From NCBI GenBank assembly GCA_937873425.1, contig CALMYE010000027.1, positions 1 through 54,496 on the forward strand: 54,496 bases of DNA. The letters run 5' to 3'. Shown here in pieces: positions 1 through 54,496 of the stretch (within the stretch, counting starts at the first letter, position 1; each line of letters opens with the position of its first letter). The notes beneath the pieces are model-generated. The model was given only the letters and a program-made list of their open reading frames with translations, was not told where the DNA came from and did not search any database. The position numbers and the translations under genes were made by a program. The DNA comes from an uncultured Sphingopyxis sp. (lineage in GTDB: Bacteria > Pseudomonadota > Alphaproteobacteria > Sphingomonadales > Sphingomonadaceae).

Positions 1-55
1 CTATACCATCTTCAACGCGATGGCGTTCAGCTGGGTGATGCACCGGGGGGAGTGA
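1..55 (+). CDS. C-terminal end of an unidentified protein (partial)
   Basis: The window opens inside a rightward reading frame whose last 17 residues, from base 2, end in AFSWVMHRGE before TGA at 53-55. The residues are hydrophobic and aromatic, which would fit the last membrane helix of a membrane protein, but the piece is too short to name a family. Its stop overlaps the end of the convergent TraB/GumN-like gene by 29 bases. The frame is inferred from the natural-looking composition and the stop position only. Confidence 0.4.
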   Translation, partial: YTIFNAMAFSWVMHRGE

Positions 56-998
56 CCGCGCGCCAGGCCGGCCCGGCGATCGCCAGACCCCGCCGGTCGA
101 GCCGGTCGAGCACCCCCTCGGGTTCGGCGAGAACCCGCAGCGGAACCACCGCCAGCGTGACGCCGGGCTCCGCCGCGGCCGTATCAATGGCGTCGATCCA
201 TTGCTGGCGAAGCGCCGGCCCGAACGCATCGTTCGTCCACGGCCAGCAGCGCCCGAGCGCTTCCTCCAGCGGATTGGCCATCACCGCCGGGACGTCGAAT
301 TCGGTCCACGCCGCGCCGCGCACGATCACCACGTCCGGTCCCGCCTCGGCTGCGGCCATCGCAGCGTCGAGGCAGGGGATATGCGTCGCGGGCGCGGCGG
401 CGAAGAGATTGTCGAGCATATCCTCGCCGCGCACCTCGCCGACGGGCCGCGCCGGAATCTTCGCGCGCCGCGCCGCCCGGCGCACGACGTCGGACGCATC
501 GTCGGCAGTATCGCGGTTGAAGGACAAGCGTTTCGACAGCAGGTCGAACGCCGTCATCAGGAAATTCCTGCGCGCATAATCCTGCCCGAAGCGGGCTTCG
601 AGCGCCCGTAGCCGCGCCAGCCGTTCGGCGTCCAGATAGTCGGCGGCGGCGCTGTCCTTCGGCAAGCGCGTGAGCTTGCCGCCCCGGAAGATCAGCCGCA
701 ATATGTCGCCCGGCGACACTTTCGCCCGCGTCCCCAGGATGACACGCTGCGCGCGTTCGGTCGCGCCCTCCAGCCGCTCGGGACGCCATGGTGTCGCCTT
801 GGGGACTTCAAGGATCTCGCCGACGAGGATGATTACCCCGGCCTGCGTCTCGATCGTCCACATCGGCGCGCCCGACCGGCGCGCGGTAACGACGATATCG
901 TCATGGCTTTCGGCAGCGGGCAGCACAGCCGGTTCCGATGCCGTTGCTGCGGGCGCCGCGGCGAGCAGCACCGCGATCAGAAGCCCGCGCGCCGTCAC
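27..998 (-). CDS. TraB/GumN-like secreted protein
   Basis: Encodes about 323 residues. With a GTG start at 998 overlapping the upstream TGA (GTGA), the N-terminus is a signal peptide (TARGLLIAVLLAAAPAATA), so the product is probably periplasmic. The body resembles the TraB/GumN family: a strand motif PMWTIETQ near the mature N-terminus, a later helical part, and the paired C/W-rich stretch RCWPWTND. Family members with activity have a GxxH motif after the first strand; here the equivalent place reads LVGEI, so the metal-binding His is not visible. An ATG at 1019 is an alternative start that would overlap the upstream gene by 25 bases. It is the second gene of a leftward pair with the metallo-beta-lactamase gene. 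Function is unknown; the family call is moderate. Confidence 0.65.
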   Translation of the reverse strand: MTARGLLIAVLLAAAPAATASEPAVLPAAESHDDIVVTARRSGAPMWTIETQAGVIILVGEILEVPKATPWRPERLEGATERAQRVILGTRAKVSPGDILRLIFRGGKLTRLPKDSAAADYLDAERLARLRALEARFGQDYARRNFLMTAFDLLSKRLSFNRDTADDASDVVRRAARRAKIPARPVGEVRGEDMLDNLFAAAPATHIPCLDAAMAAAEAGPDVVIVRGAAWTEFDVPAVMANPLEEALGRCWPWTNDAFGPALRQQWIDAIDTAAAEPGVTLAVVPLRVLAEPEGVLDRLDRRGLAIAGPAWRAVTPPGASPS

Positions 999-2125
999 GC
1001 CACGCCGTGATACCACCATACGCCGTCCACATCCTCGCGCCGCACGCGGCCCTCGACCTCGAGCCGCTTGAGATGCGCGAGCGCCTCGCCGGTCGCGAGG
1101 CCCTGATGATCGGGGCCGATCGGGCGGTTGAACAGCAAGGGGAAGCTGTCGATCACGCGCATCGGCTTTTCGGCGACGGCCTCGGCGACCTTGTAGAGCC
1201 GCATGCGATGCTCGTCGCGCAGCGCCATCAGCCGGACGTGCAGGCCGCGGAACGGCTCGCCGTGCGCGGGGCAGACGGTGACGTCGCCGGGAATCGTCGC
1301 GATCAGCTTGTCGATCGAATCGAGCCATTCGCCCAGCGGATCGGCATCGGGTTCGGTGATGTTGACCGACACGTTCGAGCTGATCCGCGGCAGCACCTGG
1401 TCGCCCGACACCAGCACGCCCTCGCGCTCGTTCCACAGGCAGGCATGTTCGGGGCTGTGCCCCGATCCGGTCACGACGCGCCATTGCTGCGCGCCCATGT
1501 CGATCAGCTCGCCGTCGCGGATGCGGCGATAGGCGCGCGGCAGCGGGAAGACGAGCATGCCGAAGCGGCCCCAGCCGCCCGCCTTCTGCCGCTCGATCGC
1601 CTCGTCGTCCCAGCCCGCGCCGCGCGACTGGGCGAGCGCCTCGTCAGGCACGGTGTCGCTGGTGTCGCCGACGATCATCCGCGCGGTCAGCATCTCGCCG
1701 CGCGTCATCCACAGCGACACGCCCTGCTTCTTCGCGATCCAGCCGGCGAGGCCGATATGGTCGGGGTGGAGGTGTGTGCCGATCACGCGGGTGATGCGCC
1801 GGCCGGCGAGCGCCCCGGCATAGAGTGCCTTCCACGCGTCGGAGCAGATGGTCAGGCAGACGCCGGTATCGACCACCGCGACGCCGTCCTGATCGTCGAG
1901 CAGCCAGCTGTTGATATGGCCGAGCGAACCCGGCATCGGAATGCGCGCCCAGCTGATCCCGTCGGCGATGCGGATCGTCTCGCCCGGCCCCGGCGCGGCC
2001 TCGCCCCACGGATAGGTCAGCCCGGCATGGCTGGTCGCGGTGAAGCTGTCGTCCTGCGTCAGCGACGCGTCCGGCGAGCCGCTGGCCGCCGGAATATCGT
2101 CCTCGTCGCCATTGCCCGCCGTCAT
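995..2125 (-). CDS. Metallo-beta-lactamase-fold hydrolase
   Basis: A 376-residue protein with the metal-binding signature THLHPDH at residues 117-123 (H118, H120, D122, H123). Further likely ligands are H223 in GSGHSPEH, D242 in SGDQVLP, and a late PAHGEP histidine, so a two-zinc hydrolase site looks intact. The last ~90 residues form a basic helical tail (LKRLEVEGRVRRE) resembling the winged-helix extension of glyoxalase II-like sphingomonad proteins that act on thioesters or lactones. Substrate cannot be read from sequence. The first ~35 residues are low-complexity, so the true start may lie downstream of 2125. The downstream GumN-like gene overlaps by four bases (GTGA), which indicates cotranscription. 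A hairpin-doublet repeat lies 12 bases upstream of this start. Confidence 0.85.
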   Translation of the reverse strand: MTAGNGDEDDIPAASGSPDASLTQDDSFTATSHAGLTYPWGEAAPGPGETIRIADGISWARIPMPGSLGHINSWLLDDQDGVAVVDTGVCLTICSDAWKALYAGALAGRRITRVIGTHLHPDHIGLAGWIAKKQGVSLWMTRGEMLTARMIVGDTSDTVPDEALAQSRGAGWDDEAIERQKAGGWGRFGMLVFPLPRAYRRIRDGELIDMGAQQWRVVTGSGHSPEHACLWNEREGVLVSGDQVLPRISSNVSVNITEPDADPLGEWLDSIDKLIATIPGDVTVCPAHGEPFRGLHVRLMALRDEHRMRLYKVAEAVAEKPMRVIDSFPLLFNRPIGPDHQGLATGEALAHLKRLEVEGRVRREDVDGVWWYHGVA

Positions 2126-2136
2126 CGGGCCGTTCC

Positions 2137-2228
2137 CGATAAATAGGGACAGTCCCTATTTAACCGAGATGGCCGGTCGTCGGCGCACGCCACGACTTCC
2201 GTTAAATAGGGACTGTCCCTATTTATCG
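2137..2228. repeat. REPIN-like nested palindrome doublet
   Basis: Two 28-bp arms (2137-2164 and 2201-2228) are exact inverted copies of each other. Each arm is itself palindromic around the core AAATAGGGACAGTCCCTATT. The 36-bp centre also folds: GTCGT at 2176-2180 pairs with ACGAC at 2192-2196 and GGC with GCC inside it. This is the architecture of REP doublets (REPINs), which RAYT (Y1) transposases mobilise; similar GGGAC-TGTCCC cores occur with such elements in other proteobacteria (recalled, not searched). It lies between two leftward genes and may end transcription of trcR. Confidence 0.8.
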
Positions 2229-2248
2229 ACGCCGCGTCCGGCACGCGA

Positions 2249-2914
2249 TCAGGCTTCGCTGCCCGCTTCGCCCATTTCCTCGGCGGCGCGCGCTTCGGCG
2301 GCGGCGGTGCGTTCGGCGCGGAGCTCCTCGAGCAGCGCCTCGCGGTCGCCTTCGAGGCGGCTGTCCTCGGGCGCCTTGATGCCCGCCTTCTTCGCCGCCT
2401 TCGCCACCAGCGCGTCGAGCTCGCGCTGCGAGCAGAGGCCGAGCGTCACCGGGTCCTTGGGCACCAGGTTCGCGCTGTTCCAGTGGCTGCGCTCGCGGAT
2501 CGCGTTGATCGTGTTGCGCGTCGTGCCGATCAGCTTGCCGATCGCGCCGTCGGACACTTCGGGATGGTTCTTCAATATCCAGGCGATGCCGTCGGGCTTG
2601 TCCTGACGCTTGCTGACCGGCGTGTAGCGCGGGCCGCGGGTGCGGCGGATCGTGTCCTGCGCCTGCACGCTCATCTTGAGCTTGTAGTTCGGGTCCGCCT
2701 GGCCCTTCTCGATCTCTTCCATCGACAGCTCGTGCGCGCGCACCGGGTCGCGGCCGGTATATTTGGTCGCCGCGGTCTCGTCGGCGATCGCCTGCACCTC
2801 GAGGATGTGGATGCCGCAATAATCGGCGATCTGGACGAAGGTCAGGCCGGTGTTGTCGACCAGCCAGGCGGCGGTCGCATGCGGCATCAGGGGGGTGGGA
2901 TTGGCGGCGGCCAT
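2249..2914 (-). CDS. trcR: DUF1013 cell-cycle transcriptional regulator TrcR
   Basis: A 221-residue protein of the DUF1013 family, which is nearly universal in Alphaproteobacteria and is annotated as the cell-cycle regulator TrcR. Recognisable stretches are PHATAAWLVDNTGLTFVQIA, an HTH-like first helix set followed by DYCGIHILEVQAIAD, and a second HTH-like region, VSDGAIGKLIGTTRNTINAI, near residues 130-150. The C-terminal ~50 residues are charged and Glu/Ala-rich, likely a coiled coil. The start at 2914 is chosen because GGAGAA lies about 8 bases upstream and the conserved family N-terminus begins there; the frame stays open to 3007 but that extension is arginine-rich and unconserved-looking. 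It is monocistronic: a terminator hairpin precedes it and a palindromic repeat follows. Confidence 0.88.
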   Translation of the reverse strand: MAAANPTPLMPHATAAWLVDNTGLTFVQIADYCGIHILEVQAIADETAATKYTGRDPVRAHELSMEEIEKGQADPNYKLKMSVQAQDTIRRTRGPRYTPVSKRQDKPDGIAWILKNHPEVSDGAIGKLIGTTRNTINAIRERSHWNSANLVPKDPVTLGLCSQRELDALVAKAAKKAGIKAPEDSRLEGDREALLEELRAERTAAAEARAAEEMGEAGSEA

Positions 2915-2929
2915 GGCGCTTTTCTCCAA

Positions 2930-2964
2930 GCGAAAATGAAAGGGCCGCCCCTCGCGGGGCGGCC
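2930..2964 (-). terminator. Rho-independent terminator of the quinone oxidoreductase gene
   Basis: A perfect 9-bp stem (GGCCGCCCC at 2943-2951 with GGGGCGGCC at 2956-2964) closes a four-base loop. Read leftward it is followed by CTTTCATTTT. It lies 66 bases past the stop of the leftward oxidoreductase gene and just before the trcR ribosome-binding site, so it separates the two units. Confidence 0.75.
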
Positions 2965-3029
2965 GGATATTGGCGGCGGCTATATGCCGGATTGGCGAAG
3001 GGGGCAAGGCCCTGCCGATTCGGCCGCAA

Positions 3030-4007
3030 TCAGATGGTCAGCACGATCTTGCCCACATGCTCGCCCGCCTGCATCCGCGCGTGGGCGGCGGCGGCTTCGG
3101 CGAGCGGGAAGCTCTTGTCCATCGCCGGCTTCCACGCGCCCTCGGCGAGGCGCGGCCAGACGGTGCGGTGGATCTCGTCGGCAAGCGCGGCCTTGAAGTC
3201 AGCGCTGCGCGCGCGGAGCGTCGAGCCGGTCAGCGTCAAGCGGCGGCGCATGACCTGCGAAATGTCGATCTCCACCTTCGCGCCGCGCTGGAAAGCGATG
3301 GTGACGTGGCGCCCGTCCTCGGCGAGGCAGGCGAGGTTGCGCGGCACATAGTCGCCGCCGACCATGTCGAGCACCGCATCGACGCCCTTTCCGTCCGTGA
3401 ACGCCTTGACCGCCTCGACATAGTCCTCGGCGGAATAATCGATGGCGAGGTCGGTGCCGAGCGCACGCGCCGCGTCGCATTTCTCGGCGCTGCCGCAGGT
3501 AACGATGATGCGGATACCGAACAGGCGGCACAGCCCGATCGCGGTCGTGCCGATGCCGCTGGTGCCGCCGTGGACGAGCACCGTCTCGCCCTCGCACACC
3601 CACGCGCGCTCGAAGAGGTTGTGCCAGACGGTGAAGACCGTCTCGGGCAGCGCCGCCGCCTCGGCCATCGAGAAACCGGCCGGCACCGGCAGACAGCTTC
3701 CCGCCGGCGCCGTGCAATATTCGGCGTAGCCGCCGCCCGCGACGAGCGCGCACACCGCCTGCCCCAGCAGTTCGGGATCGCCGCCCGGCCCGATCGCGGC
3801 GACCGTGCCCGCGACTTCCAGCCCCGGCAGGTCGGACGCACCCGGCGGCGGCGGGTAGAAACCCATGCGCTGGAGGACGTCGGGCCGGTTGACCCCGGCG
3901 GCGGCGACGCGGATCAGCAGTTCGCCCGGCCCCGGCCGCGGCACGGGCCGCTCCTCGGCCACCAGCACCTCCGGCCCGCCGGGCGCGCGGATGGCGATGG
4001 CGGTCAT
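3030..4007 (-). CDS. NAD(P)H-quinone oxidoreductase, zinc-independent MDR family
   Basis: A 325-residue medium-chain dehydrogenase/reductase resembling quinone oxidoreductase (Qor) and PIG3-type proteins. It starts MTAIAIRAPGGPEVL and has the N-terminal GroES-like fold with AAGVNRPDVLQRMGFYPPPPG, where zinc alcohol dehydrogenases would carry catalytic Cys/His ligands. The cofactor-binding segment VLVHGGTSGIGTTAIGLC lies in the middle, and the C-terminus is HARMQAGEHVGKIVLTI. The family reduces quinones or enones with NADPH in the cytoplasm. ATG at 4007 was chosen at the conserved N-terminus although the frame is open further upstream. It is divergent from the DUF1192 gene and ends in a clear terminator at 2930-2964. 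Confidence 0.88.
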   Translation of the reverse strand: MTAIAIRAPGGPEVLVAEERPVPRPGPGELLIRVAAAGVNRPDVLQRMGFYPPPPGASDLPGLEVAGTVAAIGPGGDPELLGQAVCALVAGGGYAEYCTAPAGSCLPVPAGFSMAEAAALPETVFTVWHNLFERAWVCEGETVLVHGGTSGIGTTAIGLCRLFGIRIIVTCGSAEKCDAARALGTDLAIDYSAEDYVEAVKAFTDGKGVDAVLDMVGGDYVPRNLACLAEDGRHVTIAFQRGAKVEIDISQVMRRRLTLTGSTLRARSADFKAALADEIHRTVWPRLAEGAWKPAMDKSFPLAEAAAAHARMQAGEHVGKIVLTI

Positions 4008-4119
4008 GCTCGTCGGCACGCTGGTCACGGCGAAATCCCCCTGCTTCCCACTGGCGCGCCTTATTGACAGAGGGACGCACCGGGTCAACAGTCCGCGCCG
4101 CGAAAAGAGGATGCCCGCG

Positions 4120-4317
4120 ATGGACGACGACGATCTTCCCCGCCGCCGCGACGACGTGCTGGCGGCGCTGACCAAACAGCCGCTCGACCCGCTGTCGGTC
4201 GAGGAGCTGGCGGAGCGCATCGCGGTGCTGGAGGCCGAGATCGCGCGCACGAAGAAACACCGCGACGCCGCCGGCGGCTTCAAGGCGAGCGCCGAGGCGC
4301 TGTTCAAGAAGGGGTAG
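4120..4317 (+). CDS. DUF1192 family small protein
   Basis: A 65-residue acidic-then-helical protein beginning MDDDDLPRRR, with LSVEELAERIAVLEAEIAR in the middle and ASAEALFKKG at the end. This matches the DUF1192 family of short alphaproteobacterial proteins predicted to form a helix/coiled coil. ATG at 4120 is preferred because AGAGG ends at 4110, nine bases before it; an ATG at 4111 abuts that sequence directly and is less likely. In many relatives this gene sits divergent from a quinone oxidoreductase, as it does here. Function is unknown. Confidence 0.8.
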   Translation: MDDDDLPRRRDDVLAALTKQPLDPLSVEELAERIAVLEAEIARTKKHRDAAGGFKASAEALFKKG

Positions 4318-4360
4318 CCTCCGGCGAGCCTCGCAAAATCGGAATTAGTCCGTATTCCAG

Positions 4361-4445
4361 CCGCATCCCCGAGCGAAGACGAGGGGTTCGTTCGAGCGTA
4401 GCGAGAACCGCACCGTAGCAGCCTCGACTTCGCTCGGGGATGCGG
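4361..4445. repeat. Inverted repeat between convergent genes
   Basis: Arms 4361-4384 and 4422-4445 are inverted copies with one mismatch (CCGCATCCCCGAGCGAAG and its complement). The spacer contains GAGCGTAGCGAG, which can fold further. It lies between the ends of two converging genes (DUF1192 and the amidohydrolase) and may serve as a two-way terminator. Neither arm is followed by a clear T-tract. Confidence 0.75.
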
Positions 4446-4467
4446 TGCTGATTTATGGCCCGATGCT

Positions 4468-5841
4468 CTATTCCGCGGTCCGGGCGGCCAGCTCCTGCTC
4501 CGTGACCGGAACATAATCGGCCCGCCGATATTCCCGGCCGCGCTTCACCGTCGTCTCCACGCTCTCGATATGGCCGATGTCCGCCAGCGGGTCGGCCGCC
4601 AGTATGACGAAATTGGCGAGCTTGCCCGCCTCGACCGAGCCCATGTCCCTGTCCTGTCCCGCCGCCCGCGCGCCGACCAGCGTCGCCGCGTGGATCACGG
4701 CGAGCGGCGGCATGCCGACGTCGCGGGCGAGGAAAAGCAGTTCGGCATGCACCTCGGGCCAGGCATCGCCCGCCGGATTGACGAAATCGGTGCCCGTAGA
4801 GATCGGCACCCCCGCGCGCCACGCCTGCTGCGTCAGGCGAACCGTCTGGTCGCCGGTGCAGCGCAGCGGCTTCTTCGACGGATCGGCCCGGCGCTCCTCG
4901 GCGAACTTCACGAACAGGCTGCCGGTCGCGTCGAGGATGCTGCCCTTCGCCAGCATAGTCTCGAACAGGCCGGCAATAACCGGATCGTCGCCCTCCGCCG
5001 CCAGCAGCGATTCATCGACCGGCGTGCGGTCCTCATAGACGGGCAGCATCACCGACTGCGCCTCATAGCCGAGGTAGCAGACATGGCTGACCGAATCGGG
5101 ACCGGCCGCGGTGATCTCCGCCGGGCGCGCGGGGAATATCGCGCTGTGCGCCCAGATCATCATCTTCTGCCGATGCGCCTCGGCGGTGATCGCCGCGACG
5201 CTTTCGGGTGGCAGATTGGCGTAGATCTTGATCGCAACCGCCGCCGTCCCGCGCGCCATCGCGACGGCTGAAGGCAGGTCGGTATCGGCGTCGATCGCCT
5301 GCATCCACGGCGCGCTTCCGGGCGCGAAGCCGCGGCTCACCGCCAGCACGCGCGGATCGGCGAAAAAGGACGGCCCCGCCATCAGCGCCGCATAATATAT
5401 GTCGGGCGCGGCGATCTCGCCCGCCAGCGAGGCGCGGGCGAGTTCGCCCACCGACCGCAGATCGTCGGCCATGTCGCGCACCGCCGTGACGCCGCCATAG
5501 AGCTGGCGCCGCAATATCGCCTCGGCGCGCGGGCGGTTGGGCGGCGTGGCGAGGTGGACGTGGCTGTCGATCAGCCCTGGGATGACGTATCGGCCCGACA
5601 GGTCGACGCGGCGCGCGCCGTCCGCCTGGGCATCGAGGCTGCCGTGCGGGCCGGTCGCCTCGATGCGCTCGCCGCGCACCAATATATCCTGACCGGGCCG
5701 GGCGGGCGCCCCGGTCCCGTCGATCAGCGTCGCATTTTCGTAGAGCGTCAGCGCGGGCGCTTCGATGGAAAATGCGGCCGGTGCGAAAGCGGCGAGCGCG
5801 GCAAGCAGGATGGCGGCGAGGCGGACGGGAAAGCATGTCAT
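4468..5841 (-). CDS. Secreted amidohydrolase (metal-dependent, imidazolonepropionase-like)
   Basis: A 457-residue protein with an N-terminal signal peptide (MTCFPVRLAAILLAALAAFA) ending near residue 25, so it is probably periplasmic. The amidohydrolase superfamily signature GLIDSHVHLA gives metal ligands H94 and H96. Later histidines in MIWAHSAIF and SVSHVCYLGY and the catalytic Asp in STGTDFVNP complete the expected set. The C-terminal beta-sandwich motif GSVEAGKLANFVILAADPLADI is typical of family members that act on dipeptides or cyclic amides. A carboxylated lysine, IKIYAN, is plausible. Substrate is unknown. It is transcribed alone, divergent from clpA, and its stop lies 22 bases from an inverted repeat. 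Confidence 0.85.
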   Translation of the reverse strand: MTCFPVRLAAILLAALAAFAPAAFSIEAPALTLYENATLIDGTGAPARPGQDILVRGERIEATGPHGSLDAQADGARRVDLSGRYVIPGLIDSHVHLATPPNRPRAEAILRRQLYGGVTAVRDMADDLRSVGELARASLAGEIAAPDIYYAALMAGPSFFADPRVLAVSRGFAPGSAPWMQAIDADTDLPSAVAMARGTAAVAIKIYANLPPESVAAITAEAHRQKMMIWAHSAIFPARPAEITAAGPDSVSHVCYLGYEAQSVMLPVYEDRTPVDESLLAAEGDDPVIAGLFETMLAKGSILDATGSLFVKFAEERRADPSKKPLRCTGDQTVRLTQQAWRAGVPISTGTDFVNPAGDAWPEVHAELLFLARDVGMPPLAVIHAATLVGARAAGQDRDMGSVEAGKLANFVILAADPLADIGHIESVETTVKRGREYRRADYVPVTEQELAARTAE

Positions 5842-5920
5842 GGGGCGGGGCTAGCCCGCCCGCCCCTCTCCCGCAACCGGAAGGCGCGCCGTCGCCCGCC
5901 GCGAATTTCTCAACGCGCCG

Positions 5921-5928
5921 TTAACCAT
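5921..5928 (+). promoter_or_regulatory. Possible CtrA half-site upstream of clpA
   Basis: TTAACCAT occurs 127 bases before the clpA start, in the 213-base divergent region shared with the amidohydrolase gene. It equals the half-site bound by the alphaproteobacterial cell-cycle regulator CtrA in Caulobacter. A second half at the usual spacing is not present, so this is weak evidence. Nothing else in 5842-6054 is recognisable apart from the clpA ribosome-binding site AAGGAG at 6041-6046. Confidence 0.25.
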
Positions 5929-6054
5929 GTTGCAAGGCCCGCGCGCGTAATTTCGCCTCGCCATCCGCTTTTCCCTTGCGGCGGGGCGGCGGCATCGCCA
6001 CCTTGTATCTATCGGGCGGGCCTCTCCCCGGCTTGTCCCCAAGGAGATAAGCCC

Positions 6055-8391
6055 ATGCCGTCCTTTTCGGAATCGCTCGAAAAGACCCTGCACAACGCGC
6101 TGAAGGCCGCGTCGGAGCGTCACCACGAATATGCGACGCTCGAGCATCTGCTCTACGCGCTGATCGACGACGAGCACGCCGCCGAGGTGATGCGGGCGTG
6201 CGGCGTGGCGCTCGACGACCTGCAGTCAGCGGTGGTCCATTATCTCGACACCGAACTCGACAGCCTGAAGGTCGAAGGACATAGCGACCCCTCCCCCACC
6301 AGCGGCTTCCAGCGCGTCGTCCAGCGCGCGATCCTGCACGTCCAGTCGTCGGGCAAGGACGAGGTGACGGGCGCCAACGTCCTCGTCGCGCTGTTTTCGG
6401 AGCGCGAAAGCTACGCCGTCTATTTCCTTCAACAGCAGGACCTGACGCGCCTCGACGCGGTTTCCTACCTCAGCCACGGCGTCGGCAAGGGCGGCAAGCC
6501 TTCGCCGCAGGCCGAACCCGAGGAAAAGGAGGAAGCTAAGGAGAAGGAGAGCGCCAAGAACAAGAAGGAGACGGCGCTCGACCAGTTCACCGTCAACCTC
6601 AACGAGAAGGCGAAGACCGGCAAGGTCGATCCGCTGATCGGCCGCAGCGCCGAGGTCGACCGCACGATCCAGATCCTCTGCCGCCGCAGCAAGAACAACC
6701 CGCTCTATGTCGGCGACCCCGGCGTCGGCAAGACGGCGATCGCCGAGGGCCTCGCGCGCAAGATCGTCGAAGGCGACGTGCCCGAGGTGCTGCTGCCCGC
6801 GGTCATCTATTCGCTCGACATGGGCGCGCTGCTTGCCGGTACGCGCTATCGCGGCGATTTCGAGGAACGGCTGAAGCAGGTCGTCTCCGAACTCGAAGGG
6901 CTGCCGCACGCGATATTGTTCATCGACGAGATTCACACGGTGATCGGTGCCGGCGCGACCAGCGGCGGCGCGATGGATGCGTCGAACCTGCTCAAGCCCG
7001 CGCTGTCGGGCGGCATCATCCGCTGCATCGGATCGACGACCTACAAGGAGTTCCGCAACCATTTCGAAAAGGACCGCGCGCTGCTGCGCCGCTTCCAGAA
7101 GATCGACGTGATCGAGCCGACGCTGGAGGACACGAAGAAGATCCTCGCCGGGCTGCGCGAGGCGTTCGAGAGCCACCACAATGTCAAATATACGAGCGAC
7201 GCGATCAACGCGGCGGTCGAGCTGTCGGCGCGCTACATCAACGACCGCAAGCTGCCCGACAAGGCGATCGACGTGATCGACGAGGTCGGCGCGATGCAGA
7301 TGCTGGTGCCGCCGTCGAAACGCCGCAAGACGATCACCGCCAAGGAGATCGAGGCGGTGATCGCGACGATGGCGCGCATTCCCCCCAAATCGGTGTCGAG
7401 CGACGACAAGAAGGTGCTCGAAGGGCTGGAAACCGACCTCAAGCGCGTCGTCTTCGGCCAGAACACCGCGATCGAAGTGCTGTCGTCGGCGATCAAGCTG
7501 TCCCGCGCGGGGCTGCGCGATCCCGAAAAGCCGATCGGCAACTACCTCTTCAGCGGCCCGACCGGCGTCGGCAAGACCGAGGTCGCGAAGCAGCTCGCGC
7601 ACATCATGGGCATCCCGCTCCAGCGGTTCGACATGAGCGAATATATGGAGCGCCATTCGGTGAGCCGCCTGATCGGCGCGCCGCCGGGCTATGTCGGCTA
7701 TGATCAGGGCGGCCTGCTCACCGACGCGATCGACCAGAACCCGCATTGCGTGCTGCTGCTCGACGAGATCGAGAAGGCGCATCCCGACCTGTTCAACATC
7801 CTGCTGCAGGTGATGGACAACGGCCGGTTGACCGACCACCACGGCAAGACGGTCGATTTCCGCAACGTCATATTGATCATGACGACCAATGCGGGCGCCA
7901 GCGACATGGCGCGCGAGTCGATCGGCTTCGGCCAGCAGACGCGCGAGGATGCGCAGGAGGAGGCGGTGAAGCGCATGTTCACCCCCGAATTCCGCAACCG
8001 CCTCGATGCGATCGTGCCCTTCGGATACCTGCCGCCCGAGGTCGTCGCGCGCGTCGTCGACAAGTTCATCCTGCAGCTCGAACTGCAGCTCGCCGACCGC
8101 AACGTCCACATCCAGCTCGACGATGCGGCGCGCGAATGGCTGACCGCCAAGGGCTATGACAAGCTCTATGGCGCGCGCCCGATGGGCCGCCTGATCCAGG
8201 AGAAGATCAAGCAGCCGCTGGCCGAGGAGCTGCTGTTCGGCAAGCTGGTCCACGGCGGCGAGGTCAAGGTGAAGATGAAGACCGGCGAGGACGCCCATGT
8301 CGGCAACCCGCTGGCCTTCGAGATCGTCCCCGCGCCGCCCAAGGGCGGCAAGGGCAAGGCGAAGGGCAAGGCCGAGAAGGCGGCGGAGTGA
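6055..8391 (+). CDS. clpA: ATP-dependent Clp protease ATP-binding subunit ClpA
   Basis: A 778-residue AAA+ unfoldase that feeds substrates to ClpP. It has the Clp-N domain (HEYATLEHLLYALIDD) at the start, then a charged linker rich in Glu/Lys at about 155-178. The first ATPase has Walker A GDPGVGKT near 219-226 and Walker B FIDEIHT near 289-295. The second has Walker A GPTGVGKT near 501-508 and LLLDEIEKAHPD. The IGF loop that docks on ClpP is present (ESIGFG, about 622-626), which separates it from ClpB. The C-terminus ends in a Gly/Lys-rich tail. AAGGAG at 6041-6046 sets the start. clpS, often upstream of clpA, is not adjacent; an amidohydrolase is. The stop overlaps the next gene's ATG. Confidence 0.97.
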   Translation: MPSFSESLEKTLHNALKAASERHHEYATLEHLLYALIDDEHAAEVMRACGVALDDLQSAVVHYLDTELDSLKVEGHSDPSPTSGFQRVVQRAILHVQSSGKDEVTGANVLVALFSERESYAVYFLQQQDLTRLDAVSYLSHGVGKGGKPSPQAEPEEKEEAKEKESAKNKKETALDQFTVNLNEKAKTGKVDPLIGRSAEVDRTIQILCRRSKNNPLYVGDPGVGKTAIAEGLARKIVEGDVPEVLLPAVIYSLDMGALLAGTRYRGDFEERLKQVVSELEGLPHAILFIDEIHTVIGAGATSGGAMDASNLLKPALSGGIIRCIGSTTYKEFRNHFEKDRALLRRFQKIDVIEPTLEDTKKILAGLREAFESHHNVKYTSDAINAAVELSARYINDRKLPDKAIDVIDEVGAMQMLVPPSKRRKTITAKEIEAVIATMARIPPKSVSSDDKKVLEGLETDLKRVVFGQNTAIEVLSSAIKLSRAGLRDPEKPIGNYLFSGPTGVGKTEVAKQLAHIMGIPLQRFDMSEYMERHSVSRLIGAPPGYVGYDQGGLLTDAIDQNPHCVLLLDEIEKAHPDLFNILLQVMDNGRLTDHHGKTVDFRNVILIMTTNAGASDMARESIGFGQQTREDAQEEAVKRMFTPEFRNRLDAIVPFGYLPPEVVARVVDKFILQLELQLADRNVHIQLDDAAREWLTAKGYDKLYGARPMGRLIQEKIKQPLAEELLFGKLVHGGEVKVKMKTGEDAHVGNPLAFEIVPAPPKGGKGKAKGKAEKAAE

Positions 8392-8885
8392 TGGAAGCGG
8401 GGCGCAGACGGCATGTCCGCCGCGCCCTGATGGCCGGTTTGGGCTTTTCGGCAATCTGGGCGGCGTGGTGGCTGTGGCCGTCCGGACCTCAAAAACCCGA
8501 CTTTCTGTTCGATACCCACCCCACCTCTTGGGTGTCATTCGATGACCTCACGGAGGATATCCGGCCCAAACTGCCTTATTTTGAGGCCGGAAGCTTCCAT
8601 TCACCGTCGGGTCTGCCCCTTCGCCCAAAGGACATCATTCGGGATGCGCGTCATCCGCAGAATATCGACTCCCCGGAATTCTTCGCTTTGTTCCGCTTGA
8701 GGAAAGGCGCAACGCGCGCCGATTTCGTCGAAGCAACGCAGGCGATATGGGCGGTCTGCGATGCGGCGATCGCCGTTGCAACGGATGATCAAGAGGACTC
8801 CTACGCCTTGCTGCCCGTCGAGCGCGGACGGGATTGCGATTATCTTTTCCCGGTGGAGACGACGACGGATCAAGTTCCGAGTTGA
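8391..8885 (+). CDS. Membrane-anchored protein of unknown function
   Basis: A 164-residue product whose ATG overlaps the clpA stop (TGATG), suggesting translational coupling. Residues about 12-30 (LMAGLGFSAIWAAWWLW) form a single membrane helix after a short arginine-rich N-terminus, so the rest probably faces the periplasm. The soluble part has no motif I recognise; it contains FFALFRLRKGATRADFVEA and a pair of cysteines (VCDAA, RDCDYL). Base composition becomes noticeably less GC-rich in its second half than in clpA. It is followed after 31 bases by a toxin-antitoxin pair whose promoter starts within its last codon. Confidence 0.65.
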   Translation: MEAGRRRHVRRALMAGLGFSAIWAAWWLWPSGPQKPDFLFDTHPTSWVSFDDLTEDIRPKLPYFEAGSFHSPSGLPLRPKDIIRDARHPQNIDSPEFFALFRLRKGATRADFVEATQAIWAVCDAAIAVATDDQEDSYALLPVERGRDCDYLFPVETTTDQVPS

Positions 8886-8910
8886 AGTTTTCGGGATACG
8901 GCGTTATAAC
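8882..8910 (+). promoter_or_regulatory. Sigma-70-like promoter of the toxin-antitoxin pair
   Basis: TTGAAG (8882-8887) and TATAAC (8905-8910) are separated by exactly 17 bases. The predicted start of transcription, about seven bases past the -10, falls at or next to the antitoxin ATG at 8917, so the message may be leaderless. GTTATAAC (8903-8910) is a perfect 8-bp palindrome over the -10 and could be the antitoxin's operator. Confidence 0.6.
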
Positions 8911-8916
8911 ACACGT

Positions 8917-9144
8917 ATGAACATGCCGCTCAAAATCACCAAGGTCGGCAACAGCGCCGCCGTCATCCTGCCCAAGGAACTGCTCGCGCGGCTCCGCGTT
9001 TCGCTGGGCGACACGCTGTTCGCGACCGAATCACCCGACGGCATTCGCCTGACCGCGTCCGATCCCGATTTCGCCGCGAAGATGGCCTTGGCCGAAGAGA
9101 TCATGCGCGAAGATCGCGACATCCTGCGCGTGCTCGCAAAATGA
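8917..9144 (+). CDS. AbrB/MazE-type antitoxin
   Basis: A 75-residue protein with the swapped-hairpin DNA-binding fold of the AbrB/MazE family: PLKITKVGNSAAVILPKELL at the N-terminus, then LGDTLFATESPDGIRLT. The C-terminal helix (FAAKMALAEEIMREDRDILRVLAK) would be the part that wraps and neutralises the toxin. It stops in ATGA, four bases overlapping the doc gene, as usual for antitoxin-first pairs. Such antitoxins normally repress their own promoter with the toxin as corepressor. A second in-frame ATG lies at 8923. Antitoxins of this kind are substrates of ATP-dependent proteases; clpA is only 500 bases upstream, but that is context rather than evidence. Confidence 0.9.
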   Translation: MNMPLKITKVGNSAAVILPKELLARLRVSLGDTLFATESPDGIRLTASDPDFAAKMALAEEIMREDRDILRVLAK

Positions 9145-9542
9145 CCCAGCCGGATCGCATCGAGCCGATCTGGCTCGATGCGGACGTCGCATTGGCCATT
9201 CACGATCGACAGCTGGCCGAACATGGTGGCATTGCCGGTGTGCGCGATGCAGGCATGCTCGAATCGGCGCTGGCGCGACCCGTCAACCAGTGGGCCTATG
9301 GCGAAGACGACCACGTCAGGCTCGCCGCAGCCTATGCGTTCGGTATCGCGCGCAACCATCCTTTCGGCGACGGCAACAAGCGGACCGCCTGGGTTCTGGC
9401 GCGACTTTTCCTTCGCCTGAACGGGCATGATCTTCGGTTCGATCCGCAGGACGCAATCATGACCGTTCTCGCCCTCGCCGCGGGCGAACTAACCGAGGAC
9501 GAGTTGGCCGACTGGTTTCGCGACCACCTGTCCGGGGCATGA
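9141..9542 (+). CDS. doc: Doc-type toxin (Fic fold, death-on-curing family)
   Basis: A 133-residue Fic-fold toxin with the family motif HPFGDGNKR near residues 73-81, the Doc variant of the Fic signature. The phage P1 Doc protein phosphorylates EF-Tu and stops translation; the same activity is inferred here from the motif. Upstream helices include IHDRQLAEHGG and VRDAGMLESAL, the usual Doc N-terminal pattern. The start overlaps the antitoxin stop by four bases. All catalytic motif residues are present, so the toxin appears intact. Its partner is AbrB/MazE-like, a common pairing with Doc in Alphaproteobacteria. Confidence 0.93.
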   Translation: MTQPDRIEPIWLDADVALAIHDRQLAEHGGIAGVRDAGMLESALARPVNQWAYGEDDHVRLAAAYAFGIARNHPFGDGNKRTAWVLARLFLRLNGHDLRFDPQDAIMTVLALAAGELTEDELADWFRDHLSGA

Positions 9543-9591
9543 CGTCGCGCACCCCTCGCTTTTTGGTCCCCCAGCGACTATATCCTTCGCC

Positions 9592-10431
9592 ATGTACGAC
9601 TATGTCACCGTAACCGCCGCCGATGCGGTCGCGCCCGCCCGCGTCCGCGACGGCACGATCAAGCTGCACGACGAAGCCGGTTTCGCCGGGATGCGCCGGG
9701 CGGGACGGCTGTCGGCCGAGATACTCGACGCGCTCGTCCCTTTCATCCAGCCGGGCGTGACCACCGGCGCGATCGACGACAAGGTGCGCGCGATGATGCT
9801 TGCGGGCGGCGGCATTCCCGCGACGCTCGGTTATCGCGGCTTCACCCACAGCTGCTGCACCAGCATCAACCATGTCGTCTGCCACGGCATCCCCGACGAC
9901 AAGCCGCTGCGCGAGGGCGACATCGTCAATGTCGACGTGACGACGATCATCGACGGCTGGCACGGCGACACCAGCCGCATGTATCTGGTCGGCGAGGTGC
10001 CGATCAAGGCGCGCCGGCTGGTCGAGGTCACATACGAATGCCTGATGCGCGGCATCGAGCAGGCGAAACCCGGCAACCGCATGGGCGACGTCGCGCACGC
10101 GATCCAGAGCCACGCCGAACGCCACCGCTATTCGGTGGTGCGCGACTTCTGCGGCCACGGGCTCGGCCAGATGTTCCACGACGCGCCCGAGGTCGTCCAT
10201 GCCGGCCGCCCCGGCACCGGCCCCGAACTGCGCCCCGGCATGTTCTTCACCATCGAGCCGATGATCAACACCGGCAAATATGCGGTGAAGATGCTCGCCG
10301 ACGGCTGGACCGCAGTGACCCGCGACCGCTCGCTCTCGGCGCAGTTCGAGCACAGCATCGGCATCACCGAAACCGGCTGCGAAATCTTCACCGCAAGCCC
10401 GAAGGGGCTGAACGCGCCGCCCTGGCTGTAA
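9592..10431 (+). CDS. map: Type I methionyl aminopeptidase
   Basis: A 279-residue cytoplasmic peptidase that removes the initiator methionine from new proteins. All five metal ligands of the pita-bread fold are present: D115 in NVDVT, D126 in GDTSR, H189 in CGHGLGQ, E222 in TIEPM and E253 in QFEHS. The substrate-side histidine in YRGFTHSCCTSINHVVCHG is also there. A ~20-residue N-terminal extension (MYDYVTVTAADAV) precedes the usual start. The gene stands alone, 49 bases after doc, and is followed by a hairpin-doublet repeat. Confidence 0.96.
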   Translation: MYDYVTVTAADAVAPARVRDGTIKLHDEAGFAGMRRAGRLSAEILDALVPFIQPGVTTGAIDDKVRAMMLAGGGIPATLGYRGFTHSCCTSINHVVCHGIPDDKPLREGDIVNVDVTTIIDGWHGDTSRMYLVGEVPIKARRLVEVTYECLMRGIEQAKPGNRMGDVAHAIQSHAERHRYSVVRDFCGHGLGQMFHDAPEVVHAGRPGTGPELRPGMFFTIEPMINTGKYAVKMLADGWTAVTRDRSLSAQFEHSIGITETGCEIFTASPKGLNAPPWL

Positions 10432-10444
10432 CGCAAAAGAACAC

Positions 10445-10538
10445 AGCTGCTCCCCGGCGAAAGCCGGGGTCCAGGGCGTTTGTCACGCCGCGCCGGCTTT
10501 ATGGCGCTCTGGACCCCGGCTTTCGCCGGGGAACAGCT
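10445..10538. repeat. Hairpin-doublet repeat after map
   Basis: Arms 10445-10478 and 10505-10538 are inverted copies with two mismatches in 34. Each arm contains its own hairpin, CCCCGGC-GAAA-GCCGGGG, with a tetraloop, followed by TCCAG. The whole therefore can fold either as two small hairpins or one long stem. This GGCGAAAGCCGGGG-type sequence is a familiar extragenic repeat in sphingomonads (recalled). It may end map transcription. Confidence 0.8.
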
Positions 10539-10585
10539 ATCAAAAAGCGATTTCGCGCTTGCGCAACCGCCGCTTCCGGCGCAGT

Positions 10586-10603
10586 CTTGACGTTAACGTC
10601 AAG
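10586..10603. promoter_or_regulatory. Perfect 18-bp palindromic operator before the PQQ dehydrogenase gene
   Basis: CTTGACGTTAACGTCAAG reads the same on both strands and lies 20 bases upstream of the ATG at 10624. It resembles operators of MerR-family regulators such as LiuR, which controls branched-chain amino acid and acyl-CoA catabolism in proteobacteria (motif recalled from memory). TTGACG inside it could also act as a -35. No regulator gene of that type is nearby. Confidence 0.55.
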
Positions 10604-10623
10604 CATGGGCGTGGGAGAGGGAC

Positions 10624-12807
10624 ATGGCGAAACGGGTCTTTTCGGCCGCGCTGCTGGGCGGCGCGCTTCTGGCATTGGCGGCGTGCAACGCATCGAAGAA
10701 TGATAGCATATCGGGCGGATCGCTCGACGACGCCGAAAGGGCCAGCGAGGCCCTGCTGAAGACCGGCGGCAGTGGCGACGACTGGGGCGCGATCGGCTTC
10801 AGCTATGACGAGCAGCGCTTCAGCCCGCTGACCGACATCGACGACGGGAATGTCGGCACCCTCGGCATCGCCTGGTTCGCCGACCTCGAGGATGCACGCG
10901 GGCAGGAAGCGACGCCGGTGGTCGTCGACGGCGTCATGTATGTCAGCCACGCCTGGTCGAAGGTCACCGCCTGGGACGCGGCGACCGGCAAGCCGCTCTG
11001 GTCCTTCGACCCCAAGGTGCCCGGCGAGCGCGCGGTCCATGCCTGCTGCGACGTCGTCAACCGCGGCGTCGCCGTGTGGGGCGACAAGCTGTTCGTCGGC
11101 GCGCTCGACGGGCGGCTGATCGCGCTGGACCGCAAGACCGGCACCGAAATCTGGTCGCAGCAGACCTTCGACGCCGACAAGCCCTATACGATCACCGGCG
11201 CGCCGCGCGTCGTGAAGGACATGGTGCTGATCGGCAACGGCGGCGCCGAGTTCGGCGTGCGCGGCTATGTCGCCGCCTATGACGCCGACAGCGGCAAGCC
11301 GAAGTGGCGCTTCTACACCGCGCCCAACCCCGAGAAGAAGAAGGACGGCGCCGCGAGCGACGAGATTTTCGCGGCCAAGGGCAACGCCACCTGGTCCGAC
11401 AAGGGCGAGTGGCAGACCTCGGGCGGCGGCGGCACGGTGTGGGACGCGATCGTCTATGACAAGGATCTCGACCAGCTCTATATCGGCGTCGGCAACGGCA
11501 ATCCGTGGAACCACGGCACGCGCTCGAACGGCGAGGGCGACAACTGGTTCCTCTCGTCGATCGTCGCGCTCGACCCCGACACCGGCGCCTATAAATGGCA
11601 TTATCAGGAAACGCCGGCGGAGACGTGGGACTATACCGCGACCCAGCCGATCATCCTCGCCGAGCAGCAGGTGGACGGCAAGCCGGTCAAGGTGCTGTAC
11701 CACGCGCCGAAGAACGGCTTCTTCTTCACCATCGACCGCACCAACGGCAAGCTGATCGACGCCAGGCCCTTCGTCGACGGAATCAACTGGGCGACCGGAT
11801 ACGACCTGACCACCGGGCGGCCGATCGAAAATCCCGAGGCGCGCTTCTACAGGACCGGTAAGCCGTTCATCGCCATCCCCGGCGCGCTCGGCGCCCACAA
11901 CTGGCACCCGATGAGCTATAATCCGGCGACCGGCCTCGTCTACATCCCCGCGCAGCAGATTCCGCAGGGCTATATCGAGGACATGAACGAGCTCGACAAG
12001 CGCAAGGTGCTCGGGTTCAACGTCGGCACCTCACTCACCGGCACGCTGCTACCCGACGACAGGGCCGCGTTCCGCGCCGCCGTCGCCGCGACCACCGGAC
12101 GCCTCGTCGCCTTCGATCCGAAGAGCGGCAAGGTCGCCTGGGGCGTCGACTATCCCGCGGCGTGGAACGGCGGCACGATGACCACCGCGGGCAATCTGGT
12201 GTTCCAGGGGACGAGCACCGGCCGCTTCCGCGCCTATGCCGCCGACACGGGCAGGCAATTGCTCGACCTCGACATGCAGTCGGGGATCGTCAGCGCGCCC
12301 TCGACCTTCCGCGTCGGCGGGGTGCAATATGTCGCCTTCATGACCAGCAAGGGCGGGGCCTTTCCGCTCGTCGCCGGGGTCGCGGGCGGCGTCACGCGCA
12401 AGGTGCCGAACATCCCGCGCCTCGTCGTGCTGAAGCTCGGCGGCACCGCGCAGCTTCCCGCGCCGCCCGCCTCCACGACGCTCGCCTGGAACCCGCCGCC
12501 GGTGACCGGCACGCCCGAACAGATCGCGGCGGGCAAGGCGAACTTCGGCCGCTATTGCATGGTCTGTCACGGCGACAGCGCGATCGGCAACGGCTTCACC
12601 CCCGACCTGCGCGTCTCCGGCACGCTCGCCAATGCCGATGCGTGGAAGGGCGTCGTGATCGATGGCATATTGAAGGACCGCGGCATGGTCAGCTTCGCGC
12701 AGGTGCTCACCCCCGCCGACGCCGAGGCGATCCGCGCCTATGTCATCGAGCGGTCGAACTGGACCAAGGCGCACCTGGCGGACGCGACCGCGCCGATGGG
12801 GCGGTAG
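10624..12807 (+). CDS. PQQ-dependent quinohemoprotein alcohol dehydrogenase, lipoprotein
   Basis: A 727-residue enzyme. The N-terminus is a lipoprotein signal with lipobox LALAAC (acylated Cys21), so it is anchored in a membrane facing the periplasm. The eight-bladed PQQ propeller follows; adjacent cysteines C141-C142 (HACCDV) form the vicinal disulfide typical of these enzymes, and WDYTATQP carries a likely catalytic Asp. The C-terminal domain is a c-type cytochrome with CMVCH at 645-649. It thus oxidises alcohols and passes electrons through heme to the respiratory chain. Substrate range cannot be told. The start has GGGAGAGGG just upstream and a perfect palindrome at 10586-10603. No PQQ-synthesis genes are in the window. 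Confidence 0.93.
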   Translation: MAKRVFSAALLGGALLALAACNASKNDSISGGSLDDAERASEALLKTGGSGDDWGAIGFSYDEQRFSPLTDIDDGNVGTLGIAWFADLEDARGQEATPVVVDGVMYVSHAWSKVTAWDAATGKPLWSFDPKVPGERAVHACCDVVNRGVAVWGDKLFVGALDGRLIALDRKTGTEIWSQQTFDADKPYTITGAPRVVKDMVLIGNGGAEFGVRGYVAAYDADSGKPKWRFYTAPNPEKKKDGAASDEIFAAKGNATWSDKGEWQTSGGGGTVWDAIVYDKDLDQLYIGVGNGNPWNHGTRSNGEGDNWFLSSIVALDPDTGAYKWHYQETPAETWDYTATQPIILAEQQVDGKPVKVLYHAPKNGFFFTIDRTNGKLIDARPFVDGINWATGYDLTTGRPIENPEARFYRTGKPFIAIPGALGAHNWHPMSYNPATGLVYIPAQQIPQGYIEDMNELDKRKVLGFNVGTSLTGTLLPDDRAAFRAAVAATTGRLVAFDPKSGKVAWGVDYPAAWNGGTMTTAGNLVFQGTSTGRFRAYAADTGRQLLDLDMQSGIVSAPSTFRVGGVQYVAFMTSKGGAFPLVAGVAGGVTRKVPNIPRLVVLKLGGTAQLPAPPASTTLAWNPPPVTGTPEQIAAGKANFGRYCMVCHGDSAIGNGFTPDLRVSGTLANADAWKGVVIDGILKDRGMVSFAQVLTPADAEAIRAYVIERSNWTKAHLADATAPMGR

Positions 12808-12818
12808 GGTCTTCCAAG

Positions 12819-12948
12819 CCCCTCCCCTTCAGGGGAGGGGTTGGGGTGGAGCCATCGGCCTCGCGCAGACTTCGCTGCCCACCCCGCTGCGACTAAGGTC
12901 CGGCTGCGCCGAACCAAGTCTCGCTGCCCCTCCCCTGAAGGGGAGGGG
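12819..12948. repeat. Recurrent hairpin-doublet repeat, family 1, copy A
   Basis: 130 bases bounded by CCCCTCCCC-TTCA-GGGGAGGGG and an inverted copy of the same hairpin at the far end. The interior contains GGGGTGG, its complement CCACCCC, and CTGCGACTAAGGTCCGGCTG and CCAAGTCTCGCTGCCC. Related copies lie at 27780-27903 (inverted), 32628-32747 (inverted, inside addA) and 50757-50889 (same orientation). It sits directly after the PQQ dehydrogenase stop. Confidence 0.9.
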
Positions 12949-13018
12949 GCTCCACGCTCATTTGCTGCTTTTTTAGGCATCGGACTCGCGTCGCTGCTCG
13001 CCCTTTGGGCAGCAGCGC

Positions 13019-13035
13019 AATTTCGTTACGAAATT
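13019..13035. promoter_or_regulatory. Palindrome upstream of the glnB promoter
   Basis: AATTTCG and CGAAATT flank a TTA centre, forming a 7-bp-arm inverted repeat 27 bases upstream of the sigma-54-like element. It is a candidate activator or repressor site but does not match the NtrC consensus. A GC-rich hairpin (12992-13017) lies just before it without a convincing T-tract. Confidence 0.35.
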
Positions 13036-13061
13036 CTTACCGGAAGCTTGCGATTCAGCAA

Positions 13062-13078
13062 TTGGCACGTCTCTTGAT
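13062..13078 (+). promoter_or_regulatory. Sigma-54-like promoter of glnBA
   Basis: TTGGCACG (13062-13069), four bases, then TTGAT (13074-13078). This matches the -24/-12 consensus TTGGCACG-N4-TTGCW at all but one base (A for the C of the -12 GC). Spacing is exact. It lies 113 bases before the glnB start. Sigma-54/NtrC control of glnBA is common in Proteobacteria and fits the gene content. Confidence 0.65.
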
Positions 13079-13091
13079 TGGTGCAAGATGA

Positions 13092-13529
<438 letters not shown>

Positions 13530-13604
13530 CGCGTCCCGCTCTCCAATCCTGTTCAACCAGACGCCGGCCCAGCCGGACATCATCGCAAGAAGGAAGCTGA
13601 AACC

Positions 13605-15017
13605 ATGGCTACGAAGCCCAAGGATATCGTCGCACGGATCAAGGAAAACGACATCGAGTGGGTGGACCTGCGCTTCACCGATCCCAAAGGGAAGTGGCAG
13701 CATCTGACGATGTGCGCGGGCGTGATCGACGAGGATGCGCTGGAGGACGGGCTGATGTTCGACGGATCGTCGATCGCCGGCTGGAAGGCGATCAACGAAA
13801 GCGACATGATCCTGAAGCCCGACCTCGACGCCGTCTATGACGATCCCTTCTCGGCGACGCCGATGCTCGTCATCTTCTGCGACATCGTCGAACCCTCGAC
13901 CGGCGAAGGCTATGCCCGCGACCCGCGCACCACCGCCAAGCGGGCGGAGGCCTATCTGGGGTCGACCGGAATCGGCGACACCGTCTATGTCGGTCCCGAG
14001 GCCGAATTCTTCATGTTCGACGATGTGCGCTTCGAAACCAGCTACAACAAGTCGGGTTTCGAGATCGACGATATCGAGCTGCCGACCAACAGCGGGCGCA
14101 GCTACGAGGGCGGCAACCTCGCCCACCGGCCGCGCGCCAAGGGCGGCTATTTCCCGGTCGCGCCGGTCGACAGCGCGGTCGACATCCGCGCCGAGATGGT
14201 CTCGACCATGCTCGAACTCGGCCTGCCGTGCGACAAGCACCACCATGAGGTCGCCGCGGCGCAGCACGAGCTGGGACTGACCTTCGGTACGCTCACCGAA
14301 ACCGCCGACCGCATGCAGATCTACAAATATGTCGTGCATCAGGTCGCGCACGCTTATGGCAAGACCGCGACCTTCATGCCCAAGCCGATCAAGGAAGATA
14401 ATGGTTCGGGCATGCACACCCACATCTCGATCTGGGAAAAGGGCAAGCCGCTGTTCGCGGGCAACGGCTATGCCGGCCTGTCGGACATGTGCCTCTATTT
14501 CATCGGCGGCGTGATCAAGCACGCCAAGGCGCTCAATGCCTTCACCAACCCGACGACGAACAGCTACAAGCGCCTCGTCCCCGGCTTCGAGGCGCCGGTG
14601 CTGCTCGCTTACTCTTCGCGCAACCGTTCGGCCTCGTGCCGCATTCCTTACGGGGCGGGCGCCAAGGCGAAGCGCGTCGAGTTCCGCTTCCCCGATGCGA
14701 TGGCGAACCCCTATCTCTGCTATTCGGCGCTGCTGATGGCGGGTCTCGACGGCATCGCGAACAAGATCCATCCCGGCGACGCGATGGACAAGAATCTCTA
14801 CGACCTGCCGCCCGAGGAGCTGGCCGAAGTCCCGACCGTCTGCGGCTCGCTGCGCGAAGCGCTCGACAGCCTCGCGGCGGACTATGAGTTCCTGCTGAAG
14901 GGCGACGTCTTCTCGAAGGACCAGATCGACGCCTATATCGAGCTGAAGTGGGAAGAGGTCTATAATTTCGAACAGACGCCGAGCCCGGTCGAGTTCGACA
15001 TGTATTACAGCGCCTGA
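13605..15017 (+). CDS. glnA: Type I glutamine synthetase
   Basis: A 470-residue cytoplasmic enzyme that makes glutamine from glutamate, ammonia and ATP as a dodecamer. Recognisable parts are [23 protein letters not shown] (beta-grasp domain), the metal-site segment [32 protein letters not shown], and [10 protein letters not shown]. Adenylylation tyrosine Y399 in [11 protein letters not shown] shows the GS-I-beta type regulated by GlnE and P-II. Length and ends match the family. A good terminator follows at 15042-15080. Confidence 0.98.
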
Positions 15018-15041
15018 TCCACGGGTCAGCGACGCGAAGAG

Positions 15042-15080
15042 GGGCGTCCGGTTCGGGGGAACCGGGCGCCCTTTCTCTTT
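15042..15080 (+). terminator. Rho-independent terminator of glnBA
   Basis: A 13-bp stem (GGGCGTCCGGTTC with GAACCGGGCGCCC, one G-U pair) closes a GGGG loop at 15055-15058 and is followed by TTTCTCTTT. It begins 25 bases after the glnA stop. Confidence 0.85.
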
Positions 15081-15101
15081 CGGGCAAGCGGACAGACCCG
15101 G

Positions 15102-16007
15102 TCAGTATCCCAGCGTCGATCGCACCAGCCAGACGATCAGCCAGATGGGAAGCGCAAGCACGGCCATGCCGATCAGGATCAGCGTTCCCATGCCCGGCTC
15201 CGAACCGGCCTTGCGTTTCCCATGGCCGATCGACGCATAGGTGACCGTTCCGACGATAAGGAACGGCAGCACGATGGCCGACGTCACAAAGCGAAAGGGA
15301 ATGAGCAATCGTTCAAACAGCGTGAACTGCGGCGGTGCGTGGGCGATGCGTTTGAACACCCCATAGCTTTCCAGATAGGCCTCGATCGATATATTCTGCC
15401 CGGCCGCATCGCGCCTGGCCGCTTCCCGCGTCGGCTTGGCGCCGGAGTAGTTGTAGAGGTTCAGCCCCGCCCTGCCATATATCTCTTCAATGGCCTTTTG
15501 CGCGACGCCGTAGACATCCTCGCCGGGTTCATGGTCGATCACAAAGCCGGCCTCGGGCGTGTAGACCACGTTGACCGTGCCTTCATCTTCGGCCGCCTGC
15601 TTCAACCTTGACTGGAAGCGCAAATATTTGATGGCGCCGTCATCCACCACGACCGCCATGCCATAGTCGTCATCGCTGCCTTCGGTCGCCAGGACAGGCA
15701 TATCCAGCTGCTTTGCCAAGGTCGCCGTGCGGTGAACGAGATCGCAGCTGATGTCGTCCTTCTTCAGGTCGAGCGCGCCGCCGCCGCCGGACATGAAGCG
15801 TTCCAGCAGGGACATATCGATCCGGTGCGCGATCTGCCGATCCAGAAACTGTCCGAAATCCGGGCGGCGCCCCAGCGGCTCGCTATGGGCGGTGAGATAG
15901 AACAGGCCGGTGCGGGTTTCCTGCCAGAGCTGATAGCCGTCCGATACCCGCGCCAGGCTGCTTCCCGAAGGCTCCTCGCCGAGCACGACATAATGCGACC
16001 GCCACAT
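15102..16007 (-). CDS. Membrane protein of unknown function with two C-terminal helices
   Basis: About 301 residues from ATG 16007 (MWRSHYVVLGEE). The first ~210 residues look soluble, with LDLKKDDISCDLVHRTATLAKQ-like mixed helices and strands and no motif I can name. Two hydrophobic segments follow near the end: LIPFRFVTSAIVLPFLIVGTV and a final GTLILIGMAVLALPIWLIVW, so the soluble part is held to the membrane by a hairpin. The frame is open further upstream, but that extension is arginine/cysteine-rich and runs into a repeat. It is convergent with glnBA and isolated. Confidence 0.6.
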   Translation of the reverse strand: MWRSHYVVLGEEPSGSSLARVSDGYQLWQETRTGLFYLTAHSEPLGRRPDFGQFLDRQIAHRIDMSLLERFMSGGGGALDLKKDDISCDLVHRTATLAKQLDMPVLATEGSDDDYGMAVVVDDGAIKYLRFQSRLKQAAEDEGTVNVVYTPEAGFVIDHEPGEDVYGVAQKAIEEIYGRAGLNLYNYSGAKPTREAARRDAAGQNISIEAYLESYGVFKRIAHAPPQFTLFERLLIPFRFVTSAIVLPFLIVGTVTYASIGHGKRKAGSEPGMGTLILIGMAVLALPIWLIVWLVRSTLGY

Positions 16008-16149
16008 AGCTGCGGTGCCTACTATCCCGGTCCGAAACTGGCAACGCGCCAAAGCCGCATGAAGATGGCGACAGCAATCGGGTGGTTTCCGGTCGCTGCG
16101 GCCAGATCGGCAGCGAAGGGCTGAAATGGGGTGGGGAGCGGCCCCATAA

Positions 16150-16284
16150 ATCCTCCCCACTTGTGGGGAGGTGGCAGCGCGAAGCGCTGACGGAGGGGGT
16201 TCGCGCCATTGCGCAGCGTCGATTCAGGCCGCCAGCCCCCTCCACCACCCTGCGGGTGGTCCCCCTCCCCGTGCCGGGGAGGAT
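16150..16284. repeat. Recurrent hairpin-doublet repeat, family 2, copy 1
   Basis: 135 bases bounded by ATCCTCCCC and GGGGAGGAT. The left end folds as CCTCCCC-ACTTGT-GGGGAGG. The right end carries CCACCCTGCGGGTGG and CCTCCCC-GTGCC-GGGGAGG. Further copies are 36261-36403 and 49997-50138; the right end is almost identical to 50099-50138. It fills most of the 324-base gap 16008-16331, in which I see no gene. Confidence 0.88.
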
Positions 16285-16331
16285 CTATGGCCGCAACCGG
16301 CCAGCCCGCGCAGCCATCCGGCTGCTCGGGC

Positions 16332-18143
16332 CTACCCGCCCTTCGCCGCGATATAGCGGTCCACCTGCTCCTCCAGCACGCTCAGCGGCAGCGCGCCTTC
16401 GCCCAGCACCGCTTCGTGGAATTCGCGGATGTCGAAGCGTGGTCCCAGCGTCTGTTCCGCCCGCGCGCGCAGTTCGGAGATCTTGAGCTGGCCGACCATG
16501 TAGCTCGTCGCCTGTCCCGGCCAGTTGAAATAGCGGTCGACCTCGCGCGCGATGTCGGTGTCCGATACCGAGCTGTTCGCCTTGAAATATTCGACCGCCT
16601 GTTCGCGCGTCCAGCGCCGGGAATGGATGCCCGTGTCGAGCACCAGCCGGATCGCGCGCCACACCTGGAGCGAAAGCATCCCGAAACGGTCATAGGGATC
16701 GCGATAGACGCCCATTTCCTCCCCCAGCCGCTCGGAATAGAGCCCCCAGCCTTCCGAATAGGCGCCATAGCCGCCGAAGCGGCGGAATTTCGGAATGCCC
16801 GTCAGTTCCTGCTGGCGCGCGATCTGGAAATGGTGGCCGGGCGCGCCCTCATGCACGGCGATGCCGGCGACCTGCACCTTCTGCGTCTGGTTCATGTCGA
16901 CGAGGTTGACATAATAGATGCCCGGCCGCGATCCGTCGGCCGAGGGGGCGTTGTAGAAGGCGGTCGACGCGGTCGCCTCGCGCCATTTCTCGACCGCGCG
17001 CACCTCCAGCGCCGCCTTGGGCAATATGCTGAAAAAGCGCGGCGCCGCCGCCATCGCCGCCGCGACAACCGCGCGTGCATCCGCCAGATAGGCCTCGCGC
17101 CCTTCCTCGGTGTTCGGATATTTGAGCGCGGGGTCGGTGCGGATATGGTCGAAGAACGCCTCGAGCGTGCCGTCGAACCCGACCTCGCGCTTGACTGCCT
17201 CCATCTCCTCGCGGATCGCCGCGACCTGTTGCAGGCCAAGATCGTGGATCTGGTCGGCGGTCAGGTCGGTGGTGGTCGAGACCTTCAGCCGGTCGGCATA
17301 ATAGGCCTCGCCGTCGGGCAGGCTCCACACGCCGAAATTGCCCTTCGATTGCGACTCGATCTCGTCGATCGCGGCGATCAGCGCGTCATAGCCGCTGCGG
17401 AACGGCCCGGTCAGCGCCGCGTTCGCCGCCGCGATCAGCCGCGCCTTGTCCGCCGCCGGGGCGTCGAGCGCGTCGACCTTCTTGCGGAAATCGGCGAGCA
17501 AGGTCGAATCGGCGCCGCCGTCGAACGGCGCCCCGACCAGCACCTTCTTCGCATCGGCGCGCGCGGGCTCGAAATTGACCCGGTTGGGAACGACGCCCGC
17601 CGCCGCCTGCTCGCGCATCGTCGCCGCGACCTCGCGCATCACGCGGTCGGTGTCGCGCAGCCGCGCGATATAGGCCTCGGCGTCGGCGAGTGTGTCGATC
17701 CGGTGGTTGTTGATCAGCAGCACCGGGATGGCGCCCGCCGGACTGCCGTTGGTCGTCACCGGAAAGCGCAGCTTGCGAAAGGCGAAGGAGGCGCGGCGGC
17801 GCTCGACATCATCCTCGAACAGGCGATAGCTGACCCGCGCCCGCTCGCTCAGCTGCTCGGGCCGGAAGCGTGCGCGCATTTCCTGAAGCTGGCGTTCGGC
17901 AAGCTCCTGATCGCGCACCGCGGCGGCGTCGGTATAGTCGCCGAGCCGGTCGTAATCGGTCTTGAACCCCAACCGCGTCTGCAACTCGGGAAACTGGCCG
18001 ACCCGCTCGTCGAAGGCAGCGTCCAGAAATGCGAGCAGCGCCGCATCCTGCGCGTCGCCGGCTTCCGTCTGCGCCAGGGCGGGCGCGGCGACGGGGACGA
18101 GCGGGACGGCGGACGTCAGCAACAGGGCGAGGGCAAGGCGCAT
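16332..18143 (-). CDS. DUF885 family secreted protein (putative metallopeptidase)
   Basis: A 603-residue protein with signal peptide [25 protein letters not shown] cut after residue ~25, so periplasmic or exported. The DUF885 fold carries a zinc-peptidase-like motif, [10 protein letters not shown], in the C-terminal half, followed by [13 protein letters not shown], the downstream glutamate motif expected of a gluzincin. Family members are usually annotated as uncharacterised, with peptidase activity inferred. AGGAGA lies seven bases before the ATG at 18143, which fixes the start. It is divergent from the DUF3857 gene; both are exported proteins that could take part in peptide handling. Confidence 0.87.
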
Positions 18144-18291
18144 GGGGGAATCTCCTGAATCGATGCGCGCTTGTCGCCTGTCATCCCGGGCGACGCAAGC
18201 ATCCGCGCACGCCCTTTCCCCGCCCGCGCAAAGAGATTGGTAACCGCCGCGATCCAAGCTAGATGAAGCCGATTCCAGGGGAGATTCCGTC

Positions 18292-21081
18292 TTGCGTTCC
18301 ATTGCCGTCCTTCTGGCCGCTTCCGCGCTGGCGCTGAGCGCGCCCGCGTTCGCCGCCGACACGCCCAGCTATGGCGCGCCGGCCGAATGGGTGGCGCCCA
18401 ATAGCGGACCGCTGCCCGCCGGCAACGCCGCGACGCCCTGGCTGCTCAGCAACCGGCAGGTGCTGATCGAGGCCGACAAAAGATCGACCTTCACCGACCA
18501 TGCGTTCCGGATCGGTTCGGCCGAGGCGCTGCGCAACTGGGACGACCTGCAGTTCGTCTGGCAGCCCGATCGCGACGAGCTGATCGTCCACCGGATCGAA
18601 ATCGTCCGCGGCGGCCAGACGATCGACCTGCTCGCGCAGGGGCTGAAGCTCACCGTGCTGCGGCGCGAAAAGGATTTCGAGGCGAAGACGATCGACGGCC
18701 TGCTGACCGCGACCGCGCCGATCGAGGATCTGCGCGTCGGCGACACGGTGCGCTTTTCGGTAACCATCGTCGAGCGCAGCGACGTGCTGGCCGGCAACAG
18801 CGAGGCGATCGTCGACATCCAGGCGAAGCCCGCGCCGGTCACCGACGGCACGGTGCGCGTGCTGTGGCCCCGCGACCTGCCCGTGAAATGGAAGGCCTTC
18901 GGCAAGGGCCTGGCGCCGGTGGTGGAGGACAAGGGGCCGTATCAGATCCTCACCCAGGCGCAGCCGGTGGTGAAGCAGGACGATGTGCCGCAGGACGCGC
19001 CGATCCGCTACAAGCGGCCGCCGGGGCTGGAATTCTCGACCTTCGCCTCCTGGGCCGAGCTGTCGCGGACCACCGCGCCGCTCTATGCCACCGCCGGCAC
19101 GATCCGCGAGGGCGGCGCGCTCGCCGGCGCGGTCGATGCCATCGCGCGGGACAGCCGCGATCCCCGGACGCGCGCGGCGCGGGCGCTGGCGCTGGTCCAG
19201 AACGAGGTCCGCTATCTCTACAACGGCCTCGCCAACGGCAATTATGTCCCGCAGTCGCCCGAGGAGACCTGGTCGCTGCGCTATGGCGACTGCAAGGCGA
19301 AGACGCTGCTGCTGCTCGCCATGCTCGACCGGCTCGGGGTCGAGGCGCGGGCGACGCTCGTCCATTCGGCGCTCGGCGACGCGCTGCCCGACCGGCTGCC
19401 GACGCTTGGCGCCTTCGACCATGTCGTCGTCGAGGCGGTGATCGACGGCACCGCCCACTGGCTCGACGGCACCACGGCGGGCACCCATGTCGAGGATCTC
19501 GCCGACGTGCCGCCCTTCCGCCACGCGCTGCCGCTGACTGCGGCGGGGCACGATCTGGCCGCGCTGCCGGTGCGCGCACCGGCGCGCCCCGACATGATTG
19601 TCAGCATCGCCTATGACCAGTCGGCCGGCACCGCCTTTCCGCCGCTGTTCGACATCCGCTTCACGACGCGCGGCGACCTTGCGGAAAAGATCGCCAGCCT
19701 GAAGGAACAGGCGTCGCCCGAGCAGCTTCGCGACCTGGCGCAGGGCGTACTCGGCGATCTCGTCAACAACGGCCATGTCCACAGCCGCGCGATCGACGTC
19801 GACGAGGCCGCGGGAACGACCACCATCCGCGCGTCGGGCATCGGCAACCTCTTCTGGACGCGCGACGAACCGCGACCCTATCTGGGTCTCGACGGGCTGA
19901 TCGGCGATTTCGAGGTCAAGGCCGACCGCGCCCGCGCGGCGTGGCGCGAGATTCCGGTGTCGGGCGGCTCGCCCAGCCTGGTCCTGCGCAACATCAGCCT
20001 GAAATTGCCCGCGCGCGCGGGCTTCACGATGGAAGGCGACGCCCGGACCGACATGATGATCGCCGGCATCGGGCTGCGGCGCGAGGCAAAGCTCGACAAA
20101 TCGCGCCTCGAGCAGAGCGAGCGCATCTGGACGAGCGGCGCCGATATACCGGTCAGAGATTTGCCCGCCGCCCGCGCGCAGGCCGCCGCGGCCAAGCAGC
20201 GCGCCTTTCGCGTCCGCGCGCCCGAGGGCTATCCCTCGCGCGTCGAAGAGATCGCGGAAGCGAAGAAGGCGAAGCGGCTCGCGCCGCTGCTCGCCGCCTA
20301 TCAGAAGGCGATCGACGACGACACGGAGACTGCCAACTCCTATCTCAACCGCGCGACCTTTTACCGCGGCATCTTCGAGCCGCGCGCCGCGATCGCCGAC
20401 CTCGGCGAAGCGCTGAAGCGCGATGCCGACATCGACACCTATCTGCGCCGTGCCGGCCTGCTTTACGATGTCGGCGATTTCGGCGCGGCGCTGGCCGATA
20501 TCGAACAGGCGCTCGAACTCGATCCCGGCTCGGAAACCGCGGCCGACTACAAGATCCGCCTGCTCGCCGAAGCGGGCGATTTCGACGCGGCGCTGGCGCT
20601 TGTGGACGAGCGCATCGCCGAGGCGCAGGACAAGCGCGGCTGGATCAGCAGCAAGGCCGACACGCTCGGCCGGGCGGGCCGCGCCGAAGAGGGCGCCGCG
20701 CTGCTCGACGAGGCGCTCGCGTCGCGCCCCGGCGATCCCCGTCTGCTCAACGACCTGTGCTGGCTCAAGGGCACGCGCGACTTCGCGCTCGAATCGGCGC
20801 TGCGCGACTGCACCCGCGCGATCGAACTCAGCCAGGCCTCGGCGCATGTGCTCGACAGCCGCGCGATGGTCTTTTACCGCCTCGGCCGGCTGGAGGAGGC
20901 GCGCGCCGACCTCGACGCCGCGCTCAAGATCAGCCCCGGCCTGCCGGGATCGCTGTATATGCGCGGCATCGTCCGCCTGCGCGGCAACGACCGCGAAGGC
21001 GGCCAGGCCGACCTCGCGCTCGCGCGGATGCAGGAGGGGCGGATCGACGCCGAATATTCGCGCTTCGGCATCAAGCCCTGA
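18292..21081 (+). CDS. DUF3857 / transglutaminase-like / TPR periplasmic protein
   Basis: A 929-residue exported protein. It begins at a TTG codon at 18292, with GGGGAGA about eight bases upstream and no usable in-frame ATG before it, and opens with signal peptide RSIAVLLAASALALSAPAFA. A DUF3857 domain covers roughly residues 50-230. A transglutaminase-like domain follows, with catalytic C334 in RYGDCKAKT, H377 in FDHVVVEA and D392 in HWLDGTT. From about 660 to the end there are TPR-like repeats (YLNRATFYRGIFEPRAAIADL and others). The triad looks intact, so protease or cross-linking activity is possible. The substrate is unknown. It is transcribed alone. Confidence 0.87.
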   Translation: MRSIAVLLAASALALSAPAFAADTPSYGAPAEWVAPNSGPLPAGNAATPWLLSNRQVLIEADKRSTFTDHAFRIGSAEALRNWDDLQFVWQPDRDELIVHRIEIVRGGQTIDLLAQGLKLTVLRREKDFEAKTIDGLLTATAPIEDLRVGDTVRFSVTIVERSDVLAGNSEAIVDIQAKPAPVTDGTVRVLWPRDLPVKWKAFGKGLAPVVEDKGPYQILTQAQPVVKQDDVPQDAPIRYKRPPGLEFSTFASWAELSRTTAPLYATAGTIREGGALAGAVDAIARDSRDPRTRAARALALVQNEVRYLYNGLANGNYVPQSPEETWSLRYGDCKAKTLLLLAMLDRLGVEARATLVHSALGDALPDRLPTLGAFDHVVVEAVIDGTAHWLDGTTAGTHVEDLADVPPFRHALPLTAAGHDLAALPVRAPARPDMIVSIAYDQSAGTAFPPLFDIRFTTRGDLAEKIASLKEQASPEQLRDLAQGVLGDLVNNGHVHSRAIDVDEAAGTTTIRASGIGNLFWTRDEPRPYLGLDGLIGDFEVKADRARAAWREIPVSGGSPSLVLRNISLKLPARAGFTMEGDARTDMMIAGIGLRREAKLDKSRLEQSERIWTSGADIPVRDLPAARAQAAAAKQRAFRVRAPEGYPSRVEEIAEAKKAKRLAPLLAAYQKAIDDDTETANSYLNRATFYRGIFEPRAAIADLGEALKRDADIDTYLRRAGLLYDVGDFGAALADIEQALELDPGSETAADYKIRLLAEAGDFDAALALVDERIAEAQDKRGWISSKADTLGRAGRAEEGAALLDEALASRPGDPRLLNDLCWLKGTRDFALESALRDCTRAIELSQASAHVLDSRAMVFYRLGRLEEARADLDAALKISPGLPGSLYMRGIVRLRGNDREGGQADLALARMQEGRIDAEYSRFGIKP

Positions 21082-21093
21082 CGCGCCGCGCGG

Positions 21094-21753
21094 TCAGAGA
21101 GTCAGCATCCCGCGCCGGCCCACGGCAACGAACGAACCCGCGAGCAGCGCCACCGCCAGAACCGTGACGATGTCGAGCGGATGGAGCGGCACATTCCAGC
21201 CAAGGGTATCGAGCATGCTCCACGGGATCAGGACGCCCGCGGCGATGAAGAAAGCCCAGGCACCGCCCTCTATGCCCATCTGGCGGTCGAGCTCGTCATA
21301 CACCCGCATCCACAGGATCGACGCGAGGCTGGCGGCCAGCAGGACCACCATGCCCGCCAGGGCGACGGCGGGCGGCACCGGCCCTTCGGCAAAGCCGGGC
21401 GCGCGCGCCAGAGCAAGCAGCATCAGCGCCAGTCCGAGCACCGCCATGTAGAGGAGCGAGACGAGCAGCTTCGGCCGCTGGTCGATCAACTCCTCGGCGT
21501 CCTCGACATTCAGCACCTTCGCCCCGGCGCGCGGCGCCGAAAGGCCGAGGCCGATCATCGCGGCGATCAGAAGATAGATCAGGCCGGTCGCCGCGAGCGC
21601 GACGCGCGAGCCGTCCATCGCGTCCAGCAGATCGTCGCCGCCCAGCCACAGCAGGGCGGTGACGCTGCCTCCGCCGATCACGGCGCCCCACAGCGCGCTG
21701 AGCAGGGTCTTCTTCCAGCCTCTCGCCGGTCGTGTCGCCGCCATGCCCATCAT
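21094..21753 (-). CDS. Multi-spanning membrane protein paired with an XRE regulator
   Basis: A 219-residue protein with about six membrane segments, including LLSALWGAVIGGGSVTALLWL, LAATGLIYLLIAAMIGLGL, LLYMAVLGLALMLLALA, VALAGMVVLLAASLASIL and a final LDIVTVLAVALLAGSFVAV. A conserved-looking loop, YDELDRQMGIEGGAWAF, precedes the last helices. ATG 21753 overlaps the regulator's TGA in ATGA, so the two are translated together. Pairs of a ~70-residue XRE regulator and such a membrane protein are frequent in sphingomonads and other proteobacteria; the role is not established. Confidence 0.75.
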   Translation of the reverse strand: MMGMAATRPARGWKKTLLSALWGAVIGGGSVTALLWLGGDDLLDAMDGSRVALAATGLIYLLIAAMIGLGLSAPRAGAKVLNVEDAEELIDQRPKLLVSLLYMAVLGLALMLLALARAPGFAEGPVPPAVALAGMVVLLAASLASILWMRVYDELDRQMGIEGGAWAFFIAAGVLIPWSMLDTLGWNVPLHPLDIVTVLAVALLAGSFVAVGRRGMLTL

Positions 21754-21962
21754 TGCTTCTCCGGTGTCCAATGGTCGATAAACAGCTCGCGCACCTCCAG
21801 CCCGAAAAGCCGGGCCATGCGCAGCGCGAGCGGCAGGCTGGGGTCGTATTTGTCGGTCTCGACCGCGTTGATCGTCTGCCGCGAAACGCCGAGCCGGCGC
21901 GCGAGTTCGCCCTGGCTCCAGCCCGCCGCCTCGCGATGATCGCGCACCCGGTTTTCCAACAT
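21750..21962 (-). CDS. Small XRE/Cro-type transcriptional regulator
   Basis: A 70-residue protein that is almost only a Cro/CI helix-turn-helix: REAAGWSQGELARRLGVSRQTINAVE, then LPLALRMARLFGLEVRELF. It resembles the YozG-like single-domain regulators. It heads a two-gene unit with the membrane protein, and its upstream region holds two copies of an imperfect palindrome, suggesting self-control. The IS1595-type element has inserted 59 bases upstream of its start and cut the distal palindrome. Confidence 0.9.
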   Translation of the reverse strand: MLENRVRDHREAAGWSQGELARRLGVSRQTINAVETDKYDPSLPLALRMARLFGLEVRELFIDHWTPEKQ

Positions 21963-21974
21963 TTGTCCCTTCGC

Positions 21975-22021
21975 CTGTCAAACACTCTTTACAGTCTGAT
22001 GCTTGGGCTGTCAAACATTCT
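21975..22021 (-). promoter_or_regulatory. Promoter and tandem operators of the XRE regulator, distal copy split by an insertion
   Basis: CTGTCAAACACTCTTTACAG (21975-21994) is an imperfect palindrome with half-site CTGTMAA. A second copy begins at 22008 and runs to 22021, where the mobile element starts; its remaining TTACAG lies beyond the target duplication at 24855-24860. Read leftward, TTGACA (22014-22009) and TAAAGA (21991-21986) with 17 bases between form a plausible promoter. Confidence 0.65.
22014..22021. repeat. Target-site duplication, left copy
   Basis: AACATTCT directly abuts the left end of the element at 22022 and is repeated exactly at 24847-24854. An 8-bp duplication is what IS1595-family transposition produces. 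Confidence 0.9.
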
Positions 22022-22085
22022 GGCGTTATTATACTTGACATACCCACGCAAATCTGCGAAAAACTCCCTATAAGGAGTTAATTCG

Positions 22086-23022
22086 ATGGTTTCCGCGCTT
22101 TCTGCCCCTCACTTCCACAACGAAGAAGCCGCCTTCGCTTATGTCGAAGCGCGTGTCTGGCCGGAAGGCCCTGTATGTCCGCATTGCGGCGGCTTGGAGC
22201 GTATCGGCAAGATGGGCGGCAAGTCCACCCGCCTCGGCCTCTACAAGTGCTACCAGTGCCGCAAGCCCTTCACTGTGCGGATCGGGACCATCTTCGAGAG
22301 CAGCCATGTCGCCCTGCATATTTGGTTGCAGGCAATGTATCTGATCGCGGGTAGCAAGAAGGGCATTTCGAGCAACCAGCTTCACCGCACTCTTGGCGTC
22401 ACCCTGAAAACCGCATGGTTCATGTCGCATCGCATCCGTGAAGCGATGAAGGATGACAGCATCGGCAATTTCGGGGCTGGCGGGGGCACTGTCGAGGCCG
22501 ACGAGACTTTCCTTGGCCGCGATCCCGACGCGGTAAAGACCCGTCATCCCTACCGCCATTTGAACAAGGTTGTCGCGCTGGTTGACCGCGCGACCGGTCG
22601 CTCGGCGTCGGTCGTTTTCACCGGCGACTTTTCTGCAACCAGTGTCGGCAAGATCGTCGCGGAATATGTCTCGCCGGAAGCGCATCTGATGACCGACGAA
22701 GCGCGTCACTATCGCACCATCGGTCGCGATTATGCGGCTCACAACAGCGTTGCCCACAATCGCGGCGAGTATGTCCGCAAGGGTGACGCGAACCCTGCAC
22801 ACCAACACCATCGAAGGCTATTTCAGTATCTTCAAGCGCGGGATGAAGGGCGTCTACCAGCACTGCCAGAAGAAGCATCTGCACCGCTATTTGGCGGAAT
22901 TTGACTTCCGCTATAGCAACCGTCAGGCTCTCGGCTGCAATGACGGTGACCGCGCCGACCGCCTGTTGGCGGGTGTCGTCGGCAAGCGGCTTACCTATGA
23001 AACGACTGGTCGAGGGGCCTAA
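22086..23022 (+). pseudogene. IS1595-family (ISXO2-like) transposase, frameshifted
   Basis: The first frame (22086 onward) has an N-terminal zinc ribbon (CPHCGG...CYQC), a helix-turn-helix region (ISSNQLHRTLGVTLKTAWFM), catalytic D139 in VEADETF and the second Asp in LMTDEARHY. Around 22793-22795 the homology moves to the +1 frame, which continues LHTNTIEGYFSIFKRGMKGVYQHC to a stop at 23022 and carries the third catalytic position (TIEG). Removing one C from the CCC there would give a continuous protein of about 311 residues, the usual family length. Translated as is, the frame-0 product would run on to 22904 without the third acidic residue. It may be a recent inactivating insertion, a sequencing error or, less likely, programmed frameshifting. 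A Shine-Dalgarno AAGGAG lies at 22072-22077. Confidence 0.85.
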
Positions 23023-23027
23023 GCGCC

Positions 23028-23186
23028 ATGCCAAAGAAGAAGGTTCAGGAGACGCAAGCCGAGCAAAGCGAGAGGTTCAAAAACGCCGTTCGCGAAATGA
23101 TCGACGCTGGCGAACTAAACCCCACAGAGGCCGATGAGGCCTTTGAGCGCCTATTGTCCAAAGCTAAGTCAACAAGGAAGCCTTGA
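23028..23186 (+). CDS. Small accessory protein of the IS1595-type element
   Basis: A 52-residue frame starting MPKKKVQETQAEQSERF at 23028, six bases after the transposase stop, and ending SKAKSTRKP. It is lysine-rich at both ends, helical in the middle, and contains DAGELNPTEADEAFERLL. I recall near-identical short proteins following IS1595-type transposases, but could not search. Its position, spacing and natural composition support a real gene. Its last 23 bases overlap the end of the convergent nuclease gene. Function is unknown; a DNA-binding or regulatory partner of the transposase is possible. Confidence 0.65.
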   Translation: MPKKKVQETQAEQSERFKNAVREMIDAGELNPTEADEAFERLLSKAKSTRKP

Positions 23187-24801
23187 CCGCTTTATAGGTG
23201 CTATCGCAGTAGGGGTGCGCCCATTGGGCGTTTTCCGTTGTTGCCAGTCCACCTTTAGATTTTTCTTCGACGTGATCTAGGTGCATTGACTTATTGTCGA
23301 TCTTGCCACCGCAAATGCCGCATGTAAGTGCGCCAGCGAGCGTATCAGAGATCACTTTGTGCTGTTTGGTCTCCGTCGAAAACTGCTTCGCGCTCGTCGA
23401 CAAAATTGGCTTCTCTTTGACCAAAATCTGGAATCGGTCATGTTCTTTTAAAAGCGCCTCAACTTGGTCAATGGATTTTCCGGCGGCCAATGAATCAAAG
23501 ACAAACCGATAATAGTCCCTGACTTGGCGATAGCCTTTTGCCATGCTGCCATATTTGACTGTCAGTTGATTGATATACATTTTCCGTTCGATCAGAAAAT
23601 CTTCGAAGTCCTTTCGAAACTGGCAAAATTTGTTCACCTCATTGGCGGCTTGCAAATCCCTTAGAAACTGCACCATTGCAAGAACGGCCGTTGGCTGATG
23701 GCGACCGTTGATTGAATAGAAATACACGGCGGGATGTAAGCCGAGCGATGAAGGGTGGTCGCCGGTGATAAGGCGAGCAAATTTGACGCTGTTGGCTATA
23801 GCCTTGATCGTGTCGTCCTCGTTAGGAGTTTCGTGCTCGCTTAGGAGCAATTTCTTTCCCTTGGATTTCGAACTGTCCACGACAGGAAAACCGTTTGCGA
23901 TGTTCACGAAATCGAAGATCAGCGGCAGGGTCTGCGAACCGTAACCGTGACCCGCTACAGGGAGGTCGATATTCTTGATCGGCTTATGCAAATCGGGCTT
24001 GTAAAGCAGATGATAAATCTCTCGCGCATTGTTTTCGATCTTCTCCCGCGCCTCGTCAGAGAATTGCGCCCAATATTGGTAACCTGTCGCGTTTCGAACG
24101 ATAGACCGAGAGACAATCGCGTTCGGCTTAAATCGGTCGTTGAGAATTTTTAGTTCGGTCGGGTCAATCACCGTCGCCTTTTGGTTGATGGTCAGAAACG
24201 CCTTCTCAGCCTTCTTTGAATCCGAGCCCTTAACCCACAACAGTGGAACTAGGGCTTGTGCCAATTGGCGACCCTTGATTTCCAAAGGGGGGTTAGTTCC
24301 TGGCCGCTCCAGTGCCGCCCGGATGTCCTTGTAACGCCCTACGCGGGCATCAAGAAGCTTGCGAGTTTTATCTGCCAACCGTCGCTGCTCAGCGGGGATG
24401 TTGTTGTCGTAGAACTCAACTGAAGTGTCTCCAGCACCGTAGTCGTCTTGAATCCACGCGATGATGGCGCTGACGCGATGAGCGCCGTCAATTACAAAGC
24501 TAAGGCGAGAGGGCGACTGCCAGCAAATTACAGCCGGAATTAGCTCTCCTTCAATGAAGGCTTCAACAAAGTCACAGATGGTATCCGGGGTCCAAGCAGC
24601 AGTCTCGCGTTGGAAATCCGGCTTCCGCAAGGTCGAGAAAAACAATTCCCCCTTGCGTAGGTCGGTTTCCGACATTGCCGCTTTGCCTTGCGCGCCAGCA
24701 TCCGGGCCATCGACCGCAAGAAAATCCTCTCGCGGAATCAAAGCATCCAAGTTGACTGCACTTGCCATGTATCGCCCATCCTCCCGGTCAGTGGTGCTCA
24801 T
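23164..24801 (-). CDS. DUF262 and HNH endonuclease fusion, passenger of the mobile element
   Basis: A 545-residue protein. The N-terminal DUF262 (ParB/sulfiredoxin-like) domain has its two hallmarks: PDFQRETAAWTPDTICDFV with FIEGELIPAVICW (60-95), and DGAHR at 105-109, the nucleotide-binding DGQQR-type motif. A long helical middle follows. The C-terminus is an HNH nuclease with C494 and C497, LDH (H510), N524, H529 and C532. DUF262 proteins with such nucleases include GmrSD and related type IV restriction enzymes against modified phage DNA; a defence role here is inferred. GC content is clearly lower than in neighbours. ATG 24801 is used; ATG 24768 is an alternative. It lies inside the transposon's inverted repeats, transcribed toward the transposase. 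Confidence 0.88.
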   Translation of the reverse strand: MSTTDREDGRYMASAVNLDALIPREDFLAVDGPDAGAQGKAAMSETDLRKGELFFSTLRKPDFQRETAAWTPDTICDFVEAFIEGELIPAVICWQSPSRLSFVIDGAHRVSAIIAWIQDDYGAGDTSVEFYDNNIPAEQRRLADKTRKLLDARVGRYKDIRAALERPGTNPPLEIKGRQLAQALVPLLWVKGSDSKKAEKAFLTINQKATVIDPTELKILNDRFKPNAIVSRSIVRNATGYQYWAQFSDEAREKIENNAREIYHLLYKPDLHKPIKNIDLPVAGHGYGSQTLPLIFDFVNIANGFPVVDSSKSKGKKLLLSEHETPNEDDTIKAIANSVKFARLITGDHPSSLGLHPAVYFYSINGRHQPTAVLAMVQFLRDLQAANEVNKFCQFRKDFEDFLIERKMYINQLTVKYGSMAKGYRQVRDYYRFVFDSLAAGKSIDQVEALLKEHDRFQILVKEKPILSTSAKQFSTETKQHKVISDTLAGALTCGICGGKIDNKSMHLDHVEEKSKGGLATTENAQWAHPYCDSTYKAVKASLLT

Positions 24802-24846
24802 TTAGCACCCCCGATCTGGCTTGGGTATGGCAAATATAATAACGCC

Positions 24847-24854
24847 AACATTCT
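24847..24854. repeat. Target-site duplication, right copy
   Basis: AACATTCT immediately after the right inverted repeat, identical to 22014-22021. Continuing TTACAG completes the interrupted operator of the XRE regulator. Confidence 0.9.
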
Positions 24855-24948
24855 TTACAGGTCCGGTCCGCGGCATCACGACACGGACTTGCCGCGCGGC
24901 CGTTCAGGCGGCACAAGATGCGCATCCCCCTTGTTCCGGAGTGCTTTC

Positions 24949-26268
24949 ATGAAATCGCTGACGCTCGCCTCGCTTCTCGCCCTGTCGCTCGCCTTCGCGC
25001 CCGCCGCCGCGGCGAAGCTGTCGAAGGCGGAGAGTGCGATGGCGCGGACGGTCGCGGCGGAGCAGGAACGCTCGATCGCGCTGCTCGAAAGGCTCGTCAA
25101 CCAGAACAGCGGCTCGCTCAACGCGGAGGGCGTCGAAAAGGTCGGCGCGATGATGCGCGCCGAACTCGAACCTTTGGGGTTCGAGGTGACCTGGAAGCCG
25201 CTGCCCGAAACCGGGCGCGCGGGCCATCTGATCGCGGTGCATAAGGGGCGGCCCGACACCAAGCGCCTGCTGCTGATCGGTCACCTCGACACGGTGTTCG
25301 AGCCCGATTCGCCCTTTCAGCGCTTCGAGCGCATGGGCGACAAGGCGAAGGGGCCGGGCGTCGGCGACGACAAGGGCGGCATGGTGGTGATCGTCGCGGC
25401 ACTGCGCGCGATGCACGCGGCGGGGACGCTGAAGGGCGCCAATATCGAGGTCCACCTGACCGGCGACGAGGAGGATACGGGCGATCCGGTCGAAATCGCG
25501 CGCGCCGACCTGCTCGCCGCGGGCAAGCGCAGCGACGTCGCGCTCGATTTCGAGGGGCTGGTGCGCGAGAACGGCGCCGACATGAGCGCAATCGCGCGGC
25601 GCAGCAGCGAGGCGTGGACGGTCACCGCGACCGGCAGGACCGGACATAGTTCGGGCATCTTCAGCGAGGGAACCGGCGACGGCGCCATCTATGAGCTGGC
25701 GCGCATCCTCCACCGTTTCCGCACCGAGCTGCCCGAACCGGACCTGACCTTCAACATCGGGCTGATTGCGGGCGGCGAGTATGCGGCGCTCGACGAGGCC
25801 AAGATCCGCGCGACCGCCAGCGGCAAGACCAACATCATCGCGCCGATCGCCATCGCGCGCGGCGACCTGCGCACCCTGTCGGGCGAGCAGGCGGCGCGGG
25901 TGAAGGCGAAGATGGCGGCGATCGTCGCCGAACATTCGCCGGGAACCGCCGCGACCCTCGCCTTCGACCCCGGCGGCTATCCGGCGATGGCGCCGACCGA
26001 CGGCAACCGCGCGCTGCTGGACCGGCTCAACGCCGTGAACCGCGACCTCGGCCTCGCCGAGATGGCGGCGCTCGATCCGCTGAAGCGCGGGGCCGCCGAC
26101 ATCAGCTTCGTCGCCCCCGACGTCGACTCGCTCGCGGGGCTGGGCGCCTATGCGACCGGCGGGCATGGCCCCGACGAAACCGTCGATCTGCCGAGCATCG
26201 AGCGGCAGGCGACGCGCGCCGCCATCCTTATGTCACGTCTCGCTGCTGAAAAACGCAACGCGCCTTGA
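24949..26268 (+). CDS. M20 family metallopeptidase, secreted
   Basis: A 439-residue zinc peptidase of the M20 (carboxypeptidase G2/ArgE-like) family with signal peptide MKSLTLASLLALSLAFAPAAAA, so periplasmic. Zinc and catalytic motifs are GHLDTVF, GPGVGDDKGGM and TGDEEDTGD, and a late GHGPDET histidine completes the site. A dimerisation/lid domain sits in the middle (SEAWTVTATGRTGHSSG). It probably trims C-terminal glutamate or dipeptides. GGAG eight bases upstream supports ATG 24949. The mobile element lies 102 bases upstream and may have replaced part of its original leader. Confidence 0.93.
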   Translation: MKSLTLASLLALSLAFAPAAAAKLSKAESAMARTVAAEQERSIALLERLVNQNSGSLNAEGVEKVGAMMRAELEPLGFEVTWKPLPETGRAGHLIAVHKGRPDTKRLLLIGHLDTVFEPDSPFQRFERMGDKAKGPGVGDDKGGMVVIVAALRAMHAAGTLKGANIEVHLTGDEEDTGDPVEIARADLLAAGKRSDVALDFEGLVRENGADMSAIARRSSEAWTVTATGRTGHSSGIFSEGTGDGAIYELARILHRFRTELPEPDLTFNIGLIAGGEYAALDEAKIRATASGKTNIIAPIAIARGDLRTLSGEQAARVKAKMAAIVAEHSPGTAATLAFDPGGYPAMAPTDGNRALLDRLNAVNRDLGLAEMAALDPLKRGAADISFVAPDVDSLAGLGAYATGGHGPDETVDLPSIERQATRAAILMSRLAAEKRNAP

Positions 26269-26332
26269 TTCATCCGCCGCACCGCTTAGGTAGCAATGTG
26301 ATACGCATTCGAACGCCGATGGGAGAAAGACT

Positions 26333-27769
26333 ATGAGCGACACCGAAACTCACCTGAAACAAAATTACATCGGCGGCCGATGGGTCGATTCGAAGGGCGG
26401 CAAGCTCCACGACGTCATCAACCCGGCGACCGAAGAAGCCGCGTCGACCGTCATCCTCGGCACCGCCGCCGACGTCGACGACGCGGTCGCGGCGGCGAAG
26501 GCGGCGTTCAAGAGCTTCTCGCAGACCACGCGCGAGGAGCGGCTCGCGCTGCTGAACCGCATCGTCGAGGAATATAAGAAGCGCGGCCCCGACCTTGCGA
26601 AGTCGATGGCGAGCGAGATGGGCGCGCCGGTCAGCTTCGCCGGCACCGCGCAGGTCGGCGCCGGCATCGGCGGCTTCCTCGGCACCATCGCCGCGCTTCA
26701 GGATTTCCAGTTCAGCGAGCAGCATGGTGCCAACACCGTCGTCTATGAACCGATCGGCGTCGTCGGCATGATCACGCCGTGGAACTGGCCGCTCAACCAG
26801 ATCGCACTAAAGGTCGCCCCCGCGCTCGCGGCGGGCAACACGATGGTGCTCAAGCCCTCGGAGGAATGCCCCGGCAACGCGGTGATCTTCGCCGAGATCC
26901 TCGACGCCGCGGGCGTGCCGCCGGGCGTGTTCAACCTGGTGCAGGGCGACGGCCCCACGGTGGGCGCCGCGATCAGCGCGCATCCGGGGATCGAGATGGT
27001 GAGCTTCACCGGATCGACCCGCGCCGGCATCCTCGTCGCCAAGGCGGCCGCCGACACGGTCAAGCGCGTGCATCAGGAACTGGGCGGCAAGTCGCCGAAC
27101 ATCGTGCTGCCCGACGCCGACCTCGAAACCGTACTGCCCCCGACGGTGCAGGGCGTGCTGGTCAACACCGGCCAGAGCTGCATCGCCCCGACGCGCATCC
27201 TCGTCCACAAGGAGCGCAAGCAGGAAGCGGTCGGCGTTATCAAGGCGATGTTCGACGGCACCCAGGTCGGCGACCCGCTGAGCGAAGGCGGCCATATCGG
27301 CCCCGTCGTCAACAAGGCGCAGTTCGACAAGATACAGGGCCTGATCCAGTCGGCGATCGACGAGGGCGCGACGCTCGAGACCGGCGGCACCGGCCTGCCG
27401 AGCAACGTCAACCGCGGCTATTATATCAAGCCGACCGTCTTCTCGGGCGTCACCCCCGACATGCGCATCGCGCAGGAGGAGATCTTCGGGCCGGTCGCGA
27501 CACTGATCGAATATGGCGACCTCGACGAGGCGGTCGAAATCGCCAACGATACCGAATACGGCCTTTCCGCCGTCGTCTCGGGCGACCCCGCCAAGGCCGC
27601 CGAGGTTGCGCCGAAGCTGCGCGCGGGCATGGTCGCGGTGAACAATTGGGGGCCCGCGCCGGGCGCACCCTTCGGCGGCTACAAGGCGTCGGGCAACGGC
27701 CGCGAAGGCGGGCTGTTCGGGCTGAAGGACTTCATGGAAGTGAAGGCGATCAGCGGGATACCGGCGTAA
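26333..27769 (+). CDS. NAD(P)-dependent aldehyde dehydrogenase
   Basis: A 478-residue cytoplasmic member of the aldehyde dehydrogenase superfamily. The catalytic cysteine is C283 in NTGQSCIAPTR and the general base E249 in HQELGGKSPN. The NAD-binding motif SFTGSTRAGI and substrate-channel motif ITPWNWPL are intact, as is EEIFGPVATLIEY. Overall similarity is to broad-specificity aldehyde dehydrogenases rather than to succinate-semialdehyde or betaine enzymes; the physiological aldehyde cannot be stated. A ribosome-binding site, GGGAGAAAG, precedes the ATG. It is monocistronic, followed directly by a family 1 repeat. Confidence 0.93.
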   Translation: MSDTETHLKQNYIGGRWVDSKGGKLHDVINPATEEAASTVILGTAADVDDAVAAAKAAFKSFSQTTREERLALLNRIVEEYKKRGPDLAKSMASEMGAPVSFAGTAQVGAGIGGFLGTIAALQDFQFSEQHGANTVVYEPIGVVGMITPWNWPLNQIALKVAPALAAGNTMVLKPSEECPGNAVIFAEILDAAGVPPGVFNLVQGDGPTVGAAISAHPGIEMVSFTGSTRAGILVAKAAADTVKRVHQELGGKSPNIVLPDADLETVLPPTVQGVLVNTGQSCIAPTRILVHKERKQEAVGVIKAMFDGTQVGDPLSEGGHIGPVVNKAQFDKIQGLIQSAIDEGATLETGGTGLPSNVNRGYYIKPTVFSGVTPDMRIAQEEIFGPVATLIEYGDLDEAVEIANDTEYGLSAVVSGDPAKAAEVAPKLRAGMVAVNNWGPAPGAPFGGYKASGNGREGGLFGLKDFMEVKAISGIPA

Positions 27770-27779
27770 TCTTGTTCTC

Positions 27780-27903
27780 CCTTCCCCTTCAGGGGAGGGG
27801 CAGCGAGACTTGCGGACTTGTCCGCTAGTCGCAGCGGGGTGGGCCGCGATGCCTGTGCAAGGCCGATGGCCCCACCCCAACCCCTCCCCTGAAGGGGAGG
27901 GGC
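27780..27903. repeat. Recurrent hairpin-doublet repeat, family 1, copy B
   Basis: About 124 bases, inverted relative to copies at 12819 and 50757. It starts with CCCTTCCCCTTCAGGGGAGG, continues CAGCGAGACTTG...CTAGTCGCAGCGGGGTGGG, and ends CCCCAACCCCTCCCCTGAAG followed by GGGAGGGG. It fills the gap between the aldehyde dehydrogenase and argJ. Confidence 0.9.
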
Positions 27904-27940
27904 TTTTGCTTTGCCTCCGGCGCAGCTAAACGCCCCCACC

Positions 27941-29167
27941 ATGACCACCCGTTCCCCCCTCGCTCCCGCATCCTTCCCGGCGCTGCCCGAAATCGCGGGC
28001 GTCACGCTCCGCGTCGCGCGCGCGCGCTACAAGGAATGGGACCGCTGCGACCTGACCTATGTCGAGCTAGCGCCCGGCACCACGGTCGCGGGCGTGTTCA
28101 CCCGCAATATCTGCTGCTCGTCCGAGGTCGAACTCGGCCGCGAGCAGGTGAAGCGCGGCGCGGCGCGCGCGCTGATCGTCAACGCGGGCAACAGCAACGC
28201 CTTCACCGGCTATCGCGGCCGCGAGGCGGTCGAGCAGATCATGGAACAGGTCGCGGGCCATCTCGGCTGCGCGCCCGGCGAGGTGTTCGTCAGTTCCACG
28301 GGCGTCATCGGCGTGCCGCTACCCAAGGACAAGGCACACGAAGGCGTCGCCGCGGCGCTGACCGCACAGCCCTGTTCGTGGGAGGCCGCCGCCGAGACGA
28401 TCGGCACCACCGACACCTTCGCCAAGGGCGCGCATGCGAGCGCCGTGATCGGCGAGCGCACGGTGCAGGTCGCGGGGATCGTCAAGGGTTCGGGGATGAT
28501 CGCGCCCGACATGGCGACGATGCTCGGCTATATCTTCACCGACGCCGCGGTCGCGCCCGCGCTGCTGCAGGCGATGCTGAGCGAGGGGACGGGGGGCAGC
28601 TTCAACGCGATCACCGTCGACAGCGACACCTCGACCAGTGACACGGTGCTGCTCTTCGCGACCGGACGGGCCGGCAATGCACCGCTGGCGTCATGGGAGG
28701 ATGCCGGCGCCGACGCGCTCTATGCTGCGATCCGGCAGGTCGCGCTCGACCTCGCGCATCTGGTGGTGCGCGACGGCGAGGGCGCGTCGAAATTCATCGA
28801 GGTGCAGGTGAGCGGCGCGGTGAGCGACGACAGCGCCAGACGCGTCGCGCTGTCCATCGCCAATTCGCCGCTGGTCAAGACCGCGATCGCGGGCGAGGAC
28901 GCCAACTGGGGCCGCGTGGTGATGGCGGTGGGCAAGGCGGGCGAACCCGCCGACCGCGACCGCCTCGCGATCCGCTTCGGCGACCATTGGGTGGCGAAGG
29001 ACGGCCTGCCGGTCGAAGGCTATGACGAGGCGCCGGTCGCGGCGCATCTGAAAGGCCAGGACATCCGCATCGGCGCCGACCTGGGATTGGGCCAAGGCCG
29101 CGCGACCGTGTGGACCTGCGACCTGACGCACGGTTACATCAGCATCAACGCCGATTACCGGAGCTGA
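27941..29167 (+). CDS. argJ: Bifunctional ornithine acetyltransferase/N-acetylglutamate synthase
   Basis: A 408-residue precursor of the arginine pathway enzyme that recycles acetyl groups between N-acetylornithine and glutamate. The autocleavage and catalytic threonine is T193 in SGMIAPDMATMLGYIFTDA, so the protein splits into alpha and beta chains. Conserved ends include VFTRNICCSSEVELGR, NAGNSNAFTG and DLTHGYISINADYRS. ATG 27941 is used; the frame is open to 27911 through the tail of the preceding repeat, which is unlikely to be coding. Whether it also accepts acetyl-CoA cannot be read from sequence. No other arginine genes are near. Confidence 0.96.
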   Translation: MTTRSPLAPASFPALPEIAGVTLRVARARYKEWDRCDLTYVELAPGTTVAGVFTRNICCSSEVELGREQVKRGAARALIVNAGNSNAFTGYRGREAVEQIMEQVAGHLGCAPGEVFVSSTGVIGVPLPKDKAHEGVAAALTAQPCSWEAAAETIGTTDTFAKGAHASAVIGERTVQVAGIVKGSGMIAPDMATMLGYIFTDAAVAPALLQAMLSEGTGGSFNAITVDSDTSTSDTVLLFATGRAGNAPLASWEDAGADALYAAIRQVALDLAHLVVRDGEGASKFIEVQVSGAVSDDSARRVALSIANSPLVKTAIAGEDANWGRVVMAVGKAGEPADRDRLAIRFGDHWVAKDGLPVEGYDEAPVAAHLKGQDIRIGADLGLGQGRATVWTCDLTHGYISINADYRS

Positions 29168-29187
29168 ACGACCTCCACTCCAATCCT

Positions 29188-29288
29188 GTCATGCTGAACT
29201 TGTTTCAGCATCCATGGCCTTCACTCGCGTCAAACATAGTGCTGATGGAGAGGGCCGACCATGGACCCTGAAACAAGTTCAGGGTGAC
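29188..29288. repeat. Hairpin-doublet repeat between argJ and trxA
   Basis: Arms 29188-29217 and 29259-29288 are inverted copies with four mismatches. Each arm folds on itself (ATGCTGAA with TTCAGCAT; ACCCTGAA with TTCAGGGT), and the differences between arms are paired changes that keep both stems. It lies between the ends of two converging genes and could stop transcription from both sides. Confidence 0.8.
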
Positions 29289-29309
29289 GAAAACAGGGAA
29301 GGCTATCCT

Positions 29310-29630
29310 TTACAGCGCCCCTTCCAGCCAGCCCTTCAGCGCGCTCTTGGGCGCGGCGCCGACCTTGGTGTCGGCGATCTCGCCGTTCTTGAACAGGATC
29401 ATCGTCGGGATGCCGCGCACGCCATATTTGCCCGGCGCGTCGGGATGGTCGTCGATGTTGAGCTTGGCGATCACCACCTTGCCCGCCAGCTCGTCCGAAA
29501 TCTCTTCGAGCGCCGGGCCGATCTGCTTGCACGGGCCGCACCATTCGGCCCAGAAATCGACGAGCACGGGGGTGTCGCTGTCGAGCACGTCGGCCTGAAA
29601 GCTGGCGTCGCTGATCGCTTTGGTTGCCAT
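29310..29630 (-). CDS. trxA: Thioredoxin 1
   Basis: A 106-residue cytoplasmic thioredoxin with active site [13 protein letters not shown] and cis-proline motif [12 protein letters not shown]. It reduces disulfides in ribonucleotide reductase, peroxiredoxins and other targets using electrons from thioredoxin reductase. Length and motifs are complete. It is the last gene of a leftward run after addA, separated by 32 bases, and ends near a bidirectional repeat. AGGAGA lies upstream of ATG 29630. Confidence 0.97.
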
Positions 29631-29662
29631 CGGGGAATCTCCTGAATCTTCTTTGCCTCAAG

Positions 29663-32600
29663 CTAGGGGGTCGCCGCGTCCGGCTCAAGGGTGGAACCCG
29701 GCAAATTCGCCTTGGTTGCCGCCAAGCCGGGCTTGTGCGCATCGAGCAGCGCGTCGCCGAGCAGAATCAGCTTCGGTCCCGCCGTATAGAGCAAAGCCGC
29801 CTCGACCCGTTTCCCCTTGAAGATCACGCCCAGCGCTTCGCGATAGGCCGCCATCTGCCGCAGATAGGCGGGCGCGACCTCCGCCGCGCTCGCGGGAATA
29901 TGGCGCCCGGTCTTGTAGTCGATCACCATCACCGCCGCGTCGGTCACCAGCAGCCGGTCGACGATCCCCGCGACGACCGCGCCGCCCGCGACCACCGCCG
30001 ATAGCGGCACCTCGGCGAGGCTGCCGGGACCGAAGAGCGCGGCGTGGGCGGGATCGTCGAGCACCGCCAGCACCTCATCGACCAGCGCGCCGCCCGCCGC
30101 CTCGCCCAGTTCGGGCGCCTGCATTGCCAGCCAGTGCAGCGCCGCCGGCCGCCGCCGCGCGGGCGCGACCGGCGGCAGCCGCTCGAACAGCGAATGGAGC
30201 AGCAGCCCGCGCGACACCGCCGCGGCGCGCGCCGTGCCCTGCGGCGGCGTCGCGACATCGTCCTCGCCGAGCGCCGAGGGCGCGAGCGGGCGCGGCGGGC
30301 GGGCTTCCTCGGGCGCGGGCGCATGCGCCCAGTCGGGCAGTAGCAGCGGCGGAGGCGCGGCTTTCACCGCCTTCGCCTTCTTCGCCCATTTGCCCGCGTT
30401 GGCGCGGTGGACGCGGCGGCGGTTCCACACCGGCCCCGCATCTTCCCAATCCAGATTCATGCCGGCCAGCACCGCATCGGCGGTGGCGTGCCAGCTTCCC
30501 TCGGGCACCGTGCGGTCGGCCTTTTTCGTCACGCCCGCGACGACGAGGATTTCCTCGGCGCGCGTCATCGCGACATAGAAGAGCCGCCAATGCTCCTCGG
30601 CCGCCGCCTTCGCCGCCGCCTCATAGGCCTCGGCGAGCCTGCCGTGCCGCTCGTCGGCGGGGACCGCGAAGACGGGCAATTTCTCGCGCCCCTCGACATC
30701 GACGCTGAACGGGCGATGCCCGATCCCGGCGTCGTCGGTCGCGTCGGCGAGGATGACGATCGGCGCCTGCAACCCCTTCGAGCCGTGGACCGTCATCACG
30801 CGCACGACGTCGCTGCGCGCCTCGGTCTGGCGCTTGATGTCGCTCGCGCTGCCCTCGACCTGCGTCAGGAAGCCGAGCAGCGACAGTGTCTCGCGCGCCT
30901 CGAACGCCAGCGCCTGGTTGAGCAATTCGTCGATCGGATCGCGCGCCTCGCGCCCGAGCCGCGCATAGAGCTTGCGCCGCCCGTCGATCGGCCCCGACAG
31001 CAGGGTTTCGAGGAAGCGGAAGGGCGTGGTGTAGTCGGCCATGCCGAGCAATTGGCGCAGCGCCACCATCGTCGCGGCGGGCATGTCATCCTCCTGCGCG
31101 CGCAGATGCGCCCAGATCGGGGTGCGCCCGCGCGCCTTGGTGCGCGCATAAAGTTCGTCCTGCGACCAGCCGATCAGCGGCGAGACGAGCAGCGCGGCGA
31201 GGTTGAGGTCGTCGAGCGGCTGCACCGCGAAGCGCATCGCCGCCATCAGATCCTGCACGGCGAGCGGCTGGGCCAGCGCGAAGCGGTCGACGCCCGCGAC
31301 CGGCACATGCAGCGCCTGCAGGCGGGCGACGATCCGCGCGGCGAGATCGCGGCGGCGGCGCACGAGGATCATCACGTCGCCCGGCGCGACGGGGCGGCCG
31401 TCCTTGCCGTGGTCGATCCACTGTTTCACCTCGCCCGCGATCGCGCGCGCGAGGCGCATCGAGGCGGGGTCCGATGCCGGGGCGCTCGTATCGCCGCCGG
31501 CCTCGTCGCCCTCGCCCGCGTCCGCCGCCGCTGCGTCCAGCGCCTTGTCGACCGGCAGCGGTTCCCACAATTCGACCTGCCCGGCGTGGACTTCGCGGTG
31601 CGGCCGGTGCAGCGGCTCGCTGCCGTCCAGCCCCATCGCTTCGGTCCCGCCCGCCGCGAGCCAGGCATCGACGACCTTCAGCACCGCCGGGGTCGAGCGA
31701 TAGTTGGAGACGAGATCGACCTGCCGGAAATCCTGCCCCACACGCGCGCCGAGCCCGTGGAACAGGTCCCGCGCGGTCGCGAAGGCCTTGGGCTCGGTCC
31801 CCTGGAAGCCGAAAATCGCCTGCTTGCGGTCGCCGACGGTGAACAAAGTGCGCGCGCGCTCCACATCCTTCGCATGGACCGCGAAAAATTCCTCCGCCAG
31901 CGACAGGACGATGCCCCATTGGCGCATGTTCGTGTCCTGCGCCTCGTCGACCAAAATATGGTCGGTGCGCTGGTCGAGCTTGAAGCGCACCCATTCGCCG
32001 AAGCTGCTGACGCGCAGCAGCGAACCCGCGAGCGTGATCAGATCGTCGAAATCGGCGAGCCCCTTCTCGCGCTTCGCCAGCGCATAACCCGCGGCAAAGC
32101 GGCTGCCGAGCTTCCACGCCGCCGCCAGCTCGTCGGCGACGCGCATAGCGGTGGCGGTACCGCGCAGCGCGGTGGCCGCCTCGACGATCCGCACCGCGCT
32201 GTCCACGCAGTCGGTCATCCGCCCCTTGTCGCCCGCGAAGTCGGCGCGCAGTTCGCCCTTGCCGGTCAGGAAGCAGCCGATCAGCTCGTCCAGCATCGCC
32301 GCGCGCGCCGCGGCATCGGACATCAGCCAGCCGACCATCACGTCCGAACAGGCTTCGCCGGTTTTCGTCCCCCACGCGGAGCCGCTCGCCGCGACCGCTC
32401 GGATGTCGTCGTCGGAAACCACACCCGCCGCCAATTCTTCGACGATCCACGCATCGGGGTCGCCGCCGGGCAGATCGAACGCCGCGCGCAGATCGTGCGC
32501 CGCGGGCGGCAGCGCCGCGCCCGGCCCGCCGAACACCGCCGCGCAGCTCGACAGGAAGGACAGCGCCGCATCGGGGCCGAGCCGCCGCGACAGGTTGGCG

Positions 32601-33253
32601 GCGGCCTCGCGCAGCTCCTCTTCTTCACCCCTCCTCTTCAGAGGAGGGGCAGCGAGACTTGGTTCGGCGAAGCCGGACCTAGTCGCAGCGGGGTGGCGTC
32701 CCGCACCGGCGTCCACCCCCCCAAACCCCTCCTCTGAAGAGGAGGGGCTCAGGAGTTCGCCCAGCACCCGCCGCTTGAGCGTCTCCGCCTCATCCTCCTC
32801 GATCGGACGGAAGCCGGGGAGCAGCTTCGCCTCCAGCGGAAAGCTCGCGAGCAATGTCTGGCAGAAGCTGTGGATCGTCTGCACGCGGATCGCGCCGCCC
32901 GGGCTGTCGATCACCGTCGCGAACAGCGAGCGCGCGCGCTCCATCAGCCCCGGCCGGTCCCAGTCGAGCCCGAGCGCGCGCAGGTCGAGCCGCAGATCGC
33001 CCTCGCCCATCCGCACCCATGCGGCGAGCCGCTCGTGGATGCGGTGCGCCATCTCCGCCGCGCCCGCCTTGGTGAAGGTGATGCAGAGGATCGATTCGGG
33101 CGCCTCGCCTTCCAGCATCAGCCGCAGCACGCGCGCCGACAGCACCTGCGTCTTGCCCGTTCCCGCCGACGCGCCGAGCCACACATGGTGCGCGGGATCG
33201 GCGGCGGCGCCCTGCCGCAGGTCGAGCGTCGCAAGGCCGGAAGGCTTGCTCAT
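29663..33253 (-). CDS. addA: Double-strand-break repair helicase-nuclease AddA
   Basis: A 1196-residue UvrD-like helicase with a RecB-type nuclease domain; with AddB it resects DNA ends for RecA loading. Walker A is GASAGTGKT at 27-35, motif Ia CITFTKAGAAEMA at 57-69, Walker B VDEAQDTN, motif VI VMTVHGSKGL and FYVAMTRAEE, and the nuclease Asp D1112 in VIDYKTGR. ATG 33253 overlaps the addB stop (ATGA). Residues about 170-209, SPSSSEEGFGG to PPLKRRG, are encoded by an in-frame copy of the family 1 intergenic repeat inserted between helices ahead of ANLSRRLGPDAALSF; they are not part of the normal fold. The gene otherwise looks intact. Confidence 0.95.
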   Translation of the reverse strand: MSKPSGLATLDLRQGAAADPAHHVWLGASAGTGKTQVLSARVLRLMLEGEAPESILCITFTKAGAAEMAHRIHERLAAWVRMGEGDLRLDLRALGLDWDRPGLMERARSLFATVIDSPGGAIRVQTIHSFCQTLLASFPLEAKLLPGFRPIEEDEAETLKRRVLGELLSPSSSEEGFGGVDAGAGRHPAATRSGFAEPSLAAPPLKRRGEEEELREAAANLSRRLGPDAALSFLSSCAAVFGGPGAALPPAAHDLRAAFDLPGGDPDAWIVEELAAGVVSDDDIRAVAASGSAWGTKTGEACSDVMVGWLMSDAAARAAMLDELIGCFLTGKGELRADFAGDKGRMTDCVDSAVRIVEAATALRGTATAMRVADELAAAWKLGSRFAAGYALAKREKGLADFDDLITLAGSLLRVSSFGEWVRFKLDQRTDHILVDEAQDTNMRQWGIVLSLAEEFFAVHAKDVERARTLFTVGDRKQAIFGFQGTEPKAFATARDLFHGLGARVGQDFRQVDLVSNYRSTPAVLKVVDAWLAAGGTEAMGLDGSEPLHRPHREVHAGQVELWEPLPVDKALDAAAADAGEGDEAGGDTSAPASDPASMRLARAIAGEVKQWIDHGKDGRPVAPGDVMILVRRRRDLAARIVARLQALHVPVAGVDRFALAQPLAVQDLMAAMRFAVQPLDDLNLAALLVSPLIGWSQDELYARTKARGRTPIWAHLRAQEDDMPAATMVALRQLLGMADYTTPFRFLETLLSGPIDGRRKLYARLGREARDPIDELLNQALAFEARETLSLLGFLTQVEGSASDIKRQTEARSDVVRVMTVHGSKGLQAPIVILADATDDAGIGHRPFSVDVEGREKLPVFAVPADERHGRLAEAYEAAAKAAAEEHWRLFYVAMTRAEEILVVAGVTKKADRTVPEGSWHATADAVLAGMNLDWEDAGPVWNRRRVHRANAGKWAKKAKAVKAAPPPLLLPDWAHAPAPEEARPPRPLAPSALGEDDVATPPQGTARAAAVSRGLLLHSLFERLPPVAPARRRPAALHWLAMQAPELGEAAGGALVDEVLAVLDDPAHAALFGPGSLAEVPLSAVVAGGAVVAGIVDRLLVTDAAVMVIDYKTGRHIPASAAEVAPAYLRQMAAYREALGVIFKGKRVEAALLYTAGPKLILLGDALLDAHKPGLAATKANLPGSTLEPDAATP
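32628..32747. repeat. Family 1 hairpin repeat inserted in frame inside addA (copy C)
   Basis: A 120-base copy bounded by CCCCTCCTC-TTCA-GAGGAGGGG and its inverted counterpart, with the interior CAGCGAGACTTGGTTCGGC...CTAGTCGCAGCGGGGTGG. Its length is exactly 40 codons and it has no stop in the addA frame, so the reading frame is preserved. Same orientation as copy B. Confidence 0.92.
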
Positions 33254-36219
33254 GCGCCCTCCTCCCCGCGCCCGAACCATTCGTCGCGGCGCATCAACTG
33301 GTCATAGTCGCCATAGCCCGCCGCCTCGCCGGGCGCGAAAGGCGCCTCGCCGAACAGGTAGCGCGCCGCCAGCTCGCTGAGCGCGTCCGCGGCATGGTCG
33401 ATCGCCTCCTCCGCACTCTTGAGGTCGCTGCGCGGGCCATGGGTGCGCGAAATCCTGCCCGCACCATCCGCGCGTCGGTCAGGGCGCAGGCTCCAATATT
33501 CGAGCGCCTCGACCGGCGCCGCGGCGATGCCCTCCATGCCGCCCTCGCGCGCGAGCAGTCCGAGCAGGCCGAGCTGGTTGTCCAGCTTCGCATAGGCCGC
33601 CTTCGCGCTCGGCGCACCGCCGCTCTTGTAATCGACGATGGCGAGGCCGCCATCGGCCAGCCGGTCGACGCGGTCGGCCTTGCCGTGTAGCGTCAGCCCG
33701 TCGGTGGTCATCTCGCCGCGCACCTCGACATCGACCGGCGCGCGCCCTTCCGCGTCGAGCAGCTGCCGTGCCGCCCAGCGCAGCGCGGGCTCGATGCGCG
33801 GCAGCCAGAAGGCGCGCGCGATCGCGTCGAGCGCGGGATCGTTCGCGAGCGCCGCCAGTTCGGCCTCGAACGCCTCGGCGCTCGCGCCAGCGCGCACCCA
33901 ATCCTCGAACAATTGATGCACCCGCGTGCCCCGCCAGCGCGGATCGGGCGCGGCGCTCAGCGGCGCGAGCGCCGACAGGCCCAGCATCCGGTTGGCGTAA
34001 AAGGCAAAGGGATCGCGCGCGAGCCGGTCCACGCCGGTCACGCTGATGCTGCGCGGGCGCTCATCGGCGGGCGGGGCGGGCGCGGGGCGCTTCTCCGGCA
34101 CTGGATCGCCCGGCGGCACGTCGAGCATCGCGGCGAGCCGCGTCACCGGCACCCCGCCCGGCATCGGCTCGGGAAGCTCGCCCGCGAGCGCCGCCAGCCG
34201 CAGCCAGAAGCGCGAGGCGACCGCCGGGTCGCCGCCGCTGCGCTGCGCGCGCGTCACGACGATATTGCCTGCGCCGAGCGCGCCCGCGAAATCATGCGCC
34301 GCCATCCCCTGCTGCCGTTCGGGCGCGGGCAGGCCGAGCAGGCGGCGGATGCCCGGCGCGAGCCAGGGGTCGGGCTGCGCCGCGGCGGGCCAGCGTCCCT
34401 CGTCGAGCCCGCCGAGGATCATCAGGTCGGCGCGCTGCAGCCGCGCCTCGAGCAGCCCCCAGATGAACAGGCGCGGGTGCCCGCCATAGGGCGGCCGGAC
34501 GCTCTCGCCGCCGAGCAGGTCGCCGAGCATCGCCGGGAAGTCGGCGGGATCGACCAGCGCCGGTCCGTCGCCGCGCGCCAGCACCCAGCGATCGAACAGG
34601 TCCGCCAGCGAGCGCCCGGCCGGCCCCGTCCACACCGCGTCGCCGGCCAGCCATTCGAGCGCCTGCTGCAAGGCGGCGAGCAGCGCCGAGGGCGGTGCGG
34701 GCGAAGCGAAGGGCGCGAGCGCGGCGGCGAGCGCCGCCGCCACCTCGTCCCACCATGGCGCATGCTCTTCGGCGGCCGCTCGTTCGCGCCTGCTTTCGCT
34801 CGCGCCCCATTCGGCGATCCGCGCGGTCACCCCGGCCCAGCCCGGCTCCAGTCCCGGATCGCGCAGCAGCAGGTCGAGGTCGCGCAGCCGGTCAAGCCAG
34901 ACCGTCCGCGCATCCCCCTTGCGGACCAGCGGATGGCCGAGCAGCGACACCAGCGCGACCGGGTTGAAATCGGCCGCCAGCCCGGCGAGCAGCAGCAACA
35001 GCGTCCCCGGCGGAGTGCGCGACAAAGGCTGCCCGGCGCTGTCGTCGACCTTGACATTCCAGCGCGCGAGCGCGGCCGCGACGCGCTCGGCGAGCGCGCG
35101 GTCGGGGGTCACCAGCGCCGCGGTGCGCCCCGGCACCTCCAGCGCCTCGCGCATCAGGAGCGCAATCCCCTGCGCCTCCTGCCCGTCGTCGGCGAAGACC
35201 GCCGCCGAAATGCCCGCCATCGCCGCTGGCTGCTCCCCCGCCGCCTGCCACCGCGCGGTGAAGGCGGCTGGAGTGAAGAGCAGTGATACGAATGGCGCGC
35301 GCGCCGCCGGCCCGTCGAATTCTGACGTCGCATCCCACTCGGCGACCTCGTCGCGGCTCACGCCCATGCGATCGAGGAGCAGCTTCAGATGATATTGCGG
35401 ATGCGTTTCCAGCGGGCGCGCCGGATGTTCCGGGTCGGGGCTGGTCGGCCCCAGCGCCTCCCATTCCTCCGCCGCCATCCGGCCGTCGAGTCCCGGCAGC
35501 ACGACCATGCCGCGCTCCAGCCCGGCAACGGTGCGCAGCAGCCGGGCGATGGCGGGCGCGGCGGTGGTGATGCCCGCCGCGACGGTGAAGCGCGCGGGCG
35601 GCGCGATGCGCCAGCCTTCGCTCACCCGGTCGAGCAGCCGGTTGCGGCGCACCGCGCGGTCCATCGTGCCGGTGCGGGCGAGTATGTCGGGCCAATGATC
35701 GACGAGCAGCCGCAGCCGCGACAGCGACGCCTGCCAATGCCCGGCGAAGGCGCCGAGGTCGAGATCGACGAGCGCCGCCGGCGCGACCTCTTCATAATGA
35801 AGCTGGTCGATGACGCGCGCGAGCCCCTCGGCAAGCTGGAACGCCGCCGCGCCGCGAATCGCCTCCTCGCCCGGCGGCGTGTGCCGTTCGATCAGCTCGG
35901 CGAGCAGCAGGCGGCGGCGCAGTGCGTCGATCGCGGGCAGCACGCCGCCCGATTCGTCGATCGGGTCGAGCGCGAGCGCCACGCTCTCGTCGAGGTCAGC
36001 GTCGCCGATCACCGCGAGCCGTGGCATCAGCAATCCCTTGCCCCCCGCGCGCACGAACGCCGCCTGCACCGCGCTGCGCGCCCGGTTGCTCGGGAGCAGG
36101 ATCATGCCTTCGGCCAGCCCGAGCGCGCCGTCGGCGTAGCGGTCAATCAGCCCGGCGGCGAGCGCATCGGCGAAGGCCCGGTGAATGGGGATGGAGAAGA
36201 GGGTGGGTTTGGGTGTCAT
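33250..36219 (-). CDS. addB: Double-strand-break repair nuclease AddB
   Basis: A 989-residue partner of AddA. The N-terminal half resembles an inactivated helicase (MILLPSNRARSAVQAAF at 39-55 occupies the Walker region without GKT, as in alphaproteobacterial AddB). The C-terminal nuclease has D863 in LAIVDYKSGGAPSAK. The cysteines of the Bacillus iron-sulfur cluster are not apparent, as usual in this class. ATGA overlap with addA shows cotranscription. A family 2 repeat of 143 bases separates it from murU upstream, so a separate promoter is possible. Antisense open frames across this gene are composition artefacts. Confidence 0.93.
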   Translation of the reverse strand: MTPKPTLFSIPIHRAFADALAAGLIDRYADGALGLAEGMILLPSNRARSAVQAAFVRAGGKGLLMPRLAVIGDADLDESVALALDPIDESGGVLPAIDALRRRLLLAELIERHTPPGEEAIRGAAAFQLAEGLARVIDQLHYEEVAPAALVDLDLGAFAGHWQASLSRLRLLVDHWPDILARTGTMDRAVRRNRLLDRVSEGWRIAPPARFTVAAGITTAAPAIARLLRTVAGLERGMVVLPGLDGRMAAEEWEALGPTSPDPEHPARPLETHPQYHLKLLLDRMGVSRDEVAEWDATSEFDGPAARAPFVSLLFTPAAFTARWQAAGEQPAAMAGISAAVFADDGQEAQGIALLMREALEVPGRTAALVTPDRALAERVAAALARWNVKVDDSAGQPLSRTPPGTLLLLLAGLAADFNPVALVSLLGHPLVRKGDARTVWLDRLRDLDLLLRDPGLEPGWAGVTARIAEWGASESRRERAAAEEHAPWWDEVAAALAAALAPFASPAPPSALLAALQQALEWLAGDAVWTGPAGRSLADLFDRWVLARGDGPALVDPADFPAMLGDLLGGESVRPPYGGHPRLFIWGLLEARLQRADLMILGGLDEGRWPAAAQPDPWLAPGIRRLLGLPAPERQQGMAAHDFAGALGAGNIVVTRAQRSGGDPAVASRFWLRLAALAGELPEPMPGGVPVTRLAAMLDVPPGDPVPEKRPAPAPPADERPRSISVTGVDRLARDPFAFYANRMLGLSALAPLSAAPDPRWRGTRVHQLFEDWVRAGASAEAFEAELAALANDPALDAIARAFWLPRIEPALRWAARQLLDAEGRAPVDVEVRGEMTTDGLTLHGKADRVDRLADGGLAIVDYKSGGAPSAKAAYAKLDNQLGLLGLLAREGGMEGIAAAPVEALEYWSLRPDRRADGAGRISRTHGPRSDLKSAEEAIDHAADALSELAARYLFGEAPFAPGEAAGYGDYDQLMRRDEWFGRGEEGA

Positions 36220-36260
36220 CCGGTCTCGTTATTCAGGTGCGGCCGCCGATACGCAAGCTG

Positions 36261-36403
36261 ATCCTCCCTGTCGCGCAGCGATGGGGAGGGGGACCATCCG
36301 AAGGATGGTGGAGGGGTCCGCGAGCGTAGCGAGCGCTTCGCGCTCGGCCCCTCCGTCAGCCCTGCGGGCTGCCACCTCCCCATCGCTGCGCGACAGGGAG
36401 GAT
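36261..36403. repeat. Recurrent hairpin-doublet repeat, family 2, copy 2
   Basis: 143 bases with ends ATCCTCCCTGTCGCGCAGCG and its exact inverted copy (arms of about 30 bases, 36261-36290 and 36374-36403). The interior has ACCATCCGAAGGATGGT and AGCCCTGCGGGCT hairpins. It lies between murU and addB. Confidence 0.88.
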
Positions 36404-36409
36404 CGTCTG

Positions 36410-37129
36410 TCAAACCTCGCCCAGCGCCGCTTCGGTCGGCGCGATGCTTGCCGGGGTGCCGACGTCGAACCATTGCCCCATGTGCGACAGGCCATAGAGC
36501 CGCCCCGCCGCGATCGCGCGGTCCCACAGTATGTTGGTCGAAAACGCGCCCTCGGGGGCATCCTCCAGCAGGCGCGGCGAAATGAGCTGGACGCCAGTAT
36601 AGACGAAGGGCGCGACGCGACCCGGCCTGCGCCGCGACAACCGCCCCGCCGGGTCCATGTGAAAATCGCCCTTGCCGCCATGCCCCGTCGCGCTCGCCTG
36701 CCGGATCAGCAGCAGCAGCGCATCCATCCGCGCCCCGTCCCAGTGGCGCGCGAGGTTGAGGATGCTGTCCTGCGGCCCGTCGGTCCAGATATTGTCGCTG
36801 TTGACGATCAGGATCGGGTCGCCCTTCAGCAGCGGCAGCGCCTTGACCATCCCGCCGCCGGTTTCGAGCAAATGCTTCCGCTCGTCGGACACCGCGATGC
36901 TGAAGGCGCGCTTCTGCTTCGCCAGATGTGCCTCGAGCGCGTCGGCGAGATAGTGGATGTTGACCACGACATGGCCGATCCCCGCCGCCTCGATCCGGTC
37001 GAGGCTGTGGTCGATCAGCGGCTTGCCCGCGACGCGCACCAGCGGCTTGGGACGCGTCGCGGTCAGCGGCCGCATCCGCTTGCCCAGCCCCGCCGCCATC
37101 ACCATCGCGCTTTCGATCTTCGCCGTCAT
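36410..37129 (-). CDS. murU: N-acetylmuramate-1-phosphate uridylyltransferase
   Basis: A 239-residue nucleotidyltransferase with the glycyl-rich NTP loop MAAGLGKRMRPLTATRPKPL at the N-terminus, NSDNIWTDG as the metal-binding Asp motif, and SHMGQWFDVGTP near the end. Together with AmgK it forms the anabolic recycling route that turns MurNAc into UDP-MurNAc and bypasses MurA, giving some fosfomycin tolerance in Pseudomonas and Caulobacter. The assignment rests on the tight pairing with amgK: its ATG overlaps the kinase stop in ATGA. A mannose-1-phosphate guanylyltransferase is the main alternative on sequence alone. Confidence 0.87.
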   Translation of the reverse strand: MTAKIESAMVMAAGLGKRMRPLTATRPKPLVRVAGKPLIDHSLDRIEAAGIGHVVVNIHYLADALEAHLAKQKRAFSIAVSDERKHLLETGGGMVKALPLLKGDPILIVNSDNIWTDGPQDSILNLARHWDGARMDALLLLIRQASATGHGGKGDFHMDPAGRLSRRRPGRVAPFVYTGVQLISPRLLEDAPEGAFSTNILWDRAIAAGRLYGLSHMGQWFDVGTPASIAPTEAALGEV

Positions 37130-38109
37130 GCCCACGCCTCCGCGCGCTTGCCGGCGGGGACATGGGCGTCGAACCACGCCTTCACCGGCGCCAGCGCCGG
37201 ATGCGCGAGGTCGCGTTCGAGCAGCCCCCACATGCGCGGCTGGAACTGCCGATACCCCGGCTTTCCATCGCGCTTCCACAGGCGGACGAAGACGCCGAGG
37301 ATGCGCGTGTTGCGCTGCGCCGCGAGCGCCCAATAGGCGTCTTCGATATCGGTCCCGGTCGCTTGCCTGTAGCGATCGAGCATCGCCGCCTCGACCGCCG
37401 GGGTCACGTCGCGCCGCGCATCCTCGAGCACCGAGGCGAGATCATAGGCCGGATGGCCGACCAGCGCGTCCTGAAAATCGAGCAGGCCATAATGCGCAAT
37501 CCCCGTCCGCCCCGGCACCAGCATGATATTCTCGGCATGATAGTCGCGCAGCACGGTGACGCGCGGCAGGCCGTCGGTTTGGACCGGCGCCAGCACCGCC
37601 TCCCATGCGGCGCGAAAACCGTCGCGGTCGGCGTCGATCTCCAGTGCCGGGCCATACCAGTCGGTGAACAGCATCACCTCGTCGAGCCATTGCTCCAGCC
37701 CATGCACCGGCAGCCCCGCCATCGGCGGCCGGGCGTGGAGGTGGACCAGCAGATCGGTCACGCCGGCATAATATCCGGCCTCGGCCTCCGGCTGCGCATC
37801 GAGCGTCTCGCGCAGCCGCGCGTCGCCGAAATCCTCGATCAGCAGCAGCCCCTTTTCGAGGTCGCACGCAAGGATCGCGGGCGCGCTCAACCCCTCGCCG
37901 CGCAGCCATTCGGCGACCGCGACGAAGGGCCGCGGGTCCTCGTGCGGCGGCGGCGCGTCCATCAGCACCGCGCGCCTTTCCCCATCAACGACGCGGAAAT
38001 AGCGGCGAAAGGAGGCATCCCCCGCGAGCGGCAATATCTGCGCCTCGCCCCAGCCATGCGCGGCGAGGAAGGCGGGCGCATGGTCGGGCGGAATCATCGG
38101 AGGGGCCAT
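37126..38109 (-). CDS. amgK: N-acetylmuramate/N-acetylglucosamine kinase
   Basis: About 327 residues of the aminoglycoside-phosphotransferase fold. The catalytic loop is LRDYHAENIML and the metal-binding motif is LLDFQDALVGHPAYDLASVLED. It phosphorylates the anomeric carbon of MurNAc/GlcNAc released during wall turnover, feeding MurU. ATG 38109 has GGGGGAG just upstream, while ATG 38097 would overlap the tsaE stop as ATGA; both are possible. Neighbours tsaE and murU overlap it on either side, so all three form one transcript. Confidence 0.88.
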   Translation of the reverse strand: MAPPMIPPDHAPAFLAAHGWGEAQILPLAGDASFRRYFRVVDGERRAVLMDAPPPHEDPRPFVAVAEWLRGEGLSAPAILACDLEKGLLLIEDFGDARLRETLDAQPEAEAGYYAGVTDLLVHLHARPPMAGLPVHGLEQWLDEVMLFTDWYGPALEIDADRDGFRAAWEAVLAPVQTDGLPRVTVLRDYHAENIMLVPGRTGIAHYGLLDFQDALVGHPAYDLASVLEDARRDVTPAVEAAMLDRYRQATGTDIEDAYWALAAQRNTRILGVFVRLWKRDGKPGYRQFQPRMWGLLERDLAHPALAPVKAWFDAHVPAGKRAEAWA

Positions 38110-38543
38110 CGGCTCCCCCAAGCGGGCGGCACCTCGGCTGTCAAGACGCGGGCGTCGCCGCCGCCCGAAATCGTCAGCGTCAGCGCACCGGGCCAGCCCT
38201 CCGGCCCCAGCCGCTCGGGCCATTCGATCAGCAGCGCGCCGTCATGGAGATAATCGTCGAGCCCCAGTTCGATCAGCTCGCTTTCGTCCTCGATCCGGTA
38301 GAGATCGACATGCGCGATGGGGAGGTCCACCTCGGGCGGCGCATAGGGCTGGACGATAGCAAAGGTCGGGCTGGGCGCCTCGCCCGCGAGCCCGCGCGCC
38401 TTGAGCATCGCGCGCGCCAGCGTCGTCTTCCCCGCCCCGAGATCGCCCGACAGCAGGACGACGTCGCCCGGCAACAATGCCGCGCCGATGGCGCCGCCGA
38501 TGCGGTCGGCGTCTGCGAGATTATAGGGACGACTGGACTGCAT
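38094..38543 (-). CDS. tsaE: tRNA threonylcarbamoyladenosine synthesis ATPase TsaE
   Basis: A 149-residue P-loop protein needed with TsaB and TsaD to make t6A37 in ANN-decoding tRNAs. Walker A is SGDLGAGKTT at 32-41. Conserved SPTFAIVQPY and HVDLYRIEDESELIELGLDDYL follow, and LIEWPERL near the C-terminus is the family signature. It begins 283 bases after the DivL-like kinase gene, the gap being filled by a long inverted repeat, and overlaps amgK at its end. Confidence 0.95.
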   Translation of the reverse strand: MQSSRPYNLADADRIGGAIGAALLPGDVVLLSGDLGAGKTTLARAMLKARGLAGEAPSPTFAIVQPYAPPEVDLPIAHVDLYRIEDESELIELGLDDYLHDGALLIEWPERLGPEGWPGALTLTISGGGDARVLTAEVPPAWGSRWPLR

Positions 38544-38561
38544 CGCCGCGCTGAAAAAGAT

Positions 38562-38785
38562 TCGCGCAGAGGCGCAGAGGACGCAGAGATTTTCGATTCA
38601 CGCGGAGACGCGGAGACGCGGAGAAAAAGCTTCGGACCGACAGGTCCTTCAACAATCCGAATGGTTCGGCCGGACGCAAGGTCTGAAGAGGACAGCCGCT
38701 TCGCGGCGATCGCAATTTCTCCGCGTCTCCGCGTCTCCGCGTGAACTTTTCTTCCTTCTCCGCGAACTCTGCGCCTCTGCGCGCA
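38562..38785. repeat. Long inverted repeat with CGCGGAGA units
   Basis: The left arm (about 38562-38626) reads GCGCAGAGGCGCAGAG...CGCGGAGACGCGGAGA; the right arm (about 38713-38785) is its inverted counterpart with small length differences. Each arm contains a short tandem repeat of CGCGGAGA. The spacer is roughly 85 bases with no gene. It fills the 282-base gap between the kinase stop and the tsaE start. Confidence 0.85.
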
Positions 38786-38825
38786 TCCTTGGTCGTCGCA
38801 GGAAAAAGCAAAGCACCCGGCACCG

Positions 38826-41183
38826 TCATGCGCCCCGCGGCAGGCTGACGCGCACCAGCGTCCCCTGCCCCTTTTCGCTCATCACCTCCATCGCCCCGCC
38901 GTGCGCGGCAACGAGCTGGCGCGCGAGCGCGAGGCCGATGCCGCCGGTTGCGGTGCCCGCCTGCATGCCCTTGGTCACCGCCGCGACCGCGTCGGGCAGG
39001 CCGGGGCCGTTGTCGGACACGATGATGTCGACCCCCTTCGCATCGCCGTCGGCGTGGAGCAGCACGCGCGCGCCCTTCTTCCGCCCCGCCGCGGTGTAGC
39101 GCACTGCATTGTCGAGCAGCCCCGCGACGAGCCGCGACAACCGCAGCGCATCGCCCTCGACGCTGCCGACCGCGTCGGACAGATTGCCGGCCAGCTCGAC
39201 GCCCTCGGCGTCCGCAAAGGGCCGGGCGTCGGCGAGCGCGCCCTCCAGCAGCGCACGCACATCGACCGGCGCGCGCTCGATCGCCAGCGTTCCCGCCTCG
39301 CCCTGCGCGAGGTCGAGCACATCGTCGATCTGCCGCCCCAGCACCGCGACCGAATCCATGATCGCATCGACATAGGTGCCCTGCTGCTCCGACAGCTTCC
39401 CGGCATAGCCCGCCTGCAGCATTTCGCCGAAGCCGCCGATCGAGGTCAGCGGCGTGCGCAGCTCATAGCTCATCCGCGACAGGAAGGCGGTCTTGACCTT
39501 GTCGGCCGCTTCCAGCGCCTCGTTGCGCTCGCGCAGCGCGCTTTCCATCTTCCGGCTGTCGGTGACATCGAGCATGATCAGCAGCGCATTGCCGTCGGGC
39601 AGCGGGATCGCCGCGAAATCGAAATGACGCCCGTCCCGGAAGCGTATCTCGCCCGCGCGCTGCGTCCGTTCGAGCGTCGCGGCGCGGATCACCTCCTGCA
39701 CGATGCTGATCTGGTTGGGCTTGGCGAGCCGGTCGGCGAGCCCGCCCATCAGCGCATCGACGCGCGGATGCGCCGCCAGCGTCGGCTCGTCGACGCCCCA
39801 CAGGCGGCGGAAGCGCTGGTTCCACAGATGCAGCCGCCCGTCGGGTGCGAACACCGCCACCGCCTCGAACAGATTGTCGAAGGTCGCGGTGCGCACACGC
39901 AGCAGCGTATCGCGCGCGCCCGCAAGCTGCACCTGCTCGGTGCGGTCCTCGGCGATCAGCAGCAGGCCGCCGTCGGGGGTCGGCTGGGCGACCACGCGGA
40001 GATGCGTGCCGTCGCGCAGCAGCCAGTCCTCCTCGACCGCCCCGGCACTCGCGAACCAGCCGACATGCGCCTGCCGCCATTCAGGGAAGTCGCGCACCTC
40101 GGGCGTGCGCCCGGCGTCGCGCCACGCGTCGAGTAGCAGGGCGAAATCGGGCGCCTCGGCGACCTCGTCGGCGTCGAGCCCGAACAGGCGGCGGAACGGC
40201 TGGTTGGCGAAGATCAGGCCGTGGTCGTCGCCGAACTGCGCGACCGCCGCCGACAGCCGGTCGAGCAGCTCGCGCTGCGCGTCGGCGAAGCGGCGGTGCG
40301 CGCCGCGCTCGCTCTCCAGCTCCTGCACGTCGATCGCATAGCCCGCGACGCCGATCGGCCGCCCGCCCTGCGGCGTCAGCGGCACGTCGACGACGCGCAT
40401 GATCCGCCGCTCGCCGGCGATGGTCACGGGAACCGTGCGCATCTGCGCCGCGCCTGCTGCGCGCGCGGCGTCGGCCGCCTCGGCGGGGCTCACCCCGGCA
40501 ACCGGCTCGACCAGTTCGATGCCCTGCGCGATCACCGCGTCGGCGCTCGCCGCCTCGACCGCCTGAACATAGGCGCGGTTGACGAGCCCCAGCTCGAGCC
40601 GCGTATCGCGGAACCACATCGGAAAGGGCGCGACCTCGATCAGCCCCGACAAAGCCTCGAACGCCCCCATCGCCTCGTCGCGCTCGCGCTTCAGCGTGAA
40701 TTGCGAGGCGAGGCTGTCGGTCGCGTCGTCGAGCCACAGCAGCACGCTGCCCGCGCCGCCGATCGCCTGCGGCGCCGGGGCGCCGTGGACCAGGATGGTG
40801 CGCGCCCCGCCCCGCGGCTTCAGGCTCATGGTGAAGGGCTTGGCGCCGCGCTGCGCGCCGAGGATCGCCTGCCGCAGCGCCTCGTGCGCCGCCTGGTCGA
40901 GCCCGGCGTCGAGGCCGCGCAGCTCGTCGAAATTGCGCGGGCCGCGATCAAGCCCCAGCCAGCGCCCGAGCCGTTCGCTCGCCTCGATGCGCCAGTCGCC
41001 GCGCACGACGACGGGCAGATAGGGCGACGCCTCGATCAGGCCCGCAAGCCGCTCGGTCTGCGCCGCGGCGAAGGCGGAGCGCCGCTGCGTCGCCAGCCCG
41101 CGCGCCGCGGCCCACAGGCCCACGAGCAGCCAGAAGGCGGCGAAGAGTCCCAAAGCGAAAAGGGCGCTCGACGACAATGTCAT
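38826..41183 (-). CDS. divL: DivL-like PAS-domain kinase with Tyr in place of the phospho-accepting His
   Basis: A 785-residue protein. One membrane helix (LFALGLFAAFWLLVGLWAA, 8-26) is followed by several PAS-like regions and a histidine-kinase core. The H-box reads FLSRMSYELRTPLTSIGGF: the codon at 39465-39467 is TAT, so residue 573 is tyrosine where kinases have histidine. Caulobacter DivL has the same replacement (Y550) and acts as a scaffold that lets CckA respond to DivK, controlling CtrA. The ATPase part keeps its N-box (LLDNAVRY), G1 (SDNGPGLP) and G2 (GGIGLALA). The neighbourhood with tsaE and, farther off, ahcY fits divL loci. Identity as DivL is inferred from Tyr, PAS and TM layout; it has not been tested by alignment. 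Confidence 0.87.
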   Translation of the reverse strand: MTLSSSALFALGLFAAFWLLVGLWAAARGLATQRRSAFAAAQTERLAGLIEASPYLPVVVRGDWRIEASERLGRWLGLDRGPRNFDELRGLDAGLDQAAHEALRQAILGAQRGAKPFTMSLKPRGGARTILVHGAPAPQAIGGAGSVLLWLDDATDSLASQFTLKRERDEAMGAFEALSGLIEVAPFPMWFRDTRLELGLVNRAYVQAVEAASADAVIAQGIELVEPVAGVSPAEAADAARAAGAAQMRTVPVTIAGERRIMRVVDVPLTPQGGRPIGVAGYAIDVQELESERGAHRRFADAQRELLDRLSAAVAQFGDDHGLIFANQPFRRLFGLDADEVAEAPDFALLLDAWRDAGRTPEVRDFPEWRQAHVGWFASAGAVEEDWLLRDGTHLRVVAQPTPDGGLLLIAEDRTEQVQLAGARDTLLRVRTATFDNLFEAVAVFAPDGRLHLWNQRFRRLWGVDEPTLAAHPRVDALMGGLADRLAKPNQISIVQEVIRAATLERTQRAGEIRFRDGRHFDFAAIPLPDGNALLIMLDVTDSRKMESALRERNEALEAADKVKTAFLSRMSYELRTPLTSIGGFGEMLQAGYAGKLSEQQGTYVDAIMDSVAVLGRQIDDVLDLAQGEAGTLAIERAPVDVRALLEGALADARPFADAEGVELAGNLSDAVGSVEGDALRLSRLVAGLLDNAVRYTAAGRKKGARVLLHADGDAKGVDIIVSDNGPGLPDAVAAVTKGMQAGTATGGIGLALARQLVAAHGGAMEVMSEKGQGTLVRVSLPRGA

Positions 41184-41511
41184 GGCCGCCGGATCGCCGG
41201 CGGCAGAATAGGGTGCATGGGGCGCCTTGCCATGGCTTCGCCCTATCGACTGTCCGGGGGCGTTTCAATCGCCTCGCGCCGGTGCGACCGGCGCAGCGGC
41301 GCACAGGCAGGCCGACCGGCCGCATAGGCAGTGCGGCATTCGGGCCACAGGTGATGCACAACCTCCTCAAATGGCCGCATATTGCTTGACTTGGTATGAA
41401 AGCTTTGAAACCCTTGCGACATGGCAGGCCCCAGGCCGCCGGAAAAGTCCGGACGGCTTGGCATTTCCCGGGGAAATGCGCGCCTGAACCAGTCATAAAC
41501 GGGGAAAAAAC
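41184..41511 (+). promoter_or_regulatory. Leader of the TonB receptor gene with two hairpins
   Basis: This 328-base gap holds no gene I can support. Its last 75 bases contain GCCGCCGGA-AAAG-TCCGGACGGC, a stem with one bulge (about 41439-41459), directly followed by GCATTTCC-CGG-GGAAATGC (41461-41479). TTGACT at 41386-41391 might be a -35, but no -10 at proper spacing was seen. GGGGAAAAAA serves as ribosome-binding site before ATG 41512. Confidence 0.5.
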
Positions 41512-44500
41512 ATGATCTATAACAACAGGGCCGCGGCGTCTTCGCGTCGCAATCTCGGTTTGGCCAGCCTCTCCGCGATGGCGGTGATGATGGCGGCGCC
41601 CGCTGCCGCGCAGGACAGCGCGCCCCAAGGCGGCACCGATGCGGAAAGCGCCGACGAGGCCACCATCGTCGTCACCGGCTCGCGCCTGCGCAACACCACG
41701 CCGTTCAACAGCCCCGATCCCATTTCGGTGATCGATCCCGTCATCGCGTCGAAGGAAGGCAAGTTCGACCTCGCCTCGACGCTGCAGAGCTCGCCGATCG
41801 CGGCGGGCTCGACCCAGATCACGGCGGCGATCTCGTCGAACTTCGTCACCAACGGCGGCCCCGGCGCGCAGACGATCGACCTTCGCGGCCTCGGCGCCAA
41901 CCGCACGCTCGTCCTGCTGAACGGCCGTCGCGCCGGCCCGGCGGGCACCCGCGGCGGCGTGTCGTCCTTCGACCTCAACGTGCTGCCGCAATCGCTCGCA
42001 CAGAATATCCAGATCCTGAAGACCGGCGCCTCGTCGGTCTATGGGTCGGACGCCGTCGCGGGCGTGGTCAACATCATCACCAGGACCGACACCAACGGCC
42101 TCGAACTCAGCGGCACCGTGTCGGCGCCCTTCGGAGGCGGCGGCGAGGAATATCGCGTCAACGCCATCTGGGGCAAGACCTTCAGCCGCGGCCATATCCT
42201 GGTCGCCGCCGACTATACCAAGGTCAAGGAACTGGCGCGCGGCGACCGCGGCTATCTCGCCTGTCCGGAAGCCTATACTTTCCGTCCCGACGGCAGCCGC
42301 GCCGACCTGATCGACCCGCGCACCGGCCAGTTCAAGTGCGAGGATCTGCGCTGGGGCCATGTGTGGACCTATAATCTGATCGACAACCTCCAGCTCGACG
42401 GACCGGGCGGGCCGAACACCGGCCTCAACACCTCGCCGACCGGAGCGACCGTGCTGATGCAATATCAGTATCCGGGGGAAACGCTGGGCGTTCCGACATA
42501 CGGCACGCCGGCCTATCCGGGTGACTTCGGCATGCCGGCCGGCTGGTTCCCGACCGGCTATAATACGGCGGCACTGGCGATCCAGAACGCCTATCACCCC
42601 TTTGTCGAACAGCAGACGATCATTCCCGAAACCGAATTGTTCACTGCCTTCGCCGATGCGTCGTTCGAAGTGTCGGATTCGGTCGAACTGTTCGGCGAAT
42701 TCCTGTTCAACCGCCGCAAGACCTATCAGAACGGCTGGCGCCAGTTCTGGAACTTCGGTTACACCGGCGATCTCTACGGCACCGGCTACAATACCAATAT
42801 CTGGGCGCCGGGCTGGACGGGCATCAACCTCGTCAGCCCGACCGCGATCACAGATCAGGCCGACAGCAGCCAGAAGGTCGATTATTATCGCGGCGTCGCC
42901 GGTCTGCGCGGCGATTTCGGCAGTTCGAGCAAATGGCGCTGGGAAGCCCATGGCCAGTACAGCAAGAGCATCGGTCGCTATCGCCAGCAGCAGGCGCTGC
43001 AGGACGCCTATGACTCGGGCATCGAGCAGGGCCTGTATTTCGGCGGGTCGTGCGTCGGCACGGTCCTGCCCGTCTCGGGCAAGCAGTGCATCGACATGCG
43101 CTGGATGGACCCCTTCTTCCTGCGCGGCGAACTGACTGACGCGGAGAAGGACTTCTACTTCTCGTGGGAAGAGGGCAAGACCGTCTATACCCAGACGTCG
43201 GGCGAGGCCACCGTCAACGGCGATCTCTTCGCCCTGCCGGCCGGCGCGGTCCAAGTGGCGCTCGGCGCGACCATCCGCCAGGACAAGATCAACGACGTTC
43301 CGGGCGAAATCACCCGCGCGGGCAATGCCTGGGGCGCCTCGACCTCGGGGATCACCGCAGGCAAGAGCGTCACCAAGGAGGTGTTCGGCGAAATCAACAT
43401 TCCGCTGCTCGCCGACAAGCCCTTCTTCCAGAATCTGACGCTGTCGGGCGCCGCACGTCTCACCAGCGTGAAATCGACGCGCGCGTCCGACGGTCTGTCG
43501 GACAGCGACAACGGGAACTGGACCTACAAGCTGGGCGCCAACTGGGCGCTGAACGACACCATCCGGTTCCGCGCCAGCTATGGCACCTCGTTCCGCGCCC
43601 CGGCGCTGTTCGAGCTGTTCCTCGCGGACGAGACCAGCTTCCCCGCGCAGCGCAACATCGACCCCTGTATCCAGTGGGCGGACAATCTGGCGCAGGGCAA
43701 CATCAGCCAGCGTATCGCGGACAACTGCGCCGCCGACGGTATTCCCGGCAACCACTCGGGTGCCGGTGTCAGCGCGACGGCAACTTCGCGCGGCGGTGTC
43801 GGCAACCTCCAGTCGGAAACATCGAAGGCACTGGTCGTTGGCGGCGTATTGTCGCCGAAGTTCGCTTTCCTGCCGAACACGACGATCAATATCGCGGTCG
43901 ATTATTTCGACATCAAGGTGAAGGGCGAGATCACCCAGCTCGGTTCCCGCACGATCCTGTTCGGCTGCTATGATTCGGACAATTTTCCGAACGATCCGCT
44001 GTGCAACCTGTTCACTCGCGGCCAGACCGCGGCACCGAACAATATCAACGAGGTGCGCGACCAGTTCGTGAACATCGCGCGCCAGCGGAACAGCGGCGTC
44101 GATGTCAACGTCAATATCCGTCACGACCTCGGCAAGCTCGGCCGCCTGTCGTTCACGGCCGACATGACCTGGCAGACGAAGGACATCTTCCAGCTGCTGC
44201 CGACGTCGCCCGTCACTACGGACAATGGCCAGGTCGGGTCGCCGCGATGGATCGGCGATTTCCGCATGAGCTGGTCGACCAACAGCGGCACGACGCTCTT
44301 TTATGGCATGAACGTCATCGGCAGTTCGTCGAACATGAACCTGTTCCTCGCCCGCAACGGCGGCCAGCCCTGCATCAACAGCGCGGTGCGCGGAACCTAT
44401 TGTCCGAAGCTCGACACGCCGGCGATCTTCTATCACAATGCGTCGGTGACGCAGGAAATCGCCGACGGCCGCTTCGAGATCACGCTGGGCGTCAGCAACA

Positions 44501-44634
44501 TCTTCGACACACGCCCGCCGCGCGTATCGACGCTGAACGGCAGCACGACCTCGATGCTCGGCCCGGTGGTCGCGGCGTCGCAATATGGCTTCAGCGGACG
44601 CCGCGGATTCATCAGCGTCAAATCCAAATTCTGA
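41512..44634 (+). CDS. TonB-dependent outer-membrane receptor
   Basis: A 1040-residue receptor with signal peptide ending AAPAAAQ near residue 34. The TonB-box-like EATIVVTGSRLR (about 49-60) is followed by a plug domain (DLRGLGANRTLVLLNGRRAG, SSVYGSDAVAGVVNIITR) and a 22-strand barrel ending FSGRRGFISVKSKF with C-terminal Phe. It has several cysteines in extracellular-type loops (YLACPEAYTF, GSCVGTVLPVSGKQCIDM). The size and LNGRR plug are typical of sphingomonad receptors for plant-derived compounds or peptides rather than classic siderophore receptors. Ligand is unknown. Two sulfotransferase-like genes follow, separated by a strong terminator. Confidence 0.95.
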   Translation: MIYNNRAAASSRRNLGLASLSAMAVMMAAPAAAQDSAPQGGTDAESADEATIVVTGSRLRNTTPFNSPDPISVIDPVIASKEGKFDLASTLQSSPIAAGSTQITAAISSNFVTNGGPGAQTIDLRGLGANRTLVLLNGRRAGPAGTRGGVSSFDLNVLPQSLAQNIQILKTGASSVYGSDAVAGVVNIITRTDTNGLELSGTVSAPFGGGGEEYRVNAIWGKTFSRGHILVAADYTKVKELARGDRGYLACPEAYTFRPDGSRADLIDPRTGQFKCEDLRWGHVWTYNLIDNLQLDGPGGPNTGLNTSPTGATVLMQYQYPGETLGVPTYGTPAYPGDFGMPAGWFPTGYNTAALAIQNAYHPFVEQQTIIPETELFTAFADASFEVSDSVELFGEFLFNRRKTYQNGWRQFWNFGYTGDLYGTGYNTNIWAPGWTGINLVSPTAITDQADSSQKVDYYRGVAGLRGDFGSSSKWRWEAHGQYSKSIGRYRQQQALQDAYDSGIEQGLYFGGSCVGTVLPVSGKQCIDMRWMDPFFLRGELTDAEKDFYFSWEEGKTVYTQTSGEATVNGDLFALPAGAVQVALGATIRQDKINDVPGEITRAGNAWGASTSGITAGKSVTKEVFGEINIPLLADKPFFQNLTLSGAARLTSVKSTRASDGLSDSDNGNWTYKLGANWALNDTIRFRASYGTSFRAPALFELFLADETSFPAQRNIDPCIQWADNLAQGNISQRIADNCAADGIPGNHSGAGVSATATSRGGVGNLQSETSKALVVGGVLSPKFAFLPNTTINIAVDYFDIKVKGEITQLGSRTILFGCYDSDNFPNDPLCNLFTRGQTAAPNNINEVRDQFVNIARQRNSGVDVNVNIRHDLGKLGRLSFTADMTWQTKDIFQLLPTSPVTTDNGQVGSPRWIGDFRMSWSTNSGTTLFYGMNVIGSSSNMNLFLARNGGQPCINSAVRGTYCPKLDTPAIFYHNASVTQEIADGRFEITLGVSNIFDTRPPRVSTLNGSTTSMLGPVVAASQYGFSGRRGFISVKSKF

Positions 44635-44653
44635 TGAATTGACACATTGGGGG

Positions 44654-44691
44654 ACCGGGCGGCATGGCGACATGCCGCCCGGTTTCTTTTT
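44654..44691 (+). terminator. Rho-independent terminator after the TonB receptor
   Basis: A perfect 13-bp stem (ACCGGGCGGCATG with CATGCCGCCCGGT) with a GCGA loop, followed by TTCTTTTT. It starts 20 bases after the receptor stop and ends 26 bases before the next start, so it should sharply lower expression of the downstream sulfotransferase gene unless that has its own promoter. Confidence 0.9.
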
Positions 44692-44716
44692 GGGGCTTGC
44701 AGGAGTGTCTTCGCCC

Positions 44717-45502
44717 ATGCCGCAGATCATGGTGAAAGCCGACACGCTGGACGCGGAGAACCGCCGCTTCGTGCAGGCACCGCTGCGCCAGGGCGTGTTC
44801 CTCAACAGCGTGCCCAAGAGCGGCAGCCACCTGCTGCGCAACATCGTCCGCATGTTCGTGCCGGTCGACCAGCAATATCAGGCCGACTTCATCCAGTGGC
44901 CGAACCTGCAGCAGCATCGCCACGCCTTCGATCCGGCGCGGCCGATGCTCAGCTGGGGCCATCTCTTCTTCGCCGACGCCTCGGCGATCGAGACCGCGCC
45001 GACGCGCCGCATCCTCCTCTATCGCGACCCCTATGACTGGGTGATCGCGCGCGCGCGCTTTTTCGCGTCGGAGCAATTTTCGGGCAATATGGACTTTCTG
45101 AAGACCGGCGCGCTCGACATCGACGAATTGCTGACGATGATGATCTTCGGCCTGCCCGGCAAGGCGCCGTCGCTCAATGACATTTATGAACTCAACGCCG
45201 CCGCCTGGCTCGGCGCGCGAACCCATATCGTCCGCTACGAGGATCTGGTGGGGCATCTCGCCGATCTCGACAGCGATGCCGCGGACCGCTTCTTCGCCGA
45301 CCTGCTCGGCGCCTGCGGCATCGACCGCCCCGACGACTGGCGCGCGCGCGTCCGCATCGGTTCCGACCGCAAGCAGAGCGCGACCGCGCGCGAGAATCTG
45401 ACCGGCATGCCGCTCGATTTTCCCGCCGTGCTCGGCGAACGCCACCGCGCGCTCGTCGATTATCAGGCGCCGGGCCTCCGTGCCCTCCTCGGCTATCGCT
45501 AG
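44717..45502 (+). CDS. Sulfotransferase-fold protein
   Basis: A 261-residue protein with the PAPS-dependent sulfotransferase layout. The 5'-phosphosulfate loop is represented by NSVPKSGSHLLRNI near residues 34-47 and the 3'-phosphate motif by LYRDPYDWVIARARFF. A helical C-terminal lobe, FPAVLGERHRALVDYQ, follows. ATG 44717 has AGGAG about 11 bases upstream; the frame is open into the terminator upstream, so an earlier start is improbable. A second sulfotransferase starts 11 bases downstream. It has no signal peptide, so it acts in the cytoplasm or at the inner membrane. Substrate is unknown. Confidence 0.8.
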   Translation: MPQIMVKADTLDAENRRFVQAPLRQGVFLNSVPKSGSHLLRNIVRMFVPVDQQYQADFIQWPNLQQHRHAFDPARPMLSWGHLFFADASAIETAPTRRILLYRDPYDWVIARARFFASEQFSGNMDFLKTGALDIDELLTMMIFGLPGKAPSLNDIYELNAAAWLGARTHIVRYEDLVGHLADLDSDAADRFFADLLGACGIDRPDDWRARVRIGSDRKQSATARENLTGMPLDFPAVLGERHRALVDYQAPGLRALLGYR

Positions 45503-45513
45503 GGGCGGGTGCG

Positions 45514-47097
45514 ATGACGCCACAGGGAACCGTAACCCTCCATCCGCTGCTGGGCGAGGCGGCGGATCTCGCTACGGCGGGGCATCTCGAGGAGGCGGCG
45601 CAGCGCGTGATGGCGCATCTGCGGCGCTATCCCGACGATCCCCCCGGCCTCGCGATGCTGGGGGAGATCGCCATGCTGCTCGGCGCGCTCGTCCAGGCCG
45701 AGCATTTCCTGCGCCGCGCGCTCGCTGCCGACCCGCGCAACATGGAGGCGCGCCGCCAGCTCGCGTCGGTGCTCAACCAGCAGGAGCGGCTCGACGAAGC
45801 CGCCCGCCTGTTCGGGGAACTCGCCGCGGAGGTCGATGATTCGACGGTGTCCGCCATGCACGCCCAGATACTCGACAAGCTCGGCCGCAACGACGAGGCG
45901 CGGGCGATTCAGGCGGCGCTGACGCAAAGCAACGGCGACCGGCCGCATCACTGGATCGCTCTCGGTCACAATCTGCGCGCCGCGGGCGACATCGACGGTG
46001 CGGTGCGCGCCTATCGCAGCGCGATAGAGGCCGACGAGGAATGCGGCGAAGCCTGGTGGGGCCTCGCCGGTATCAAGAGCAAGCTGCTCACCGACGCCGA
46101 CATCGAGCATATGCACCGCATGATCGGCATCGCCATCGACGTGCGCAACAGCGCGCCGCTCCACTTCGCGCTCGCCCGCGCGCTGCACGACCGCGGCCGC
46201 CACAAGGAAGCGTTCGACCATTATGCCGAAGGCAACCGCCAGCGCGCCGAGGACATCGGCTATGACGCCCGCGAACTGACCGCCGAAATCGCCGAGACCG
46301 AGCGGATCGCCGGCCCCGCCTTCATCGCCTCGCTCGACCAGGCGCCGGTCGGCGACGCCGTCCCCGTCTTCATCGTCAGCCTGCCGCGGTCGGGATCGAC
46401 CCTGCTCGAACAGATGCTGGGCAGCCATCCCGACATCGAGCCGGTCGGCGAGCTCCCCTATGCGCCGGCGATCCTGCGCGGCGCGATGGAGATGGCGACG
46501 CGGCGCGGCAGCACGACGGTGACGCAGCTGATTGCGGGCCTGCCGCCGCAACTTGCCCGGACGATGGGCGAGGACTATCTCCGCCGCGCGGCGCTGCACC
46601 GCAAGACCGGCCGCCGCTTCTTCGTCGACAAGCTGCCGCACAACTGGAGCAACATTCTCTTCCTCCGCCGCATCCTGCCGCAGGCGAAGTTCCTCGACAT
46701 CCGCCGCGCGGCGATGGACTGCTGCTTCTCCAACTTCACCCAGAGCTTCAGCCGCGCGCACGCCGCCTCCTTCCGGCTTGCGGACATCGGGCAATGCTAT
46801 GTCGATTATGTCCGCTTGATGGCGCACCTCGACCGCGCCGCGCCGAACATGGTGCATCATATCGATTATGCGGCGATGGTCGCCGATCCAGAGGCGCAGC
46901 TGCGCCCCGCCTTCGCCTATCTCGGCCTCGAATGGGACCCGGCGGTGCTCGAATTCCACAAGCTCGACCGCGTCGTGCGCACCCCGTCGAGCGAACAGGT
47001 CCGCCGCCCGCTCAACCGCGACGGGATGGAGGTATGGAAACCCTATGCCGAATGGCTGGGGCCGCTGCGCGACGCGCTGGGGCCGCTCGCCGAATGA
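45514..47097 (+). CDS. TPR and sulfotransferase fusion protein
   Basis: A 527-residue protein. Residues 1-~250 are TPR-like repeats (MLGEIAMLLGALVQAEHFLRRAL and ALGHNLRAAGDIDGAVRAYR). A sulfotransferase domain follows with the PAPS loop FIVSLPRSGSTLLEQMLGSHPDIEP at about 284-308, KLPHNWSNI, and LDIRRAAMDCCFSNF as the 3'-phosphate-binding stretch. TPR-sulfotransferase fusions related to tyrosyl-protein sulfotransferases are common in sphingomonads, often next to TonB receptors, as here. A role in modifying a peptide or receptor is inference. It lies 11 bases after the other sulfotransferase gene, so the two are cotranscribed. Confidence 0.88.
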   Translation: MTPQGTVTLHPLLGEAADLATAGHLEEAAQRVMAHLRRYPDDPPGLAMLGEIAMLLGALVQAEHFLRRALAADPRNMEARRQLASVLNQQERLDEAARLFGELAAEVDDSTVSAMHAQILDKLGRNDEARAIQAALTQSNGDRPHHWIALGHNLRAAGDIDGAVRAYRSAIEADEECGEAWWGLAGIKSKLLTDADIEHMHRMIGIAIDVRNSAPLHFALARALHDRGRHKEAFDHYAEGNRQRAEDIGYDARELTAEIAETERIAGPAFIASLDQAPVGDAVPVFIVSLPRSGSTLLEQMLGSHPDIEPVGELPYAPAILRGAMEMATRRGSTTVTQLIAGLPPQLARTMGEDYLRRAALHRKTGRRFFVDKLPHNWSNILFLRRILPQAKFLDIRRAAMDCCFSNFTQSFSRAHAASFRLADIGQCYVDYVRLMAHLDRAAPNMVHHIDYAAMVADPEAQLRPAFAYLGLEWDPAVLEFHKLDRVVRTPSSEQVRRPLNRDGMEVWKPYAEWLGPLRDALGPLAE

Positions 47098-47123
47098 AAG
47101 AGGGCGCCGGAAACCCGGCGCCC
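47092..47123 (-). terminator. Terminator of ahcY
   Basis: A 9-bp stem (GGGCGCCGG with CCGGCGCCC, loop AAAC, 47102-47123). Read leftward it is followed by CTCTTTCATT. It lies between the converging ends of the TPR-sulfotransferase gene and ahcY and overlaps the former's stop region. Confidence 0.6.
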
Positions 47124-47148
47124 CCGTCCTGCGCATCGCGCGATGCGA

Positions 47149-48555
47149 TCAATAGCGATAATGATCGGGTTTGAACGGTCCGGCGACCGGCACGCCGATA
47201 TAGTCGGCCTGCTTCTGCGTCAGCGTCGACAGCTTCACGCCCAGTTTCTCGAGGTGCAGCGCCGCGACCTTTTCGTCGAGATGCTTGGGCAGGACATAGA
47301 CCTGGTTCTGATATTCATCGCCCTTGGTGAACAGCTCGATCTGCGCCAGCACCTGGTTGGTGAAGCTCGACGACATGACGAACGACGGGTGGCCGGTCGC
47401 GCAGCCGAGGTTCACGAGACGGCCCTTCGCCAGCACGATGATCTGCTTGCCGTCGGGGAATTCGACCAGGTCGGTGCCGGGCTTGACCTCGGTCCACTTG
47501 TAGTTGGCGAGCGCCGCGATCTGGATCTCGCTGTCGAAGTGGCCGATGTTGCACACGATCGCCATCGGCTTCATCGCCGCCATATGCTCGGCGGTGATGA
47601 CGTCGGCGTTGCCGGTCGCGGTGCAGAAGATGTCGGCGCGCGCGACGGCCTCGTCCATGGTGACGACCTCATAGCCTTCCATCGCCGCCTGCAGCGCGCA
47701 GATCGGGTCGATTTCGGTCACCAGCACGCGCGCGCCGCCGTTGCGCAGGCTCGCGGCCGAGCCCTTGCCGACATCGCCGAAGCCCGCGACGCAGGCGACC
47801 TTGCCCGCCAGCATCACGTCGGTGGCGCGGCGGATCGCATCGACCAGCGATTCTTTGCAGCCATAGAGATTGTCGAATTTCGACTTGGTGACGCTGTCGT
47901 TGACGTTGATCGCGGGGAAGGGCAGCTCGCCCTTCTTGGCAATCTCGTAGAGGCGGTGGACGCCCGTCGTCGTTTCCTCCGACACGCCCTTCAGGGCCTT
48001 GACCGTCCGGGTCAGATAGCCGGGGTTCGCCGCGACGAACGCCTTGAGCGCGCGCTGGAACTCGACCTCCTCTTCATTCTCGGGCGCGGGCAGTTCGGCG
48101 CCGGCCTCGATCTTCGCGCCCCACAGCGCGAACATGGTGGCGTCGCCGCCGTCGTCGAGGATGATGTTCGCGGTCTCGTCGCCCCAGTCGAAGATGCGGC
48201 CGACATAGTCCCAGTAATCGGCCAGGCTCTCGCCCTTCACCGCGAAGACCGGCGTGCCGCCTGCGGCGATCGCGGCGGCGGCATGGTCCTGCGTCGAGAA
48301 GATGTTGCACGTCGCCCAGCGCACCTCGGCGCCGAGCGCGGTCAGCGTCTCGATCAGCACCGCGGTCTGGATCGTCATGTGCAGCGAACCGGTGATGCGC
48401 GCGCCCTTCAGCGGCTGCGCGGCGCCGAACTCGCTGCGCAGCGCCATCAGGCCGGGCATTTCGGTTTCGGCGATCGCGATTTCCTTGCGGCCGAAATCGG
48501 CGAGGCCGATGTCGGCGATCACATAGTCACTTGTGTCGGCGGCGAGAGTGGCCAC
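47149..48555 (-). CDS. ahcY: Adenosylhomocysteinase
   Basis: A 468-residue NAD-dependent enzyme that splits S-adenosylhomocysteine into adenosine and homocysteine, keeping methylation running. Conserved stretches are [33 protein letters not shown], the NAD fold [25 protein letters not shown], and the C-terminal KPDHYRY that closes the active site. The bacterial ~40-residue insertion ([15 protein letters not shown]) is present. Possible operator ATATAAA-N6-TTTATAT lies 93-112 bases upstream. The gene is convergent with the sulfotransferases. Confidence 0.98.
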
Positions 48556-48647
48556 GATGCTTGTCTCCTGTCAGGCGAGGCGCGGACGCATGCGCGCGCC
48601 CGCGAAATTATGTTGCGCGGCCTAGCCGAAAGCGCGCCTGCGATCAA

Positions 48648-48667
48648 ATATAAACTTTTCTTTATAT
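48648..48667 (-). promoter_or_regulatory. Candidate operator upstream of ahcY
   Basis: ATATAAA (48648-48654) and TTTATAT (48661-48667) form an inverted repeat with a six-base spacer, AT-rich in a GC-rich setting. In several proteobacteria ahcY is repressed by the ArsR-type SahR through AT-rich palindromes of this general form; assignment to SahR is tentative and no sahR gene is in view. I saw no SAH riboswitch in the leader. Confidence 0.4.
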
Positions 48668-48759
48668 CGCAAGGGCAGCGCGGTGCGGCGACAGGACAGG
48701 CCCCACGAGCGCGATTCGCCGGCTCCGATCCGGAAGGGCGGGGCAAAAAATTTCTATCG

Positions 48760-48887
48760 CCGCCGATTGTGACAATCGGCGGACGCGAATTGTGACAGCG
48801 AGTCGCCGGCGCCAAGATTCTGAAAATCCTGACTTATAATGCGACTTGCGATAAGCATAGTCGGTGATTGTGACAACTATGTTACAA
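48760..48887. promoter_or_regulatory. Intergenic control region with three ATTGTGACA repeats
   Basis: The 401-base gap between divergent ahcY and the small TPR gene contains ATTGTGACA three times in the same direction (48766-48774, 48789-48797, 48867-48875). The first is the centre of a 10-bp-arm palindrome (CCGCCGATTG-TGA-CAATCGGCGG, 48760-48782). The third begins TTGTGAC-N6-GTTACAA (48868-48887). A TATAAT occurs at 48835-48840 without a matching -35. TTGACT (48901-48906) with GAAAAT 17 bases on is a possible promoter for the small gene. Confidence 0.5.
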
Positions 48888-48956
48888 ACCCCCGAAAACA
48901 TTGACTTTTTCTGCAGCGCGCAAGAAAATCGGCCAAAGTTTTCGGGGAGATACGAT

Positions 48957-49355
48957 ATGAAGAAAATCCTGCTGCCGCTCGTCGCTCTCGCCTTCGCGAC
49001 CCCTGCCGCCGCGCAGTCGATCATCGTCGTCACCGGTCCCGAGCGCGATGCGCAGCAGTTGCCGGTCGCCTATGCCGAGCTCAGGGCGGGCGACAATGAA
49101 GGCGCGCTCGAACGGCTCGCAGGCGAAACGACGGTCGACGAACGCGACCCGTCGCGGCTGATCAACATGGGCACCGCCTATGCCCGCCTCGGCCGCACCG
49201 CCGACGCCGCGACCGCCTACGAAGCCGCGCTCGCCAGCCCGATCCGTTACGATCTCGAGCTTGCCGACGGCCGCTATGTCGATTCGCGCTGGGCCGCGCG
49301 CACCGCGCTCGCCAATCTGAAACAGGACCGCCCGCTGCTCGCGCTGGCGCGATAG
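48957..49355 (+). CDS. Small periplasmic TPR-like protein
   Basis: A 132-residue protein with signal peptide MKKILLPLVALAFATPAAAQ. The mature part has TPR-like helices: LPVAYAELRAGDNEGALERLAG and DPSRLINMGTAYARLGRTADAATAYEAAL. A conserved-looking end, RYDLELADGRYVDSRWAARTALANL, follows. Proteins of this form are common in sphingomonads and uncharacterised. ATG 48957 is supported by GGGGAGATAC upstream. That Shine-Dalgarno region (GTTTTCGGGG, 48938-48947) is complementary to CCCCGAAAAC at 48890-48899. The upstream control region with repeated ATTGTGACA suggests specific regulation. Confidence 0.75.
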   Translation: MKKILLPLVALAFATPAAAQSIIVVTGPERDAQQLPVAYAELRAGDNEGALERLAGETTVDERDPSRLINMGTAYARLGRTADAATAYEAALASPIRYDLELADGRYVDSRWAARTALANLKQDRPLLALAR

Positions 49356-49371
49356 GCTCCGGCAAGCGTTT

Positions 49372-49935
49372 CTACGCCTCGCCGCCCTCGGTGGTCAGCA
49401 GGCGCGCGTCGATCCCGGCTTCGGCGAAGGCCGCCTGCCAGCGCCGGTCGGGCGGGGTGTCGAACAGCAGTGCGTCGCTGCCCGGCGTGACGTGCCAGCC
49501 GTGGCGCACCATCTCCTCTTCCAGCTGCCCCGCACTCCAGCCGGCATAGCCCAGCGCCACGAGCCAGCGGGCGGGGCCGCGCCCCTCGCCGATCGCGCGT
49601 AGGATATCGTGCGAACTCGACACCATCCAGCGGTCCGCCACCTGCACCGTCCCCTCGCCGCCCCAGTCGGCGCTGTGCAGCACGAAGCCGCGCGTCTGCT
49701 CGACCGGACCGCCGAGGAACACCGGCGCCTCCAGCGGGTCGTCGTGCGCGATGTCGAGCTGGTCGAGCACCGCGCCGACCGTCATTCCGCCGATCGGATC
49801 GGCGATCCCGATCCCCATCGCGCCGTCTTCATCATGGCTGACCATCGCGATCACCGAATGCTCGAAACGGGGATCGCCGATGCCGGGGAGCGCGAGCAGC
49901 AATTGGCCGGTGAACCAGGGGGGCGCGGTGTCCAT
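49372..49935 (-). CDS. YqgE/AlgH family protein
   Basis: A 187-residue member of the UPF0301/AlgH family: TGQLLLALPGIGDPRFEHSVIAMVSHDEDGAMGI at the N-terminus, VFLGGPVEQTRGFVLHS in the middle, and LGYAGWSAGQLEEEM toward the end. Family function is uncertain; it has been linked to alginate control in Pseudomonas and lies near ruvX in many genomes. ATG 49935 matches the family start. It is convergent with the small TPR gene and has a family 2 repeat upstream. Confidence 0.92.
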   Translation of the reverse strand: MDTAPPWFTGQLLLALPGIGDPRFEHSVIAMVSHDEDGAMGIGIADPIGGMTVGAVLDQLDIAHDDPLEAPVFLGGPVEQTRGFVLHSADWGGEGTVQVADRWMVSSSHDILRAIGEGRGPARWLVALGYAGWSAGQLEEEMVRHGWHVTPGSDALLFDTPPDRRWQAAFAEAGIDARLLTTEGGEA

Positions 49936-49996
49936 CGCGGCAACATGGCGCGTGGAATGGGCGGGGTCCAGCACCTTTGGTTCGGGGAAGCGGACG

Positions 49997-50138
49997 ATCC
50001 TCCCCCTTGGGGGAGGGGAACCATGCGAAGCATGGTGGAGGGGCACGCGAGCTGTTTCCTGCCCTCGATAGAAAGCGCGACGCCGCCTGTGCCCCTCCAC
50101 CACCCTGCGGGTGGTCCCCCTCCCCGTGCCGGGGAGGA
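49997..50138. repeat. Recurrent hairpin-doublet repeat, family 2, copy 3
   Basis: 142 bases starting ATCCTCCCCCTTGGGGGAGG and ending CCTCCCC-GTGCC-GGGGAGG, with ACCATGCGAAGCATGGT and CCACCCTGCGGGTGG hairpins inside. It lies between divergent yqgE and the peroxiredoxin gene and so probably sits in or beside their promoters, unlike most copies. The rest of 49936-50262 shows nothing recognisable. Confidence 0.88.
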
Positions 50139-50262
50139 CTTTTGGCAACACCCGGTAGTAAACAGACAGCCGCCCGCTATCCCCTCTCCATCCACTTGAC
50201 TCCCGCCCGCCCGCACCCGATGTCACGCCGCGAACCAAATCCCCAAACGAAAGGATGCCGAA

Positions 50263-50742
50263 ATGACGATCCAGACCGGAGACACGCTGCCCGACGCCAA
50301 GCTGGTCAAGGTGACCGAAGGCGGTCCCGAACAGGTCAGCACCGCCGATTATTTCAAGGGCCGCAAGGTCGCGCTCTTCTCGGTTCCCGGCGCCTTCACC
50401 CCCACCTGCTCGGCCAAGCATCTGCCGGGCTTCGTCGAAAAGGCCGAGGAGCTGAAGGCCAAGGGCATCGACGAGATCGCCTGCACCGCGGTCAACGACG
50501 CCTTCGTCATGGGCGCCTGGGGCAAGGGCGCGGGCGCCGACGCGATCACCATGCTCGCCGACGGCAACGGCGCCTTCGCCGAAGCGGTCGGGCTGACGAT
50601 GGACGGCACCGCCTTTGGCATGGGCAAGCGCGGCCAGCGCTTCTCGATGGTCGTCAACGACGGGGTCGTCGAACAGTTGAACGTCGAAGCGCCGGGCGAG
50701 TTCCGGGTGTCGAGCGCCGATCACATGCTGGAGCAGCTTTGA
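50263..50742 (+). CDS. Peroxiredoxin (Prx5/AhpE-like, type II)
   Basis: A 159-residue cytoplasmic thiol peroxidase. The peroxidatic cysteine is C49 in PGAFTPTCSAKHLPGF, the Prx5 signature. A second Cys in EIACTAVNDAFVMGAW could resolve it; thioredoxin or glutaredoxin would be the reductant. Conserved RFSMVVNDGVVEQLNVE near the C-terminus fits the family. It reduces hydrogen peroxide and alkyl hydroperoxides. Monocistronic; a family 1 repeat follows 14 bases after the stop. Confidence 0.95.
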   Translation: MTIQTGDTLPDAKLVKVTEGGPEQVSTADYFKGRKVALFSVPGAFTPTCSAKHLPGFVEKAEELKAKGIDEIACTAVNDAFVMGAWGKGAGADAITMLADGNGAFAEAVGLTMDGTAFGMGKRGQRFSMVVNDGVVEQLNVEAPGEFRVSSADHMLEQL

Positions 50743-50756
50743 AGCATCGAGAAAAG

Positions 50757-50889
50757 CCCCTCCTCTTCAGAGGAGGGGTTTGGGGTGGTGGCGCGCGATA
50801 GCGCGCAAGACCGATGGCACCACCCCGCTGCGACTAGGTCCGGCTGACGCCGAACCAAGTCTCGCTGCCCCTCCTCTGAAGAGGAGGGG
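50757..50889. repeat. Recurrent hairpin-doublet repeat, family 1, copy D
   Basis: 133 bases bounded by CCCCTCCTC-TTCA-GAGGAGGGG and its inverted copy, same orientation as copy A. Interior: GGGGTGGTG, GCGCGCGATAGCGCGC, CACCACCCCGCTGCGACTAG, then GTCCGGCTGACGCC and CCAAGTCTCGCTGCCCC. Shares the TC/GA stem variant with the copy inside addA. Confidence 0.9.
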
Positions 50890-50946
50890 TTCGTTGGAAA
50901 CCCGGCCCCCTTCCCTTTTGTCACATTTTCGTGCAACACCCCCGCG

Positions 50947-52428
50947 ATGACATCCAGATCATCGCACGAAACCCCCGACACCGCCGCCCTCGTCGACCAC
51001 ATCATCGCGGAACTTCAAACGCGTTTCCGCACGTCGGTCACCAATCTCAAATCGGCGATCGCCGCCTATGTGCAGGACGGCACGCTGCCCCCCGCCGATG
51101 CCGCCGCAACCGGATTGTTCGACTATCCGGCGCTGCGCGTCACGACCAGCGGCGAATTTCGCGAGGGCCAGGGCGGCCACAACCTCGCCTTCGGTCATTT
51201 CGAGCGCGCGGGCGAATTCGTCACCACCGTCACCCGCCCCGACCTGTTCGAGGCCTATCTGCGCGAACAGCTCAGCCTGATCGTCCGCCACTATGAAGTG
51301 ACTGTCGAGGTCACGCGCACCGGACAGCAGATCCCCTTTCCCTATGTGCTCGACGCCAGCGACGGGTCGGACATGGGACGCGTCACCCCGCTCGAACTCG
51401 CGCGGCACTTCCCGACGACCGAGCTTGCCGACATCGGCGACGAACTGGCCGATGGCCTGTTCGGCGCCGATCCGGCGGCGGCACAGCCGCTCGCGCTGTT
51501 CGACGCACTGCGCACCGACTTTTCCCTCGCGCGCCTGCGCCACTATACCGGCACCGCACCCGAGCATTTCCAGCGCTATATCCTGTTCACCAACTATCAC
51601 CGCTATGTCGACGAATTCGTCGCCTGGGCGGGCGCACAGGTCGGACAGGGCCGCTACACCGCGCTCGCCGGCGCGGGCGGTCTCTATGTCGACCAGGCCG
51701 GCACCAACGCCAGCGCGCTCGTCGCCGACAGCGCGTGGCGGCGGCACCAGATGCCCGCCTATCACCTGATCGCGCCCGATGGGGCGGGCATCAGCCTCGT
51801 CAACATCGGCGTCGGTCCCTCGAACGCCAAGACGATCTGCGACCATCTCGCCGTGCTGCGGCCGGAGGCGTGGATGATGATCGGTCACTGCGGCGGCCTG
51901 CGCCCGACGCAGCGCATCGGCGACTATGTGCTCGCCCACGCGTACCTGCGCGACGACCATATTCTCGACAGCGTGCTGCCGATCGAAATCCCGATCCCGC
52001 CGATCGCCGAGGTGCAGCAGGCGCTCGCCGGCGCGGCGGAGGCGGTGTCGGGGACCAGCGGCGCCGACCTCAAGAAACGCATGCGCACCGGCACCGTCGT
52101 CACCACCGACGACCGCAACTGGGAACTGCGCTACACCGACTCGGCGCTGCGCTTCTCGCAGTCGCGCGCGATCGGTATCGACATGGAAAGCGCGACCATC
52201 GCCGCGCAGGGCTATCGCTTCCGCGTGCCTTACGGCACCCTGCTCTGCGTCAGCGACAAGCCGCTCCACGGCGAACTCAAGCTGCCCGGACAGGCCAACC
52301 GCTTCTATGAGGAAGCGATCGCCGCCCACCTCCAGATCGGCATCCACACCTGCGAGATGCTGCGCGACGAGGGCGCCAAGCTGCACAGTCGCAAGCTGCG
52401 CGCGTTCAACGAGCCGCCGTTCCGGTGA
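50947..52428 (+). CDS. amn: AMP nucleosidase
   Basis: A 493-residue enzyme that splits AMP into adenine and ribose 5-phosphate, adjusting adenylate levels. Family regions are the N-terminal regulatory domain (GLFDYPALRV, PFPYVLD, LARHFPTTELADIGDEL) and the phosphorylase-like catalytic domain (LVNIGVGPSNAKTICDHLAVLRPEAWMMIGHCGGL, MESATIAAQGYRFRVPYGTLLCVSDKPLHGELKLPG). Length matches the family. Its stop overlaps the next gene's GTG by four bases (GTGA), so the two are coupled. Confidence 0.96.
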   Translation: MTSRSSHETPDTAALVDHIIAELQTRFRTSVTNLKSAIAAYVQDGTLPPADAAATGLFDYPALRVTTSGEFREGQGGHNLAFGHFERAGEFVTTVTRPDLFEAYLREQLSLIVRHYEVTVEVTRTGQQIPFPYVLDASDGSDMGRVTPLELARHFPTTELADIGDELADGLFGADPAAAQPLALFDALRTDFSLARLRHYTGTAPEHFQRYILFTNYHRYVDEFVAWAGAQVGQGRYTALAGAGGLYVDQAGTNASALVADSAWRRHQMPAYHLIAPDGAGISLVNIGVGPSNAKTICDHLAVLRPEAWMMIGHCGGLRPTQRIGDYVLAHAYLRDDHILDSVLPIEIPIPPIAEVQQALAGAAEAVSGTSGADLKKRMRTGTVVTTDDRNWELRYTDSALRFSQSRAIGIDMESATIAAQGYRFRVPYGTLLCVSDKPLHGELKLPGQANRFYEEAIAAHLQIGIHTCEMLRDEGAKLHSRKLRAFNEPPFR

Positions 52429-53189
52429 GCCTCACCCTCTCCCGCTCGGTCGCCGGCCGCGTTGCGATCGTCACCGGCGCCGCCAGCGGCATGGGCCGCG
52501 CGACCGCGCTGCTGCTCGCCGCCGAGGGCGCGAAGGTCGCGGTCACCGACCTCGACCTCGCCGCCTGCGAGGGTGTGGCGGCACAGGCCGGACCGAACGC
52601 CCACGCCTTCGCGCTCGACGTATCCGACGGCGACGCGATCAAACGGGTCGTCGCCGACATCGCCGCGGCCTTCGGCGGCATCGATATCCTCATCAACAAT
52701 GCCGGCGTCTCCAGCTTCTGCCCGCTCGAGGCCGACGACTATGACGCGGTCTGGCATCGCGCGATCGCGGTGATGCTGACCGCGCACCAGCGCATGGTCC
52801 GCGCCGCGCTGCCCTGGCTGCGGCAAAGCGACGCCGCGCGCATCGTCAACATCGCCTCGACCGAGGGGCTCGGCGCGACGCCGGGCGATACCCCCTATGT
52901 CGCCGCCAAGACCGGCGTCACCGGCCTGACGCGCGGTCTCGCCGTCGACCTCGGCAAGGAAGGCATCACCGTCAACTGCATTTGCCCCGGCCCGATCCAC
53001 ACCGGCATGACCGACAAGGTGCCCGACGCGGACAAGGCGGTGTTCGCTCGGCGCCGCACCGCGCTCCGCCGCTACGGCGAGCCGGAGGAGGTCGCGCATG
53101 TGACGCTCAGCCTCGTCCTCCCCGCCGCGAGCTACATCACCGGCGCGGTGATCCCGGTCGACGGCGGATTGATGGCAAGGAATGCGTGA
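52425..53189 (+). CDS. Short-chain dehydrogenase/reductase
   Basis: A 254-residue Rossmann enzyme. The cofactor loop is TGAASGMGRA near residues 17-26, with D in VTDLDL suggesting NAD(H) preference. NNAG, catalytic Ser in NIASTEG, and YVAAK supply the catalytic set; PGPIHTGM follows. GTG start at 52425 overlaps the amn stop. Substrate is unknown and the link with AMP nucleosidase is not obvious. Confidence 0.93.
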   Translation: MSLTLSRSVAGRVAIVTGAASGMGRATALLLAAEGAKVAVTDLDLAACEGVAAQAGPNAHAFALDVSDGDAIKRVVADIAAAFGGIDILINNAGVSSFCPLEADDYDAVWHRAIAVMLTAHQRMVRAALPWLRQSDAARIVNIASTEGLGATPGDTPYVAAKTGVTGLTRGLAVDLGKEGITVNCICPGPIHTGMTDKVPDADKAVFARRRTALRRYGEPEEVAHVTLSLVLPAASYITGAVIPVDGGLMARNA

Positions 53190-53210
53190 ACCCGCTCCTA
53201 TTGAATCACT

Positions 53211-53289
53211 TCGTCATTGCGAGCGAAGCGAAGCAATCCAGAGTCTGCGTAAACCGCTCTTGATTGCTTCGCTACGCTCGCAATGACGA
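53211..53289. repeat. Inverted repeat of the GCGAGCGAAGCGAAGCAATC type
   Basis: Arms 53211-53238 and 53262-53289 are inverted with one mismatch in 28 (TCGTCATTGCGAGCG-type ends). The 23-base spacer is unpaired. This repeat type is widespread in intergenic regions of Alphaproteobacteria (recalled). It separates the converging SDR and SRPBCC genes. Confidence 0.85.
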
Positions 53290-53313
53290 AACTATGGTCG
53301 CGGCGCACGAACC

Positions 53314-53796
53314 CTAAACATACATCCCCTCGCGCAGATTGATCCCGTGCTCGATCCACATCTTGAGCGCGCACAGCATCTGCGACCAGCCTTGGCAATT
53401 GCCGTATGACGCCTCCAGCGCGCCCTGATTCTCGTGCCAGCCCTCCTCGGCGATCTCGACGAGCGTGCGGCCGTCGTCGAGGCCCTTGAAGCGCATCGTC
53501 ACGCGCGTGCGATAGCCCGCATCCTTGGGCTCACTGCCTTCGACATTGTGCGTCTCACCCTCGCTTGCCTGCCATTCGAGCACGATCTTCTCGTCCGCCA
53601 CGACCTCGATGACATAGACCGGAAACGCGCCCGGAAAGTCGTGGAAGTCCCACTCCACCGTCGCGCCGGTCTCTAACCGCCCCTTGGCGCCGCCGGTGGT
53701 GAAATAGTTCGACAGTTTCGCGGGGTCAGCGACCGCCTCGAACACCTCGTGCACCGGCTTCGCGATCCGCGCCGCGACTCGAAACTTCAGCTCCAT
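53314..53796 (-). CDS. SRPBCC/START-like (AHSA1-type) protein
   Basis: A 160-residue protein of the START/Bet v1 fold: FRVAARIAKPVHEVFEAVADPAKLSNYF at the N-terminus, VEWDFHDFPGAFPVYV, and the closing amphipathic helix GNCQGWSQMLCALKMWIEHG. These proteins bind hydrophobic ligands; no catalytic residues can be assigned. ATG 53796 is preferred because GGAGA lies about six bases upstream; ATG 53823 is also in frame. It is divergent from an ArsR regulator with a shared palindrome between them, the usual arrangement for this pair. Confidence 0.88.
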   Translation of the reverse strand: MELKFRVAARIAKPVHEVFEAVADPAKLSNYFTTGGAKGRLETGATVEWDFHDFPGAFPVYVIEVVADEKIVLEWQASEGETHNVEGSEPKDAGYRTRVTMRFKGLDDGRTLVEIAEEGWHENQGALEASYGNCQGWSQMLCALKMWIEHGINLREGMYV

Positions 53797-53824
53797 GACA
53801 ATCTCCGCTTGATTCTCCGCCATT

Positions 53825-53844
53825 ATGTTATAAATTTATAACAT
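53825..53844. promoter_or_regulatory. Perfect 20-bp palindromic operator of the ArsR/SRPBCC pair
   Basis: ATGTTATAAATTTATAACAT reads identically on both strands and covers the arsR start codon (ATG 53843-53845). It lies 28 bases from the SRPBCC start. Very AT-rich in GC-rich surroundings, it is the natural binding site for the adjacent ArsR dimer and would block both genes. Confidence 0.8.
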
Positions 53845-54169
53845 GTCAATCCATGAAGACTATGACCGGGTTTTCAAGGCGCTGTCGTCGCACGTCCGCC
53901 GCCAGATGCTCGACGACCTCAAGGACCAGCCGCTGACCACGGGTGCATTGTGCGCCCATTTCCCGGAGCTCGACCGCTGCACCGTGATGCAGCATCTGAA
54001 GGTGCTGGAAGATGCCGGCCTGGTCGTCGCCGAGCGCCGCGGGCGCGAGCGCTGGAACCATCTCGATGCCATGCCGATCCAGGAAATCCACGACCGCTGG
54101 ATCGGGCCCCACGCCGCCGCGGCGACGGCGCGGCTGGCGCGGTTCAAACGGGCGGTCGAGGCGCAATGA
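53843..54169 (+). CDS. ArsR-family transcriptional regulator
   Basis: A 108-residue winged-helix repressor: VFKALSSHVRRQMLDDLKDQPLTTGALCAHFP, then recognition helix RCTVMQHLKVLEDAGLVVAERRGRERWNHLD. It lacks the CXC metal-binding motif of metal-sensing ArsR proteins, so it belongs to the type paired with SRPBCC partners. It is divergent from such a gene and its ATG lies inside the shared palindrome, suggesting tight self-repression. Confidence 0.93.
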   Translation: MSIHEDYDRVFKALSSHVRRQMLDDLKDQPLTTGALCAHFPELDRCTVMQHLKVLEDAGLVVAERRGRERWNHLDAMPIQEIHDRWIGPHAAAATARLARFKRAVEAQ

Positions 54170-54201
54170 GGCGGCGCGGGTCCATGACGGCGACCGGGCC
54201 A

Positions 54202-54238
54202 TAAAAGCCGTCGCCCCCGCGAAAGCGGGGGCGACGGC
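54202..54238 (-). terminator. Terminator of the M2 peptidase gene
   Basis: A perfect 14-bp stem (GCCGTCGCCCCCGC with GCGGGGGCGACGGC) with a GAAA tetraloop at 54221-54224. Read leftward it is followed by TTTTAT. It starts eight bases after the leftward peptidase stop. It also resembles the GAAA-loop hairpins of the repeat at 10445. Confidence 0.8.
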
Positions 54239-54245
54239 CGTTGCC

Positions 54246-54496
54246 TCACCACCCCGTCGGCTTGCCCTCGTTCTGTTCGTCGAGCCAGTCCTTCAGCGGC
54301 GCGAAATATTCGGCCATCGCCTTGGCCGACATCTCGCGCTCGCCGGTGAAGGCTTCGAGCGCGTCGGGCCAGGGCTTCGACAGGCCCATTTCCAGCATCG
54401 CATTGAGTTTCGCCCCGACCTCCTTATTGCCATAGAAGGAGCAGCGGTGCAGCGGCCCGGTCCAGCCCGCCTGGTCGCACGCCGCCTTGTAGAACT
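54246..54496 (-). CDS. M2 family metallopeptidase (ACE-like), C-terminal part
   Basis: The last 82 residues of a leftward gene that runs off the window. Recognisable stretches are FYKAACDQAGWTGPLHRCSFYGNKEVG, NAMLEMGLSKPWPDALEAFTG and YFAPLKDWLDEQN, ending KPTGW. These match the C-terminus of bacterial peptidyl-dipeptidase A (angiotensin-converting-enzyme-like, M2). The zinc site is outside the window, so activity cannot be judged. These enzymes are secreted and release dipeptides. Confidence 0.85.
   Translation of the reverse strand, partial: FYKAACDQAGWTGPLHRCSFYGNKEVGAKLNAMLEMGLSKPWPDALEAFTGEREMSAKAMAEYFAPLKDWLDEQNEGKPTGW

Follow-up and report, generated by a model that had tools for sequence, protein, structure and literature searches.

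The window, a 54,496-nucleotide stretch of DNA from an uncultured Sphingopyxis sp., contains a 2,825-bp element of the IS1595 family at positions 22022 to 24846. The element is bounded by 28-bp terminal inverted repeats (TIRs), located by pattern search at 22022 to 22049 on the forward strand, where the repeat includes TTGACA, and at 24819 to 24846 on the reverse strand. The 8-bp sequence AACATTCT was read directly on either side of the element, at 22014 to 22021 and 24847 to 24854, and the two copies are an identical target-site duplication (TSD). A search for the two-TIR pattern with three or fewer mismatches returned only the two element ends within the 54-kb window and no matches in 100 shuffles, such that the TIRs of approximately 28 bp and the exact 8-bp duplication claimed in the initial annotation were both borne out. 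Moreover, similar TIRs and exact TSDs were found around many IS1595 relatives, indicating that the repeats are recurrent insertion sequence ends, and the duplication of the relatives was likewise 8 bp, with the exception of 9 bp in L131. The element was present as a single copy in its own genome (337 contigs), and GC content was 57.5% in its left part and 51% in its nuclease gene, compared to 67% in the window as a whole. We conclude that the reading of the locus as a transposon is close to certain.

The forward strand of the element encodes an IS1595 transposase in two pieces. The N-terminal piece (22086 to 22904, frame 1) contains the zinc ribbon together with the greater part of the DDE domain, with the last stretch of the frame being out of register, and the C-terminal piece, recognized by Pfam and by reading of the frames, contains the NTIEGYF stretch in a different frame at 22783 to 23022. 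PF12762 matched the pieces with 54 and 50 bits, PF12760 matched with 44 bits, and NF033547 matched the N-terminal piece with 128 bits (cut-off of 75), and Pfam and NCBIfam together indicated an ISXO2-like DDE transposase with an N-terminal zinc ribbon, as is found in the IS1595 family. The DDE domain was divided over the two reading frames, with profile positions 4 to 114 in one and 104 to 152 in the other, and the window copy thus does not have the single intact transposase frame of an autonomous element. In the same-genus relatives G384, G793, and G780, the transposase is one open frame of 310 to 311 amino acids. The presence of a transposase had been annotated correctly, but the break in its frame had been overlooked. 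Because the frame is broken, the window copy is probably unable to move itself and is probably not autonomous, being either stranded or movable only in trans. One other IS1595-type transposase was observed in the same genome (contig C73 of G000, 28901 to 29551) and was 29% identical to that of the window. Inspection by eye also indicated that many left TIRs contain TTGAC and, about 17 bp further on, a TATATT-like hexamer, which together could form a promoter for the transposase, that many right TIRs do not contain TTGAC, and that the transposase of L098, when compared to L095, is interrupted by approximately 2.9 kb with frames that resemble an IS21-type pair.

Downstream of the transposase and on the same strand is a gene for a 52-amino-acid protein (23028 to 23186). 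A profile built from 15 seed proteins found a member of the family in 33 of 44 bounded IS1595 elements, including 18 of the 29 elements that had given no seed, and always on the transposase strand. The 11 elements without the protein were the same 11 rows that formed one branch of the transposase tree with support of 100/99. In 447 kb of flanking DNA, there was one match, in L074, where the flank has a second IS1595 transposase. A structure model of the protein consisted of two helices with a pLDDT of 79. Some elements had other genes between the transposase and the small gene, and L101 and L102 had both blocks in common at about 89 to 90% with a different intervening part. We read the small protein as part of the transposition module, and we conclude that a large group of IS1595 elements has, as its second gene, one for a conserved two-helix protein of approximately 50 amino acids, which is missing from one well-supported branch.

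The cargo of the element is a 545-amino-acid DUF262 (GmrSD_N)-HNH nuclease, identified by Pfam, motifs, and a structure model, and encoded on the reverse strand at 23164 to 24801, with a second possible start at 24768 that has its own GGGAGG. An intact nuclease with PxFQR, DGAHR, and HNH motifs had been claimed, and accordingly the frame is open, PDFQR, DGAHR, and the HNH residues are present, and both the GmrSD_N and HNH domains exceeded the Pfam cut-offs. The DUF262 domain characteristic of GmrS was matched by PF03235 with 43.5 bits (cut-off of 33.2), the GmrD/DUF1524 model (PF07510) gave no match at an E value of ≤0.1, and the nuclease domain was instead an HNH of PF01844. In place of DGQQR, the window nuclease has DGAHR, and all 13 aligned rows have DGAHR, DGGHR, or DGSHR. 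PADLOC returned no full-length match of the nuclease to a named defense system, the best matches being short and weak, and the best structural matches of the model, to BrxU, SspE, ParB/Noc, and DndI, were modest. The closest relative in the nuclease tree, at 57 to 58% identity, was encoded on a viral contig, L126, where no IS1595 transposase or TIR pair was found, and differences between the two genes were concentrated at third codon positions (0.65 versus 0.33 and 0.26). One interpretation of a single-copy element with a broken transposase frame is that it is a dead relic, with the functions of both the transposase and the nuclease lost in the window genome. We consider such a loss unlikely, as the nuclease frame and motifs are intact and as misassembly, in a genome of 337 contigs, could account for the break in the transposase frame.

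Upstream of a small HTH gene (21750 to 21962), the 20-bp repeat CTGTCAAACACTCTTTACAG occurs twice in tandem, and the element was inserted in the second copy. The repeats are operator-like (CTGTCAAACAYTCTTTACAG), and as the second is split by the insertion (21976 to 22021 and 24847 to 24860), regulation of the HTH gene may have changed. Empty sites were sought in 80 same-genus genomes using the left flank as the query, and 19 fetched loci were compared to the joined window flanks. At 2 of the 19 loci (L159 of G293 and L160 of G843), the alignment crossed the junction, with CTGTCAAACACTCTTTACAG uninterrupted and a single copy of the 8-mer AACACTCT. Five loci (L150, L152, L153, L155, and L157) had both flanks with approximately 0.6 to 0.8 kb of different DNA between them, which is too short for the window element, and 12 loci matched only the left flank, as the downstream genes differ. 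Thus, the nuclease is not a resident chromosomal gene of the site, as two same-genus relatives have the site uninterrupted. Moreover, the nuclease is rare in the genus, being encoded in 3 of 80 genomes including that of the window, and the copy in G793 lies inside an IS1595 element of its own. Neither of the two findings that would have refuted the initial interpretation, a chromosomal nuclease gene lacking the repeats in close relatives or inverted repeats that do not recur as insertion sequence ends, was obtained.

Comparison of the nuclease-bearing element to elements without the nuclease had been proposed as a check, and same-genus elements with the same ends and other cargos were found in G384 and G780. 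The element of G384 (L072; TSD AGAGCTCT) has the transposase closest to that of the window (90% identity), and DNA comparison defined a common left module on the forward strand (22022 to 23124, element positions 1 to 1103) that was 87% identical. The two elements were also 90% identical over the last 50 bp, there was no comparable match in between, and the cargo of G384 was a 292-amino-acid protein that resembled DUF3800 by eye (YFDDSGT) and had no Pfam match at 0.01. The element of G780 (TSD CAATATTT) was 80% identical to the window on the left, to about position 1125 to 1130, and 92% identical on the right, and its cargo was a 301-amino-acid protein with an RNPLMH motif that matched phrog_32483, a family of unknown function. 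The element of G793 was 82% identical over positions 1 to 1130 and 94% identical over the final 49 bp, but the nuclease that it encodes was only 38% identical to that of the window, with short stretches of the two genes matching at about 68%. Left blocks with an identity of at least about 80% were found in only 4 of the 80 same-genus genomes, and these four elements had both ends in common, with approximately 1.1 kb at 80 to 87% on the left and approximately 50 bp at 90 to 94% on the right, and four different cargos. Different cargos between the same ends argue that the passenger would be dispensable for transposition. Inspection by eye also indicated that L188 (the G793 element) and L189 are nearly identical to the window in the N- and C-terminal parts of the transposase and far more diverged in the catalytic core (window positions 22440 to 22790), a mosaic that suggests recombination inside the transposase gene as well.

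The conserved right module (24797 to 24846, reverse strand) consists of the TIR and GATCGGGGGTGCTAAATG, is 90 to 94% conserved in G384, G780, and G793, and contains an ATG (24799 to 24801) that is in frame with the cargo. A start codon at right-end position 46 was found in seven elements (the window, L072, L076, L081, L082, L188, and L189) and was within GGRGGTGCTARRTG in six of them, with a looser form in L082. The start opened a cargo frame of 281 to 545 amino acids in six of the seven, and in L081 the frame stopped after 45 amino acids. Because even the looser start motif was found in just 11 of 46 elements, 8 of which gave a frame of at least 100 amino acids, the start provided by the right end is a property of one subgroup.

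Whether related nucleases are also flanked by IS1595 ends had been raised as a further check, and seven more such elements were found. The sample comprised 397 genomes of the family, 80 of the genus, and 385 of the class, with elements picked partly by their nuclease. The nuclease was matched in 9 of the 397 family genomes at an E value of ≤0.001, two of the matches being short and weak, and of the six long matches other than that of the window, those in G362 and G186 adjoin an IS1595 transposase and are enclosed by TIRs, the 8-bp TSDs being exact (CAAAGTTG and CGTCTTGT). Bounded nuclease-bearing elements were also found in the same genus (L188 of G793, TSD ACAACGCC), by the class search (L122 of G762, TSD CGCGAGGG), on a viral contig from the transposase search (L045, TSD GTTCGTTT, 5,055 bp with further reading frames), and on two viral contigs found by nuclease alignment (L134, TSD ATCGCGAG, and L131, 9-bp TSD CGGATTGCC), for a total of eight with the window included. 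In all eight, the nuclease was at the right end on the strand opposite the transposase, and FQRET and DGAHR were kept. The nuclease frame began 44 to 125 bp from the right end in seven, with no usable start found in L134, and the HNH finger had GH in L077 and L134 and DH in the others.

The nuclease was also found apart from IS1595 elements. The class search matched it in 3 of 384 other genomes at an E value of ≤1e-20, one of which (G511) had it in two fragments and was left out of the trees. No IS1595 transposase was found in the stretches fetched for the long relatives in G324, G370, G238, and G164, for the plasmid and phage loci L112 to L117 and L002, or for 18 of 21 viral nuclease loci, several of which end at contig ends. 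Phage and plasmid relatives adjoin an EcoRII restriction-modification system and a CBASS-like set in two of six contexts.

Element boundaries were drawn in a first survey of 70 loci including the window, 66 with a transposase and 4 without, of which 41 were kept by hand. Of those dropped, L067 was a near copy of L066, and the rest lacked an exact TSD with a good TIR. As a control, 225 pseudo-placements were scored for TIR matches out of 20, with 219 reaching no more than 14 and 6 reaching 16 to 19, though the control could include real elements on the other strand, such that some of the six may be real, and was a narrower search than the survey. L055 was kept despite a TIR score of 14, a value also reached by 3 of the 225 control placements.

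Phylogenetic trees indicated that the pairing of the nuclease with IS1595 does not have a single origin. The eight IS-borne nucleases required six label changes in a 31-member tree, all six forced by well-supported branches, and a single IS-borne clade was rejected by the AU test (P = 2e-7 with 31 rows and P = 5e-34 with 30 rows without L188). In a tree of 44 transposases, in which the window was represented by its N-terminal 236 amino acids only, the seven nuclease-bearing members then known required six changes, at least five of them forced, and a single clade was likewise rejected (P = 3e-35, 44 rows). Six changes in the nuclease tree compared to a shuffled mean of about seven, with 93 to 105 of 500 shuffles as low, and 162 to 176 of 500 shuffles were as low in the transposase tree. 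As the labels were about as scattered as random, the trees show repeated pairing rather than clustering, and since neither tree is compatible with a single origin, nuclease and transposase were paired, or the pairing was exchanged, more than once, with the counts of label changes not separating gain from loss. The window copy taken alone would be compatible with a nuclease trapped once by chance, the pairing being an accident of insertion beside a defense gene. Such an accident is extremely improbable given eight bounded pairings with differing TSDs and differing nuclease lineages, and given that the share of the family genomes occupied by IS1595 elements is roughly 0.03%, as estimated from about 130 transposase matches (E value of ≤1e-30) with 2.6 kb, the median element length, counted for each. 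A one-time trapping is refuted by the recurrence.

Recurrence at the same element end could also indicate that the nuclease serves the transposon and not host defense, nicking or cutting DNA to assist in transposition, in homing, or in eliminating empty sites, and HNH nucleases do act in homing elements. Elements with near-identical ends and transposases carry unrelated genes instead, however, and the nuclease was absent from 37 of the 41 first-survey elements. Conversely, an IS1595 transposase was absent from the stretches fetched for ten further nuclease loci in addition to the 18 viral ones. We therefore regard service to the transposon as very unlikely.

Cargos of the other elements were surveyed with a Pfam scan of 40 proteins from 32 of the 41 first-survey elements. 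Curated Pfam cut-offs were exceeded in 15 of the 32 elements, with DUF3800 in five, PIN in three, and GmrSD_N in three (one of which, L086, had been fetched for its nuclease), and with PemK, HNH_5, an M78/IrrE peptidase, and a D12 methyltransferase in one element each. PADLOC, run on 20 of the 40 proteins, matched the cargo of L104 (G083) to PD-Lambda-5 A and B (3e-178 and 2e-116), that of L074 (G241) to BstA (9e-116), and that of L091 (G261) to PDC-S46 (5e-255). PD-Lambda-5 originates from a phage-defense screen, and the PDC label denotes candidate systems. Pfam and PADLOC together gave an informative match in 17 of the 32 elements, and about half had none. Reading of motifs, picked by eye from 18 flagged elements, suggested a HEPN-type R-x4-H motif in the cargo of 11 of 46 elements. 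With PemK, PIN, and HEPN-like motifs among them, the cargos might be addiction modules or toxins that stabilize the element or its plasmids rather than antiviral systems. We consider a stabilizing role quite unlikely, as the PD-Lambda-5 and BstA models matched two cargos over nearly their entire length and as the small protein beside the nuclease is common to elements of other cargo and is therefore not a dedicated antitoxin.

We favor, with a probability of roughly three in four, the interpretation that the window element is a passenger-carrying IS1595-family transposon that spreads a one-gene nuclease defense and belongs to a group in which cargo is exchangeable. By sequence, the element comprises a left end with the transposase and the small conserved gene, a cargo gene that varies between close elements, and a short right end with the inverted repeat, and in its subgroup the right end also has a start codon in the cargo frame, together with a ribosome-binding-like stretch. 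A defense function of the nuclease is likely. By analogy with BrxU and SspE, the ParB-fold DUF262 domain may bind and hydrolyze a nucleotide when it encounters invading DNA, which is perhaps modified, and thereby switch on the HNH domain, which would cut or nick the invader. The element would thus spread a one-gene antiphage or antiplasmid defense, and cargo would pass from one element to another, with recombination in the common left and right blocks as the probable route. A wider and more tentative proposal is that a large IS1595 clade serves specifically as a modular carrier of immunity encoded by one or two genes. The left block would be fixed (the transposase, usually accompanied within the element by a small helper protein), as would the right block, which in one subgroup gives the translation start, and the defense genes between them would move by exchange into and out of prophages, plasmids, and chromosomes.

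Defense genes are already known to be carried by prophages, plasmids, integrative elements, and large transposons. Should elements the size of insertion sequences (2 to 3.5 kb) move single defense genes between defined ends as well, such genes could hop within and between genomes without an island. IS1595 right ends would then be a direct route to new one-gene immune systems outside defense islands, with DUF3800, HEPN-like, and DUF262-HNH proteins as candidates. IS1595 ends with varied, defense-like cargo suggest a minimal, swappable vehicle for bacterial immunity. The window element itself is well bounded and is one of a recurrent set in an element family with exchangeable cargo.

Passenger genes in IS1595 had been described as known, and in agreement PMC11891212 states that tIS carry passenger genes and gives as an example ISNha5, an IS1595-family member that carries a transcription regulator, with reference to Siguier et al. 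2009. The excerpts of PMC7371123, PMC7986276, and PMC11092175 hold nothing further on IS1595 cargo, and among the papers listed by a literature search, judged by titles and the beginnings of abstracts, none described defense genes as IS1595 cargo. The window element resembles the IS1595 tIS in transposase family, in having TIRs with a TSD, and in the passenger gene between its ends, but differs in that the passenger is a defense-type nuclease, close elements that have the same ends vary in cargo, and a second protein of approximately 50 amino acids is conserved.

The nuclease resembles GmrSD and BrxU in having DUF262 (GmrSD_N) and an HNH-type nuclease in one chain, with BrxU as the best, if modest, structural match, but it has DGAHR for DGQQR and a classical HNH (PF01844) with CxxC..HxxC, and gave no match to DUF1524. 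The phosphorothioate-sensing effectors SspE and DndI likewise combine a DUF262 domain with a nuclease and were modest structural matches, yet no ssp or dnd genes lie between the ends of the window element. Over its full length, the nuclease belongs to the sequence family phrog_29172 (E value of 1.9e-112), which is annotated as a phage protein of unknown function. Finally, Tn7-like elements are larger and have several transposition genes, whereas the window element has one transposase, one small protein, and one cargo gene. The two are nonetheless alike in that a transposon is the vehicle for defense genes, as an excerpt of PMC8649781 describes Tn7-like transposons with defense cargo.
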